From Cladocopium goreaui (Eukaryota; Sar; Dinophyceae; Suessiales; Symbiodiniaceae): DNA of 64,000 nucleotides. Shown piece after piece: positions 1 to 64,000 of this stretch. A model generated the notes under the pieces. The model had not been told where the DNA came from, did not search any database, and saw only the letters and a program-made list of their open reading frames with translations. How positions within the stretch are numbered: position 1 is the stretch's first letter; every line of letters starts with the position of its first letter. Made by a program: the position numbers and the translations under genes. The stretch spans positions 308,074-372,073 of the forward strand of contig CAMXCT020006563.1 of the NCBI GenBank assembly GCA_947184155.2, given 5' to 3'.

Positions 1-16
1 ATGCACGGCTTGCTAC

Positions 17-124
17 TACCCTCTGGTAAACAAACATAACTATGGAAAATCACAATTTTTAGTGGGTAAATCAATGAACTAAATGGCCATTTTCAATAGC
101 AAACTGTTAAATTACCAGAGGGCA
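17..124. mobile_element. Family A MITE
   Basis: Family A: about 105 bp, nearly palindromic, ends CCCTCTGGTAA...TTACCAGAGGG flanked by TA, with ACATAGCTATGGAAAAT inside each arm. No coding capacity; TA target and foldback form suggest a Tc1/mariner-like source. Here the right TA is CA. Confidence 0.85.
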
Positions 125-251
125 AGTTACTGTCCATATCTTTACTTTAGGAAATCTGAACATGTTCACCCGCTTCTGAAAATAGGGTACCCGATTCTCC
201 ACTTACCCCATCAGACACACCCAAATCACATTTGTTGCTTATCCTTACCAT

Positions 252-359
252 TACCCTCTGGTAAACTAACATAGCTATGGAAAATCACCATCCTTAATAG
301 GTAAACTCACTATAAATGGTCATTTTCAAGAGCTTTTTGTATGTTTACCAGGCCAGGTA
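252..359. mobile_element. Family A MITE, right end variant
   Basis: Left end canonical; right end CCAGGCCAGG, a variant shared with copies at 14444 and 33147. Confidence 0.8.
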
Positions 360-972
360 TCCCATCATATCAATGGTTTATCCCCAACAAAAATGCTATG
401 GAACACATCCGATCCGCAGCAGCCCGAATCTTTCGATGCTTTGGACCCTCCTCTGCCACATCCGCAGCAGTCTGATGACGCACTCGCGCCTCGGACTTAC
501 GCACAAAAAATGGCAAGGCCACACACATCATGAGGAGCACAAGAACTCATAATACCCAGTCATAATGGTAGCATTATCCACTACAGCACCACATAAGGAC
601 CATGGTTGTTCATAAAACATTATGTATGTGGATGTGAACAATGTGTATAGACATGTATATACGAATATTGATGTTCGGAATAAAGAGTAATAAATGTATT
701 ATTGATTAGTGATATCATATAACAATATTGATTAGTTTATGTTTAAACAAAATGTTTGAAAACACACATACACACAGTGACTTAATATAATTAATCACAT
801 TAATATCGGTGTCTCTGAAAATTGGATACCCCTCTATCCACTTGGTAAACATTGAGACGCCACGCAGGATGCGTGGCGCGAAAAACACGCAAGGCGGCAG
901 AAACTCTTTGGGAGGTCATTGATATAACTGTTGATGTGAAAAAACTCTTCAACAAATACTGAAAAATTGCAA

Positions 973-1039
973 TTTAGGGTGGATTTACCCATTAAAAATG
1001 GTGATTTTCCATAGTTATGTAAACGTTTACCGGAGGGTA
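973..1039. mobile_element. Family A MITE, right half
   Basis: Only the right arm is recognisable (GTAAACGTTTACCGGAGGG-TA). Confidence 0.65.
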
Positions 1040-1135
1040 ATTGATCTAATCTCCAACTGTTCAACTTAAATACTTGATAAAACAATGAAAAATCAAAAAC
1101 CCACCAACAAAAACAGGGAAAACAGGACATGTCAC

Positions 1136-1272
1136 CTTTAAAAAGACCACCGACATCCATCCCCTCCCGCGTCGCGTCCTTGGCCGCCTGTGCTGCAGAG
1201 GGGGACGACAACATCAGCTCGATGATGTCGGGAGGTGCGGCCTGTGCCATCCGTAAACCACAGGACTGGGGA
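1136..1272 (-). CDS. Candidate exon (AQAAPPDIIELML)
   Basis: A GC-rich island in AT-rich DNA. The minus strand reads MAQAAPPDIIELMLSSPSAA then QAAKDATREGMDVGGLFK with high GC third positions and ends at the strong donor AAAG|GTGACA. The acceptor is one of two CCCCAG sites. Phase 2 in suits the exon at 2014-2127. Family not recognised. Confidence 0.42.
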
Positions 1273-2013
1273 CTGGGGATTGTTTTTGGCATTAGGTTGA
1301 TCACATTGTGTACATTATATAAATATAAACATCAATAGTATATATACTATATATATATTGTTATAAATATATAATAACATTATTTTTATATAGTATAATA
1401 TATATATGCACATATATATGGAATATATATATATGTGTGTATACTATATAACAATAATACATATGTTGCATGCCATTGCATGCTTCATAGTTAAAATAAT
1501 TGTTTTTTCCAGTATTGCTTTCCTGAATAAGGTTCTTACTATTATTTAAGCATCATGGTAAATCATTATTTATATTCAATATGTAAATAGAACTGAGTAA
1601 TGACAGTTGATGCCGGCTTTGTATTGCTTTAATGACCAGGTCTGATACAAACAACCGCTTCAAAGAAGCAAAATCTAGCTTAATAAGATGCCACATACTG
1701 TCATTCGTCATATTCCTATTTTTCCCCATGAACAAAATGCATCAAGAAACAACATCCCAAAGGTTTCCTCCGCATTTTTCAAACATTTCCCCACATTTCC
1801 ATCTTTATCCCTCAGGTCCTGAGTTTCCCATCGTTTTCGCTAAAAATTTCAGATAATTCATATTCATTCACAATCCATCAATTTCCAGAAAGAACATCGT
1901 GTTTTTTCCACAGATGTCCCAAGATTTCCCTATGTTTCCAGGCATTTCCCATAGATTTCCCATAGATTTCCCAAGATTTCGGCGGTTTTCCCATCGTTTT
2001 CCCATCGTTCGTC

Positions 2014-2127
2014 CTTTCCGCCTGCCGCAGCGCCTGCACCAGCGCCGTGGCGCCGCTGCGGCCGCGCAGCGCCGCAAGCGCGGCCGCCGGCGGTTCGGCC
2101 GAAAGCAGCTGACGGCAGCGATCCCAC
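2014..2127 (-). CDS. Candidate exon, Ala/Leu-rich helix
   Basis: Acceptor GTCGTCCCAG. Reads WDRCRQLLSAEPPAAALAAL then RGRSGATALVQALRQAE; nearly every third base is G or C. The donor is probably GA (AAAG|GACGAA), which joins in phase to the exon at 1136-1272. The plus strand also offers a GTAAGT donor here, but its protein is poor. Confidence 0.42.
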
Positions 2128-2414
2128 CTGGGACGACATGGTAAGTTATATAATGATCATAGGGACTATCATTATATATACCATAAGTCCAATATAGGTA
2201 CTATATGGTATTTACTGTGAATGGTAATAGCTAATGGTATATAGTATTACCATAACTGTTATGGTAATGACTACATGGTATATAACAACTATAGGGACTA
2301 TATAATATATATACCTATATACCTATATCACTATGATAAGTAATGGTAAAGTATAAGTAACTATAAGTAAACTATAAGTAAATATTGAACGCCACTAGAT
2401 CAATCTAGATCATA

Positions 2415-2541
2415 CAAAGTGGGGCCCCCGTTCGATAGCTAAGTTGGTGAACATAACTCCAATAACTATGGTTTATGGTACGCAAATAACTATAGTTACT
2501 GGGGTTTATAAACCAATTTATAACTGGAGGGCCCCACATTG
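2415..2541. mobile_element. Family C MITE
   Basis: Family C: about 125-150 bp, ends CAAAGTGGGGCCCCC...GGGGGCCCCACATTG between TA, body ACTATGGTTTATGGTAC. This copy has both TA and shares about 30 bp of flank with the copy at 31424. Confidence 0.9.
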
Positions 2542-2543
2542 TA

Positions 2544-3106
2544 GGGACTATATCATATAGGAATATTACCAATTTTTTGGTTAATGGTTTCATTGTTAGG
2601 AATATGTTGGTAATGTTATGGTAAATTATGGTAATGATCATAGGGACTTAACATAATATTACCAATCATTGGTTAATGTTTTTATTGTTAGGAATAGGTT
2701 GGTAATTTTATGGTAAATTATGGTAATGATCATAGGGACTTAACATAATATTACCAATCATTGGTTAATGTTTTATTGTTAGGAATAGGTTGGTAATTTT
2801 ATGGTAAATTATGGTAATGATCATAGGGACTTAACATAATATTACCAATCATTGGTTAATGTTTTTATTGTTAGGAATAGGTTGGTAATTTTATAGTAAA
2901 TTATGGTAATGATCATAGGGACTTAACATAATATTACCAATCATTGGTTAATGTTTTTATTGTTAGGAATAGGTTGATAATTTCATGGGAAATTATGGTA
3001 ATGATCATAGGGACTTAACATAATATTACCAATCATCGGTTAATGTTTTTATTGTTAGGAATAGGTTGATAAATTCATGCGGAAATTATGGTAATGATCA
3101 TAGGGA
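2544..3106. repeat. 92-bp AT-rich tandem satellite, about six units
   Basis: GATCATAGGGACTTA recurs at 2636, 2728, 2819, 2911, 3003 and 3096 (period 91-93). Units contain ATATTACCAATCATTGGTTAA. A single diverged unit stands at 3563-3660. Confidence 0.92.
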
Positions 3107-3711
3107 CTATATGGTGTTTACTGTTAATGGTAATAACTAATGGTATATAATATTACCATAACTGTTATGGTAATGACTACATGGTATATAACAACTAATG
3201 GTAAAGATCCCATATTAGTGGTCATATATAGTTAATCATTAATATGTTATTCCTTAATGGTCTATGGTATATAACTCCATATATGGTATAGAATATAACT
3301 AACTGTATAATAATGTTATGAATCTTAGGAATACGTTGGTAATTTGATGGTATATTGTTAGGAATATTGGTTAATGTTAGGGTAATTAATCATTGGTATA
3401 CAATATAACTCTATAATGGTAGATGGTAATAACACCTAATATAAGTGTGTTTAGTTATCATATACCATTAATGTACCACCATGATAATCATTGGGCAATA
3501 TGTACAATATGTATATATATATATAATTCCTATGGTAAGTTAGGTATACAAACCAACATTGGTTCATGATCATAGGGACTTAACATAATATTATCAATCA
3601 TTGGTTAATCATTAATGTTAGGAATACGTTGGTAATTTTATGGTATATTATGGTAATATTGTCAGGTAAGATTATTGTATTAATATGATCAAATGGGTAT
3701 TAACCAACTTA

Positions 3712-3826
3712 ATATATGGATGTGGGTCAAAATGGAAGACCTAGGGGACCACAGATGTTGGTCTAGTTTAGTATTAACCATCCATACTTTTGGGGTACCT
3801 AATTTTGACCCATACCCATATGATTC
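3712..3826. repeat. Dispersed repeat F, copy 1
   Basis: TGTGGGTCAAAATGGAAGACC ... AACCATCCATACTTTTGGGG; inverted copy at 18966-19107. Confidence 0.75.
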
Positions 3827-5590
3827 ATTATGGTATTTTTATGGTAAATATTGTTAGGTGGTATATCATGGTAGGTTAATTATGGTTATAATGTTATTTA
3901 GGTTAGTTATCCCATTGGTCCCATGGTAAGTTAATTGTCCCGCTGGTAATTTAATGGTATACAAGTGTTAGTTAACATATAATGGTTAAGATATAACCGT
4001 TATATTAATGGTATATGGTATATAACTGTATATATGGTATAGAATATAACTGTATGATAATGTTAGGAATATAACTGTATGATAATGTTAGGAATATGTA
4101 AAGAATATTATGGTAATTTGATGGTAAATATAGGTTAGGTGGTATATCATGGTATTTTATGCAATATAGTTGGATAAGTTGATAATGTTAGGACTATGTT
4201 GGTATTTGTTTGGTATATTATGGTAAAATTGTTTAGTAACATTACGGTAATATTGCTAGGTGCCAACATATATGTTGTTAGTTGATTAGTTAATTTGATA
4301 GTTGATCAGTATATAACTGTTAGGTTAGTTGATTCACATAGAACTTAACTGGTGTATGGGCGTGTTGTTAATTATGGTTATCTTGTGGTCTTTATCTTAA
4401 TATGGCACTTAGAACCTTATTGATTAACACATATGATAAGTTAATGGTTATGGATAATATTATAATACAATATGATCATATGGTATTAATCAACCTAATA
4501 TATGATTTGTTAACTGATATGATAACATTAGGAATATTATGATATATGTTTATGGTATATTATGGTAACATTGTTAGGTAACATAATGGTAATATTGTTA
4601 TGTACCAGGCATATATGATAATGTGGTATTAATCAACCTAATATAGTATATATTTGATATATTAGGGTAATAGAATGGTATATTATGGTAAATATAGTTA
4701 GGTGGTATACCATGGTATATAACTTATATAACATACATACAGTTGATATATAGTTGATCTATAATTAATTACATGGTTAATTTCTTACGTATATTATGGT
4801 AATACTGTTGGGTTGTGGTAATAGTGTTAGGTACCAAAAAAAAATTGTTAGGTATCTTATATGGTAATATTGTTCATATGGGACTTAGAACCTTATTGAT
4901 TAACACATACAGTTGATCAATTTAAGAAGTTATATGATAATCACTATCAGACATTGTCAATTAGTTAAGAAACATGTTGATTAACTGATGTTGATATTAT
5001 GTTACCAATAAGTCAACTAATCTATAGGACCTAGAAATAATTAACAATAATTAGTGAATAGGTATAGTAAGTATATTGATAACATTGACAACCTTATTTG
5101 ATTCCAAAACAGTATTATGAAGAATGCTAATTATCCATAGATATATTAACGGTATTCTGTTAGATATTAACTGAGATGTATTAACTAATTATTAGTAGTT
5201 ACCATTATAGTAAAAATACCAGCTGTGAGTAACAATATTACTATCTAGTGACTATTACTGATTCTCACTGTCAATATGAGTAACCCCATGTAATCCTATT
5301 ACAGTGAGATAGGTGGGCAATATGAATAATCCCACTGCTATTATGATGGTTACCAGTAATAATGGTTTCTAGTACTACATTATTACAATGGTTTGGTAGT
5401 AATATTGATACATGAGCTTTTTTGAACCATATCATTAGTCTAAACCATGATATTACTATCTCGGGAATATTACCATCTCAGGATTTTTCTATTGTTCCTA
5501 TGTTTTAGTAAATACCTAGCATTTTATGGCAATCATTTGTTGCTGTTATTGTGAACACATGATGTGGGAATACAGATATTTAAGGGGATA

Positions 5591-5729
5591 TACCCAACCT
5601 GGTTATGACTAACAGTTTGCCATGGTATAGAGCCATGGCCCTAATCGAAATAGATGATTTTCCCAGCGAACGAAACCTCCATTTATTTTGGGGATTTTCC
5701 AGTTCGCTATGTTAAATAACCAGAGGGTA
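5591..5729. mobile_element. Family A MITE
   Basis: Left end CCCAACCTGG diverged, right end CCAGAGGG-TA intact; belongs with the GGTTATGACTAAC subgroup. Confidence 0.75.
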
Positions 5730-6195
5730 ATTGTTTATGAATGGGATAATTATATCTCTCTATATATATATACATATGTATAGATAACAACTATCTTTAT
5801 TAATGGGATGAGATGGGAACAATGGTGTTATAACAGTCTGATGGTGGCATCAGGGCATCAAAATATGTATAGAGTATATCAACCAATAACATCATGAATC
5901 AGCAACCGTTACTGCGGTATCGGTCAATGACAATGGGGGTGAGAATGATGATAGTCAGATAGTCGCAATAATTCAAACAATGCAACAATCATCATGATCA
6001 TAATATATCATAAAAATTGGCTAGAAATGATTCAGGGCTGTCACGGCTGTCACGGCTGTCACCCAATTCAGAACACGGCTGTGAACCGACCATCCCTTCT
6101 CCCCAATGGCTGTGCGGGTTGGAGGGACGGTCGATTGAAAGGCGTTTTACAAAGCAAGCCGCGAAAACTGGAGGTTTCTGTGGGATTACTAAAGT

Positions 6196-6283
6196 CTGGT
6201 TGGTGGTGACTGCAACCATGGAATTTTGAATGACTTTCCCATCATATTGGGAATTTCATCATCCCAACTGACGAAGTGGGAAA
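6196..6283. mobile_element. Family B MITE, inverted fragment
   Basis: Family B: about 100-120 bp with ends CTGGTTGGTGG...CCACCAACCAG and an inner CAGTTGGGATGATGAAATTC block. Here reverse orientation relative to 16159, right part missing. Confidence 0.7.
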
Positions 6284-6733
6284 TGCCGAAATCCATATAT
6301 AAAAGGGAATTTCCATATATTGGGAATTTCCATATATTAGGGCAACAAAACCATGCCGAAATTCCAAGGTTTCCGGGAAGAGAAGCCACGGTTTCCATGT
6401 TTCCGGGATCGAGGTCATGAAGCCGCAAGTGGCGATGGCCAACCCACACAGAAAACTCATGGCCATAAACATCAAAAATTGAAGCCATGATTCTTGTCAA
6501 CTAGATCATAGTTCTTAATGGTGACTATGCATGTTTCAATAATATATAATAATATATATTAATTAATGTATTTAAAGATGAATAACTGTTCTTGTGATTA
6601 TATAATATAGGACCATCCATGATTGCGGATGACTATAGATTATTGTAGATAAATATCTGATTCTAGATTGTACATGATTGGATATGATTAGATATGAGTT
6701 ACCACTCATCATATCTCTTGTCATCCCAGTATT

Positions 6734-6842
6734 TACCCTCTGGTAAACATACAAAAAACTATGGAAATCACCATGCTATTAATGGGAAAATCCACTAGAA
6801 ATGGTCATTTTCAATAGCTTTTTGTATGTTTACCAGAGGGTA
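6734..6842. mobile_element. Family A MITE
   Basis: Both ends intact with TA on each side. The right TA is the first two bases of a 10-bp tandem array. Confidence 0.9.
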
Positions 6843-6910
6843 AATCCCATTAAATCCCATTAAATCCCATTAAATCCCATTAAATCCCATTAAATCCCAT
6901 TAAATCCCAT
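6841..6910. repeat. 10-bp tandem repeat, seven units
   Basis: TAAATCCCAT repeated exactly seven times, starting at the right TA of the family A MITE. Confidence 0.97.
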
Positions 6911-6936
6911 TAAACCACCATTTTCCTATGGTTTTC

Positions 6937-7021
6937 CTAGGTCTGATGATAGTTCTTCTCCCTGGGGCGTTTTGCCGTCCGAGATGCTGCGCGTTGCCAA
7001 TGGCATGATGGATCGGTGCCG
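6937..7021 (-). CDS. Candidate exon, GC-rich island at 7 kb
   Basis: Bounded by the minus acceptor CTGTGCGATGCCAG and a GA donor (CTAG|GAAAAC). All three minus frames are open, and the plus strand also has plausible splice sites, so strand and frame are uncertain. The frame APIHHAIGNAQHLGRQNAPG is in phase with the exon at 2014-2127. Confidence 0.27.
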
Positions 7022-7091
7022 CTGGCATCGCACAGAAAGCGCCAGGTTTTTCGCGGTTAAAAAACACCCGGGTGATGCCTCAAGTTGAGAT

Positions 7092-8035
7092 CCATGGTTC
7101 ATGTGTCACAATCCATGGTTAATGTCTCATAATCCATGGTTAATGTCTCATAATCCATGGTTAATGTCTCATAATCCATGGTTAATGTCTCATAATCCAT
7201 GGTTAATGTCTCATAATCCATGGTTCATGTCTCATAATCCATGGTTAATGTCTCATAATCCATGGTTAATGTCTCATAATCCATGGTTAATGTCTCATAA
7301 TCCATGGTTCATGTCTCATAATCCATGGTTAATGTCTCATAATCCATGGTTAATGTCTCATAATCCATGGTTAATGTCTCATAATCCATGGTTCATGTCT
7401 CATAATCCATGGTTAATGTCTCATAATCCATGGTTAATGTCTCATAATCCATGGTTCATGTGTCACAATCCATGGTTAATGTCTCATAATCCATGGTTCA
7501 TGTCTCACAATCCATGGTTAATGTCTCATAATCCATGGTTAATGTCTCATGGTTAATGTGTCATAATCCATGGTTAATGTCTCATAATCCATGGTTAATG
7601 TCTCATAATCCATGGTTAATGTGTCATAATCCATGGTTAATGTCTCATAATCCATGGTTAATGTCTCATAATCCATGGTTAATGTCTCATAATCCATGGT
7701 TCATGTCATAATCCAATGTCTCATAATCCATGGTTAATGTCTCATAATCCATGGTTAATGTCTCATAATCCATGGTTAATGTCTCATAATCCATGGTTAA
7801 TGTCTCATAATCCATGGTTAATGTCTCATAATCCATGGTTAATGTGTCATAATCCATGGTTCATGTCTCATAATCCATGGTTAATGTCTCATAATCCATG
7901 GTTCATGTCTCACAATCCATGGTTAATGTCTCATAGTCTCATAATCCATGGTTAATGTCTCATAATCCATGGTTAATGTCTCATAATCCATGGTTAATGT
8001 CTCATAATCCATGGTTAATATGTCATAATCCATGG
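7092..8035. repeat. 21-bp minisatellite, about 44 units
   Basis: Unit ATGTCTCATAATCCATGGTTA with sparse variants (TTC for TTA, GTGTCAC for GTCTCAT). As 21 is a multiple of three, the plus strand stays open (MSHNPWL repeated), but this is a by-product of the period, with no other sign of coding. Confidence 0.97.
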
Positions 8036-8381
8036 TTATGATTAGTAAGTGCGACATAATCCATGGGCTTGTTTGATGGAAATCTCGTCCGGTATGGGTT
8101 TGGTGATGAGGTGGTGCCCGAGTTTATCAACACTAAGTAATAGGCGTGGGGTACCACCTTGTGATCATAGGTGTACTTGATTGTATCTTATGACTCGCCA
8201 ATCCACCAGCAAAGAGTCGTGTTTTTGGTGACATATAGTGTCAAATCATATTCATACAGCTCCTGATTATCCAAGTATCATATTGTTTCCTGATGATCAC
8301 ACATGTTTTTTGTGGTCGCAGCTACAGAAATATGGGATCATCTGGTCATTTTTTTTCCCAGACCATCTTGGTGAGATCTAC

Positions 8382-8424
8382 CAGCGGGAAAGACTCTGAA
8401 ATGACAAACGGCGACTGCGAAGAT
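8382..8424 (-). CDS. Candidate short exon or terminal exon
   Basis: Acceptor ACCTTTTTTCAG is very strong and GCTG|GTAGAT could be the donor (IFAVAVCHFRVFPA). Another frame runs on to a TGA (SSQSPFVISESFPLVDLTKM..) and could be a terminal exon. Plus-strand readings are also open. Confidence 0.25.
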
Positions 8425-8429
8425 CTGAA

Positions 8430-9700
8430 AAAAGGTACCACAGTCAGTCAGATCAATCCGGAAGCTCCAAAATTGTCCAAAACCTCAAAAAATCGAAGAC
8501 TTTTCCTCTAGTTATGCAATCTTGGAACCTGCATGTGTTGTGGCCTTGCTGGCCTTGCTCGCTCCCCAAACAGCATACAACAGCTCACACCGCAAAGACA
8601 CCTGGTACTTTAACACAGTTAACACGGAAGAAAGCCTATGTCACAACACCTGTTACATTGATATGGTTATACGTGTGAGTATATCCACTAGATAGTGGGC
8701 AATCGCATTGAATCATGTGGATATCATTAAATCTACTGTATTGGACGAGTCGTCATTGACTGCAGCTTGTTCACAGGAGCCAAAACAAGCAGCGTAGCCA
8801 GGAAGCTAGAGGTTCAGCACAGGACAGGCAAAAATAACCAACTTCAGCAATCCAAGCATTTCAAATGCCTTTGGCAGAACGTGATCCACAGGCCCTCAAT
8901 ATCCGTCAACCTTTGGTTACGTGTCATATGTGTTGGAGGGATATCACAGATGAACCAGCTAAGATCAACTACTTGCAGTGTTCGATCAGTCTCCATGTTT
9001 TTTTTGTGTGTCATGCAGCCCTTTGAACAGAACATGTGGAACCTTCAAAATATGCGGAGATGGACCTTCATTCATTTACACCATTTTTTTGCCCACTGAT
9101 TTCATGGTGATTTCCATAGCTTTTTCTGAAAGTTGGGTACCTGTAGATCTTATAACAGCTTAAACCGATTTTTTTTACTGTAACACAAGCCACAGGTTTA
9201 CAACCACCATTTTCGCACAAACTCTCGTTACACAGTACTACTTAGATACCTAGGCAAGATCCAGTATGGGAAGCCCACCCTCAACCACATGTCAATGGGC
9301 CCAAATGATGAACTTTCCAGAATGGATATGGATGGTTTCATACAATAACCATAATATGATTATATATGTATAATTTGATATGTATGTTACCCCATATATA
9401 TATAGAATGATTTATTATCATGTCATACAAGAATTGGCAACATGCGAACCCTCATCATGACGATTCAACTAACGCTGCCAAAGGGTGACCAAAAAAAAGT
9501 GATGGTCGTTGAAACAGTTAAGCTTTGCCCCTTAAGAAACACAACTGTTGGGGGAGGTCACCTGGTATAGCCCTTGATATTCAATGATTCCATATTATTC
9601 CATTGTATACCCATGAAAAAAAAATATTCCTTTGTGGCTGGTGAAAAATCCTTTCTAGGCTTGGTGAAATCCCCTTAAGATATTATATGAATATCACATA
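8430..9700. other. Non-coding, nothing supported
   Basis: Moderately AT-rich. A plus ORF at 8767-9099 was considered as an exon but has no donor or family. No MITE recognised except scraps. Confidence 0.5.
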
Positions 9701-9701
9701 A

Positions 9702-9800
9702 CTGGTTGGTGGTATACCTACCCCTCTGAAAAATATGAGTTCGTCAGTTGGGATGATGAAATTCCCAATATATGGAAAAATTGGCCAAAGCACCAACCAG
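9702..9800. mobile_element. Family B MITE
   Basis: Both ends present, flanked by CATAA on each side. Confidence 0.85.
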
Positions 9801-10112
9801 CATAATATTATCAACCCCTATTGAATCCTCATGATACTATGGTTGCGAAATCCTGCACCACCTTGGATGGTAAAAACCTCATAAATCATAAAACAATCTC
9901 TATGGATCCATGGCCACTGTCTGAGAAGGTACGGCTAACCCCCTAGTCATCATACCCCAGTCGTACTTCCTTTCAGAAGGCACGGCTGGATCCATAGGGT
10001 TCATAAATCTCTTCATTTTTGGGTATCGGGCTATAATCCCACTATAATCCCATGATAATCCCACGTTTGGATCCTGGAATTCCCATGGATTTTGGGGCAA
10101 ACATTTCGCAAC

Positions 10113-10157
10113 CATCCACTCTTTCCCAAAGGATGATGCCCCTTGGGCTTCCTTGGG
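10113..10157 (-). CDS. Candidate exon (PKEAQGASSFGKEWM)
   Basis: Acceptor CGTCACGCCCCAG, donor GGATG|GTTGCG, 15 codons, phase 0 at both ends. Isolated GC-rich patch. No family. Confidence 0.25.
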
Positions 10158-10203
10158 CTGGGGCGTGACGCAAGGCAACGGTGGCCTGGAGGGGAGCTTT
10201 CAT

Positions 10204-10297
10204 TTGGAGGTTTCCAAAGTCATGGGGCTACCCCAATAGCACGCTGGATGGTTTCATGGAAGATCACTTCTGAACATGGATGATGACTGGGGGTAGC
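10204..10297. mobile_element. Family D MITE
   Basis: Family D: ends GGAGGTTTCC...GGAAACCTCC with GGGGTACCCC, CTGGATGGTTTAT and GGATGATGACTGGGGGTA inside. This copy starts TGGAGGTTTCC and lacks a clear right end. Confidence 0.6.
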
Positions 10298-11233
10298 CGC
10301 TGGCCCGTTTTTTGAGGAAAGCGCCATGGGCGTGGCTGGCTGAAGGTGTCTCATTTTCTGAAGTGATAAGAAGATATAAGAAGCCATTGGTTTTTGGGAT
10401 ACCCATGGATACCCTATTTTCAGACAAACCAGAAAATGGCACCTCAAGAAGCAGCAAAATCATGCGATTTACGGATGTGAAGAACCCCCAACTTATGGCA
10501 AGAAATAGCTGTTAATCCATCTTTGTGTAGGTACTCAACTGTCAACAAAGGGGATTCCACCATTAACAATCGGGGTTTTTCAGCACCAAACATTGGGGCA
10601 GTGACACAGGTCACCCGTACCCCTCATGCCCAATGGTTGGTTGAGGCTTCCTGTATTGGATCATACTGACCCATGAAAGCTATAACAAACAACAACTTCA
10701 ACACCCAGGGTGGAAGTGTGGTGAATGGTTGGTGCTTTTTCGGGGTACGAGTTGAGCATAACAATATCCTATTGCAAGTCGGCAATGGAAAAGCACAGAT
10801 TGAAATTGAAATCAATGATTTACCTTTTGTAACTGCATGGCAATTCAACAGAACTAGTGGTTTACCGTTTGTAGGTGGCTGAATTCCAAGAATATCAGCC
10901 TGAAAAAAGGTTCCCCCAATCCAAACTTGTGGCGAGGTTGTGGTGTGTCCGCGATATAATCATGATAAATTCTGGCATATCCATTTTTAGACAACCCCAT
11001 TTTATAACAGTTAGCAGTTGTTTTTTTCCCAATGATTGTTGCGAAACTCTCACCTTGTTGGGAACAAACTGTTGGTGAACAGACAGCACCAATTAATATT
11101 CCCAGTACATCACCATTCTATCACTATCATCAAGCTTCCCAACACCCCAGATCGTGGGAAAATGTATTTTTTTTGAAAAAGGAGGACATGTCCATGTCAA
11201 TGTGGCAATCATTTGCCGTGACACAACCCTGAC

Positions 11234-11242
11234 TATCTATCA

Positions 11243-11276
<34 letters not shown>

Positions 11277-11342
11277 GTATCTATATCTATCCATCCATCC
11301 ATCCATCTATCTATCTCTATCTATCTATCTATCTATCTATCT
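11234..11342. repeat. CTAT tetranucleotide microsatellite
   Basis: Runs of CTAT/CCAT with few breaks. Confidence 0.97.
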
Positions 11343-11439
11343 AATATCATATATACATATCATATATACATGTATATATATGTTTATATATATATATGTT
11401 TATATCCCTATATACCAATAAAACGATCGTGGAGTTCAC

Positions 11440-11526
11440 GTCCTCATCATTTGTTCGGCGGGGCCTCCGCCCATCGCGCCGCTCGCGCCATGATTCAGAT
11501 CGCGTGTTCCGAGTCATCGCAGCCCA
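11440..11526 (-). CDS. Candidate exon, Arg-rich
   Basis: GC-rich island read on minus as WAAMTRNTRSESWRERRDGR then RPRRTNDED, acceptor TCGCACCAG, donor GAC|GTGAAC. The plus strand reads equally well (VRRGLRPSRRSRHDSD), so the strand is not settled. Confidence 0.22.
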
Positions 11527-11582
11527 CTGGTGCGATATCAAATATCATGGTTTCCCAAACAAAAAACATGATTACATATATA

Positions 11583-11713
11583 CAATGTGGGGCCCCCAAG
11601 ATAGCTAACTGTTTAACTTGGTTTATAACTCCAATAACTATGGTTTATGGTACTTATAACTATAGTTACTGGGGCTTATAAACCAACAAACATCACTGGG
11701 GGGCCTCAAATTG
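11583..11713. mobile_element. Family C MITE
   Basis: CAATGTGGGGCCCCC ... GGGGGCCTCAAATTG between TA. Confidence 0.9.
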
Positions 11714-11915
11714 TATATATATATATATATACATATGATATAATTGTATAGTTATATTATATATATATGATATAAATATCGGATGGTAAATTGATGTAAA
11801 TTGGAATCATTTGGAATCATATCTCCAAATCTGAAGAAACTTTCCCAGACTTGCTGGTGGTGCCCAGTCGTCTTTTCCGGGAGGAAACTTATTGCGGGAC
11901 CTGGAAAAAGATGTG

Positions 11916-12018
11916 GGGGTTTCCATAAAGGGGGTTACCCCAATAGCACGCTGGATGGTTTATTTCAGGGAAAATCCATCTATAAATGGATGATGACTGG
12001 GGGTACCCCTAGTTTTGG
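11916..12018. mobile_element. Family D MITE
   Basis: Body with ACCCCAATAGCACGCTGGATGG and ATGATGACTGGGGGTACCCC. Confidence 0.65.
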
Positions 12019-12019
12019 T

Positions 12020-12990
12020 ACCCATATTATACAATAAGAAAGGTTAATCATCGAATCAAACGGATGCTGGGGAGAGTCTATTCGCATGCATCATCCTCTC
12101 CATTGCTGCCCGGCTGCGATAAACAAGCATCTCCAAGGATGAAACATGAATTCGTTTCGATCATGGCATGCTCGGATTGAATTTTTTCGATGCTTTCGAT
12201 GTATAAAAGCTGCTGGGGCAGGGCTTCCAGATGCTTCCAGTGTGAGTATCAGCCGGCTTCCAGTGGACTTTCTGGTTTCGACTGCCATTGGTTCAAGAAT
12301 GGATTTCCTATTGGCACATGGGTCAATTTTTTGGATACCTCCAAAACTAGCATAACTAGCTTGTGAGTCAACAAAAATGAACAAAAACATGACTGAAATA
12401 GGGTGGTCCCATGGGTTTCAACATGTTTCAACTTACAGTACCGGTATTGGATACCATGTTACAGCAAGTCTCCCAGTTGTGATGAAATGGGTGACTGGTC
12501 CTCGGTCTTGATGCCACTCCGTTTGAGGGTCAATGTGGAAGAAACCCTTTCCCATCACGGATCCATGTATGGTATATATGCTAACATGACTGGGGTATAT
12601 TGATGGTAAATGTTACCATATATAGCAGCACCATGGATCCTATGGGTTTGTGCTATTGATCGGATATTGCACCTGTAATTTTAATTATAATTATATGACG
12701 ATAAAACATCAGCATACTCTACCAGCGCCAGCCTTATTTTACCATCAGGATTCAAGCATGTCCGGATCGGGACAACAAACATCAGTCAATGGCCATATAT
12801 ATGGGCCTTATATATGGTAGGTACCTCCAATAAATCGGAACCTGACATGGCCATTGAATCAGGATCAAAAATGGATCAAGTCGTTTTCAGCACTTTTCAG
12901 AGTGGAAACCCATCCAGAAAGTGTGTAGCCAAAATGATCCCTTTGTTTCTGGCACCAAAAACCAACCAGAAAGCACCAGAGACCTCCAGG
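12020..12990. other. Weak coding signal, no firm feature
   Basis: A minus ORF at 12091-12390 (KSTGSRLILTLEASGSPAPA) is protein-like but lacks clear splice sites. A scrap of family E lies near 12790-12843. Confidence 0.4.
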
Positions 12991-13003
12991 AGGGGCCAGG
13001 GAC

Positions 13004-13037
13004 CTGAAAATCCACGGCTGCCACTTCTTTCTCGTGC
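13004..13037 (-). CDS. Candidate microexon (HEKEVAAVDFQ)
   Basis: 34 nt between CCACCAAG and CAG|GTCCCT. Phases suit the exons at 14969 and 11440, but the sequence is short and the call weak. Confidence 0.18.
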
Positions 13038-13691
13038 CTTGGTGGATTGATCGAGGAGGATCGAGGTCGGAAATGGCTCAAAGAATTGCGGAATGGCTAT
13101 CCTTGTTTGGTATGCAAAACCATCGATTTCTATCATGGAAAACATTGGACAACCATGGATTTCGATGATTTTTGGTGCTGATCACTTTGACCAACAGAAC
13201 ATCCTAGAACATCCTAACGCTGCTGGGCCTGACAAATTGTCAATTAAATTCCACTGTTGATCCCATTCTCTGGATGCAATGAGGTAAACATTTCGAAATA
13301 AACCTGCAATGGGGGAAGGATTGTAAACCCATGTCTGGTTTAAAAATAGTTAATGAGTGGACTCAAGAATATTCAAGACGTAATTCTGTCACCTGCAAAC
13401 TTTTTTTCGGATGATTCCGGATCCCCAAAATTCAGAGACAATTGCGACCCCTGGGAGACCCCACATCAAACCGACGATGGGCATGGTCCGATATCTAACA
13501 TGGAGTCTCACCTGCCGGATGCGATGGGGAGATTTCCGGTGTCTGACATGACTCCACCAGAACATCGATCTGTTTGAAGGGCGCCACCATTGGTTCCATG
13601 GCTTCATTCGCATGGACAATCCATGGGGTTTTCTTCGGTGGATTCGAATAGCTGGTGGGTCTCTTTCTTGTCAATGGGAGATCTCCAGGAT

Positions 13692-13815
13692 CCTAAAATG
13701 GAGGTACGTTAGTACCATTTGTCAGGCCATATTTGTGGGGATATTCCCGCAAACATAGCCCTTACATCGGCCTTATACAGTATATGTTAGGTACCTCCTT
13801 CAGGAATCGGTTCCT
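13692..13815. mobile_element. Family E foldback repeat
   Basis: GGATCCTAAAATGGAGGTAC ... GGTACCTCCTTCAGGAATCG with GGCCATATTTGTGGGGATATTC inside; pairs with 55822. Confidence 0.7.
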
Positions 13816-14443
13816 GTTGCATGGCCATTGATCTCATCATGGATAGTCTCTTCAGCCATGGACCCTGGACCCTTCATCAACCGGTAAAGGACTGGCAGAC
13901 TGGCGCCTTCTGGTCACGAAGCTCTCTGAATTGATCTCTCAAAGGATACTCGTTCATCAGGTTCCTGACGTCACGGGGTTGACGGGGTTGAGGAAGTTAC
14001 ACTACTCCGCCGGTTGGAAAGCTAATCTATTCACTGTTGAAAGCCATGTTCCGTCTGGGATCGTCTTGGTATATGTAGACAAACTTAGATGTGCATGTGG
14101 GAAGCTGCTGAGCTTGCTCCTTAAAACAGCGAAATAAAGGCCTGCAAAAGCGATGCATTTGTGCCAGATTGATCGGTTCCCAAGTGATAGCATAATTTCA
14201 GGATTTGGCCAAAGACTTCCCTGTTCATTGGCGGGGGCAATTTATACACAAGAGCTAGTATCATAACTAATATATATATATACATGGTCCTGCTATTGCA
14301 ATTCCTTCTAACCATTCTAACCTTCTACTCGTCATGAAAAAAATCCGTACATTCCCGATGTCAATCTGCTGGGAAGGCTGACGACGGATCTCTGGACCAA
14401 TGATATTTTCCGAGTATACGGGAATACGGTAGAATACCAGGGT

Positions 14444-14566
14444 TACCCGGCCTGGTAAACGTTTACATAAAAATATGGAAAGATCCACCATGCTATTTTC
14501 ATGGGTAAATCCACGATTTCTATGGACCATTTTCAATAGCAAACTGTAACAAATTACCAGAGGCTA
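14444..14566. mobile_element. Family A MITE
   Basis: Left end CCCGGCCTGGTAAAC variant; right end CCAGAGGC-TA. Confidence 0.8.
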
Positions 14567-14647
14567 CCCTGGCTCCAAAGTTTGGTTGAATCCCTAATGA
14601 CTATGTCATCATCCCAGCAACCCCCAGCAACCCATCCAGCAACCCTA

Positions 14648-14766
14648 CAATGTGGCCCCCAGTGATGTGAACGTTGGTTAACAAATTCGCCCCAGTAACT
14701 AGTTCGTTATTTAAGCGTACCATAAACCTACCACTTCGTGAGTTATTGGAGTTATGTGAGTTCACC
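14648..14766. mobile_element. Family C MITE, right end eroded
   Basis: CAATGTGGCCCCCAGTGATG onward; body recognisable, right end lost. Confidence 0.65.
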
Positions 14767-14788
14767 CCAACGCTCAACGCGTTTTCGT

Positions 14789-14915
14789 TACCATCTGGTT
14801 ATGACTAACATAGCGAACTGGAAAATCCCACCATAAACGGAAGTTTCTAGTTGGGAAAATCATCTGTAAATGGGCTATCTTTTCCAGTTCGCTATGTTAG
14901 TCATAACCAGAGGGT
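14789..14915. mobile_element. Family A MITE, GGTTATGACTAAC subgroup
   Basis: Long perfect arms: CATCTGGTTATGACTAACAT mirrored on the right; TA on both sides. Confidence 0.88.
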
Positions 14916-14968
14916 ACAGTAAACCTCCATTTTCCTATGGGTTTTCCCATGGTTTTTGTTGGTTAAAC

Positions 14969-15076
14969 CAGAAATCAGCCCAGCTGAAATCTCCAGCTGT
15001 TGGGAATCTCCACGGCTCCACGGCTCCCGCGCCTCTGTTTGAAACGAGCTGCTTCAGGACTTCTGATGATCTTGTC
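14969..15076 (-). CDS. Candidate exon (EVLKQLVSNRGAGAVEPWRF)
   Basis: Acceptor GATGGACTCAG (or CATCAG at 15064), donor TTCTG|GTTTAA. Reads TRSSEVLKQLVSNRGAGAV then EPWRFPTAGDFSWADFW, a normal-looking composition with good third-position bias. No family recognised. Confidence 0.4.
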
Positions 15077-15309
15077 CTGAGTCCATCCAGGTGACGGCGA
15101 AGTCATAACGTTGTCATGACACGTTGATATATTAAAATCCTCATAAGGTTGATCTATAAACAATTTCTGTGTATAATTATGTATAATTATATATATATCA
15201 GTATATGTGCGTATATCTGCATTAATATATACATATCCTTTGACATCTACCAACCAACTTATACCTTTCAAGCAAAACTTGCGGAGTTTCCAAGTAGGTA
15301 AAAACTTAC

Positions 15310-15345
15310 CGAGCTTGGCCAGTGACGCCAATTCATCCGGCTGTC
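15310..15345 (-). CDS. Candidate microexon (QPDELASLAKL)
   Basis: 36 nt ending in a perfect GTAAGT donor (CTCG|GTAAGT), acceptor AACTAG. Phase 1 at both ends. Confidence 0.25.
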
Positions 15346-16158
15346 CTAGTTACAGCTGCATTGCGCTGATCAAATCGATGACTGTCTGAACCTAGGGGAT
15401 ACAAAAAGCTTAAATGGTCATGTTTTACGTCATTTTATGTCAGAAACCAATGGGAAAAATGATGATAAACCAATGGATTTAGGGCTAGCCGATTTTCAAA
15501 CAAACCCCACGGAGCTCGCGTTTCGCTCTTCTGAGCCCAACACGTAGACAGTGACCTGCGCTGGCAGAAAGTGTCAAGACTTTTCGCACTAACGAAAATA
15601 CCCAAAGGATCCCAAAGGTAGGTCTTGGGGGGTGTATCATACAAACATATCTATCAATGGATTGGTTGAAGGGAAAATCTACAGGAAACCATGGTTTTTA
15701 CCATCAAATATAGGGGTTTCCTGTAAATTTTCCCATCATCCAATTCTATGAATCTATCAATCATATTTATCAATCATATCTACATATAGCTGGAACCTAA
15801 ACGATGTCTACTTTGCATGACTAGTACTTCCATGCCACCGATCAAAAACACACTATTTTGAAGTCCAGAAGGTGGGCCCCCATTATAAATGGGTGGTAGA
15901 AAGCCATCACCTACAGATCTCTCTATGTATTAGATACCAATTATATATATATACCATACATTTCTATATATATATATATATCTGTGCATCATAAATCCTA
16001 GTGAACCTAGGTACAACTAGTATAAACAAACTTCACTATCTTGGAGTCCCACCTTATAGACTGGCGACTGCGCATATGATCTTCCCTGGATGAAGAGTTC
16101 ATCGAAAGTGGGGTGCTTTCATGTTAATCTTGTACCCCTAAAAATCAAAGAGCCAAAG

Positions 16159-16279
16159 CTGGTTGGTGGTATACCTATCCCTGTGAAAAATGATGGAGTT
16201 CGCCAATTGGGATGGATGGAACTTCCCAACTGAATGGAAAGTCATGAAAAATTCCATGGTTCCAGTCACCACCAACCAG
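16159..16279. mobile_element. Family B MITE with AAAG target repeat
   Basis: Full copy flanked by AAAG on both sides; inserted into a sequence (CCAAAGTTTATGAATTC) that also follows the copy at 17966. Confidence 0.9.
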
Positions 16280-16372
16280 AAAGTTTATGAATTCAAAGTT
16301 GACACTGTTCACACTGACCTTTTTCGGGTGACTCACGCTCAGATGTTTTCTCCATTTTTCTCCCCCAGCTAC

Positions 16373-16435
16373 TGGCATCCTGGCATCCTGGCGCCTCGTT
16401 CCTCATGTTGGACGCAGTGTCATTGTAGGTGACCA
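16373..16435 (-). CDS. Candidate exon (VTYNDTASNMRNEAPGCQDA)
   Basis: Acceptor TGTTTCTGTACTTAG, donor GCCA|GTAGCT, 63 nt, phase 1 at both ends, 15 of 20 codons ending in G or C. The plus strand also offers a good acceptor (TTTTTCTCCCCCAG), but its third-position bias is lower. Confidence 0.33.
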
Positions 16436-17066
16436 CTAAGTACAGAAACAACTGGTTCATATTCCTCGACCGGATGGAAAGGGATGGCTTCGGGAAACTT
16501 GTCCAAAAGTAAGAAACCAGGGAAAAAATCTGCAAAAAAAATGCAACCAGTAGGATAGTTGCTGCTGGAGCGTTTGGCTACAAGATGGATTTTCCAGCTT
16601 CTCCATTTAAGCTATCCTCACAGCATTTTCTGTTGGTTCTGTATTGTGGATGCCTGACATATCCCGTCATATTACAACTCATATCCAAGTGGCTATCGAT
16701 GGAGGGTTTCAATAAGATCAGACCTTGTCATCGCTGTGACTCAGATGTTTGGATCACAGGCCTTTCTTTTTTCAGAAGCAGAAAAATAAGCCTAGTCATG
16801 GCTAGCCCCATGTGAGATGCGTAACAAATGGTTTACTGGTGCTGTAGTTTGGCTTTGTCTGAAAATAGTGTATCCCTACACCCAATGGTTTTGCTGATCA
16901 TTATCCATACTAAATGGCTATTTCATTGGGAGTATACCCCATTTTCAGACCCATTTGGTGCTTTGGACTCATTGGCATACTGGACAGTATCATGCTGGAC
17001 GTGTTTTTTGTTGGCTTCCGGATCTTCCAGACCATCCAAACCACACGAACGCCCAAGAGGAAAAAA

Positions 17067-17171
17067 TACCCTCTGGTAAACTAACATAGCTATGGAAAAT
17101 CACCATTTTTAATGGGAAAATCCACTATAAATGGGCCATTTTCAATAGCTATGTTAAATAACCAGAGGGTA
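17067..17171. mobile_element. Family A MITE, canonical copy
   Basis: Both ends and both TA duplications intact; a good reference copy. Confidence 0.92.
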
Positions 17172-17965
17172 ATCGTCAAAGATCACTCTTCCTGCGTAAA
17201 AGAAGGCAAAGAAAGGCATAAACATCATGAAAGCCAAGAAGAGTCACCTTGTAGTGTGTCAATGTGGTAAACCCACCCATCAAAGCTCAACGGTGTGGCA
17301 TTGTCGCAACCTGGAGTTGTAGGAAGTTTTCAAGTTTTGTCCTTTATATCCCATCAAATAACATATCGAAACAACATCATAACTCAAAACCAAAAGCCGG
17401 TTATCTGAGTGGTTTTCTGATCTTCTGCTGAGAGTTAAACTGTCTATATAAACTTGTGTAGGACATGTGTATTCACGGTGAATTGTCAAAATCAAAATTA
17501 AAGTGTCGATAAGTAGCTACAATCCCAAAACGGACCATTTGATCTGAACCCAATTGAGATTGACAAACAACATGTTCCGATCACCATTTTTTTGATATCA
17601 ATTGGGTTATCAATTGCTTGTCACAAAAATCCACACATAGTTTATCATAGCTATGGAGAAAACCACCACTTTGTAATATTTACATATATTTGGGTAAATC
17701 ATCGAACCATTCAATAGGCCATGTTCCGCAGCTATGTTTGCCGATGAGGCGCCAGTGAAACTCCTGCGAAAGATTGTGGTTCAGGTGGAAGGAGAGAAAA
17801 CCTCGGCGAAGCGAAGGCTCCAATTTTGGAACATATCTCCATGGCGGAAGTCACATCAATATCCCCGATTTGAATCATTAAAAAAAATAAGAATCAATGA
17901 ATCGACATAGCCCAAAAAAACATAATCATGAAATCATCATCTCCCAACTTGGTAAGAAAACATGA

Positions 17966-18081
17966 CTGGTTGGTGGTTTCAACCCCACTGAAAAATATGA
18001 CTTCGTCAGATGTCAGTTGGGATTGTGAACTTCCCAAGATGTGGAAAGTCATAAAATTCATGTTTCCAAACCACCAACCAG
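17966..18081. mobile_element. Family B MITE
   Basis: Full copy; followed by CCAAAGTTTATGAATTCC as at 16280. Confidence 0.88.
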
Positions 18082-18107
18082 CCAAAGTTTATGAATTCCA
18101 AGTTGAC

Positions 18108-18210
18108 ACTGACATAACTATGGAAAAATCACCATGTTTAATGGGTAAATCAACTATTTCTATGGCCATTTTCCAGTTCGCAAACTGTAACAAATTACCA
18201 GAGGGTGAAT
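18108..18210. mobile_element. Family A MITE, left end lost
   Basis: Right end CCAGAGGG present; the left arm starts internally at CATAACTATGG. Followed directly by a decamer tandem array. Confidence 0.75.
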
Positions 18211-18219
18211 CCCATTAAC

Positions 18220-18358
18220 TATCATTAATCACAACTAATCACCATTAATCACCTCCTCACCAGTAGTCACCATTGATTAATCACTAGTAATCACCAGTAA
18301 ATCATCATTAATCACCATTAATCACCATTAATCACCATTAATCACCAGTAATCATCAT
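18220..18358. repeat. 10-bp tandem repeat ATCACCATTA
   Basis: Irregular units becoming regular towards 18310-18345, directly after the family A MITE ending at 18210. Confidence 0.88.
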
Positions 18359-18444
18359 ATCCCCATTTTGACTCGGCTGAGCTTTCGGGCTCTGATCGCT
18401 ATTGAGGTGCGAGTTCGGAATCAGGTCGTGCACCTCGCAGAGTT
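18346..18444 (-). CDS. Candidate exon (LCEVHDLIPNSHLNSD)
   Basis: Acceptor TGGCTCCACGGAG. Reads LCEVHDLIPNSHLNSDQSPK then AQPSQNG. Donor either A|GTCAAA or G|GTGATT, both leaving phase 1. The 3' part overlaps an ATCACCATTA repeat, so the shorter form is likelier. Confidence 0.28.
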
Positions 18445-18965
18445 CTCCGTGGAGCCACAGTAAAGACGCCACGCCGTTTGAGCGGTGGTTTCACCATGGT
18501 GAAACTGACCGTAAAAAAAGTTGATGATCCGGAAAACAGCCCGGGACACGACATGACATAAATGGACCATTTAATGGATGTTTACCATGATGTTGACCAT
18601 GATGTTTACCATGGAAACATGGTAGACATCTCGAACTCAATGGAGTTGATTCTTAACAACTGGCTATGATTCACCTGGTGGAAATCTATGGAGTAAAGTG
18701 GTGCGTACCACAATTCTTGACCGACCATTCGAAAAGCAAACGCTTTTAAATATTGATGAATCAAAAAGTCATAAAAAAGTGCCTACTTTCAAGACCTTAA
18801 AAAAAAAAAAAACATGTTTTTGAGTCAACTTTCAAGACCTTCCAATACTCTTTCACATTTTTTTTAAAGGAAATCGGTGAAGCCATGTCCCGGAAACACC
18901 AACTTAGGGGATTCAGATGGGGGGAAGTCACAATGACGCTGTGGTGAAAATTACAGCCACAATGA

Positions 18966-19107
18966 CCATTGGGTATGGGTCAAGTCATTAGGTACCCCTT
19001 AAAATTATGGATGGTTAATACATGTTAATACTAAACTAGACATTCACAAAAAAGTGGTCCCATTAATGGTCTTCCATTTTGACCCACATCCACATGTGTT
19101 CATAATG
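18966..19107. repeat. Dispersed repeat F, copy 2
   Basis: Reverse complement of 3712-3826 with moderate divergence. Confidence 0.75.
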
Positions 19108-19173
19108 GATATTAATGGTATATGAATGGGATATGATATAGTTACTGACTAACCTATATATATAAATATTAAT

Positions 19174-19288
19174 CTGGTTGGTGGTTGACCTACCCCTCTG
19201 AAAAATAGGACGAATCGTCAGTTGGGATGATGATGTTCCCAACTGAATGGAAAGTCATAAAATTCCATGGTTCCAAACCACCAACCAG
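19174..19288. mobile_element. Family B MITE
   Basis: Full-length copy with both CTGGTTGGTGG ends. Confidence 0.88.
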
Positions 19289-19439
19289 ATGTGTTCATAA
19301 TGGTTCATTAACTATATAATTGTAATTATATAATGGTGATTAATGATAATTAATGATGATTAATGGGATTGATACCACTAATACTATATTACTATGGTTA
19401 ATCCTTTAAAATTATTGGGAAATAATACCCAATCATACA

Positions 19440-19560
19440 GGATGGGGACCCCAAGATAGCGTTCAGTTGCCTTATAAGTGGCTTAACTATGGTTTATGGT
19501 AGATATAACGAACTAGTTAATGGATATGTTCATGGGCTTTATAAACCAACTTGTAATGGA
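19440..19560. mobile_element. Family C MITE, degenerate
   Basis: GGATGGGGACCCCAAGATAGC ... TTATAAACCAACTTGTAATGG. Confidence 0.6.
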
Positions 19561-19568
19561 AGATAAAT

Positions 19569-19697
19569 TACCCTCTGGTTATGACTACTGGTTATGACTA
19601 ACAGTTTGCTATAGAAGCCATGGCCCAAAGAAATAGTTGATTTACCTATGAAAATTAAGTGATTTTCCATAGTTATGTAAACGTTTACCAGAGGGTA
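19569..19697. mobile_element. Family A MITE with duplicated arm segment
   Basis: Canonical ends and TA; the left arm repeats GGTTATGACTA twice. Confidence 0.88.
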
Positions 19698-19951
19698 TAA
19701 TGATAGACATACAATAATTATATGTGATTATATCATATTAATTCATATTACATCAGTATGCTTTTTGTAATTGATCATGCTAAGCAATTTGATGTTATTT
19801 GCAGTGTATTGGCATGCTCACGGACCGCGCCAAAGGTCCTGATCCTGTTGTGAGGGCCCTTTGTCAAGGGCCGGTGCAGGGTACGCCCGAAAAAGGGCGC
19901 CACATGGCATGCCCCGAACACAACAACAAATGACTTTGGAAAAAAAAATAA

Positions 19952-20057
19952 TAATGTGGTTAAAACAATAACAAACCATCCCCCAAATGCACATTTTTAT
20001 AGGTGCTATAAACCATTCCCAAATGGGTGGTTTATAGCATTGTTTTACCCACATTAT
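19952..20057. mobile_element. Family I foldback repeat
   Basis: TAATGTGGTTAAAACAATA ... TTGTTTTACCCACATTA, inner CCATTCCCAAATGGG. Confidence 0.8.
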
Positions 20058-20160
20058 TCATGAAGTCTTGTACGAGTCTTGTATGTCTCCATCTGTGAGT
20101 TGCAAACAAAACCAACGCCAAAAAATATCAGGCGAAATCTCTTTTCAAATCTAAACTTGC

Positions 20161-20237
20161 CATCCCTGGTTAGGGACATCTTGGCCGGCACCGTCCCATC
20201 ATATTCCATCCCCCGTGCCCCGGCGGACCATATTGAG
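20161..20237 (-). CDS. Candidate exon (YDGTVPAKMSLTRD)
   Basis: GC-rich island. Minus reading SIWSAGARGMEYDGTVPAKM then SLTRD, with GC donor GATG|GCAAGT. A second minus frame (FDVRTSGNVQLNMVRRGTGD) and a plus frame are also open, so the frame is uncertain. Confidence 0.27.
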
Positions 20238-20534
20238 CTGCACATTTCCAGAGGTGCGCACATCAAACTGATCCATGGGCAAAAAGGTCCTCAGAGTCAG
20301 AAAATTTGTGCCGGGAAAAAACGAACCTGTCCTCCCCTTCTACCTGCTGGTTGGGATAGGGTTGAAGAAAGTTTATGGAGCCATCAATTCCCTTAGTTCG
20401 GTCCAGGTAGTATAACCGCTTAGATCCAGTCAGTATAACCAGTTGATGACAGGCTTCTCTCCGTCAAACCAGCTAGAACAACCACCACTGATTTTTGGCA
20501 TTGCTCAATTTGCCTCAAGACAGCGAGAGAATAA

Positions 20535-20647
20535 CTGGTTGGTGGTTTCAACCCCTCTGAAAAATCCCTCTGAAAAATATGAAAGTCAGTTGGGATGATG
20601 AAATTCCCAACTGAATGGGAAAAAACATGTTCCAAACCACCAACCAG
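20535..20647. mobile_element. Family B MITE
   Basis: Full copy with an internal duplication of CCCTCTGAAAAAT. Confidence 0.88.
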
Positions 20648-21199
20648 ATTTCTGCACTACATACCCTGCATGGACTGCATGAATCACTGTTTATTTTCGA
20701 AAAACAACAGCTGGTGAGCCGGGATCGATCGGGATCGATCGGGATCCGGGCTGTGATTGAGTTTGCTCCGTGAAATAGATATGTTATATTATATATTATA
20801 TATTTATAGTACAATTTATGTGTGTTATATCATAAAATAGATGTGTGTTATGTAAAATAGATGTGATGAAAAAATATTGGACTAGGACTTTCATCTCTAC
20901 AATTTTACTGGCTTACTGGCTTACTGGAACATGGTGAACATCTTTCCATTTGAAACTCAACAGATCATTTGGGATGAGGGATGTGGCGCTGCACATCTCT
21001 CCCATTTCGCGTGTTAGACAAGTGGAAAGCCCTGGCCAATGTCAAGGAATCAAGCCTGAGACTTGGCTACTTTCATGATGCCCAGGCTGGGTCAGAGATC
21101 GGCGTTTTGTTCATTGCTCTGTATCAATTGCCCAAGGGGTGAGTAGAAAGTATTCCCAGTAGATTCCCCAAATGGTGAAGTATTATCTATATATATATA

Positions 21200-21295
21200 C
21201 TGGTTGGTGGTTTTAACCATCTTGAAAAATATGAAAGTCAGTTGGGATGATTATCCCATATATGATGGAAAAATAAAATTCATGTTCCAAACCTA
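21200..21295. mobile_element. Family B MITE, right end lost
   Basis: Left end and body present; the right end stops at CATGTTCCAAACC before TA repeats. Confidence 0.75.
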
Positions 21296-21321
21296 ATATA
21301 TATGATGTATATATATATATA

Positions 21322-21397
21322 TATTCACCATTTTTAATGGGTAAATCAACTATATATGGCCATTTTCCATAGTTTTTTGTATGTTTACCAGAGGGTA
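21322..21397. mobile_element. Family A MITE, left-truncated
   Basis: Right arm TATGTTTACCAGAGGG-TA; the left arm is replaced by a TA microsatellite. Confidence 0.7.
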
Positions 21398-21555
21398 TGA
21401 TATCTTCCATCATGTCCCCATCGATCCCCAGTCATACATGGCTTCTAAACCACATAAACGAACTTACGAGACGCCTGGGATTCACTTCCAAGTAGGGTTA
21501 TCTGAAAATAGGATGCCCAAAAACAGTCCCCTCCATCCACTCCTCAATCATCCAC

Positions 21556-21680
21556 TGATTAATAATGATAATATAATAATATAATAATAGTAATAATCAG
21601 CATCATAATAATAATAATATATAATAATAATAATAATGATAACAATAGTAATAATAATCATCATCATTCTCATAATTTGG
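21556..21680. repeat. AAT/ATA trinucleotide-rich tract
   Basis: Mostly TAATAA units with interruptions. Confidence 0.9.
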
Positions 21681-21842
21681 CTAAAGATCAATCAATGACT
21701 AAGACATCAACCAACTAAATCAAGATAGTCCATATAGATCGATAAAGAAAACAAATCACTAAGCTAAAAAGACCAGCCATTTGGGGATACCCAATGTACC
21801 CGTTCCGTTTCCGGCTCCAACTCCCCAACCCCCAGCTCCAAC

Positions 21843-21936
21843 CAGGAACTTCCGTTTCCGGGGTCCCCACGACAGATGGCTCAAGACTGCCGTGGTGCCC
21901 AGCACCGTGCAAAAGGTGCAGAAGATCGTGTTCGCC
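21843..21936 (-). CDS. Candidate exon, hydrophobic (IFCTFCTVLGTTAVLSHLSW)
   Basis: Acceptor GTTCGGCCTCAG, donor CTG|GTTGGA. One minus frame gives a hydrophobic segment followed by GPRKRKFL. Another frame is open. GC-rich patch in AT-rich DNA. Confidence 0.27.
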
Positions 21937-22384
21937 CTGAGGCCGAACACGGGCACAAGCGTTGGTCAAAAAGTGAGCAAAGTGAGCAATGAACCAACGA
22001 AATAAGGGATTTAAGATGAAATAAATTGGATGTAAGATGTATCTTATTACAGTATATTATAATTATATATATATACATATATAATCATATATATATACAC
22101 AGTGCTACAGCTTGGTGTGCTGATGCTAAGTTCTGACTACAAACTCGAATGCTTTAAATCACATCAAGCATGGGGCTATCTTAACTAAAGGGGGCTTTGC
22201 AAGAACACATGGTTTATAAACAAACCAATTGGTGTATAGTTTTGTTGTTCCCCATGGGGCCCCCAAAACGTGGTGAACCCATGTAGAATCAAGATTGTTG
22301 CAGGAATCGTAAAACTAGTTGACAGACAACCATAAATAACCCACATGGGTTTGACTGATACACTGATACAGTAAATCTCCAAAC

Positions 22385-22550
22385 TCTGTGGTAGGCATTG
22401 TCTGTCAAAAGTCTAAGTCGGATTCCTGATGAAATTCTTGCCCTGAACTTATGGCCCATAGAAACGGAGTAATAATATGCAACAGTTCCATTATCCCACT
22501 CGTTCATCAGTAGGGGGCAGAATTCGTCCCATTCATCAGCGCCAGTTGAT
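22385..22550 (-). CDS. Candidate exon (DEWDEFCPLLMNEWDNGTVA)
   Basis: 55 codons between CACAATTAG and AGA|GTTTGG. Reads DEWDEFCPLLMNEWDNGTVA, then YYYSVSMGHKFRARISSGIR, then LRLLTDNAYHR, a typical globular composition despite a moderate GC third position. Family not recognised. Confidence 0.38.
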
Positions 22551-22560
22551 CTAATTGTGA

Positions 22561-22658
22561 CTGGTTGGTGGTTTGAACCATCTTGAAAAATATTAGTCAA
22601 TGGGAAGGATTATCCCATATATTATGGAAAATAAAAAATGTTTGAAACCACCAACCAG
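22561..22658. mobile_element. Family B MITE
   Basis: Short subtype (TCTTGAAAAATATTAGTCAATGG inside); both ends intact; 11 bp from a candidate exon. Confidence 0.87.
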
Positions 22659-23031
22659 ATGAGGCTTTTTCGGAGTTCAGGTTTCAAGTGATGCGACGAC
22701 TTGAAATCATACCACTGCAGATTTTGTAGAAATTGCCCACTGCAGATTTCACTGGGCACATTTAACGTTTCATGAATACGCAATACGCGAGTTCTCGGAA
22801 CAAAAAAAACAGTTTATTTAGTGCAGCATCAGGTACAACCGGGGCAGTCAGCCAACCGGAGAAAACAGGTTGTCTGTACTGCACTTATGTTCGAATCTAC
22901 ATGGATCTGAATGTGTTTATTGGCGGGCCACCATTGCCCGGACAACAGGTTTACACAAAAACTCGTCACAGACGACCTGAAAAAGCGAGAAATGGCAATG
23001 TTTGAATCATTGCGGCTGCTTAGAAAAGCTA

Positions 23032-23164
23032 CAAAGTGGGGCCCCCAAACGATAGCTAAGTTGGTGAACATAACTCCAATTTCACTATGGTTTATGGTAC
23101 GCAAATAACTATAGTTACTGGGGCGAATCTAAACCAACAAACATCACTGGGGGGCCCCACATTG
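23032..23164. mobile_element. Family C MITE
   Basis: Full copy between TA; shares GGGGCGAATCTAAACCAAC with the copy at 23525. Confidence 0.92.
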
Positions 23165-23360
23165 TACAGTATTCCTGAAAAGTTGGCCCAGTGGACACAG
23201 AAATCTTGCGAGTCTTGGTATAACAAACAGTCATTTCGGGACGTCGGGACGTCAGCAAGACATCCACAATGACTTACCAAAAAATGAGTTGTATAAACCA
23301 TCCACAGTTGGAGGATCATAGCGTTGGTGAGGCCCATAAAAAAAGGCTATATGAACTATA

Positions 23361-23493
23361 CAAGGTGATGCCCCCCAGTTATAACTGGGGTTATAATGGT
23401 CTATAAACCCCCTTAACTATGGTCATATCCCCCATAAACCATACTTAGCCTAGTTATATGTGTCAATTTCGCTATTTAGGGGGCCTTACCTTG
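23361..23493. mobile_element. Family C MITE, CAAGGTG subtype
   Basis: CAAGGTGATGCCCCCC ... GGGGGCCTTACCTTG; left TA present. Confidence 0.85.
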
Positions 23494-23524
23494 TGTAATC
23501 TACATAATGCATCATAATACACTA

Positions 23525-23651
23525 CAAAGTGGGGCCCCCTAGATAGCTAAGTTGGTTTATAACTCCAATTTCACTATGGTTTATGGTACTTATAACTATA
23601 GTTACTGGGGCGAATCTAAACCAACAAACATCACTGGGGGGCCCCACATTG
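23525..23651. mobile_element. Family C MITE
   Basis: Close sister of the copy at 23032; right TA changed to CA. Confidence 0.9.
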
Positions 23652-23673
23652 CAAGCATCAGTAAGCATTTTAC

Positions 23674-23787
23674 ATCCATCCCCATCGAGACCCGGTACGC
23701 CTTGCTGAATAGGTATCCATCCCCCTCGTCGGCGCCCCCCCGGCGCACAAAACGACCCAGGGGGGTGTGGCGAACACCGAGCGTATA
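23674..23787 (-). CDS. Candidate exon (YTLGVRHTPLGRFVRRGGAD)
   Basis: Acceptor CCGGTTTCGGCTCAG, donor GAT|GTAAAA, 38 codons in phase 0: YTLGVRHTPLGRFVRRGGAD, EGDGYLFSKAYRVSMGMD. High G/C at third positions. Lies just beyond the MITE at 23525-23651. Function unknown. Confidence 0.4.
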
Positions 23788-24316
23788 CTGAGCCGAAACC
23801 GGCGAAACATGCGATCCACGGCTTCGCTGATGTTGGCCCTTCCAACATAAGTGAAACCATGAATTTTAGTACTTTAACGGTTCAACCATTATAGCATGAG
23901 TCTAATCTGGTTTTAGAGATTCACGTCTCAACATAAATTTGGAGATGATATTCAATAGCTGGAATTGAACCAAAGTAAAACCATGAATTGCCAGATTAGA
24001 TTTCCATAGTATAATCTCTGAAAGCATGTAACATTAACAATCCAAAAAATAGTCTTGTACGGTTTCTCATTCAAAAAATGTAGGAAATCGACGGTGGCGA
24101 TGATAAATTCACCATGTGTATTTTCAGGAAGCCGCCATCTGGAAATACCCAAGGGTGCCAAAAGGTAGCAATGGAAAATTTCTCAGTTACCCTGCTGATT
24201 TGCAGCACTGTTTACCAAAGGTTACCTCACTGCAATGATCCACCTGACGTTTCGAAATTACGGTCATGGCATTGTAAGTCGTGTGAGAAACTCTTCGAAT
24301 AAGCAGTGTATAATGA

Positions 24317-24419
24317 CTGGTTGGTGGTATACCTACCCCTCTGAAAAATATGAAAGTCAATGGGAAGGATTATCCCATATATTATGGACAATAAAAAAAT
24401 GTTCCAAGCCACCAACCAG
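24317..24419. mobile_element. Family B MITE with ATGA target repeat
   Basis: Short subtype, both ends intact, ATGA on each side. Confidence 0.9.
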
Positions 24420-24443
24420 ATGATGTTTTTTTTGAAGACTGAG

Positions 24444-24540
24444 CGCTGCTGGATATCGTTTTCTCAAGCAGAAAACGCCCTCAACGACAACTTTAAGTGC
24501 ATTGATCCTGTGGATGGACAAAATATGACAACACCAGCTG
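24444..24540 (+). CDS. Candidate exon, strand ambiguous
   Basis: Plus reading RCWISFSQAENALNDNFKCI then DPVDGQNMTTPA ends at a perfect GTAAGTATT donor. The minus strand has an equally good acceptor (TTTTGTCCATCCACAG) and reads INALKVVVEGVFCLRKRYPA. All secure genes here are on minus, so the plus call is doubtful. Confidence 0.28.
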
Positions 24541-24916
24541 GTAAGTATTGGTGACCATGAACCCCGGTTAAAATAATTAGTATATAATGGGATGTTTACC
24601 ACCTATCAAGATAAACCACCGATAAAAACTGGTGCAGGTTTTTGTTTCCCATCCACAGTATCTCTCAAGATTCAAGATTCAAAACAAACCTATGTGCCAT
24701 AAAACTAAACGCCCTCTATATGGGACAGTCATCCCACCACAGCCTGAATAACTTGTACTACAAACATCTACAAACCATTTTTTGAAGCGACCAAAGTATC
24801 CGCAAACCTGGGCGCAACCTGACCCAGCTTACAAATACTAGTAGCATGTACTGTAGTAGAATTGGAAGCATCTTCCCCGTGGCTGGGAGAAAGAAACATA
24901 CCATCTTAGTTTTGGT

Positions 24917-25203
24917 TACCCTCTGGCAATTTAACAGTTTGCTATCGAAAACAACCATTTTTGGCATATGTGAACGCGGTAAATCATCGAACTAAATGGG
25001 CTATGGAAAATGGAAATCATTGAAATCATCGAACTAAATGGTCCATTTTCCATACAATGTGGGCCCCCCCAGTTATAAATTGGTTTATAAACCCCAGTAA
25101 CTATAGTTATAAGTACCATAAACCATAGTGAAATTGGAGTTATAAACCAACTTAGCTATCTAGGGGGCCCCACTTTGTAGCTATGTTAGTTTACCAGAGG
25201 GTA
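24917..25203. mobile_element. Family A MITE interrupted by a family C MITE
   Basis: Left end CCCTCTGGCAAT and right end CCAGAGGG-TA; the family C copy 25055-25177 sits in the right arm with a clean TA on each side. Confidence 0.9.
25055..25177. mobile_element. Family C MITE nested in a family A MITE
   Basis: CAATGTGGGCCCCCC ... GGGGCCCCACTTTG between two TA. Removing it and one TA restores the family A sequence CCA-TA-GCTATG. Confidence 0.93.
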
Positions 25204-25326
25204 ACATCCCACAGCACTTTTGGAATCCATCTGCCAAAACTCCCGCATTCATCCATTGGTGACTGGATTCAGGATGCCCACATGGCTGGATGGTCAAAAC
25301 ATGTTGCGCCAGCTCCACCTTGATTT

Positions 25327-25445
25327 GCATATGCATATATATATATATACATTGTATATATATATATATATAGTGTATATATATATATATACATAATTAC
25401 ATATATACATATATATATATACATATATATATATTATATATATAT
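25327..25445. repeat. AT dinucleotide tract
   Basis: Long ATATAT runs with single-base breaks. Others lie at 50138-50224, 51017-51075 and 60937-61104. Confidence 0.92.
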
Positions 25446-25704
25446 CAAGATTCATGCCAAGCTAACGCAGATTTCATAACTGATGATTTTGGAATGCATT
25501 TGGGCAATTTTTCACCCAGGTCTGATGCTGCTTGCGCTCAGGTATCATCCCAATTCTGGAATCCCGTTAGATGTGAACCCATCCTTTGGCTGGATTGTAT
25601 TGCAGTATTGGATGTTCAACCCATCGGTGCTGGTATTTCATGGTATTTCTATGTATTTCTCCATTTCTTGGTTTGTAGCCCAAAATACGAATGGGTAAGC
25701 CAGC

Positions 25705-25784
25705 CTGCTTCCAGTCTGCTTTGCGAGTGCCGGCATCTGATTTCGAATCCAGTCGTCCCAAACGCATCCGCGGAGACTCTTCGA
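25705..25784 (-). CDS. Candidate exon near 25.7 kb
   Basis: Very strong acceptor TTTTTAATCTCTGGTCAG and a GC donor (AG|GCTGGC). Two minus frames are plausible: SLRGCVWDDWIRNQMPALAK or EESPRMRLGRLDSKSDAGTR. Overlaps a long plus ORF judged to be a shadow. Confidence 0.35.
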
Positions 25785-26512
25785 CTGACCAGAGATTAAA
25801 AAGTTCATTCGACTTTGGAATGGACAAGCATGCCTTGATTGCCCAGGACCCAGGAAAAGAACGGAAGGGCTGCTTAGGCTGTTTGCCTGCACAACATGAT
25901 CTGAAAACATGAAGAGGTTAGATTGTGATTGGAAAGTTGATCTTTGCCAACGGTGCTTTCCAACAAGGTCTGACCCCATGGCCCCATTTCATCAATATCA
26001 AGTTCATCACTGAGCGGATGTTGAAATTCCCGTAACGGTGTTCTCAAACATGACAAACATATACAAACATGACTGGCTGGGAAATGTCCTCAAACAATAA
26101 ATGCATGTTTTAATGGGAAAATCAACTATAAATAATAAATGGAGGTTTCCCATTGCCATGTTCGAGTACCGGATGGTTAGCCTGAAAAAAAGCAAGAATC
26201 AGAAACAATTCTGCCTTCAGGGAGCTACTGATTGGACAGAGAATTCAAGATCATTCAAGATCATTCTTGGCATCCGAATCATTCCGAGACACGGTGCCAC
26301 ATGTTTTTTCAGCAACATATTTGGCAACAAACACCATTCAGAACATTCAAAACACGGTTCTTATCCCAGAGTTTGTCACATGTGTTCGATTCTTTCTTGA
26401 CACTTCAAAACATTCAAAACACTTCACATTTTTTTTTGACACCTCCATTCCTGGTTGGTTGGGCGACCAGCATCCTTTTGGAACATGAAAATGTCGCACC
26501 TGAGAGGGTAAC

Positions 26513-26552
26513 CTGCGAGTTTCAGTAGCCCTGAACAAGGCCCCGGTAACGC
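26513..26552 (-). CDS. Candidate short exon (VTGALFRATETRR)
   Basis: Acceptor CTCGCAAAACAG; donor CGCAG|GTTACC, or CTCTCAG|GTGCGA 13 bp further. Confidence 0.25.
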
Positions 26553-26750
26553 CTGTTTTGCGAGGGGTTGCAGCAAGCCCCAAGACATTCAAGATTATTC
26601 TTAAGTATTTCAAGTAATTTACCACTAAGGTATCGCATTCTACCAAATTACTTCGTGTTGGTGGTTATCATCCCAGATATCTCAAAAAATAGGCAGAATG
26701 GTCAGCTTCAAAAACCCCCATGGGAGCTTACCTCCATGAAACTTGGAACT

Positions 26751-26867
26751 TACCCTCTGGTAATTTAACAGTTTGCGAACTTGAAAATGGCCCATAGAAA
26801 TAGTTGATTTAGCCATTAAAAATGGGTGGATCTTTCCATAGTTTTTGTATATGTTCACCAGAGGGTA
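26751..26867. mobile_element. Family A MITE, first of an abutting pair
   Basis: Ends CCCTCTGGTAATTT and CCAGAGGG; its right TA is also the left TA of the next copy. Confidence 0.9.
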
Positions 26868-26969
26868 CCCTCTGGTAAACTAACATAACTATGGAAAATC
26901 ACCATTTTTAATGGGAAAACTCACTATAAATGGCCATTTTCAATAGCTATGTTAGTTCACCAGAGGGTA
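26866..26969. mobile_element. Family A MITE, second of an abutting pair
   Basis: Canonical copy sharing the TA at 26866-26867 with its neighbour. Confidence 0.92.
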
Positions 26970-26988
26970 ATCGAACTGCACTCAGCGC

Positions 26989-27270
26989 TCATTCGCTCAA
27001 ACGATTCATGTCATCAGCCCATCGCTTCCACGCCTCTCCCATTGTGACACCGGCTGCGGCAGTGGTTGTTCCAGCACCCGAGACATAGCGGACATAGAAA
27101 GCATATTGAAACACCCCAGAAAGCCAAGATATCCCGATATTATCCCATTGAACCCAATATGATATATAATAATAATAATATATGTATATTATATGTATAT
27201 CCCCATTTAGATCATGTAGTTCAATGACTTTCCCAACATTCTTCAAACCATGTTCAGTTGGATTTTTCAA
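26989..27270 (-). CDS. Probable terminal exon (AWKRWADDMNRLSE, stop)
   Basis: A minus ORF ending GVTMGEAWKRWADDMNRLSE then TGA, preceded by YVRYVSGAGTTTAAA and an aromatic segment (WVQWDNIGISWLSGVFQYAF). The last 40 codons are GC-rich and clearly protein-like; the exon start is not located. It could end the PTOX transcript's extension or be another gene. Confidence 0.42.
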   Translation of the reverse strand: MKNPTEHGLKNVGKVIELHDLNGDIHIIYIYYYYYISYWVQWDNIGISWLSGVFQYAFYVRYVSGAGTTTAAAGVTMGEAWKRWADDMNRLSE

Positions 27271-28051
27271 TTAAACCCAATATCCTTAAAAAATCCATGA
27301 TTATCCCAGATGTTCCCAATGTTCTCAGTGAAAACATTCAACAACGCAAAGTTCACTGAGAAAACATGGTCCCAGGTCCCCCTCCGACCTCTCTATCTTT
27401 GGTCAAGTTGCGTGTCCTGCGACAGCCCCAGATTTGCGTGTCCGTATTTCAAGGGAGTCTCTCCCCTTGAAGGGACCCAAAACATCCCTTAAAACTATGG
27501 GTTTCCCTCAAAAAAATCACGAATTGGATGATGAAACCATTGGAACCAGATGCCAATCGAATGAATTGGGATAAAGATGTCCTATAATTTGTTTGCAAGT
27601 GTTCCCGAAAAAAACACCATCAAACGTGGGAGATTCTCAAGTGATTCTATCAGTACCGAAAATCGGTGGATTTACCCATGAACTAGGAATTTCAATGTGA
27701 AAAACCAGTTTTCAACCATGGAATTGTAAAGTTGTCCGTTTTCAGAGGTGATTTTAGTAGATCTGTTCAATTTGGGGTCCCACATTTCTGGGCGATCGGG
27801 GTGATTTTTTGGATTTATAAGGGGTCATGGCCATGGGCGATCGGCGTGGAATCGAAATGAACTTGCCGATGTCACGGCCAAATTCCGTTGAAGAATGTCA
27901 ACCCTGGAACAATCAACCATGGTTTATTGGGAGTACTCCCCCAATAGTCATAATCTGATACTTATTTATGGTACCGGTTGATGAATTTTCCATAATTTTC
28001 CACTACTCCCCCGTCATAAATCTGATACTTACCATATACTTACCTATATAC

Positions 28052-28186
28052 CATGTACCACCCCAATTCAACAGCCACGGGGGTGACACAGTCCTGGCTG
28101 GGATGGGAGAAGGTCCACGTCCGGCCCACCATTCTTGGCACGCCTGAGCATGCCGCACATGCCCTGTGGGTGTGCCCAGGGGATGG
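28052..28186 (-). CDS. Candidate exon downstream of PTOX
   Basis: Excellent acceptor CTTCATTTTTTTCAG and donor ATG|GTATAT, 135 nt. All three frames are open or nearly so (for example PSPGHTHRACAACSGVPRMV and IPWAHPQGMCGMLRRAKNGG); high GC. Confidence 0.35.
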
Positions 28187-28231
28187 CTGAAAAAAATGAA
28201 GACATGAAGGTGTCCTAAACCGGGTGGGTTT

Positions 28232-28313
28232 TCCTGAAATAGGGGTACCCCCAGTCATCATCCATTTTTAAGGTATTTCTCTATAAACCATCCAGCTATG
28301 GGGTACCCCCATG
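28232..28313. mobile_element. Family D MITE, inverted
   Basis: GGGGTACCCCCAGTCATCATCC ... AACCATCCAGCTATGGGGTA. Confidence 0.65.
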
Positions 28314-28550
28314 ACTATGGAAACTCCCTTGAACTCTTGTCCGAAAACAAAGAATATTGAAACCCATGGTTTTGGGGATCCCCTGTTCTATGAAACACAT
28401 GACCCAGTGGATCCCAGTGGTCGCTGGTCAATTTGGGACCATCTTCCAATTTCAGAGGGGGAAAAAACTGTAGTTGGAGTCACCAGCGAAGGGAAGATGG
28501 GGACCTATTTTGAGCATGTTTGAGCAATAAAATGTTGACTCCACATGCAC

Positions 28551-28649
28551 CTTTTTTGAAGCAGCGGAATGTTTGACGCTGACATGAGGACAAAACTGGG
28601 GCAGCTGGCAGCGGCATGGAATGGGATGTTGAAGAGTAGCTCTTGTGGG
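28551..28649 (-). CDS. Candidate exon (PQELLFNIPFHAAASCPSFV)
   Basis: Acceptor CCGGGCTCAG, donor AAAAAAG|GTGCAT, 99 nt. Reads PQELLFNIPFHAAASCPSFV then LMSASNIPLLQK. May be the C-terminal part of the PTOX transcript or the next gene. Confidence 0.4.
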
Positions 28650-28741
28650 CTGAGCCCGGCATATGGAGATACCTCAAACGTATTCCATACAGATTCTGTA
28701 CATCAAGATATGCAAATTCATCATGCGAGTTTGATCGACAC

Positions 28742-28780
28742 ATAGCCGGAACGGGCTGGGCTAGTCATGTAGGTCCGAAC
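28742..28780 (-). CDS. Candidate microexon (VRTYMTSPARSGY)
   Basis: 39 nt between TTTTGGCCAG and TAT|GTGTCG, phase 0 at both ends, 0.34 kb downstream of PTOX exon 11. Confidence 0.25.
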
Positions 28781-29117
28781 CTGGCCAAAATTTGCAATGA
28801 ATCAGGCTGCTCATCTTTCGCACTAGCCACAGAGTTGCAAAACCTTCATGTAATCAACCATGGTGATAAATGCAAATTCTGAATATAAGTTCATGGAAAA
28901 TTGTTCTGTATGAATTGATGTAAATGAATGCAAATGAGGATGTTGCATTGCTAGATTCGATTTGCAGCCGGTATCCAAACACCAAGTTGAATGACCATGC
29001 AACATACGTAGTCTGAGAGACTGACTGAACACCATATATACATAATTAAAGATGTTGTCTTCCCCTAATAAAAATGGCTCAAAAACTGAACAACACACCA
29101 TTCACGACCAGGCTTAC

Positions 29118-29222
29118 CCAGTGAAGTACAGTCAATGTTCCAAATTGCAGATCCAAGCGAAAAAATCCCGCCTTCATCGTGACAATATGCTCATACTCGT
29201 CGTCACGGATGTTTTCGAAGAC
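29118..29222 (-). CDS. PTOX: PTOX exon 11 (NIRDDEYEHIVTM), last Fe ligands
   Basis: Reads VFENIRDDEYEHIVTMKA, the diagnostic RDDE..EH..TM signature with the last Glu and His ligands. Acceptor CATCACAAG. The frame continues to a strong GTAAGC donor, given here as the end, but a GC donor right after ATGAAG would fit the family's TMKACQ better, so the 3' boundary is open. Confidence 0.82.
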
Positions 29223-32200
29223 CTTGTGATGTGCGGAGTCAGAAATGGTAGATGTTTCCTCCCATCCCCGTAATTTTTTTCAGACCCACATCATCTATGG
29301 TCCCAAAGATGTTTTCCAATTCCACCGCGGTTTCTGAAAAATATATATTTTTATATTTTTTTTGTGATCGGGGATGGGATTATCATGACTTACCCTTCGA
29401 TTGTCATTCAAAACTGGGGATGAGTTTCCAAGCTAAAAATATGCTAAAATGGCATCATGGGCATCCCTAAAAAAGTAGCAAAAAAACCCAACAGTGAGTC
29501 TCACGGCCACCTCCGGGATGGCACGGGCTCTGCGTTGCGAAACGCGAGACGTTTACATATCACAACCCGGGCGCCCGGAATGCATAAATTTGTCCCCTAC
29601 CCAGAGGCCAAACAACTCCAATCTTAAAAAAAAAATACCATACTCGCCTATGCCTAAACAATCCAATATGAGAATTTCACAGCTAGAGTAAGTAACAGAT
29701 GAAACCACCAAGCACTGGCATGTTGAACACTGCAGCTTCAACATCTTGTTGGGAAGAGGGCGGTAGTGTTCCTGACATGACATGATCGACGTGGATCCCT
29801 CTGGTAGACCAACACAGCTATGGTAAACTTGATACCACTTATAGATGATTTACCATGATTTACCTAGTCAAAATGGTGAAATTTCACTCACAGTTATGTC
29901 AAATTACCAGATAGTAATCATCCTGAAATAGATATCTTAATCTCTCAGGTGATTGTCCCGTACAGCCATTGGTCGAGCTTCATATTCGCTACTCCAGAAT
30001 GACGATATGAGGATATCTATTGACTGTTGTGACCACTACATACAGTATACAAGGCCAATATTGGATACCCTGAAAAACAAGCGTTCAGCTGGTTTGTATC
30101 GTATGTATATATCTGGGTAAATTAATTATAATTCACTAACCTGAATAGTTCGGCCATTTGGGGATGATTTCCCTTATTAACCATGATTTCCAGTGTGGTC
30201 GCAGTGAGGTCGTTATAATTTACCCAGATATATTTATATAATTTATATATATGTATATATTCCAATTCACAGCAAATGATATAAATGAATAGATAAAGTA
30301 TCTATCCGGATTCCAGATGGTGAACAATTCTTGTTCATCAACATGTTGATTCCTTGAGCCTTACCTCCATTTATGACGGTTATGTCCATTCATCACAATT
30401 GTTTGCGGGTGATTTCTTTTGACCAAATGGCATCCAGTAAGTTGTCGCAAGGTGGTCGTCGAGGTTCCTGGCACAGCGAAGAGATCCCCATTTCTCACTG
30501 ATCTCGACCGCTGGCTTGAGGGCAGTTGTGTTTCTTTTTCTGGATTTCAAAATAACTCTCTGGGTAACATAGCCATGGAAAATGGACATGGAAATGATAT
30601 GCAAATAGTCTATTAACAGGCTATTAATAGCATAGCTATATGAAATTAGCTGAGGGTAACTATGATGAGATTTATGAAACATGATCTGTAAATGGCGGAT
30701 TCTCCGTATCTCTGTTTCCCTCTAGTCTTTTCTAACATCACTATATTTTTGGTTCGTGGTGGATAGATCGAACTAGTTAGTGAGGGTAACTAGTTAACCA
30801 ACAGTGACATATCTGGGGTTCCTCTTCCTGTGGCTCACTCATCTTACTCCCGAATTGTTCACAGTCTGCTACAGAAAATCACAATTTAAATAGTATTTAA
30901 TAGCTAGGTACATCAGTGAAGTCACTTGGCCATCTAAACCACAGCAAACAATATAATTACGACAGGGTATTCCATAATGTTAATGGATGTTATTGACTTA
31001 AGAGTCACTAGCCCACCAGTTTGTTAATGGAGGTATATCAAGTCAAATAGTAACTTATCACTATTTTGGCGGGTCTTGTCTTGTGGGCATTGCCATGCGT
31101 CCCATACAAAGCTGGGGAAGAAATATGAAACATATGTACAATGTAGAAAGTGTACCATTATTCTCATATCCCCAAGATTTTGCCAGACTAGCTAAAAAGC
31201 TACGATGTTCCCTCACTCAATTTCATGTCCAACTGGTTCTAGCCCCAATCTTCATACCCATAACCCCCAAAAAAGGTTTGATATCCAAGGTTTATTATCC
31301 TCATTCGACTCTCCAGTGCTTTTCGATTGCCAATTATAATTTACCATCAGGTAGTTTAACATAGCTAGGAAAAATAACCCATTTACAGGTGATGTACCTA
31401 TTACCGTGGCCATTTTCCATGGCTGGACCCCCCAGCTATAAGTTGGTTTATAAACCCCATTAACTATAGTTGTACAGTAAGTATCATAAACCATACCTAT
31501 TGAGTTTTGTTCACCAACTTTGCTATCGTTTCGGGGCCCCCACTTTGTATGATCTAGATTGATCTAGTGGCGTTCAATGTTTTTGTTCACGTCGTTTACT
31601 GACGTTTTTCCAAGTCTGCTAAAGTGGAACCGGCTGCTATCCACTCCTCCCGGTGGCGTGTCTGGAATTTGTCCTTGGAGATGGGTAATGGAGAGATGAA
31701 TTTCTAACCCTGGTACAGAGTTTTCAGGCAGAACCCCCTCGATTCCTAGATAGGTTTGTTAGTTGGTTTAAAGTTTATAGCTGAGCTTTTCTAGACACAG
31801 CTATAACCAGGGTGCCCCACTTGGTAGTGATATGACCAGTCCAAACAGGAATCCCCCTTTTTTGGGGGGTTGCGTATGACTATAAGAGAAAAAGGCGAGA
31901 GATTATACATCAGTAAAACTGACATCAAACCATATATATATATCCAATTATATCCATATGTTAGAACACATGTCAGCCTACATCTTATTGCATATGTCAG
32001 CCTAGCCAAGGTCAGTAAACAGGTAGGGAACGTTTTTTTGTCTCGTCGTGTCAGTCGTGTCAGTCGTTATGTTGTAAAAGGATCAAACTCCTGAAAGTCT
32101 GAGATCAAGAGTGACAGGAGAGCCTGGTTCCTAAACTAAACAAACCTTGATTGATGCAGCTGGAATCGATTTTCGAGGCAGAAAGATTGGTCAAAATCGC

Positions 32201-35200
32201 TGGCAAAGAATGGACCAAACCGAGTCACGGTTGAACTATTTGGATCCAGCTGGGAGGTTTCCTGAAAATAGGGGTATCCCAAAATGATCAAATGGATGGT
32301 TTATTTCACGGAAAAACCCATTAAAAATTGATGATGACTGGGGGTACCCAAATTTTTTTGGAAACCTCCATTTTTTCGGTGGTCTCTATCGGAAATAAAC
32401 ATACTTTAGCATTCCCCCGATAGGCCTCTGATTCGTCCAAGCCGCAAAGTTGTACAAATCCCCCTCCACGTAATACTTCACCGCGATCGGCGGAGGAGGA
32501 ACCTGGTGGGGTGAGAGGCCCAAGACCTGAGAAGCTGATGAAATTTCCATGTGGCAAATCCAATAATGATCCATCTCCAAAATCACCATAAATCGCTTCC
32601 ATAAACCATCCCTTAAATTCTAGGTTTATCCTTGGTTTTACCACATTATTTTCCGCATCTAAGCATCATTAAACATCATTAAACTATAAATTCGAACTGG
32701 TGACCAACAACAAACACGCTGACCAAGCGCATCTGAGTGGATCCCTCGGACTTTCTCCACCAACTCTCCGAAAAAAAGGAGGCCCAATAAATGATCAAAA
32801 TGTCGGCCAAGGATATCCTTAAGGTATTGGACCCATAGCATCCTATACCGCAACATTAACCAACATTTAGCAACACTGGTTGGTGGTTTCAACCTACCCC
32901 TCTGAAAAATATGAGTTCGTCAGTTGGGATGATTGATTATTCCCAATAATTATATGGAAAAATAATCCAAATGTTCCAAACCACCAACCAGAACACAATT
33001 CCATGAGGTGCTCGTGCTTTGTGTGACTTTGTGTGTCTGAAAATTGATGGGAAGGTCCCATTCCACTGGTTGTTTGCCTCATGAATTCCGCCCGAGATCA
33101 GGCTTGCTCCCAACACCCCAGATATGTTTGGGTCGGAAACTGGGTATACCCTCTGGTTATGTCAAAATAGCTATTGAAAATGACTAGAAAGTTCGTGGAT
33201 TTTCCCATTAAAAATGGGTGGATCTTTCCAGTTCGTTATGTTAGTTCGTTTACCAGGCCGGGTACCCAAAACACATCTTTGTTGAACTCAAAAATGAGCG
33301 AATTCCCACGCCTGACGTAAGACTTCAGCATTTTCTGCAGCAAAGACTTGGTAGGTCACATAGGCGTGCTCCTGGCGTCTGCGTCTGTCGCCGGGAATCC
33401 AGCAATAAGAAACGCCAAGAGAATAGGAGTTCTTTCAGCTGCCTAGTCAGCATATGTATAAATTTATATATGCATGTATAATATGTACATGCAGAAGATA
33501 TACATAATATATATATATACGTATATATGTGAAAAGCCAATATATGCCTTGGATGTGCCTTGCAGGTGTACCAGCATGGAGACCTCGCTGTTCGACCGGG
33601 CCAATGGCTCAAGTTCCGCAAGGTGTGGAAAACAAGCAGCGCGGACGCTGCACAAATTCGAGAAGTGTAACGTTGGACGTTCATCCATAGGCACAGGGTG
33701 CCGGCTGAGCCTTTTGGGGTGTGGTTACCCCTTTTGTTGGAAACCCCGAAGGACTAGGGGAAGCTGGGTCCCTACCTTTGTAGACTCCTCCCCGAGCTAC
33801 ATTGGTAGCGGAGCCCTGGGGGCTCACGGGGTACCGTGTAAAGCCTGTTGATCCGCAATGGCGAGCAGCTCTGAAGAGAAGGGCAATTCAATTTGGTCCC
33901 TTCTGCCGAGTTTCGATCCTGCAGTTGACAACGCGCGGGAGTATGTGGAGAAGGTGAGATTCATCGAGGGGGTTTGCCCAGATCGTGACAAAGCTATGCT
34001 GGCACCACGGCTGGCGATGTTGTGCAAGGGTACAGCGTGGGGACAGGTGAAGGCATTAGATGCTGAGTCTCTCACCAACAAAACTGAAGGAGTAAAGAAC
34101 TTGCTCAAAGCCTTGTCAAGCTGGGAAGAATCAGCCGAGATGAAAACGTACGAGTTGTTTGAGAAAGCCCTGTACAAGACCAACCAGAAGGCCGATGAAT
34201 CAACCACCAGCTTCGTCAACCGACTTCAGGTGGCAATGGACGAGTTGGGAGTCGTGGATGTCAAACAGTTCCATGCCTTCTTGCACCTCAGACAAAGTGC
34301 ACTCGGAGTGGAGGACCGCAAGCGTGTCCTGACGATGACTGCGGGAGATATGAAAGTCTCCAAGGTTGAACAAGCAATGAGGACGTTGGCAACCAGTGTC
34401 TTGTCGTCCGGAGCTGAGCCCAAAAAACGGGTCTACCCAACCAACTATGTGGAACCTGAAGTTGAACAAGATGCAAATATGGCCACCACATACCACGTCG
34501 TCTATGAGGAAGATGAGATCGATGCCGAGACCCTGGAACAGATGGCCCAAAATGGGGACTCCGACGCTCTCAACATGGTGAGCTTCGAGAAAGACTTGGA
34601 AGAGTTGTTCCAAGAAGTGCCAGATCTTCAGCACGCCTTGGTGTCTTATCACGAGGCCCGAACAAAGATCTTGGAGAAGAAGAAGTCGAGGGGATTCTGG
34701 CCGCCCTACAAGGGCAAAAACAAGGGTGGTTTCAGCAAAGGGTTCAAGAAGGGATCTGGAAAAGGAGGGCTGTTAGCCCGCATCGCCCGCACGAATTGCC
34801 GTGCTTGTGGAGAAAAAGGGCATTGGAAAGCTGAGTGCCCGCACAAAGGCACCAACAACACGCAGGACAATGTGAATCTTGCGATGCACCAGGAACACCG
34901 GTTCACCCTGCCCAACAATGACCAGGATGCCCAGGTGATCTTTGAATCGATCACGGAAGATGACGAGGAGATTCAGAGCTTTGCCACTCACTGGGAGGAC
35001 TGGGATAAAAGTGGGGACCGTAAAATAATGGGGATAACCTGGGGCGATAACGATAATGGGGTAAAAAGCATGCCAGAAAGAGAAGACCATACCCAAGTGG
35101 ACATTCCGATCCACCATGCCTATTGCCTGCACGAATGCATCCCAAGGGTTCAAGAGTTTTTTGCCCACCGCCTGTTGCACAGGAAGTCACCCGGACCGAT

Positions 35201-38200
35201 GAAACCCACCTCCACTGATGCGGAGTGCCTCCATAGCAGCCTTGACATGGAGAATGTCAAACAAGCTGGCCTTGCCATTTTGGACACTGGAGCCAGCCGA
35301 AGCGTAGTAGGACACGATGTCTTGCCACATGTGTTGAAAAGCCTGCCGCCCTGCGTTCGAAACCAGATCAAAGAGAAATCAAGTAACATAGGATTCAGGT
35401 TTGGAAACAATCAGGTGACATATAGCCAGAAACAGGTACATATTCCTATTTTCACTGCGACCCAGAAAATATGGATAGTAATTGAAGTTGTCCCTGCCGC
35501 CACACCATTTTTGCTGTCCATTCAAGCCATGAAGATGCTAGGAGCACAGATCAATTTGTCCAATAATCACTGCTATTTGACAAGGATTGACCGTCAACTG
35601 AACTTACAAGAAAGTAAGAATGGCCTGTACCTCATCAGCATGTCAGAATTGTGCCTGCCTGTCAAGCCTCGTCACCAGCACAGTTTCACAGCCGAAGCCG
35701 ATCGAGCACCAAGTTTTTTTCCACCGCCAGGCCTGACTCTGCCATCCTGTGTTCACCATGCCAACACAGGGAGAAGCCATGCGCATGATCAAGAGCACGG
35801 CAGAGGCCATCATGGAGTCATTGCGCCTGTTGCTGGTGATACTGATGAGCCAGTTGGAGGTGAGAGCACCGGACCAGGAGATTGCAACGGATCATGCCCA
35901 GGTGCTGTCGAATCTTCTGAACGAGGTTCAGAGCCAGAAGGGACGCATAGAGCAACTGTCAAAGATGCTGCAGGGCAAAACGTTGTCAGGCTCACCAAGA
36001 AAAGTCAAGAGCGCTGGATCAAACAGAAGTTTCGAGATTGGCGACCAGTCGGACGCTTCATGGGATCTGGAGGAACTGGAAATGGGGAGTTTGGGCCCAA
36101 TGCCCACCACCAACATGAACGTGAACCTGCACCAGTCGACGGTCCACCGCCAGAAGATGCCCAAGCAGTCCACAGTTGTTCAGAGCTCTCCACAAAGAAC
36201 CACTGCAGCAGCGACAGGGGCGAACGATGTGCCCGAGAGCCAGATAGCCCTCACGGCCCAGGCCTTGGAGTCATGGGGCAACAAAAGAGTCTCGTGGGGC
36301 AAGACCCACAATGGGTCCCGCTTCTCAGAAGTGTACGAGCAGCACCCAAACTACGTGGCCTGGATTTCGGCAAGATCCGCAACGGCCAACGTCGCCATGC
36401 AGGACTTCATCATGTATGCTCAAGCTCGAGAAGCCCTGGAACATCGAGCACTGAGAGCCAGCGCGTGAATGCAGCACCCAAGGAGCCGGTCTATGATGAT
36501 CTACTGATTGAAAATGAAGATGAAATGAAGTGGCTCATGAACTGCATTCACCATATGCCAAGACGCACCCGTAGGATAGACCTGCTAGAGGTGTACACCG
36601 AACCAAACAGTAAGTTAGTTGATGAAGTCAGGAAACAAGGGGGTCAAGCTGTCAGATTCACAAGGGATGATGGGGATTTATCCACTCATGCCGGGCAAGT
36701 AGCTTTGTTGAGAAAGATATTCCTTCTGAATCCCAAGCATATATGGCTCGCTCCAGAGTGCCGTCCGTGGGGTCCATGGAGCAGATTCAATCAAATGCGC
36801 GGAATCACAGCCTTCAACCGAGTGCAAGAGGACCGCAGTCAAGCACAAACTCACCTGCGCTTATGTGACCTGATTTTTAAGATTCAGATTTCCAAGGGAG
36901 ACCACTGTCATGTTGAAAATCCAGGTCCCTCCAGCATTTGGCATCAGAAGGAATTCGAAAGAATATGCCGTTGCACAAAGCCAGCATTTTTCGATCAGTG
37001 TGCGTTCCAGCTGAAACATCCAGAGACTGGGGAGCTCATGAAAAAGAACACCCGTGTACAGACCTCTTCCGAAAAAGTTTGGAAAGCACTGGACAGCCGT
37101 TTTTGCAATAGGAATCATGAGCATGCCCAGATAGCCGGATCGTGTCATTTCAGGGGTCAGCGCATTCCCCTATCTCAATTTGCCTCGTTTTATCCCACGG
37201 CACTTGCCAAGAGCATAGCCAAAGCCGTAATGAGCCCGATGCCAGACCCACTTGATTTGCCGTCTGCCGCATTCGTTCATGATGGGTTTCCAGCAGTTGA
37301 AGTTGAGGGACCACCCAAAAAGAAAAGCCGGTTTCAGGTCCCAAGAGGTTTGAAACGCGAACATCAAGAAGAAGAACCACCTAGACTAGAAGATGACACC
37401 TGGAATGAAATCATGAACAGCCTGCGCCAGAGCCTGCCCAAGTCAGGCGTGCAACAATGGGATGGCCCGCACCAAGAGCTCATCAAGAAAATCCAAAGCT
37501 TGTGTCCCGAGCACCAAATCCAAGGAGTCATGGCATGTAAGGGGAGAGAAAAATTTATGACTCACCCGGATAACTTGTCCCATAGAAGAACCATAGTGAC
37601 TAGCCGGGGTAAACATGAAGTTCATGACTTAGGTTGGGAAGACCTCCGAGAAATGTCCAAGAACCAGCGCAATCGGAAAGCTTTCCCATCTCATGTCATG
37701 GTTTGTGTGTTCGGTCGACCGATCGAAGCTGGAGCCAGTAATTCAGAGCCTGCAAGGTCTGCACTAGAACCTCCCCGAGAAACGGAGGACACAATTGATG
37801 TTCCAATGGACCAACAGGATTCCATGGAAAAGCCGTGTGACAACGTAGATGTCCCAGCCAGCACATGGACCTCCGCAGCAGCAACCATCTCCGGACCAAA
37901 ATTCCTTGCGTTAGAACCGACCAAGCAAAGGGTTATCCAGAAGTTACATAATAACTTAAGCCATCCAACTGCAGAAAGACTGGCCAAGCACTTGGCAGAG
38001 CGAGGAGCTTCCACTGAGATGATTGATGCAGCCAAAGAATATCTTTGTGCCTCATGCGCCGAACGCAGACCTCCGTCGCTGAATCCACCAGGTGTCCTGA
38101 AAGAAGCACGTGACTTTAACCAGCGAATTTCTTTGGACGGTTTCGAGTGGAAAGGTCAGACTGGTTTTCAAGGGTATGTTATACACATTATCGATGAAGC

Positions 38201-41200
38201 CACTCAGTTTCACTTAGGACACCGATCATGCCGCGACACTGCAAGCACATGGAAAGTCTTTTCCGAAAGCTGGCAAGCATGGGCCGGAACGCCACAGGAA
38301 ATCATGATGGACTGTGGAGGAGAATTGGTTTCTGATGAAATGAAAAACCTTTTGCAACAGGAAGGAATCAAGCCAATCTTAACAGCCGGACCATGGCAAA
38401 GAGGTAGGGTAGAACGTCATGGGGGGGTCGTCAAAGAAATGCTGTCCCGTATTGACAACAGTAGCCCTATCAAAAATGATCGAGAGTTCGACCAAGCACT
38501 GTCCCAAAGCTTCCGAGCCAAGAATGCCATGTCATGTATCAATGGATACAGCCCCGAACAAGCTGTTTTGGGACGCGCCACAAAGTTGCCAGCCTCGATT
38601 TTAGGTGACCAAGATGACACAGCCCATCTACAAGCCACTGGCGACAGCCCAGAAGCTGCTCGTTTCCGAGCAGCTTTGGAACTCCGAACGTTAGCTAGAA
38701 AAGCCTTTGTTGAAAGTGACAATTCCCAAGCCATCAGAAGAGCCCTTCTGAAACAATCTAGAGGAGTTCCAATAGAATGGCAATGTGGCCAGCCATGCAT
38801 GTTTTGGGATCGTCGCAAGTCACCAAATATGTTGGAGAAAGGTAAATGGTGCGGTCCAGCACAAGTTGTTCTCACAGAATCCAAGACCATTGTTTGGGTG
38901 ACACACATGAACCGTTTGCTTAGATGTGCACGTGACAACCTCCGACCAGTCAGTTTGAGAGAGCTTCAGCACCATCCGACTTTCAGCCAACAAGTCGAGC
39001 TCGCGCGTATCCAACAAATGTCAAGTCAATTGCAGGCACGACTCCATGATCGAAGTGGCATGTTCCAGTTCTCAGACATGGGTGAAGACCCCATTGTAGA
39101 TCCCGAAGAAATCAGCCGTAGAGAACACACAGCCTTACAACCCGAACAAGAACCAACCCGAAGAGCTTCCAATATAGAAGTCCCTGAAATGTCATTGGAA
39201 ACTCCAGTTGAAACACCAATACCCAATGACAATTTTGAAAGCGACCATGCCGGATCTTCATATGAACCTTCACTTGCACCTTCAAACCCAGCGGAAGGGG
39301 GAGAAAACATGGGAGAAAACTCACATGTATCATTTGGGGAAGCATCCTCTGTAGGGGAGAGCCAGGGGGAGAATAGTGTAGCTCATCATGTAGCCACTGC
39401 TGATAACGTAGTCCACGATGCCTGCATAGTGGAATCTGTTCCTGATGGCCCTGTCTTACAAGGTGACGAAGACACACTTTGGACAGATGCGATTGACCAA
39501 TCGCTGGACCATTGCAGTTTTGAATTCGAGATGCCCTGGCAGCTGATGGAAAGAGTATCACATCAGCCCAAAACCCACGCCGTGCTTTTGACAACCGCGG
39601 CCAAAAAGTCCCGAGCCGAAGTGAGGTATTCCACGCTTAGCTCCGAAGAGAAGCAACTCTTCGATCGAGCTAAGGACAAAGAGCTCCGTTGCTGGCTTAA
39701 AACAAGCACCGTGAAAAGGATCCTGAGGAATCGCATTCACCCTGATAGAATCATGACCTCGAGATGGATCCTCACATATAAGCCAGACCCAACTTCACCA
39801 AGTGGGCATAAACACAAAGCCCGCCTTGTTGTCAGGGGTTACCAAGATCCGGAAATTGATCAAGTAAACACCGACAGTCCAACACTTGGAAGAGATGCCC
39901 GACAACTCCTTTTTCAAACAGTGTGTTCCTCAGGTTGGGATATCCAAAGCTTTGACATCACGACCGCATTCCTCAGGGGAAGAGCTGATGGTAGAGAACT
40001 AGCCATGGAACCAGTAAGTGAGTTACGGGACCTCCTGAAAATGGGCAAAGATGAAGTATGTTTGCTGGAAGGAAATGCATACGGAAGGGTTGATGCACCA
40101 CTACTCTTCTATCGTGAACTTCGCAAGCAGCTGGAAAGTTTAGGCTTTAGTGCACATCCTTTGGATGGATGCCTCTTCATGCTGCGAGACCCTCAGAATC
40201 CACAGAAATTGAATGGGATCCTTGGCACTCATGTCGATGATGGTATTGGGGGAGGGAACGAAGTGTTTGAAAAGGCACTGACCAAACTCCACAAAATCTT
40301 GCCCTTTGGACAAAGAGAATACCGAAAGTTCAAGTTCACCGGATTGGACATCGAACAATTGCCAGACAACTCCATTCGAATTAGCCAAGGGGAATATATC
40401 AATAAGATAGATCCCATAAACATAGCTAAGAATAGGAGAGTCCAAAAGGATGACAACGCCACTGAACAAGAAGTTCAGGACTTGCGTGCCCTGTGCGGCA
40501 GCCTCCAGTACGCTGCTGTGCACAGCCGTCCGGATCTGGCAGCAAAGGTGTCGTTTTTACAGAAAAGCATCCCTCAAGCCAAAGTTCAGCATCTTTTAGA
40601 TGGTAACAAAGTTCTGTTGGAAGCGAAAGAGACGGCACCGACTGCTATCCAGATACGTCCGCTGTCTCTGGAAGATACCACCTTTGCAAGTTTTGGTGAC
40701 GCCAGTTTTGCATCCGCCTCTCAGCTCCGAGCGCAACAGGGGTTGTTTATAGTTGCATGCAGTAAAGCACTGAGTGAAAACAAAACGTCTGACATCAGTC
40801 CTGTTGCATGGAACTCTAAGCAAATTGGCCGGGTAGTCAGGTCAACGCTGAGCGCTGAGGCGTATGCAATGAGTTCATCCCTGGATAAGCTGACATGGAT
40901 CCGATGTATGTGGGCCTTCATCCACAATCCAAGCTTTAAATGGCAGCACCCAGAAAAGTCTCTACAAGATGAACCAAAAGCACTGTTGATCACTGACTGC
41001 AAGTCCCTTTTTGATTTAGTATCCAAGTTGGCAACTCCTAACTGCCAAGAATGGAGAACAACTGTGGAAGTCATGCTGATCAAACAACAGTCAGATGGTC
41101 ATACGCAATGCCGATGGATTTCGACAGCCATCATGTTGGCAGACTGCCTTACGAAGCCGATGGATGCCAGCTTTTTACGAACTGTTTTGCATTTGGGTCG

Positions 41201-44200
41201 TTTTCGTATTTTCGATGAAGATCAGACACTCAAAAACAATACCCATAAGAAGATGGCATCAAGATGGATGACCAAGCAAGATGAAGGCACATCCAAAAAA
41301 GAAAAGACACCAGTGTGAAAAGCCAATATATGCCTTGGATGTGCCTTGCAGGTGTACCAGCATGGAGACCTCGCTGTTCGACCGGGCCAATGGCTCAAGT
41401 TCCGCAAGGTGTGGAAAACAAGCAGCGCGGACGCTGCACAAATCCGAGAAGTGTAACGTTGGACGTTCATCCATAGGCACAGGGTGCCGGCTGAGCCTTT
41501 TGGGGTGTGGTTACCCCTTTTGTTGGAAACCCCGAAGGACTAGGGGAAGCTGGGTCCCTACCTTTGTAGACTCCTCCCCGAGCTACATATATATATATAT
41601 AGTTCACCCCTTAAATATATATGTATATAGTTATATTATATATAAATATGTCCCCTATGTTTCCCTGGGGACACCTCCTGATGATGATATTTTGGGGCCA
41701 ATAGCATGCTTGTCGCATGTGACAGGAACCCCCAATCATAGTATCAGGATGGGATTGAGTTCGTAGTTTCTGTTTTCTTTCAATGATTTAACAATGATTT
41801 AAGTAATGTGGTTGAAACAATGCCATAAACTACCCATTTGGGAATGGTTTATACCATCTATTTATGGTGATTTGGGGGATGGTTTATTCTTGTTTTAACC
41901 ACATTATATACTGTATATACTCATGTACCCATAGAGCTGATTGACAATCATCCAAAGTGCAACCAGTCATCATTCTCTCCAGCGATGAAGAGAAATGGAA
42001 TACGACCGGTCGGATGTCACAAGTGCGGATGGCGAGTTTCATCTGCGGATTGGATGGTACGTACCATCAGAAAATTGAACCACCAACAGCAAGAGTTCAG
42101 AACACTTCAAACCTCTCACACAGAAAGATACCATGGTTTTTCTAATCGTCATAAGTCATTTAAAAAAAAAACAAACGGACTCAAACGGCTGGTAGGCTTA
42201 CTGATGGACCCTCAAGTCGTGGCGAGCCACGAGGCGAGCCACGAGGCTTCAATCGGCCAGGAAGACGAATTGAAATCAGTGGATTGAGTCGTGCACTTCC
42301 TAAAAATCATTGTGGTGCCGGCTTTATGTTGCTTTAGTGAAGATTATATAATGTATAATATACAGTAATAATCAGTAATACAATTTAACTCATGACAACA
42401 TGGGATTCCCGAAAACTTCGATCATTGGAGTGTGACCCAAAAACTACTTAATGTCAACCCTGGATTAATAAAGCCCTAGGTTGTTTCATTGGGGGAATAG
42501 CATTTCAGTATCAGATTATGACTATTAGGGGAGTACCCCCCTAATCAATAAACTATGGTTTTAATTTATCCGGGGTTGACATTACCATCATTTACGTCGT
42601 GACGTCCAAATGTATGGTCGACCCGCTCGCCGCCGCTCGCCTCAACAAGGTGAGAGAAGTTGTACCTGCTCAAGGTGAGTCTCCCTAGATCGCTAAGTTG
42701 AATCATAACTTGGTTAACGTTTGGGTTAAAAAAAGGCTTTATAAAGGGGATGTACTACTACATTTAATATCATTTAATGGGCGTATAAAAACAAACTTAT
42801 AACATCTTTTTTTTACGTCTTATACCTGGGGGGCAAGAGCTTGTATGTTGTTATGGTTCAGTATTGGTCCCGTACTAACCTTCTGAACCATCGCTCGGCA
42901 AGGGTAGGTGTCAGTCTATTACACCCCCATCATTGTACTTGTTTTTCATTCAAATAGCTTGAGAATCATCACAACAACTACCCTCTGGTAAACTAACATA
43001 GCTATTGAAAATGACCATTTATAGTGGATTTACCCATTAAAAATAGTGATTATCCATAGCTTTTTGTATGTTTACCAGAGGGTAGTTTCACAATGTTTCA
43101 CAATGTTGACTGGAATCCTTCCCAATAGATTTCCAACCATCGAAAGTTTCACAGGCCTTATAGGGCGACCCCCTCCTGGAACCATGATTTTGTCCTCGGG
43201 ATCCGGACGCATTCTCCGGGCTCAGGATGAAGAGTCCCGTGATGATCCAGTAATAAACCAGCGCCTTCCGCAGTTACCAGAGCTGTTTTTGTTCACTCAA
43301 AATGGGGGAAATGTGGAGAAGAGATGTGGAAAAGTTTGCGGATGTTATTATACTGAGTCATCAAGTTTCAGAATTGTGCGCAATTCTGGATATTTGACAT
43401 CCAGTTCATGAAATGGATAGTCCCATCCATGACATGTCGGTTTCTCTGGGAAGCAGCTTCCAATGGGATGACTGGTTTTCACAGTTATGGCCATGGCTAT
43501 CAGTTATAAGTACTAACAAGTCACCCCATTTAATGTATTTCATCCCATAGAAATAACCAGTTATAACTGGTTTTTATGGCCATAACTGCAGGAATTCAGG
43601 ATATCGCTGGTGGTTTTTGGATCCAATGTTTTTCTGGTCGCGTGTTCTTTAAAAAAATCTCTACCACATGGCTAAGAAGCTAGAAGCTACCCTCTGGTAA
43701 ACTAACATAGCTATTGAAAATGGCCATTTATAGTGGATTTTCCCATTAAAAATGGTGATTTTCCATAGCTACGTTAAATTACCAGAAGCTAATCAAACCA
43801 ATCAAACTTGGAGTGCAATTTAATGTGCCGTTAAACCTCGTGGTCTCAACGACAAATATTACAGTCGTTGGGGATCATCATCGCAAATATATTGCTGAAA
43901 ATAAACCATGTTGAAACATGTTGAAATCACCAACTAGAAATTATTTCATATATCCAACATTATCCAACTAGAAAGTTTCACATAGAAGATATACAATTTG
44001 ATATATGTTGAAATCACCTTAACTAGATTGCCTGGCACCCAAAGCTCACCAAACTCTTTTTGGTGAATCGAATCTTCCCCCCTTTTTTGATGACTCCTTT
44101 TTGGCATGGGAATGTCTAGCTGAAATCATCCAGCGTTTTTGGGATCCCCCCCAAAATGATGGAACCATCACAAAAAACCCTATGTTGATCATGGTTGATC

Positions 44201-47200
44201 ATTGAGAAAAAACATGCCAAAAATATGAATTTTACAAATGACATTTCAGTACGACTCCCCCCCCTGAAATGTCATTTTTAAGAGGGTACAAAGTGGGGCC
44301 CCCGTTTACGATAGCCAAGTTGGTGAACATAACTCCAATTTCACTATGGTTAGTTGGTGATAACTATGGTTTATGGTACTTATAACTATAGTTACTGGGG
44401 TTTATAAACCAATTTATAACTGGGGGGCCCCACATTGTAGGGATCTGGAACCCCCCATTTTGGGAAACCAACTCCGGCATCGCCACCGCATGTTGCGCGG
44501 CGAAGCGGTCGAACCAGCTGGCATCGCCACCCAGAGCCTCACGGAAACACAGAAGGCGCGCACCAGCAACGAAGCGGGCACCAGCAACGCAGTGATCACC
44601 AACAATTGCGACTTAAGGGTTTTTTGTGATGATTAATGCAGCTGGAACATCATAACTATGGAACATCACCATTTTTAATGGGTAAATCATCAATGGAAGA
44701 TTCATCTGATTTCACCATAATGATGGATATCTGGTTGGTGGTTGAGCCCTACCCCTCTGAAAAATGATGGAGTGAAAGTCAGTTGGGATGATGAAATTCC
44801 CAATATATGGAAAAATGAAACTCATGTTCCAAACCACCAACCAGAATAGGTATTTAATTGGATGTCTAAAACGCTTCATGCGATTTCATGGTAATGTGGT
44901 TAAAGCAATAAACCAACCAATAAAAATGGTGGCTTTGGGGATTGTAGATCCTATTGCTTCAAGCACATTACAACAACTTATGGGTTCATTTGAAATTGGG
45001 ATACACCCCAATTATGGCCATTCAATAGAGAAAATGGTGATAAATGTCACTGGTTTCTGGGGTACCCTATTTCAGACAAACCCGTATGAAATGTCCAAAC
45101 TAGATACAAGGTGGTGCCCCCCTAGTTATAAGTTGGTTTATAACCCAATCTAACTATAGTTATAACTACCATAAACCCTAGTTATTGTAGTTATAAACCA
45201 ACTTAGCTATCTAGGGGGCACCACCTTGTAGACATGTCAATATTAGTCGAGATGTTGGAAACCTGAAAGGTTCTCCGGCGGTAGTGCTCACACTCTCCAG
45301 GAGTAACCAAACAATACCAAATAATACCAAATGGAGGTTTCCTAAAATGGAGGTACCCCAATAGCTGGATGGTTTATAAGGGAAAATCCCACTGAAATGA
45401 TGGATGATTTAGGGGTACCCCTATTTTAGGAAACCTCCAAATAGAGATTTTGTAGGCATCCCAAAGTTGATGGCACCCCTCTCAGAAGTATGGGGCGGAG
45501 CTTGAGGCTTTGGAGAATCCACACATTTTTGTTAAAGTCATGTCATGACCATAACTATCATCCCAATTTTGGGCTTTTTGTATCACATGTCTTTTGACAT
45601 CTCAATTCGCATCCTCGGCTCCCCATTTTTTGTGAAGACACAACCATATCATATCTCTTTATATAGTTCCCTCCATTCACCGGACAGTTGGGATGCTGAC
45701 GAAAAAAATTGACATGGCACTGTTTCATCCACTCTACCCTCTGGCAAATTAACATAGCTATGGAAAAGCACTATTTTACGAGGTAAATTGTGGTAAATCA
45801 TCTATGAATCTATGAATAGTCCATGCTCCATAGCAAAAAAAAGCTATGTTAGTTTGTTGGAGGGAAATTCCCATGAATATCCCCATGTTTGTTGATTAAA
45901 TCCCATGAAATCCCATATCACCATGCAACCGCATTAAAAAGTCCCGTTTAAAGCGGAATAGTTGAGACCTGTCCTCCATAATGAGAAGGTGATGAAGTTC
46001 ATTGTCCTGGCTGTCGAATCCAATGATTGTATGTTTCTGCAAGCAACGATAACATTTATATAATTATAGCATCTGTTACTGATCATGATCTATATTGTCT
46101 GTATATGTATATACATATTATATATACATATATTATAGCTCTATATAATTCGTTATCTGTATATATATATATATGTATTACTATATCCATGCGGCAATGA
46201 CCCAAAATTTTATATGAACAAACATAATAGGTAAATAAACCAAGGAACAACATGGGCCATAGCGTCCATAGCTGGGGGAGGAACATCGATAGATTCCATC
46301 TATTTTGCTTTGAACTTTGAACAGAAAGGAATTCCATGGTTTTTGATCCCCCAAACCATGAGGGCGATGTGGTTTAGGCTCACTGTAGAATTACTTACTG
46401 GTGCTAAACGTAGGGTTGCTGGATGGGTTGCTGGGGGTTGCTGGGATGATTACTGATATTGATAGTTAGCCAGCGGATCATTCCCGTTAAAATTCCCTAC
46501 GTAAAACGCACCAGTAAGAATTAGGGACCCCAAAATTCTTGGAACCCTGGTGGCCCTGGTGTTGGTGAATGGTATCTGATCATCCCACTACCGGGTCACA
46601 GGTGAAATCAGGCAAATCCGGCCTGGTGTTGTAGCATCAACATTGCACGCAAATCGAGAAACAAAATAAAGAATATCAAATGGGAAGTATGAAGCACTCC
46701 ACAAAGTGTTGGAGATCGAAATACAAAAAAAAAAAACGAGCAAGTCAACAGTGAAAAATCAATCTCAAAGATGTGGTTTTATCTGAAGATAGGCTACCAT
46801 CACCATTTGCCCCACTAAAATGATGGTCATAATTTTGGCGTATACTCAACTTTCAGGCACACCGATGGTTCTAGTTGAAGCCAATCATTTAGACCTTTGG
46901 TCACAGTCCATTTCCATAGTATACAAGGTGGTGACTGTTTTTTTTGTTGGTGTGTTTTCTATCTCACTAAAGTTATAATACTCATAGTTAAGCATAGTTA
47001 AGCATAGAGTTATAACCTCACTATGCACCAGCACCTTGTAGTACAAGGTGGCGCATCATTATGGCTTGGAGCTTCCAACCATCGAACTTGCTGTGCCTGT
47101 TTCATGGCCAGTTTTGAAAAGGAAAACGATGAATTGCAAAACCAGTGGATGGAATACTTGTGTCAAAATTTTGTGGATGGCCATACTTCAATGAAAAAAA

Positions 47201-49449
47201 GGATGGCCAGTTTCTGTGGGATTTCTTATGGTTTATCCCATAACTTATCCCATAACCAAATCGTCGACACAGCCGGCGTATCGGTCCTCCTCTGCTGAGT
47301 GGATGTGTCGTATCTCCGGGGATCTCCACCAACCTTTGGCGAAAAAGGCAAAGCGACCATCATTCCAGTGACATCACGTGGTGAGGAATGATCATCCATC
47401 CTATATATATATATACATATATATATATGTATACAGTGTATGTACATATTCATATATTGAACTATAATGAATTGACATAATGTCTAGAGTCACTCGATAT
47501 TCCTATATATTATGTTTATTGAATTATCCAATTGTTTATCTATCTAGAATCTAGTTTTTTTAATCTATCTGTGTCTGTGTCTGTCTGTGTCTGTGTCTGT
47601 CTCTGTCTCTGTCTCTGTCTCTGTCTCTGTCTCTGTCTCTGTCTCTGTCTCTGTCTCTGTCTCTGTCTCTGTCTCTGTCTGTCCATCCATCCATCCATCC
47701 ATCCATAGATAGTGGGTGGAACATCGTCGAATATTAAACTAGACTAACTAGAGACAGCAAGTAGAAACAACACATGGAAGGTATCTTCAACAAACGTATC
47801 CACTGGGATAAATCCGAAGTGGAAGGGGTCGCTGTTCCAGGGATAGAATTGTCTGTCAGAGTTGTTCCCCACAGTGCGTTTCAAACTGAAGATCGCAAAG
47901 TAAGAGACATAAGTTACATAGCCCTCAAATTCTCAACCACCTCTTCGGAACAGCAAACGCTTGTTCAAATTTCATCACCTCTATTTTCGGCGGCAAAAAA
48001 ATACCGAAGCCAGAAGAAATTGGGATGGATGCAGCATAGTTTCAGAGTGTCCGACGATCCGATATCCAATTTTTTTTGGCGCAGCAAGTTATCTAGAACT
48101 GAGTCTTCATGAACAGCTATCATTAGAACTTTAGGGTTGTCTTCAACTACCTAAACTCTGGTACCCATGAGATCGCACCATCCACCGGTGGAACGCCTAA
48201 TGATTCGTAGAGATGCAACACCTGGAAATCGTGCAAGTTGAATCCGGCGTTGGCTTCGAGATTAGTCGCAACGCGTCATGTATTAGTTACCATAAAAACA
48301 GTGTGTGCGGAGCATCTATCTCAATTACCCTCTGGTAAACGTTTACATAACTATGGAACATCACCATTTTTAATGGGTAAATCATCAATGGAAGATTCAT
48401 CTGATTTCACCATAATGATGGATATCTGGTTGGTGGTTGAGCCCTACCCCTCTGAAAAATATGAGTTCGTCAGTTGGGGCTATGAAATTCCCAACCAAAT
48501 GGAAAAATAAAATTCATGTTCCAAACCACCAACCAGAAACAGAGTGTGCGGAGCATCTATCTCAATTACATGCTGGTTCAAACGTTTGCCTGTTGAAACT
48601 GAGTGTGCAAATAGTTGAACATAAAACATGACCGGTTGCTTTGAGCATGATTGTCACTGATTTATGTGAAACTGTGCCGGAGTGAAACATCACGTCATTG
48701 CAGGAACTCATTCGTTGAAAAGAAGCCTACTGTAAACTAACATGTTTATGGAAAATCACCGTTGTCATAGAGGTAAATCATGTAACTAAATGAAAATAAC
48801 CATGGTTTTTCATCGCTATGTTACTGGAGTGTATCCCCACAACCCATCAAGTTCTTGGAGTTTCAACAAACCTTTTGATGGTAATCTCAGTGATGATACC
48901 CTCTGGTAAACTAACATAACGATTGAAAATGACCATTTGTAGTGAATTTTCCCATTAAACATGGTGATTTTCAATATATAGTTATGTAAATAACAGTTTA
49001 CCAGAGGGTATATGTGCTGATCGTTCTCGGGGTGACCCCCAGTTCCTCTTAATTCCTCCGGCAGACCTTGGGTGACAATGGACCCTGCGGAGCTTTTAAA
49101 CAGAGATGTTGATCCAAAAACAAGTCCTTCCTGATATGGTCAACACCGGTTAAACGTCATAATATGTCATGATGAACCATACCAAGTTTTACCAACATCC
49201 ATCATCTCCGTGAGAACAGTACACTGAAAACATGGTGGGTTCAATGGGTTTACCATAGTTTACCACATTTCCGAAGTGGGTTTTTGCATGAAATTGGACC
49301 TCAAAAACATCCAAATCATTACCCCAATCTCCCAGCAACAGTGTCAACGCCACCGTGATGTAGGAGAAATACGGCAAACGCGCAACGGTTTCAAGCACCT
49401 CGCAGGCCGCAGACTGCGGTGCGGGTTTCGTCGATCCGGCCCGAAATCT
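29118..49449 (-). CDS. PTOX: Plastid terminal oxidase gene (AOX family), multi-exon, core region
   Basis: PTOX is a di-iron quinol oxidase that passes electrons from plastoquinol to oxygen on thylakoid membranes (chlororespiration, carotenoid synthesis). Eleven minus-strand exons join in phase to 672 nt (224 codons) in the family's motif order: VLETVARLPYF, VLHLYESLG, DNELHHLLIME, LGGDASWFDRFAAQH, YYW..SP, YNFSHLVE, EHAYVTY, PPPPIAVKYY, NIRDDEYEH..TM. The six ligand positions known for the family (E of LET; E and H of NELHH; E of LVE; E and H of DDEYEH) are all present. Intron starts are GT, GC or GA. The copia element lies between exons 7 and 8. The N-terminus (transit peptide) and the C-terminal end after TMKA are not placed. 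Identification is secure; exact splice points are hand-chosen. Confidence 0.87.
29290..29333 (-). CDS. PTOX: PTOX exon 10 (TAVELENIFGTIDD)
   Basis: A 44-nt exon after ATATATTTTTCAG, donor GAT|GTGGGT. It reads TAVELENIFGTIDD and leads into VFENIRDDE, in the place of the family's RRP.I.NLYDVF. The stretch is about four residues longer than in land plants, so either the donor is slightly different or the loop is longer here. Confidence 0.65.
29799..29913. mobile_element. Family A MITE, degenerate
   Basis: CCCTCTGGTAGACCAAC ... GTCAAATTACCAGATAG; a diverged copy in a PTOX-side intron. Confidence 0.6.
30556..30660. mobile_element. Family A MITE, degenerate
   Basis: CTCTGGGTAACATAGCCATGG ... GCTGAGGGTAAC, an eroded copy. 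Confidence 0.5.
31424..31547. mobile_element. Family C MITE joined to a family A remnant
   Basis: Right end GGGGCCCCCACTTTG-TA intact; left end merges with a family A left arm at 31339-31423. Right flank matches, inverted, the left flank of 2415. Confidence 0.8.
32253..32369. mobile_element. Family D MITE beside PTOX exon 9
   Basis: GGAGGTTTCCTGAAAATAGG ... GGAAACCTCC, both ends present, in the intron after exon 9. Confidence 0.8.
32415..32526 (-). CDS. PTOX: PTOX exon 9 (PPPPIAVKYY..GDLY.F)
   Basis: A 112-nt exon with acceptor GCTTCTCAG. It reads VLGLSPHQ then PPPPIAVKYYVEGDLYNFAAW and TNQRPIG, the family's P.P.IAVKYY..GDLY.F block. The donor is probably GA (GGGG|GAATGC), which gives the phase needed by exon 10. 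A family D MITE begins 46 bp past the donor. Confidence 0.87.
32876..32991. mobile_element. Family B MITE with AACA target repeat
   Basis: Full copy flanked by AACA on both sides, inside the PTOX gene between exons 8 and 9. Confidence 0.9.
33147..33264. mobile_element. Family A MITE
   Basis: Left end canonical, right end CCAGGCCGGG-TA; lies 48 bp from PTOX exon 8. Confidence 0.85.
33312..33371 (-). CDS. PTOX: PTOX exon 8 (EHAYVTYQVF)
   Basis: A 60-nt exon with acceptor GACGCCAG and GC donor CAG|GCGTGG. It reads EHAYVTYQVFAAENAEVLRQ, matching .HA..TY..F after VE. It lies 156 bp from the 5' LTR of the copia element, on the opposite strand. Confidence 0.87.
33528..33801 (+). repeat. 5' LTR of the copia element
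   Basis: A 274-bp direct repeat of 41314-41587 with one substitution, beginning TG and ending CA. The transcription start and R boundaries are not visible. It contains the stretch CCGGGCCAATGGCTCAAG (33596-33613), loosely similar to the dinoflagellate spliced leader. Confidence 0.95.
33803..33815 (+). promoter_or_regulatory. Primer-binding site
   Basis: TGGTAGCGGAGCC starts one base after the LTR. TGGTA is the usual start of sites complementary to the 3' end of initiator methionine tRNA, the common primer of copia elements. The match to this organism's own tRNA cannot be tested here. Confidence 0.7.
33858..41318 (+). CDS. Copia gag-pol polyprotein, 2,486 residues, intact
   Basis: First ATG after the primer site. 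Gag occupies about 1-330, with a KG-rich stretch and a CCHC zinc knuckle (C314, C317, H322, C327). Protease: DTGA at 476-479. Integrase: zinc finger H1369 ... C1397-C1400 and core D1427, D1485, E1519. Reverse transcriptase: SFDITTAFL near 2033 and VDD with D2127, D2128. RNase H: D2281, E2334, D2380, D2429. Between protease and integrase lie a segment (about 630-875) where another frame looks more protein-like and a methyltransferase-like stretch (about 895-1125). At roughly 2,490 residues it is much longer than plant copia polyproteins (about 1,300-1,500). No stop or frameshift breaks it. Confidence 0.93.
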   Translation: MASSSEEKGNSIWSLLPSFDPAVDNAREYVEKVRFIEGVCPDRDKAMLAPRLAMLCKGTAWGQVKALDAESLTNKTEGVKNLLKALSSWEESAEMKTYELFEKALYKTNQKADESTTSFVNRLQVAMDELGVVDVKQFHAFLHLRQSALGVEDRKRVLTMTAGDMKVSKVEQAMRTLATSVLSSGAEPKKRVYPTNYVEPEVEQDANMATTYHVVYEEDEIDAETLEQMAQNGDSDALNMVSFEKDLEELFQEVPDLQHALVSYHEARTKILEKKKSRGFWPPYKGKNKGGFSKGFKKGSGKGGLLARIARTNCRACGEKGHWKAECPHKGTNNTQDNVNLAMHQEHRFTLPNNDQDAQVIFESITEDDEEIQSFATHWEDWDKSGDRKIMGITWGDNDNGVKSMPEREDHTQVDIPIHHAYCLHECIPRVQEFFAHRLLHRKSPGPMKPTSTDAECLHSSLDMENVKQAGLAILDTGASRSVVGHDVLPHVLKSLPPCVRNQIKEKSSNIGFRFGNNQVTYSQKQVHIPIFTATQKIWIVIEVVPAATPFLLSIQAMKMLGAQINLSNNHCYLTRIDRQLNLQESKNGLYLISMSELCLPVKPRHQHSFTAEADRAPSFFPPPGLTLPSCVHHANTGRSHAHDQEHGRGHHGVIAPVAGDTDEPVGGESTGPGDCNGSCPGAVESSERGSEPEGTHRATVKDAAGQNVVRLTKKSQERWIKQKFRDWRPVGRFMGSGGTGNGEFGPNAHHQHEREPAPVDGPPPEDAQAVHSCSELSTKNHCSSDRGERCAREPDSPHGPGLGVMGQQKSLVGQDPQWVPLLRSVRAAPKLRGLDFGKIRNGQRRHAGLHHVCSSSRSPGTSSTESQRVNAAPKEPVYDDLLIENEDEMKWLMNCIHHMPRRTRRIDLLEVYTEPNSKLVDEVRKQGGQAVRFTRDDGDLSTHAGQVALLRKIFLLNPKHIWLAPECRPWGPWSRFNQMRGITAFNRVQEDRSQAQTHLRLCDLIFKIQISKGDHCHVENPGPSSIWHQKEFERICRCTKPAFFDQCAFQLKHPETGELMKKNTRVQTSSEKVWKALDSRFCNRNHEHAQIAGSCHFRGQRIPLSQFASFYPTALAKSIAKAVMSPMPDPLDLPSAAFVHDGFPAVEVEGPPKKKSRFQVPRGLKREHQEEEPPRLEDDTWNEIMNSLRQSLPKSGVQQWDGPHQELIKKIQSLCPEHQIQGVMACKGREKFMTHPDNLSHRRTIVTSRGKHEVHDLGWEDLREMSKNQRNRKAFPSHVMVCVFGRPIEAGASNSEPARSALEPPRETEDTIDVPMDQQDSMEKPCDNVDVPASTWTSAAATISGPKFLALEPTKQRVIQKLHNNLSHPTAERLAKHLAERGASTEMIDAAKEYLCASCAERRPPSLNPPGVLKEARDFNQRISLDGFEWKGQTGFQGYVIHIIDEATQFHLGHRSCRDTASTWKVFSESWQAWAGTPQEIMMDCGGELVSDEMKNLLQQEGIKPILTAGPWQRGRVERHGGVVKEMLSRIDNSSPIKNDREFDQALSQSFRAKNAMSCINGYSPEQAVLGRATKLPASILGDQDDTAHLQATGDSPEAARFRAALELRTLARKAFVESDNSQAIRRALLKQSRGVPIEWQCGQPCMFWDRRKSPNMLEKGKWCGPAQVVLTESKTIVWVTHMNRLLRCARDNLRPVSLRELQHHPTFSQQVELARIQQMSSQLQARLHDRSGMFQFSDMGEDPIVDPEEISRREHTALQPEQEPTRRASNIEVPEMSLETPVETPIPNDNFESDHAGSSYEPSLAPSNPAEGGENMGENSHVSFGEASSVGESQGENSVAHHVATADNVVHDACIVESVPDGPVLQGDEDTLWTDAIDQSLDHCSFEFEMPWQLMERVSHQPKTHAVLLTTAAKKSRAEVRYSTLSSEEKQLFDRAKDKELRCWLKTSTVKRILRNRIHPDRIMTSRWILTYKPDPTSPSGHKHKARLVVRGYQDPEIDQVNTDSPTLGRDARQLLFQTVCSSGWDIQSFDITTAFLRGRADGRELAMEPVSELRDLLKMGKDEVCLLEGNAYGRVDAPLLFYRELRKQLESLGFSAHPLDGCLFMLRDPQNPQKLNGILGTHVDDGIGGGNEVFEKALTKLHKILPFGQREYRKFKFTGLDIEQLPDNSIRISQGEYINKIDPINIAKNRRVQKDDNATEQEVQDLRALCGSLQYAAVHSRPDLAAKVSFLQKSIPQAKVQHLLDGNKVLLEAKETAPTAIQIRPLSLEDTTFASFGDASFASASQLRAQQGLFIVACSKALSENKTSDISPVAWNSKQIGRVVRSTLSAEAYAMSSSLDKLTWIRCMWAFIHNPSFKWQHPEKSLQDEPKALLITDCKSLFDLVSKLATPNCQEWRTTVEVMLIKQQSDGHTQCRWISTAIMLADCLTKPMDASFLRTVLHLGRFRIFDEDQTLKNNTHKKMASRWMTKQDEGTSKKEKTPV
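35758..36468 (+). CDS. Overlapping +1-frame ORF inside copia gag-pol, about 236 residues
   Basis: Open from a TGA at 35734 to a TGA at 36466; the first ATG is at 35758 in context ACC-ATG. Its codons are rich in G/C third positions and the product looks ordinary: a coiled-coil-like part (QVLSNLLNEVQSQKGRIEQL), then GKTHNGSRFSEVYEQHPNYV, resembling the G+..G..F.EVY...P.Y..W module seen in other dinoflagellate copia proteins. The polyprotein frame across the same DNA is low in complexity (HHANTGRSHAHDQEHGRGHH). A T7 run plus CCACCGCCAG (35714-35730) could be a trans-splice acceptor placing this ATG first. Other explanations are two compensating indels or ribosomal frameshifting. Confidence 0.55.
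   Translation: MPTQGEAMRMIKSTAEAIMESLRLLLVILMSQLEVRAPDQEIATDHAQVLSNLLNEVQSQKGRIEQLSKMLQGKTLSGSPRKVKSAGSNRSFEIGDQSDASWDLEELEMGSLGPMPTTNMNVNLHQSTVHRQKMPKQSTVVQSSPQRTTAAATGANDVPESQIALTAQALESWGNKRVSWGKTHNGSRFSEVYEQHPNYVAWISARSATANVAMQDFIMYAQAREALEHRALRASA
41295..41307 (+). promoter_or_regulatory. Candidate polypurine tract
   Basis: AAAAAAGAAAAGA, 13 purines ending six bases before the 3' LTR, within the end of the coding frame. The usual polypurine tract abuts the LTR, so the assignment is tentative. Confidence 0.4.
41314..41587 (+). repeat. 3' LTR of the copia element
   Basis: Partner of the 5' LTR, 273 of 274 identical. The polyprotein stop codon (TGA at 41316-41318) lies inside its first five bases. 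Confidence 0.95.
41804..41907. mobile_element. Family I foldback repeat
   Basis: TAATGTGGTTGAAACAATG ... CTTGTTTTAACCACATTA, inverted centre relative to 19952; in the PTOX intron 7 beside the copia element. Confidence 0.8.
42641..42665 (-). CDS. PTOX: PTOX exon 7, 25-nt microexon (YNFSHLVE)
   Basis: One base plus eight codons, giving A-YNFSHLVE with the split codon; the family has AY.FSE.VE. The final Glu is the expected fourth ligand, and FSE is FSH here. The acceptor is TTGAGCAG and the donor is GC (GAG|GCGAGC). This is the last exon before the intron that holds the retrotransposon. Confidence 0.8.
42671..42839. mobile_element. Family C-like MITE, degenerate, beside PTOX exon 7
   Basis: CAAGGTGAGTCTCCCTAG ... 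CTGGGGGGCAAGAGCTTG; resembles the CAAGGTG subtype. Its edge is 5 bp from the exon 7 acceptor. Confidence 0.5.
42979..43084. mobile_element. Family A MITE in the PTOX intron 6
   Basis: Canonical ends with TA on both sides, between exons 6 and 7. Confidence 0.92.
43209..43264 (-). CDS. PTOX: PTOX exon 6 (ALVYYWIITGLFILSPEN)
   Basis: A 56-nt exon with acceptor CGGAAG and donor GC|GTCCGG in phase 2. It reads ALVYYWIITGLFILSPEN, the hydrophobic membrane-binding helix YYW...SP. Joined to exon 5 the spacing AQH-AALV-YYW equals that of the family. Confidence 0.87.
43688..43791. mobile_element. Family A MITE in PTOX intron 5
   Basis: Left end canonical; right end CCAGAAGC-TA. Confidence 0.87.
44289..44437. 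mobile_element. Family C MITE in PTOX intron 5
   Basis: Full copy between TA, with an internal repeat of GGTTAGTTGGTGATAACTATG. Confidence 0.9.
44487..44537 (-). CDS. PTOX: PTOX exon 5 (ALGGDASWFDRFAAQHA)
   Basis: A 51-nt exon with polypyrimidine acceptor ending CCGTGAG and donor GCG|GTGGCG. It reads ALGGDASWFDRFAAQHA, the family's LGG..WFDRF.AQH block, and directly continues exon 4. The family C MITE at 44289-44437 ends 49 bp beyond it inside the intron. Confidence 0.9.
44649..44730. mobile_element. Family A fragment of an A/B composite
   Basis: CATAACTATGGAACATCACC onward matches the copy at 48345 up to and across the junction with family B. Confidence 0.72.
44731..44844. mobile_element. 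Family B MITE of an A/B composite
   Basis: Full copy; left junction GATGGATAT-CTGGTTGG identical to that at 48426. Confidence 0.88.
44893..44970. mobile_element. Family I foldback repeat, short
   Basis: TAATGTGGTTAAAGCAATAAACC ... TTGCTTCAAGCACATTA. Confidence 0.6.
45107..45228. mobile_element. Family C MITE, CAAGGTGGTGCC subtype
   Basis: Near-perfect palindrome, CAAGGTGGTGCCCCCCTAG mirrored at the right end, TA on both sides. Confidence 0.92.
45333..45438. mobile_element. Family D MITE, best copy
   Basis: GGAGGTTTCCTAAAATGG ... CTATTTTAGGAAACCTCC flanked by AAAT on both sides. Confidence 0.88.
45735..45866. mobile_element. Family A MITE, diverged
   Basis: CCCTCTGGCAAATTAACATAG ... GCTATGTTAGTTTGTTGGAGGG, 108 bp from the PTOX microexon 4. 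Confidence 0.75.
45974..46006 (-). CDS. PTOX: PTOX exon 4, 33-nt microexon (DNELHHLLIME)
   Basis: Eleven codons, DNELHHLLIME, an almost exact copy of the PTOX motif holding the second Glu and first His ligands (E and H of NELHH). The acceptor is CAGCCAG; the donor is GA (GAG|GACAGG). Phase 0 at both ends. Confidence 0.9.
46401..46521. mobile_element. Family H foldback repeat
   Basis: ACTGGTGC...AACGTAGGG at the left, CCCTACGTAAAACGCACCAGT at the right; inverted copy at 60108. Confidence 0.75.
46924..47039. mobile_element. Family C MITE, CAAGGTGGTG subtype, diverged
   Basis: CAAGGTGGTGACTG ... CACCAGCACCTTG between TA; the centre has drifted. Confidence 0.7.
47287..47333 (-). CDS. PTOX: PTOX exon 3 (WWRSPEIRHIHSAEE)
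   Basis: A 47-nt exon after TTTTTCGCCAAAG. With the split codon it gives G-WWRSPEIRHIHSAEE, corresponding to the family's GWWR..HFAEE stretch. The donor is GA (GAG|GACCGA); the bases AGGAC occur at both ends of the intron, so the boundary can slide. Confidence 0.82.
47571..47706. repeat. CTGTCT hexamer array followed by CATC repeats
   Basis: CTGTGT units change into about 16 CTGTCT units, then CCATCCATC. Located in the PTOX intron between exons 2 and 3. Confidence 0.96.
48179..48221 (-). CDS. PTOX: PTOX exon 2 (VLHLYESLG)
   Basis: A 43-nt exon with acceptor TTTCCAG and donor GATG|GTGCGA. It reads VLHLYESLGVPPVD, the conserved helix following PYF in PTOX. Phase 0 in, phase 1 out, fitting both neighbours. 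Confidence 0.85.
48326..48425. mobile_element. Family A MITE left part of an A/B composite
   Basis: TA-CCCTCTGGTAAACGTTTAC ... then GGAAGATTCATCTGATTTCA up to a family B copy; the same arrangement occurs near 44649. Confidence 0.75.
48426..48536. mobile_element. Family B MITE of an A/B composite
   Basis: Full copy in PTOX intron 1; same left junction as 44731. Confidence 0.88.
48897..49010. mobile_element. Family A MITE in PTOX intron 1
   Basis: Both ends canonical with TA; short internal insertion near the right arm (TATATAGTTATGTAAATAAC). Confidence 0.9.
49354..49449 (-). CDS. PTOX: PTOX exon 1 of the recognised core (LETVARLPYF)
   Basis: Reads ..CEVLETVARLPYFSYIT, matching the family segment that carries the first iron ligand, the Glu of LET. 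The acceptor is TAG at 49450-49452 after a T-rich run; an inner CAG further in could be used instead. The donor ACG|GTGGCG leaves phase 0 and is needed to reach the next exon's VLHLYE. The plus-strand reading of the same DNA is also open but matches nothing. Confidence 0.8.
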
Positions 49450-50137
49450 CTACGTGTGGCCCGAAATCATCCAGAAAAAAAACACGCTCCGAATTGGGAA
49501 AGGTGATTGGTAATTATGGGGATATCGGGATATACCAAACTCAAATGGGTTTAGCGGCAACTGATAAGAATCGCTTGGTGTGATGAGTGTGATGGGAAAA
49601 AAACATCTCAATGAGCAGAGTCCCAAGTTTCGCGGGTTTTTCTCAGCATGCACAGATTTTAGATTCGATGCATGTCCCTCCTTAAGAGGGGCGGTGGCAG
49701 CGATGAAGTTCATGGGAAATCCCAGGGTTTTCCTGCAACTGTTGCAGGCACTGGCGATCCTTGAAATCTGACACGAGATCAAAGCAAAACCAGCCTCATG
49801 CCACAACCATGGCACAGATTTGTGACTTCTTTGTGTGATTGAAATGATTGAAACATATTGAATCACAAAAATACATATAGAATCATAAGATGTCATAAGT
49901 ATATAGTAAGAACAATAATAATAATACTTTGTTGCATCAGGTCTCGCCCTATTATTTTCTAAGGATGGGAACTGTTTGGCAAAAAACATGATTGAAACAT
50001 GTTCAAACCACCAACAAAATCATTGATTCTAAAGACAGCCTATACCGCTTATGATACCCTTGTGGTTGAGGCTGTGAAGTTTTAATGGCCATTATGCCAA
50101 GCAGACTGGAGAGATGGAATCAAATATATTGGCTATT

Positions 50138-50224
50138 GGATGTATATATATATATATAAATATAAATATATAAATATATATATTTATATAAATATATAAA
50201 TAAATATATATTTATATATATATA
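50138..50224. repeat. AT-rich microsatellite
   Basis: ATATAT and AAATAT units; followed by degenerate ATTCTATCTGGCA repeats to about 50400. Confidence 0.88.
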
Positions 50225-50805
50225 ATCTGACATTCTATCTGGCAGTCTTCCTGACATAGATCTACTGACATTCCATCTGGCATTCTATATTGCATCCTGC
50301 TTGGCATTTTATCTGATATATATTCTGACATTCTATCTGGTTTCTATCTGACGCATATTCTGACATTCTATCTGGCATTGTGTGGCATTCTATCTGACAT
50401 CTGGCGCTCGCTGTTGAGGTCCGGCAGTGCCCACTGACATCTGCCCCTCGCGGTTGAGGAGGCGGAGGAGGAGGAGGAGGCGGGCGGCATGCAGCCCTGG
50501 CAGGTGGGGAAGTATCGAACGGATAAGGAGTGGATCTTTGCATGACCATGTCCAAATGCTCCATGAAATTTTGGAATATGTACCCACCTTTGCCCAGAAA
50601 ACAACCCATTGGTTGCTCTACTGACATGTGAATGCATGCAAACGTCATCCGATTTCCCAAGGTTAGCCGCTATTTTCACAAGCAAAAGTCGCTGGCAAAC
50701 CTTATAAAAGGGAGAAACTCTCAATACCTGTGTAAAAATAAAACATCCTCCTGAAATCATCTAGGATGGTCAATGTTGATGCGTTCTCTCTGCTGTCGAT
50801 TTTAC

Positions 50806-50855
50806 CCGGCATCAATTGATCCCGTGCCATGGCTCAAGCGCCCTTGCCGTTTGAG
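50806..50855 (-). CDS. Candidate exon (LKRQGRLSHGTGSIDA)
   Basis: Acceptor CTGCTGCGCGGTTCAG and donor GCCGG|GTAAAA are both strong. 1.4 kb upstream of the first PTOX core exon, so it could belong to the PTOX N-terminus, but the sequence gives no motif. Confidence 0.32.
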
Positions 50856-51373
50856 CTGAACCGCGCAGCAGAGGATGAGCCAACTGAGCCAAGTTGAAGT
50901 TTTCTATGTGTCAAAATATACTGGTATAATTCAGCGCGCCAAATGAGATTATCTTCGTAGTACTATATCTTCAGGTAAAGTGATTCAAAATCATGCTGTT
51001 CAAATGTTGGGCATACATACATATATATATATATGTATATATGTGTATATATGTATACATATATATATATATATTGGTGCCTCAAGCGTAAGCCGGCGCC
51101 AGCACTGGCTAAAAAACACATTGGTTCGTCACTTTCAATGCTAACCCAGCCCCTTTTCTAGGGTGCCTGCTTGTAAATCAATTCAGGCGTCGTTCAATTT
51201 TGTTCATCAACCCGCTGGTAATTTAACATAATAACATAATTGGCTATGCGAAATCACCCTATTTAATCGGTAAATATCTACAAACAAATTATTTTCCATA
51301 CCTACGATATTTTATCAGATGATGGTATGCAAAATATTCTGGTATCCGCTGTTGAAACCTGAACTGATCGTAC

Positions 51374-51422
51374 CTCTGGGGCGGCCTGCAAACGAAGCAC
51401 ATTCCGAAATTCCCATCACCCA
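51374..51422 (-). CDS. Candidate exon (GDGNFGMCFVCRPPQ)
   Basis: 49 nt between GGCATTGTCCCAG and AGAG|GTACGA. In phase with the exon at 52100-52250 it reads GDGNFGMCFVCRPPQ, with cysteine pairs in both parts. Confidence 0.28.
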
Positions 51423-52099
51423 CTGGGACAATGCCATCAATGCACAAACCAATGGGCAAAACATTGAAACATGTTTTGGGGAAATCGTTTCAGACTCTAG
51501 TCTATACCACGACATTCCATGCATATCATGCATTATTGTGACCGTATTACTTACACTTAGTAAACCTGCGTATTCATGCATTTTGGGGGCATAAATTAAG
51601 CCAAACTTAGTATCACAATCTATCAGTGATCAACTGGCAGTTGGTTCATGCAAGCATTCATGATTCGAGGCCGGCAGGCATGAACTAGGCAGGAGTGCCT
51701 TTGGCCATTTGAGGAAACTCTGGAAGATTCATAAAAATGTAGAGCAACCGGCCAACGTTGGCTAAAACCCAGGTGGCGCATGGAACGATTTTTGATAAAC
51801 AACCACTGAAAATCACAATGTGGAGGTGACAGTGGTAACCAACCAATTCTTTCAATCGGTGCCGCTTGTTGACTTATCACTCAAAAAAAACAATATCCAG
51901 AAAAAAAACACATGTTTCCCTCCGTCTCCTCAAATCACCGACTTCCAACCACGGCCCCCGCGGCAAACACTGCTCTTTGGAGCCCGTTGCCACGGTAAAA
52001 CCGCCAGCAGAGGGGCGGAGTGAGTGGCCCCACCCAACGTCGGACAAAAAATTGAGTTTGGAAGGAAGCAATAGTGCAAACGATTATATATAACAAGTC

Positions 52100-52250
52100 C
52101 TGGGACAGTTTCACACACATTGCAAACATTTGCAACATCAATTTGCTGTTGAACCCTGAGCGAAAGCACCACTTGTTCCTCACCAACAAAGTGTTCCATC
52201 ACAGCCGCGTTGCACCGCAGCAACACGCGCTCCAGTCCCGCAATCACTAT
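52100..52250 (-). CDS. Candidate exon (IVIAGLERVLLRCNAAVMEH)
   Basis: Reads IVIAGLERVLLRCNAAVMEH, FVGEEQVVLSLRVQQQIDVA, NVCNVCETVP with good third-position bias. Acceptor GCGTGAAG; the donor appears to be GA (CCAG|GACTTG). The opposite-strand ORF is a shadow. Confidence 0.38.
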
Positions 52251-52418
52251 CTTCACGCTACTACAATTGGCCTGGTGTCAAGCCATGCCCACCGATGGAC
52301 CATGAGAAAGTGGAAACGTCTTAACAAATATTAACAAATAAGGCACGGTGATTGTCTTTGGGTTTGTGAAAGGTCTGGTGAACAAACAAACTGCGACAAT
52401 TTAGCTGAATATATTGTC

Positions 52419-52579
52419 TTTGTTGCTCTCGCGTTTTTCACCCCAGGCAGCCAGCGCACTGGCATGGAATGTGTTGAAGTAGGCGTTTGAAATTGAAAGC
52501 AAAGTCACCGTCCCTATTGTGGCGGCCGCCAGTATCCAGACCCCACAGCCCCACATTGCAAACGCAACTACCACACAGG
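52419..52579 (-). CDS. Candidate exon with a double hydrophobic segment
   Basis: Reads CVVVAFAMWGCGVWILAAAT, IGTVTLLSISNAYFNTFHAS, ALAAWGEKRESNK. Two adjacent hydrophobic stretches suggest a membrane hairpin. Joins in phase to the exon at 52697-52773. The donor is either GA at 52418 or GT at 52441. Membrane protein of unknown family. Confidence 0.42.
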
Positions 52580-52696
52580 CTCATGGCCAGGTTTAATTTT
52601 CGTGACACGCGCGCGCGCGTCTGAAAACCTTGGTTGCAGCAAAACTATTATAGTTATAATGTCCAAGCCTGCGCTCCCGCATCGCAGGAATCCTAC

Positions 52697-52773
52697 CTGA
52701 AAACTCCACTGGCGCGTCCAGGAACTTGAGATGAGAAGGCCCATGGGTGCCGAACAAAGCAAGCAGCTTCAGT
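52697..52773 (-). CDS. Candidate exon (LKLLALFGTHGPSHLKFLDA)
   Basis: Acceptor CATCTTCCCAAG, donor TTTTCAG|GTAGGA. Reads LKLLALFGTHGPSHLKFLDA then PVEFS; phase 2 in, phase 1 out, matching the next exon. Confidence 0.4.
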
Positions 52774-53019
52774 CTTGGGAAGATGCACCAACCGTGACAG
52801 CATGGTCAGATGTCTGCTCTGCCTTCTAAGGCCGATTTTTTTTCAAGGTGCACTCACAAGTCTGACAACTTTAGCCATTTTGGGATCTCCCCAATGCAGT
52901 TCCCGTAATTCCAGTCTTATGGATTGAACTTTCTGAGAAAACCTACTCCAAACTAGGATTTCTGCCAATGATTTTATGGAGGTTTCTTGCAAAATTTCCA
53001 TTCGAATTCAATCCCCCAT

Positions 53020-53124
53020 TACCATCTGGTTATTTAACATAGCCATGGAAAATGGCCCATTTATAGATGGTTTACTTATTAAAAATGGTGATTTTCCATG
53101 GTTATGTTAAATAACCAGATGGTA
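53020..53124. mobile_element. Family A MITE, CATCTGG subgroup
   Basis: TA-CCATCTGGTTATTTAACATAG mirrored on the right; nearly perfect palindrome. Confidence 0.9.
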
Positions 53125-54123
53125 CAGACAAAACTAAATGAATGAAATCCCAGTTTTTCGAGGGCAGGTTCCGGCCCAGTCTCCTTGACATTTCTTTTTC
53201 ACGAGTCCTACTCTTTCTGCCTTGTGGTTGAGGCATCCCGTGGAAAAAAGAACGAAAGTCAGTAGTTGGGGGTCACATCCCATTTTTGTTGACGTGTTTC
53301 TTTTTGACAAAAAGAACATGTTAAAAACACCGAACTCGTTTTTTTGTTTTCTGCCGGTATTTTTCAAATTAAACAGTCTTAAGCCAGTTTTGAAGAGGTA
53401 AAGACCTCCGCAGTTCTTCTTCTTATTGCTATTTTCCGGACATGGTTTTAACAATATATATATCATATATATATAGAGATAGATGCACAATAAAAATACT
53501 ATTATATTATATTATATATAAGCATGAATATACACACATCATATAAATCTAAATATATTCATACATCGTCTATCCAACATTTAGATGGACAAATCTCTTG
53601 AAAATAGCCAGCATGGCCTTTTTTCTTACGCGTGCATTCATCTCTTCAGGTGAAGTTGAATACACGACTCCAATGACAGTTGGCTTTATAAATTGATATC
53701 TCTTGTTAATGGGTTGAAACAAAAACAGTTACAAGACTGCAGGGGCACCACCGACATGCTGGGAGATATCTGTCAAAGTCATGCTCTGTGTAAAGTTGCA
53801 CCTTTCTTTAAACAAAAAAACACAGCAGGGTTTCTCTGAAAATTAGGTATACCCCAAAGTAGGCAATTCAATTAATATTATATATATATACATACATGAT
53901 GATAACCCGCTGGATCATGGGGTACCTAATAACAAGAAGAACTGGTGCCACTCCTTGCAACTCTTGCAACTCTTATCGCGTAGCTCTGATTGACAGCTGT
54001 TCACAGCTAATGTGACAACTCTGTCTTGCTACCTTGCACAACCTGTCGCACTTGGTTGTTTCACACTGAAATGTGGAGGGTGTCCCACCCAAATTTCAAC
54101 AATTGGCACTGGGAAATATGTTT

Positions 54124-54242
54124 TACCCTCTGGTAAACTAACATAGCTATTGAACATCACCATCTTTAATAGGTAAATCAACTATTTCTATGGGCCATTT
54201 TCCAGTTTGCAAACTGTAACAGTCATTACCATTTAAAGGGTA
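54124..54242. mobile_element. Family A MITE
   Basis: Left end canonical; right end altered (CCATTTAAAGGG-TA). Confidence 0.82.
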
Positions 54243-54581
54243 TGTTTTAAAAACGTATGGGCCCGCCATAGTCTCTGAAAATATGCTTAGACACCCCACC
54301 GGAAAATCCATCAGCATGGAAACACCATGTATCAAATCTGGGGTACCCAATGGTATCCACCATGGATTTTGTTCGATCCCCAAGGAAACAAGACTGATCT
54401 CATACGGTCATGACCGGGGATGATTCCCCACAAAAAAAATGTGGGCAATATTCGACGTAAAAATGTCATTTTTTGGGAGATGAAGAATTTCATCCACATT
54501 TTTGTTATCCGTATCACATCTTGCTATAGTTATATTATCCCATTATATTTCCATTGTATTTCCATTAACATCCCATTAATA

Positions 54582-54709
54582 CAATGTGGGCCCCCCAGTT
54601 ATAAATTGGTTTATAAACCCCAGTAACTATAGTTATAAGTACCATAAACCATAGTTATTGGAGTTATAAACCAACTTAGCTATCTAGTAGTCTAGGGGGC
54701 CTCACTTTG
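54582..54709. mobile_element. Family C MITE
   Basis: CAATGTGGGCCCCCC ... GGGGGCCTCACTTTG between TA; close to the nested copy at 25055. Confidence 0.92.
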
Positions 54710-55389
54710 TATCTATTAATCCATCCATAGTATAGCAAGTATACCCAAGTACATCCCAATGATGTCCCAACTATATCCCGATGAAATCCTATTGTTGTTG
54801 GTGCATTGTTTCAACGCTAAACGCTGAATGTGTTCCAGGACAGTCCCCCGGTCCCAAGGGACCCCGGGGAATCCCCACTCAGGGGATTGAACCAGCAAAA
54901 ACGCTGGGGACGACCTGGCTGGGAATTTCACTCACATCTATGGAAAAAAAAACGGAAAAAAAATCCAGAGCTATGTTAGACTACCAGAAAGTAGTGGGGA
55001 TATAATGCGATTTTGTCATATGATGTAATGACATAGTGGGATATTGGCCACTATGCAGCTAGTTGGGGGGCCACAGCTTACATGACTATCAACTATCAAA
55101 TTGTAAGTCATGTTGGATCTCTGGGACGATATAATGACCCTCCAAGTAGCAAAATGTTGAGCTTGTCTCCACTGATTGGCTTTTGGTCGCATCCGATTTT
55201 GCAAAAACGCACCAACCAATTAATTGGCTGTGGCTCAATCTATCGTCACAACCCCGAATCAAAAACGACCAATTGCTGGCTTCATATTGGTAACCCCCTC
55301 TGACTTCGAGAAATAGGGCACCCGCAATGTTGATGACTTATAATCATTTTCCCAACAACAAACGGCCGGTAAAATTGTTTGAGACCAAC

Positions 55390-55517
55390 CTATTTTGCTT
55401 CGCCAAAAGGCAATGTTTTTCTTGGACACCACTCACCATCGATGTCCCATTCATCTGTCATCCCGCCATATCCCACCTGCGCGTGGCCGGCGCCGGCGGC
55501 CGCCGGACGCTGCAACG
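55390..55517 (-). CDS. Candidate terminal exon (VGYGGMTDEWDIDGEWCPRK, stop)
   Basis: Acceptor CAGGTGCCCAG. Reads LQRPAAAGAGHAQ, VGYGGMTDEWDIDGEWCPRK, TLPFGEAK and TAG. An internal GATG|GTGAGT donor could instead end the exon earlier. No family. Confidence 0.4.
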
Positions 55518-55557
55518 CTGGGCACCTGCGATGGATCCAATGAGTATGGGATACCTA

Positions 55558-55660
55558 CATGGAGGTTTCCAATCCATGGGGGTACCCCCAGTTCTCATCC
55601 ATTTATAGATGGATTTTCCCATGGAAAGATTCACAATCCAGCGTTTTTGGGTACCACCAT
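55558..55660. mobile_element. Family D MITE, one end diverged
   Basis: TGGAGGTTTCCAATCCATGG and GGGTACCCCCAGTTCTCATCC; the right end is weak. Confidence 0.6.
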
Positions 55661-55821
55661 TTGTGGAACACCCCATAAATATAGAACATAGGTATATATA
55701 TACTATATTATACTATTGGAGTTTCTAACATAGATTGTACTATCATAGGTAACAGCTTGAAAAAAAAAAACAACAGTATTATACATACAGTAACATACCA
55801 AACATAGGTATACTAATATTC

Positions 55822-55972
55822 AATGGGAATTTCAGGATCCTAAAATGGAGGTACTGTACCATATAAGGCCATATTTTGTGGGGATATTCTCTTACATAGG
55901 CCTGAACAATAGGCCTTATATATGGTAGGTACCTCCAATGAATCGGTTCCTGAAATTCCCATTGAAACATAG
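55822..55972. mobile_element. Family E foldback repeat, best copy
   Basis: Arms CAATGGGAATTTCAGGATCC and GGTTCCTGAAATTCCCATTG are inverted; about 150 bp. Confidence 0.8.
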
Positions 55973-56095
55973 ATTCAATGAGATTCAGCAATGAAAAAGC
56001 TCTGTTTGAATCACCCGACTTGGATGCACGGGACCCAGTGATGGTTGAAAAAAAACCTAACTGGGGATATCCCACATACAACTGGGGTACCATAT

Positions 56096-56205
56096 CTGGT
56101 TGGTGGTTGACCTACCCCTCTGAACAATATGAGTTCGTCAGCTGGGATTATGAAATTCCCAGTCTATGGAAAGTCATTAAATTCATGTTCCAAACCACCA
56201 ACCAG
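56096..56205. mobile_element. Family B MITE
   Basis: Full copy with both ends. Confidence 0.88.
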
Positions 56206-56209
56206 TAAT

Positions 56210-57410
56210 ATAATATGCTTATTTTTGTCATTCTGTATCCGTGTTTTTTTTTCACTGCGCTCCCAGGATTTTTTCGTAACTGGTCAGTGCTTGGCTGGTT
56301 AATCCAGTCTTCTGGATGGGATATCCCCAGGATTATCGTCAACATAACCAAAAAAACACTTGGGATTGGTGTGGGTCGCTAGGAATAATCCACTTGCGGA
56401 TGATATATATATATATATATATAATATTATTATTAGTAGTATTATTATTATTATATAAAATACATTCATTTAGTTATTTATGTATGTATGTATTTATTTA
56501 TTATACTATATATATACAGTATATACTCTATATATATATATGTATTACAGTATATAGTGTAAACAAGAATGACGGGGTGCACAATCAATCTGACATGGAT
56601 GGGTACTGGCCAATGACATAGATATGGGGACAAAAACTGATACGGCTGGGAAATGGATGGAAATGGATGGAAATGGTATATATATATATATGAGATTGTT
56701 ATATATAGGAATTGTCTAGAATAAGAAAAAAACAATAAACACGTAATTCAGTAAATGAACAAATGAAGAAATATAAATTAAACACACATATATATATATA
56801 TATGTAGATAGACGTCGATTATCTGTCATCCTTCTGTTATCTTCTGTTCCCGAAATACCAGCTTCTCTGACTCCAAATATCCAGCAGTCGTGCCGCACAG
56901 AATTCTTATTGATTGATGAACATGACCGAGATCTGGGTCTCAGAAAATGCTCCAGGCTGATATGCTGTGATCCATTTGATCATTGGAATCTTGCGAAATT
57001 ATAGATTTATAGTATATAAATGTATATAATTCACCTGAAAGAAACCCATTCTAGGTTGATCCCCCTTCCTTACCACCATCAACAGTGCTGCCAGTGAGTT
57101 CTAAGCATGGCACATAGCCGTTCTCCTCTTTAAAGAAATCTGACACTGGCCTCGGCGAGCAACTGAAGCATGAGTCAATTCAAACATGCACCTACATAAA
57201 CCCATCACCGGCATCACCCATTGGTGTATTGTGTAGTTCATAAGCCTACATAACCATGAACACCAACCATAATTTCTATAGTTTTTCTACTGCTAACATC
57301 AGCCTGTTTGTTGCTTCAGGCCAGGCAAAGGATCAATTGACACTGGATTGACACTGGTCGTAGCTTCACGAGGCATGCTTGTAATATTTATATGTCACGT
57401 GTGCTCTGCA
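56210..57410. other. AT-rich intergenic or intron DNA
   Basis: Microsatellites (TATATA near 56405, 56650 and 56790) and no coding signal. Confidence 0.55.
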
Positions 57411-57412
57411 TG

Positions 57413-57520
57413 TACCCTCTGGTAATTTAACATAGCTATTGAAAATGGCCATTGAAATAGCGAGTTTTCCCATAAAAAATTGTGATTTTCCATAGTTATG
57501 TAAACGTTTACCAGAGGGTA
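57413..57520. mobile_element. Family A MITE overlapping the end of the repeat gene
   Basis: Canonical ends and TA. Its right end read on minus, ACCCTCTGGTAA, supplies the TAA that closes the glycine-rich ORF. Confidence 0.92.
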
Positions 57521-59324
57521 TGTACCCAAATATTGTAGACATGAGAATTTTTCGGGGGATCAAAGCTGAAGTCAAGACACCCAGCAGTGGAATTCATCCC
57601 AGCATCGGCACCAAAGCCGCCCAAGCCATTTCCACCACCATTCAAGGAGCCGAGTGGCTTTAGGACCAAACCACCATCATTGCCCTGATTGCCAAAAGGC
57701 ACTGGCTCACTAGGGCCACTGCTGGCGTTGTCACTCTGCAGTATGCTCCGAAAGTCGGGAGGTCTCATCCGTCTTTCTCTACTCAATCCCCCGCCACCAA
57801 CACCACCAGCGGCCTGCTCCCCGAAGCCACCAATGCTTTCAGGAACCTCATCCGCTGAATGCAGTGGTTTGAGCGCTGGTCCACTAGCAAAGTCATTCTG
57901 CTGGGACAAGCTAGGAATTGCAGCTCCTGCATTGAGTGCAGAGCTGGTATCCGTCTGCATCTGGAAATTTGATGGCTTCAAATTCATCCCAGCATCGGCA
58001 CCAAAGCCGCCCAAGCCATTTCCACCACCATTCAAGGAGCCGAGTGGCTTTAGGACCAAACCACCATCATTGCCCTGATTGCCAAAAGGCACTGGCTCAC
58101 TAGGGCCACTGCTGGCGTTGTCACTCTCCAGTATGCTCCGAAAGTCGGGAGGTCTCATCCGTCTTTCTCTACTCAATCCCCCGCCACCAACACCACCAGC
58201 GGCCTGCTCCCCGAAGCCACCAATGCTTTCAGGAACCTCATCCGCTGAATGCAGTGGTTTGAGCGCTGGTCCACTAGCAAAGTCATTCTGCTGGGACAAG
58301 CTAGAAATTGCAGCTCCTGCATTGAGTGCAGAGCTGGTATCCGTCTGCATCTGGAAATTTGGTGGCTTCAAATTCATCCCAGCATCGGCACCAAAGCCGC
58401 CCAAGCCATTTCCACCACCATTCAAGGAGCCGAGTGGCTTTAGGACCAAACCACCATCATTGCCCTGATTGCCAAAAGGCACTGGCTCACTAGGGCCACT
58501 GCTGGCGTTGTCACTCTGCAGTATGCTCCGAAAGTCGGGAGGTCTCATCCGTCTTTCTCTACTCAATCCCCCGCCACCAACACCACCAGCGGCCTGCTCC
58601 CCGAAGCCACCAATGCTTTCAGGAACCTCATCCGCTGAATGCAGTGGTTTGAGCGCTGGTCCACTAGCAAAGTCATTCTGCTGGGACAAGCTAGGAATTG
58701 CAGCTCCTGCATTGAGTGCAGAGCTGGTATCCGTCTGCATCTGGAAATTTGATGGCTTCAAATTCATCCCAGCATCGGCACCAAAGCCGCCCAAGCCATT
58801 TCCACCACCATTCAAGGAGCCGAGTGGCTTTAGGACCAAACCACCATCATTGCCCTGATTGCCAAAAGGCACTGGCTCACTAGGGCCACTGCTGGCGTTG
58901 TCACTCTCCAGTATGCTCCGAAAGTCGGGAGGTCTCATCCGTCTTTCTCTACTCAATCCCCCGCCACCAACACCACCAGCGGCCTGCTCCCCGAAGCCAC
59001 CAATGCTTTCAGGAACCTCATCCGCTGAATGCAGTGGTTTGAGCGCTGGTCCACTAGCAAAGTCATTCTGCTGGGACAAGCTAGGAATTGCAGCTCCTGC
59101 ATTGAGTGCAGAGCTGGTATCCGTCTGCATCTGGAAATTTGGTGGCTTCAAATTCATCCCAGCATCGGCACCAAAGCCGCCCAAGCCATTTCCACCACTG
59201 TCCAAGGACGCACCAGGGCCACTGCTGGCATTGTCACTTTGCAGTATGCTGCGAAAGTCGGGAGGTCTCAAATGCCCTGGTTTTGCCCCTCCACCGGCTC
59301 CGGGATTGCCAAAGCCGGCATAGC
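57508..59324 (-). CDS. Glycine-rich protein of 130-residue tandem repeats (long exon)
   Basis: The frame is open on the minus strand from an acceptor-like CCCCAG (exon start 59324, YAGFGNPGAGGGAKPG) to TAA at 57508. Four 130-residue units carry MRPPDFRSIL, SDNASSGP, GGLVLKPLGSLNGGGNGL, GGFGADAGMNLKP, TDTSSALNAGAAI, SLSQQNDFASGPALKPLH and GGFGEQAAGGVGGGGLSRERR. There are no membrane segments or known domains. The last part leaves the repeat (STAGCLDFSFDPPKNSHVY). The stop codon lies in the end of the family A MITE at 57413-57520, so the true 3' end may be a splice donor before it. Function unknown. Confidence 0.7.
57589..59170. repeat. 390-bp coding tandem repeat in ABAB order
   Basis: Units start near 57689, 58079, 58469 and 58859, nearly identical over 390 bp. 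Units 1 and 3 share CTGCAG and GATGGC variants; units 2 and 4 share CTCCAG and GGTGGC variants, so a 780-bp dimer was itself duplicated. One private change separates unit 2 (CTAGAAATTG). Confidence 0.93.
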
Positions 59325-59481
59325 CTGGGGTTTGTTCATGTTTGTTCTAGATTCCTCCAATTAACGCGAATCAACCAATCAAAATGACATCAAAAAAAGA
59401 AAAAGAACCATCAACATCTTCGCAGTATAGCTTAGCCACATTTGTTTTGTGGAGCATCAATAAGTTAAAACACAAAATGTC

Positions 59482-59598
59482 CCAGCAAATCCATGCGGCT
59501 ATTGGTCACTTGAGCTTCAGCCTCCTTTTGCTTCAGAGTGTCATCCTTTTCCAGCCCCTTGCCCTGCTTCATGTCAGATGTCTCATTCCTGCAGTTGG
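59482..59598 (-). CDS. Probable upstream exon of the glycine-rich repeat gene
   Basis: After the acceptor TCTTTTTTAG the minus strand reads NCRNETSDMKQGKGLEKDD and on to NSRMDLL (38 codons), hydrophilic with acidic and lysine residues. A GA donor (CTGG|GACATT) gives phase 1 and joins in phase to the exon starting at 59324 across a 157-bp intron. No family recognised. Confidence 0.5.
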
Positions 59599-60107
59599 CT
59601 AAAAAAGATCCGAAAAGATCCGCTGGTGAAGATCGGGATTCCCAGATCATGTTTTTTTTTGAGAATGCCCAATATCTTAGGGATAGATTTGACATTAAAT
59701 CATCATCACCACCATCATCATCATCATCATGATAATGATTTTGATATTAATATCGGATTCTTGTGGATTATACCATATCTAATGCCCAATAATGATTTGG
59801 AGAGTATCCCCAATAATCCCGCTTTAAATCATCAACCAAAGAGGCGCCATGGCATGGTTTAGCAGCCAAGTCTGGGATGACCTCCCAAGACATGGCCAGT
59901 TTGCGCGTGTGCCGTGTATCGAGTTTCAACGGCTTTCATGATGAATCAACAACACGACCAATGGGTAGATCTAGTCATCGTCAGGTCATCTAGTCCCATG
60001 AAAATCAGATGTTTCCCATGGATTCTCCCTGGTTTTTTATAGCCGAGGGATGCATAAAACAGAACCCGAATATCCAGGCTATGATCATCCCATTCATAAT
60101 TCTGAAT

Positions 60108-60227
60108 CTGGTGCGTATAAATTACGCAGGGAATTGATTTTAACGGGAATGATCCACTGGCTATCAATTTCATGATCCCAGCAACCACCAGCAACCCATC
60201 CGTTCCCTACGTAAAACGCACCAGTCC
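60108..60227. mobile_element. Family H foldback repeat
   Basis: GGTGCGTATAAATTACGCAGGG ... CCCTACGTAAAACGCACCAG; shares the TAACGGGAATGATCC core with 46401. Confidence 0.75.
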
Positions 60228-60361
60228 GGATCTACCGGTGACATCTGCTGACTACTTCCTTCAGGTTCAGGAGCCAAGGACAGAAACTCTGCACTTCTAG
60301 ATGACTTCTACAAATCATGCATATTCTATAAAGATGGCATCTAACAATAGATGAATCCCTA

Positions 60362-60466
60362 TACCCCCTGGTAATTTAACATACCTATTAAATATGGCCC
60401 ATTTATAGCTGATTTACCTATTAAAGATGGTGATTTTCTATAGCTATGTCAGTTTACCAGAGGGTT
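60362..60466. mobile_element. Family A MITE
   Basis: CCCCCTGGTAATTTAACATA ... GTCAGTTTACCAGAGGG; left TA present. Confidence 0.82.
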
Positions 60467-60630
60467 ATTCTTATTGATAGATGACATCAAACATGGTAAC
60501 ATGGTAAACCTGGGATTCTAACATAACCATGGCTATGCAGGATTCCCTCGATGTATATCCCGAGGGTGACCAAAGTTGTGGATCCAGAAGCGAAAATGGA
60601 GTTCGGAATGGGCTTTTCCCGGTTCCCAAC

Positions 60631-60741
60631 TACCCTCTGATAAACTAACATAGCTGTAGAAAATCACCATCCTTAATAGGTAAATCAACTAACTAAAGGT
60701 GCCATTTTCAATAGCAAACTGTAACAAATTACCAGAGTGTA
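60631..60741. mobile_element. Family A MITE
   Basis: CCCTCTGATAAACTAACATAG ... AATTACCAGAGTG-TA; close relative of the copy at 17. Confidence 0.87.
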
Positions 60742-60936
60742 AAATCCCAAATGAGCGGTTCAGCTAACCATCCATGGAATTCTATGGAATTCTGGGTTTC
60801 AGCTTGTCACTTGTTGTTTCGGTATGCCAACGACAGACTCGGATCTCCAGAATAGCCGGGGTGGCAACAATCGACATCACTACAGATCTTGGAGATCACC
60901 GTTGAAGCATTGTTGATGCATGTTGATGCGAGTTAC

Positions 60937-61104
60937 AATATATATATAATATGTTATATCATATATACAATATGTTAATATATATATAATATGTTATATT
61001 ATATATACAATATGTTAATATATATATATAAATATATTATGTATATATATATATATATATATATTAATATATTATATTGGATATAATATAATATTATATA
61101 TATC
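60937..61104. repeat. AT-rich tract with AATATGTTATAT units
   Basis: Three to four near-repeats of ATATATAATATGTTATATTA before a family A MITE. Confidence 0.85.
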
Positions 61105-61111
61105 ATTATTA

Positions 61112-61218
61112 TACCCTCTGGTTATTTAACATAGCCATGGAGAATGGCCCATTTATAGATGGTTTACCTACTAAAAATGGTGATTTTCCATGGCTATGTT
61201 AAATGACCGGATGGTGTA
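61112..61218. mobile_element. Family A MITE
   Basis: CCCTCTGGTTATTTAACATAG ... AAATGACCGGATGG in TA-rich DNA; close to the copy at 53020. Confidence 0.87.
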
Positions 61219-61460
61219 TATATATATATATAATTGTATATGCACATGTTATATACATCACGTCCTCTTCTCGCAAAATTGACACCCATCATTGTTGCTG
61301 TAACCTAAAACATCAAGAATCTATTGCAATCCCTTCAACATACACCAAAATACGACATGTTTCCCCGGGAAAAAATTGGGTTGATGTCGGTGGAAACTCC
61401 TATTCCTTTGGGGTCCCTTCTTTATCTTCTTTGGGGTATCCCTTTTCGAGGATTGTCCAC

Positions 61461-61523
61461 CTTCGATGCCAGCGTCCTCGCCGCTTCGAAACGGTGGGTC
61501 TCGTTGGGCTCGGTCTCAGTGTG
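61461..61523 (-). CDS. Candidate exon (HTETEPNETHRFEAARTLAS)
   Basis: 63 nt, phase 0 at both ends, acceptor GGGATGCTGAG, donor GAAG|GTGGAC, 17 of 21 codons ending in G or C. The plus frame (STFDASVLAASKRWVSLGSV) is also open. Confidence 0.38.
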
Positions 61524-62054
61524 CTCAGCATCCCGGGAATTCAACCCTCGATTTGATGAAAACTCCTGAGAGCTCATTTTGTATTTTGGGGCTACCATCA
61601 AGAAATTTCTCGCAAATTCCATGGCATTTTTCTGGCATTTTTGTTCACATTTTTCTGGTATTTTGGGGCTGCCCCGAATTGATCAACCACTAAAAAAAAA
61701 CGGGGTTGACACTACGGCTGTTTCCAAAATTCCAAATGGCTTCACAACATGGCTGTACCATCCAGTTGGTCCAGTTCATGGGGATGTCATCCTTGCGGTT
61801 ATATATCATGATTAATGGATTAATTAATGATTAATCATGATTAATCGCCACATGAATCATGATATACCCACATGGTCATGGATTCTCATGACAATAGTTT
61901 TTCAATCCCTGTGATTTTTTTTCTAAAAATCATATGATTTTCCGCACTATCCCCCATAGGAAAATGAACCAATGTTGACCATGGCGCCAGGGCAAATTCA
62001 CCAATTACTGCGGAGATCTTTGTCGTACTTGGGACCCATCATGCTTCGATTGTC

Positions 62055-62159
62055 TGTGGTTGAGCCCTACCCCTCTGAAAAATGATGGAGTGAAAGTCAG
62101 TTGGGATTATGAAATTCCCAACTGAATGGGAAAAAAACATGTTCCAAACCACCAACCAG
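62055..62159. mobile_element. Family B MITE, left end lost
   Basis: Begins at TGGTTGAGCCCTACCCC; right end CCAAACCACCAACCAG intact. Confidence 0.8.
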
Positions 62160-62396
62160 TAATCTATCATTGCTATTACTATCAATACTACCTTCGCAAA
62201 GAATGGATAACTATTTATTCCTACAAATAATTATGGTAGTTATGACTCGTGACAGTAAATTACTACTGCAGAAGGCATTCTCAAATATTTGGTGTGTTTG
62301 CCATGGTTTCATTTTTGAAACTAGTTTTCCCGAATGCGTAGCAAGGGTTCCCGTTTCACTCTGGGGGTCTGGGGGTTGAGGGTGTGTTCGCTCGAC

Positions 62397-62462
62397 GTTG
62401 CGTTCGCGAGCGCAACCGTCCGCAACCGTTCGCAACCGTTCGCAACCGTCCGCAACCGTCCG
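62397..62462. repeat. GC-rich decamer repeat CGCAACCGTY
   Basis: About six units of CGCAACCGTC or CGCAACCGTT. Confidence 0.9.
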
Positions 62463-62539
62463 TACGAACTCCGTATGGCCGTGCCTATGGGAAGTTTTGC
62501 AGAGGTGGTCCTTTTTGGAGGTTGCAGACGCGTCGTTGC

Positions 62540-63620
62540 TTCGTTTCGCGTGGCAGGCGTGGCACTTCGTGACATTCAGACGTGTTCTGCAACGTGTCGA
62601 AAGTCGTTTTGCGTGGCAGGCGCAATACTTTTGTGACGTTTTCAGAAGATGTGTTGCAGTTTTCGTGGCAGGCGCAGCACTTTGGACGTGTCCATCGTCA
62701 TTTTTCGTGGCAGGCGCAGCACTTTAGACGTGTCGCGTTGCGTGTTTTTTGCAAATCGCATTGGCAGGGCTGCGTCAAGTGGCGACAAGGTGCAAATTCC
62801 GTGGCAGGCGTGGCATTTTGTGCGATGTGCTGAAAATTGACGGAAGCCTCGCACGAAAGATCGATTTTGAGGTTGCAAATTTTCAGGTTCTAAGGAAAAC
62901 TCCTAGGAAAACGTCGATTTTGAAGCTACAAAGTGTGAAAATTGGAGGAAGTCTCGCACGAAATGCTCGTTTTGGTGCTCCCACCTGTCTCGTCTCGCGT
63001 GTCTGGTTTGCCAGTGGCCTCGCCGTGTCTATGGGGGAAGCTGCAAAACTTGTCTTTTTGTCATGTTGCCAACTGTGAAAATTGCCGGAAGTCTCGCACG
63101 AAATGCTGGTTTTGATGTTCCTATGTGTCTTGTCTCGAGTCTCTGGTTTTCCTGTGGCGTCGCCGTGTCTATGGGGGAAGCCACAAAACCTCTCCTTTTC
63201 GACGGTTTCCAAGCAGCTTGTCATGTCGTTTTGCGTGGCAGGCGTGGCACTTTGTGACATTCCAACCTGTTTGATAAAGTGTCGAAAATGTGAAAATTGG
63301 AGGAAGTCTCGTACGAAATGCTCGTGTTTCTGCATCCACGTGTCTCGTCCCGAGTTGTTGGATTTCCTGGGGCATCGCCGTGTCTTTGGGGGAAGCTGCA
63401 AAACCTCTCTTTTTCGAAGGTTGCCAAGCAGGTTGTCATGTCGTTTTTCGTGGCAGGCGTGGCACTTTGTGACATTCCAACCTGTTTGACAACGAGCCGA
63501 AAGTGTCTCTGGTTTTCTAGACACGTCGCAGTGTCTATGGGGGAAGCTGCAAAACATCTCCTGTTCGAGGGTTTCTAAGCAGGTTGTCATGTCGTTTTGC
63601 GTGGCAGGCGTGGCAACTTT
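62540..63620. repeat. Complex repeat with CGTGGCAGGCG modules
   Basis: CGTGGCAGGCG[TC][GA] recurs near 62549, 62612, 62664, 62706, 62800, 63234, 63449 and 63600. From 62930 it lies in larger units with GTGAAAATTGGAGGAAGTCTCG and CGCCGTGTCTATGGGGGAAG. Long ORFs exist in several frames, including 235 codons on minus (62883-63590, with KCHACHEKRH), but they follow the repeat rather than a recognised gene. Confidence 0.85.
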
Positions 63621-64000
63621 ATACTCTGCACTCTACACCCCACACTCCACGCTCTACACTTTCCACTCCACACTCCACACTCCACACTTTACACTCCACT
63701 CTTTACACTGTACACTCCTCACTCACACTTTACATTCCACACTCCTCACTTTACACTCCACACTCCACCTTTGACACTCTACACTTTCCACTCCACACTC
63801 CACACTCCACACTCCACACTCCACACTTTACACTCCACAGTCCACACTTTACTCTTTACACTCCTCACTCCACACTTTACACTTTACACTCCTCACTCCA
63901 CACTCCACACTCTACACTCCACACTCCTCACTTTACACTCCTCACTCCACACTTTACACTCCACACGCTACACTTTCCACTCCACACTCTACACTCCACA
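63617..64000. repeat. Minisatellite of CACTCCACACTTTA units, runs off the window
   Basis: Variants of ACTCCACACT and ACTTTACACT repeated to the last base; length unknown. Confidence 0.95.

Follow-up and report, generated by a model that had tools for sequence, protein, structure and literature searches.

A probable overprinted gene in the +1 frame of a copia-type retrotransposon polyprotein from Cladocopium goreaui

The 64,000-nt stretch of Cladocopium goreaui DNA analyzed here (the window) contains a copia-type LTR retrotransposon that very probably carries a nested gene in the +1 frame inside its polyprotein frame, with selection on both frames; from sequence comparison, the probability of this reading is put at roughly 90%. 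The 236-aa +1 ORF (ATG 35758 to TGA 36466–36468) would be an ancient overprinted accessory gene, placed between the protease and the domain preceding the integrase and wholly nested. Judging by the divergence of decoded site classes, constraint lies on the +1 protein, and the polyprotein stays open across the overlap while conserving its residues only loosely.

Complete nesting of one gene within another is familiar from compact viruses, but in a family of LTR retrotransposons, and in what is probably a large protist genome, a conserved case within the polyprotein is unexpected. Annotation that keeps only the longest frame would miss it. With its many relatives, the gene is a natural test case for two frames sharing one DNA, one of them tight and one mainly open, and it is a concrete candidate for an accessory protein, with a subgenomic mRNA, in such elements.

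The host element

The element consists of two LTRs and a single long polyprotein frame (Table 1), and there is one copy of it in the window. Over their full direct repeats the LTRs show one difference in 275 positions, the near-identity looked for in a Ty1/copia element. The order along the polyprotein is Gag, protease, overlap, a domain of unknown kind, integrase, and reverse transcriptase; the integrase lies 5′ of an RVT_2-type reverse transcriptase, as in Ty1/copia, although the rve match itself is below the Pfam cut-off. Pfam gave no protease match in the window, and the domain at 36480–37250 matched nothing in PDB and nothing above cut-off in Pfam. The polyprotein stop codon sits within the 3′ LTR (41314–41318).

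Table 1. Features of the element in the window. Positions are those of the 64,000-nt stretch.
Feature	Position	Strand	Remarks
5′ LTR	33528..33801	+	TG...CA, 274 nt; direct repeat extends one base more, to 33802
Polyprotein ORF	33858..41318	+	Open from 33852, first ATG 33858; frame of 2488 codons
CCHC zinc knuckle (Gag/nucleocapsid)	34797..34844	+	Pfam PF00098, E 3.3e-4, 21.1 bits (cut-off 20.8)
Protease region	35271..35660	+	Limits drawn by eye; LDTGAS motif at 35280; conserved in relatives
Candidate splice acceptor	35714..35730	+	Seven T, then CCACCGCC, then AG
Polyprotein-frame reading of overlap	35757..36467	+	H/G/R/S/P-rich, loosely conserved
Putative overlapping +1 gene	35758..36468	+	236 aa; ORF open from 35737, first ATG 35758
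N-terminal helical part of +1 protein	35767..35982	+	Two predicted long helices; AlphaFold2, low confidence, mean pLDDT 50.1
Conserved C-terminal domain of +1 protein	36250..36465	+	From alignment; LTAQALESWGNKRVSWGKTHNG..F.EVY....YV.WI.AR....AMQDFI; faint likeness to ExoX-like_C, under cut-off
Conserved polyprotein domain of unknown kind, 3′ of overlap	36480..37250	+	IDLLEVY ... APEC.PW; anchor for relatives
Integrase core	38118..38384	+	Pfam rve, E 2.3e-6, 28.2 bits, under cut-off of 32.6
Reverse transcriptase RVT_2 (copia type)	39747..40409	+	Pfam PF07727, E 2.9e-17, above cut-off
3′ LTR	41314..41587	+	TG...CA; direct repeat extends to 41588

Elsewhere in the window there are three repeat regions. 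A 612-aa open frame on the minus strand (57508–59346), with no Pfam match above cut-off, consists largely of 4.1 copies of a 390-nt tandem repeat, with 99% matches; a tandem array at 7090–8038 has a 21-nt unit (ATCCATGGTTAATGTCTCATA), with 41 copies in 7090–7935; and another at 2562–3108 has a 92-nt unit in 5.9 copies.

The +1 frame in the window

The +1 ORF is bounded by TGA codons at 35734–35736 and 36466–36468 and lies wholly within the polyprotein frame (33852–41318). An earlier note on this DNA, made by eye, had described it as open for some 240 codons between protease and integrase, with about 23 codons ending in T and none of these followed by a codon starting AA, AG, or GA, although about a quarter of codons start that way, so that five or six stops would be expected in the polyprotein frame. 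These estimates hold up well on exact counting: the frame is 243 codons long (35737–36468), 25 of the 243 end in T, none of these 25 is followed by AA, AG, or GA, and 25.1% of codons have such a start. When the +1 codons are shuffled synonymously, the mean is 5.55 polyprotein-frame stops, with a probability of 0.00075 of finding none. Shuffling codon order instead gives a mean of 6.25 (P = 0.00055 for zero stops), and redrawing the +1 codons with the codon usage of the flanks gives a mean of 12.8, with zero stops in none of 20000 draws. In the reverse test, where polyprotein codons were varied and +1 stops counted, the probability of none was 0.001 under the codon usage of the flanks and 0.02 under that of the overlap itself.

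At +1 sites where T is a synonymous choice, it is used in 0 of 41 stop-making contexts vs. 25 of 126 others (p = 0.00045); the polyprotein flanks have no significant T avoidance (30/131 vs. 88/308, p = 0.13; 109/320 vs. 280/813, p = 0.48).

The suggestion that the +1 frame also has the better codon bias survives only in part. By codon log-odds it scores above the polyprotein frame in the overlap (0.076 vs. 0.036) and comes within the range of the flank blocks, at its low end (0.073–0.164). This leans toward +1 as the older frame, but off-frame readings of the downstream flank reach 0.091 too. By purely synonymous bias +1 is not favored (0.028, vs. 0.045 for the polyprotein).

Relatives of the +1 protein

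Searching ~5.8 billion proteins with the +1 protein returned 15 matches at E ≤ 0.01. Eleven of these (P0001–P0011) are stand-alone proteins of 201–236 aa with 48–92% identity, the highest being P0001 at 92% to the window. Their C-terminal ends agree to within 0–1 residue; six share a start to within about one residue, and the other five begin at a later Met. The remaining four matches are +1 text mixed with other text. For the family alignment, ten of the 15 matches were aligned with the window protein, P0003 and P0012–P0015 being dropped as shifted, fused, or partial. As expected for an overprinted gene, then, the second ORF is both open and conserved in related elements.

Relatives in the polyprotein frame

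In all, 139 proteins were fetched, 126 of them polyprotein-frame relatives and the other 13 being P0001–P0012 and P0014. The polyprotein frame is open between the protease anchor and the downstream anchor in 113 of the 126. The other 13 have one anchor each (10 the first, 3 the second), which is compatible with broken or partial records. By eye, the stretch between the anchors resembles off-frame text in distant relatives too. Freedom of the host frame from stops is thus found in 113 relatives as well as in the T avoidance of the window, with the reservation that the search favors open frames. Databases of predicted-ORF proteins do so in general, and are blind to the frequency of broken copies, so that free breakage of the frames may go uncounted there. 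Relatives at the DNA level were sought among scanned viral contigs and bacterial and archaeal genome contigs, where none was found, and in plasmids, where the search was empty.

In five relatives (P0101, P0113, P0114, P0120, and P0134) the stretch from protease to anchor is 620–636 aa long, vs. 282–465 aa in the other 108. In P0101 and P0113 the longer stretch includes additional in-frame sequence with a motif of the H-x-D type and, by eye, the look of an iron-dependent oxygenase; this sequence was not named by Pfam in either, nor by PDB in P0101.

Both frames in one DNA

Whether a single DNA can encode a given +1 protein together with a given polyprotein was examined with a joint-coding test. 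Five pairs fit almost throughout without gaps: P0001/P0027 (235 of 236 residues), P0004/P0028 (203 of 204), P0009/P0029 (217 of 218), P0006/P0032 (210 of 215), and P0008/P0034 (211 of 217). P0029 is also the best partner of P0007 (0.88), but was paired with P0009. Two further pairs fit worse (200/217, and 195/221 with gaps). A further lineage is represented by P0116, a record passing into the +1 frame, whose tail fits P0036 at 204 of 206 aligned residues. Scores outside the close pairings, within the top-four lists, are 0.18–0.40, and no close polyprotein partner was found for P0002, P0003, or P0011 (best 0.35–0.40). Decoding a pair presupposes an open polyprotein frame, so the stop-avoidance counts of such pairs are not independent.

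For a broader view, each polyprotein stretch was threaded, i.e., fitted to the +1 family profile and compared with its own shuffles. At z ≥ 3, the polyprotein text could encode the +1 family in 88 of 113 relatives; the controls at this threshold were 0/113 for the other off-frame, 0/90 upstream, 0/86 downstream, and 1/113 reversed. By a looser measure, scoring above all 30 shuffles, the overlap gave 96/113 and the controls, in the same order, 1/113, 3/90, 3/86, and 9/113. Among the 113 are 41 relatives of at least 2200 aa, 30 of which have the signal. When the C-terminal domain alone was threaded, 11 of the 25 misses reached z ≥ 3 (five of them just 3.1–3.6), with 1/25 in the reversed control. 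By either threading test the signal is absent in 14 of the 113 relatives, and none was seen in P0019, an 83-residue record outside the 113.

An ATG could be encoded at the expected position in 62 of 88 relatives and not in the other 26 (these 88 were chosen by a separate criterion and share 85 members with the z ≥ 3 set). At each of 20 upstream places a start is possible in 0–5% of relatives; at some places inside the gene it is also often possible, with 26, 38, and 28% at 6, 7, and 9 codons on.

Openness by chance alone was considered as an explanation, and is rejected on the shuffling results, the stand-alone relatives, joint coding, and threading. Because homology was the basis for collecting the relatives, they do not count as independent samples, and the frames were separated by a site-class test instead.

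Which frame selection holds

Base-level divergence was decoded from pairs of protein records for five elements and compared with the window. Selection on a second protein, which an overprinted gene should show, appears in these decoded pairs as a difference among site classes. In gap-free blocks, +1 position 2 is slowest, position 1 next, and position 3 fastest in all five window comparisons; against P0009, for example, divergence at positions 1, 2, and 3 is 44/128, 33/128, and 52/116. When all columns are used, every one of the 15 pairs has its highest divergence at +1 position 3, and 14 of them have the lowest at position 2.

Protein identities have the same tendency. For the six pairs other than P0001/P0027, identity to the window is 52–62% for the +1 protein and 35–42% for the polyprotein reading of the overlap, compared to 61–72% for the protease and 55–71% for the downstream part. 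Together, the site-class order and the contrast in identity indicate that the +1 protein is the one being kept. Identity at fourfold +1 sites is at or above the expectation from composition (e.g., 10/26, 0.38 vs. 0.23; 7/25, 0.28 vs. 0.25), so that selection on the polyprotein reading at the level of residues is weak or unclear, beyond its staying open.

The earlier note's proposal that selection keeps both frames open is therefore supported, by the stand-alone +1 ORFs, the 113 open polyproteins, and the pairs that fit one DNA. As a statement about selection on both frames more generally it needs qualifying: both are open, but the constraint is unequal. The search for broken or single-frame relatives that the same proposal invited turned up the 13 one-anchor records above and six mixed-frame records discussed below.

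Alternative explanations

If the polyprotein frame alone were coding, the +1 ORF could be a by-product of conserved sequence and base composition. Long incidental frames do occur, with antisense ORFs of 174–190 aa in the same element; homologous DNA will carry homologous off-frame text; and synonymous codon bias alone does not favor the +1 frame. A by-product should not, however, leave the polyprotein's wobble sites (+1 position 2) as the slowest and its first positions (+1 position 3) as the fastest, nor the polyprotein reading much less conserved than the +1 reading, nor a possible +1 start at a common place in most relatives, and this explanation is given very little credence. Equally improbable is that the region belongs to a single-frame polyprotein in most elements, with the window copy shifted between two compensating indels. 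The evidence for it is a set of six records in which +1-family text is joined in frame to polyprotein text (P0013, P0014, P0015, P0116, P0118, and P0082), apparently frameshifted copies or, for P0013 and P0014, gene models fusing the two; in P0082 the joined stretch is short and was recognized by eye. Among these P0116 alone extends over the greater part of the +1 profile (188 positions), and its sequence runs out close to the +1 stop, short of the downstream domain. None of the 113 two-anchor polyproteins has an in-frame match to the +1 profile at E ≤ 10, and the geometry of the window recurs in the 88 relatives identified by threading.

A different question is how a +1 protein would be made. 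Frameshifting is common in LTR elements, and the +1 frame of the window is open for seven codons ahead of its ATG, as would suit programmed +1 frameshifting of the polyprotein in place of initiation at an AUG of its own. Against this, a TGA closes the frame 21 nt ahead of the ATG, the preceding text varies among relatives, and the start codon is possible at a common place in the 62 relatives noted above. Frameshifting is considered unlikely, if less so than the two explanations above. For the nested gene, translation would begin at its own AUG, and from the sequence comparisons this is probably how the +1 protein is produced.

Expression and possible role of the +1 protein

There are 43 ATGs between the 5′ LTR and 35758, making it unlikely that this start is reached by plain scanning. 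Shortly upstream is an acceptor-like AG (35729–35730), which among 622 AG sites ranks first for its T run and second both for its pyrimidine run (a tie) and for pyrimidine content; the +1 start is the first ATG to follow it, whatever the frame. This ranking, together with the position of the next ATG, suggests a spliced or trans-spliced mRNA, as read in one DNA, that of the window. AUG 35758 would then be reached on a subgenomic mRNA, spliced or spliced-leader trans-spliced, with its acceptor near 35730, a route to which the sequence lends somewhat less than even odds. No spliced-leader relic was found in the window with the spliced-leader sequence pattern. By their form, some gene-model names do point to a dinoflagellate host, as does the literature.

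A PPG motif, which could carry this acceptor site, precedes the start in 28 of the 88 z ≥ 3 relatives; in a control stretch the count is 1 of 88. It was considered as a general mark of the acceptor, an interpretation not adopted since so few relatives have it.

The conserved parts of the +1 protein are the N-terminal helical stretch and the C-terminal domain around ESWGNKRVSWGKTHNG. AlphaFold2 models are poor (mean pLDDT 50.1 and 59.6), and neither Pfam nor PDB gave a confident domain. Two Pfam families match weakly and below their cut-offs: MetOD2 (PF18548) in all 11 members (best E 0.0042; 17.2 bits in the window protein, cut-off 30.6), and the Exodeoxyribonuclease X-like C-terminal domain (PF20600, ExoX-like_C) in 2 of 11 (best E 0.011), with 12.1 bits in P0007 and 13 in P0116 (cut-off 26.5). 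That the +1 protein helps the element as an oligomer, perhaps by binding nucleic acid, is a guess, and less likely than not. The polyprotein reading of the overlap would link the protease flexibly to the integrase.

The widest form of the hypothesis, given somewhat less than even odds, is that one entire clade of protist copia elements has an ancient nested helper gene, with its own and perhaps trans-spliced mRNA, and that the polyprotein stretch over it is the younger. If so, the overprinted stretch of polyprotein would be kept solely for its openness, in parallel to the polymerase/surface arrangement of hepadnaviruses.

Comparison with known systems

The copy-number control factor of Ty1 is in the same frame as gag. 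It derives from gag (PMC7055915; this and the other sources below are cited from excerpts), and the resemblance is in a copia-type element having a second product within a main gene; unlike the nested +1 gene, the Ty1 factor is a product of gag itself. Other LTR retrotransposons have acquired extra domains: orchid Ty3/gypsy elements carry an m6A demethylase domain (PMC9289625), a similar addition of a protein domain, whereas the one here overlaps the polyprotein in another frame. Closer to the present host, Symbiodinium retrotransposons of the LINE and DIRS types carry DNA methyltransferases, in frame or as separate ORFs, while copia elements, the most abundant retrotransposons there, are described in the excerpted text as lacking a DNA methyltransferase domain (PMC5890265). 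These too are extra genes in dinoflagellate retrotransposons, but the excerpted text describes none that is nested in this way. The literature searched (including an excerpt of PMC11453091), with most subscription papers lying outside its scope, showed no description of nested genes in this group's copia elements.

Deltaretrovirus accessory genes lie elsewhere in the genome, unlike the gene here, which is inside the polyprotein between protease and integrase. They are comparable as small accessory genes of a reverse-transcribing element that arose by overprinting (PMC5604429). A parallel in layout is found in hepadnaviruses, whose surface gene sits inside the polymerase gene with a shift of one nucleotide (PMC5604429): in both cases the shifted gene lies within a larger frame of a reverse-transcribing element. 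The element here is an LTR retrotransposon, however; nothing marks its nested protein as an envelope protein, and the likeness is one of arrangement, with no relation claimed.
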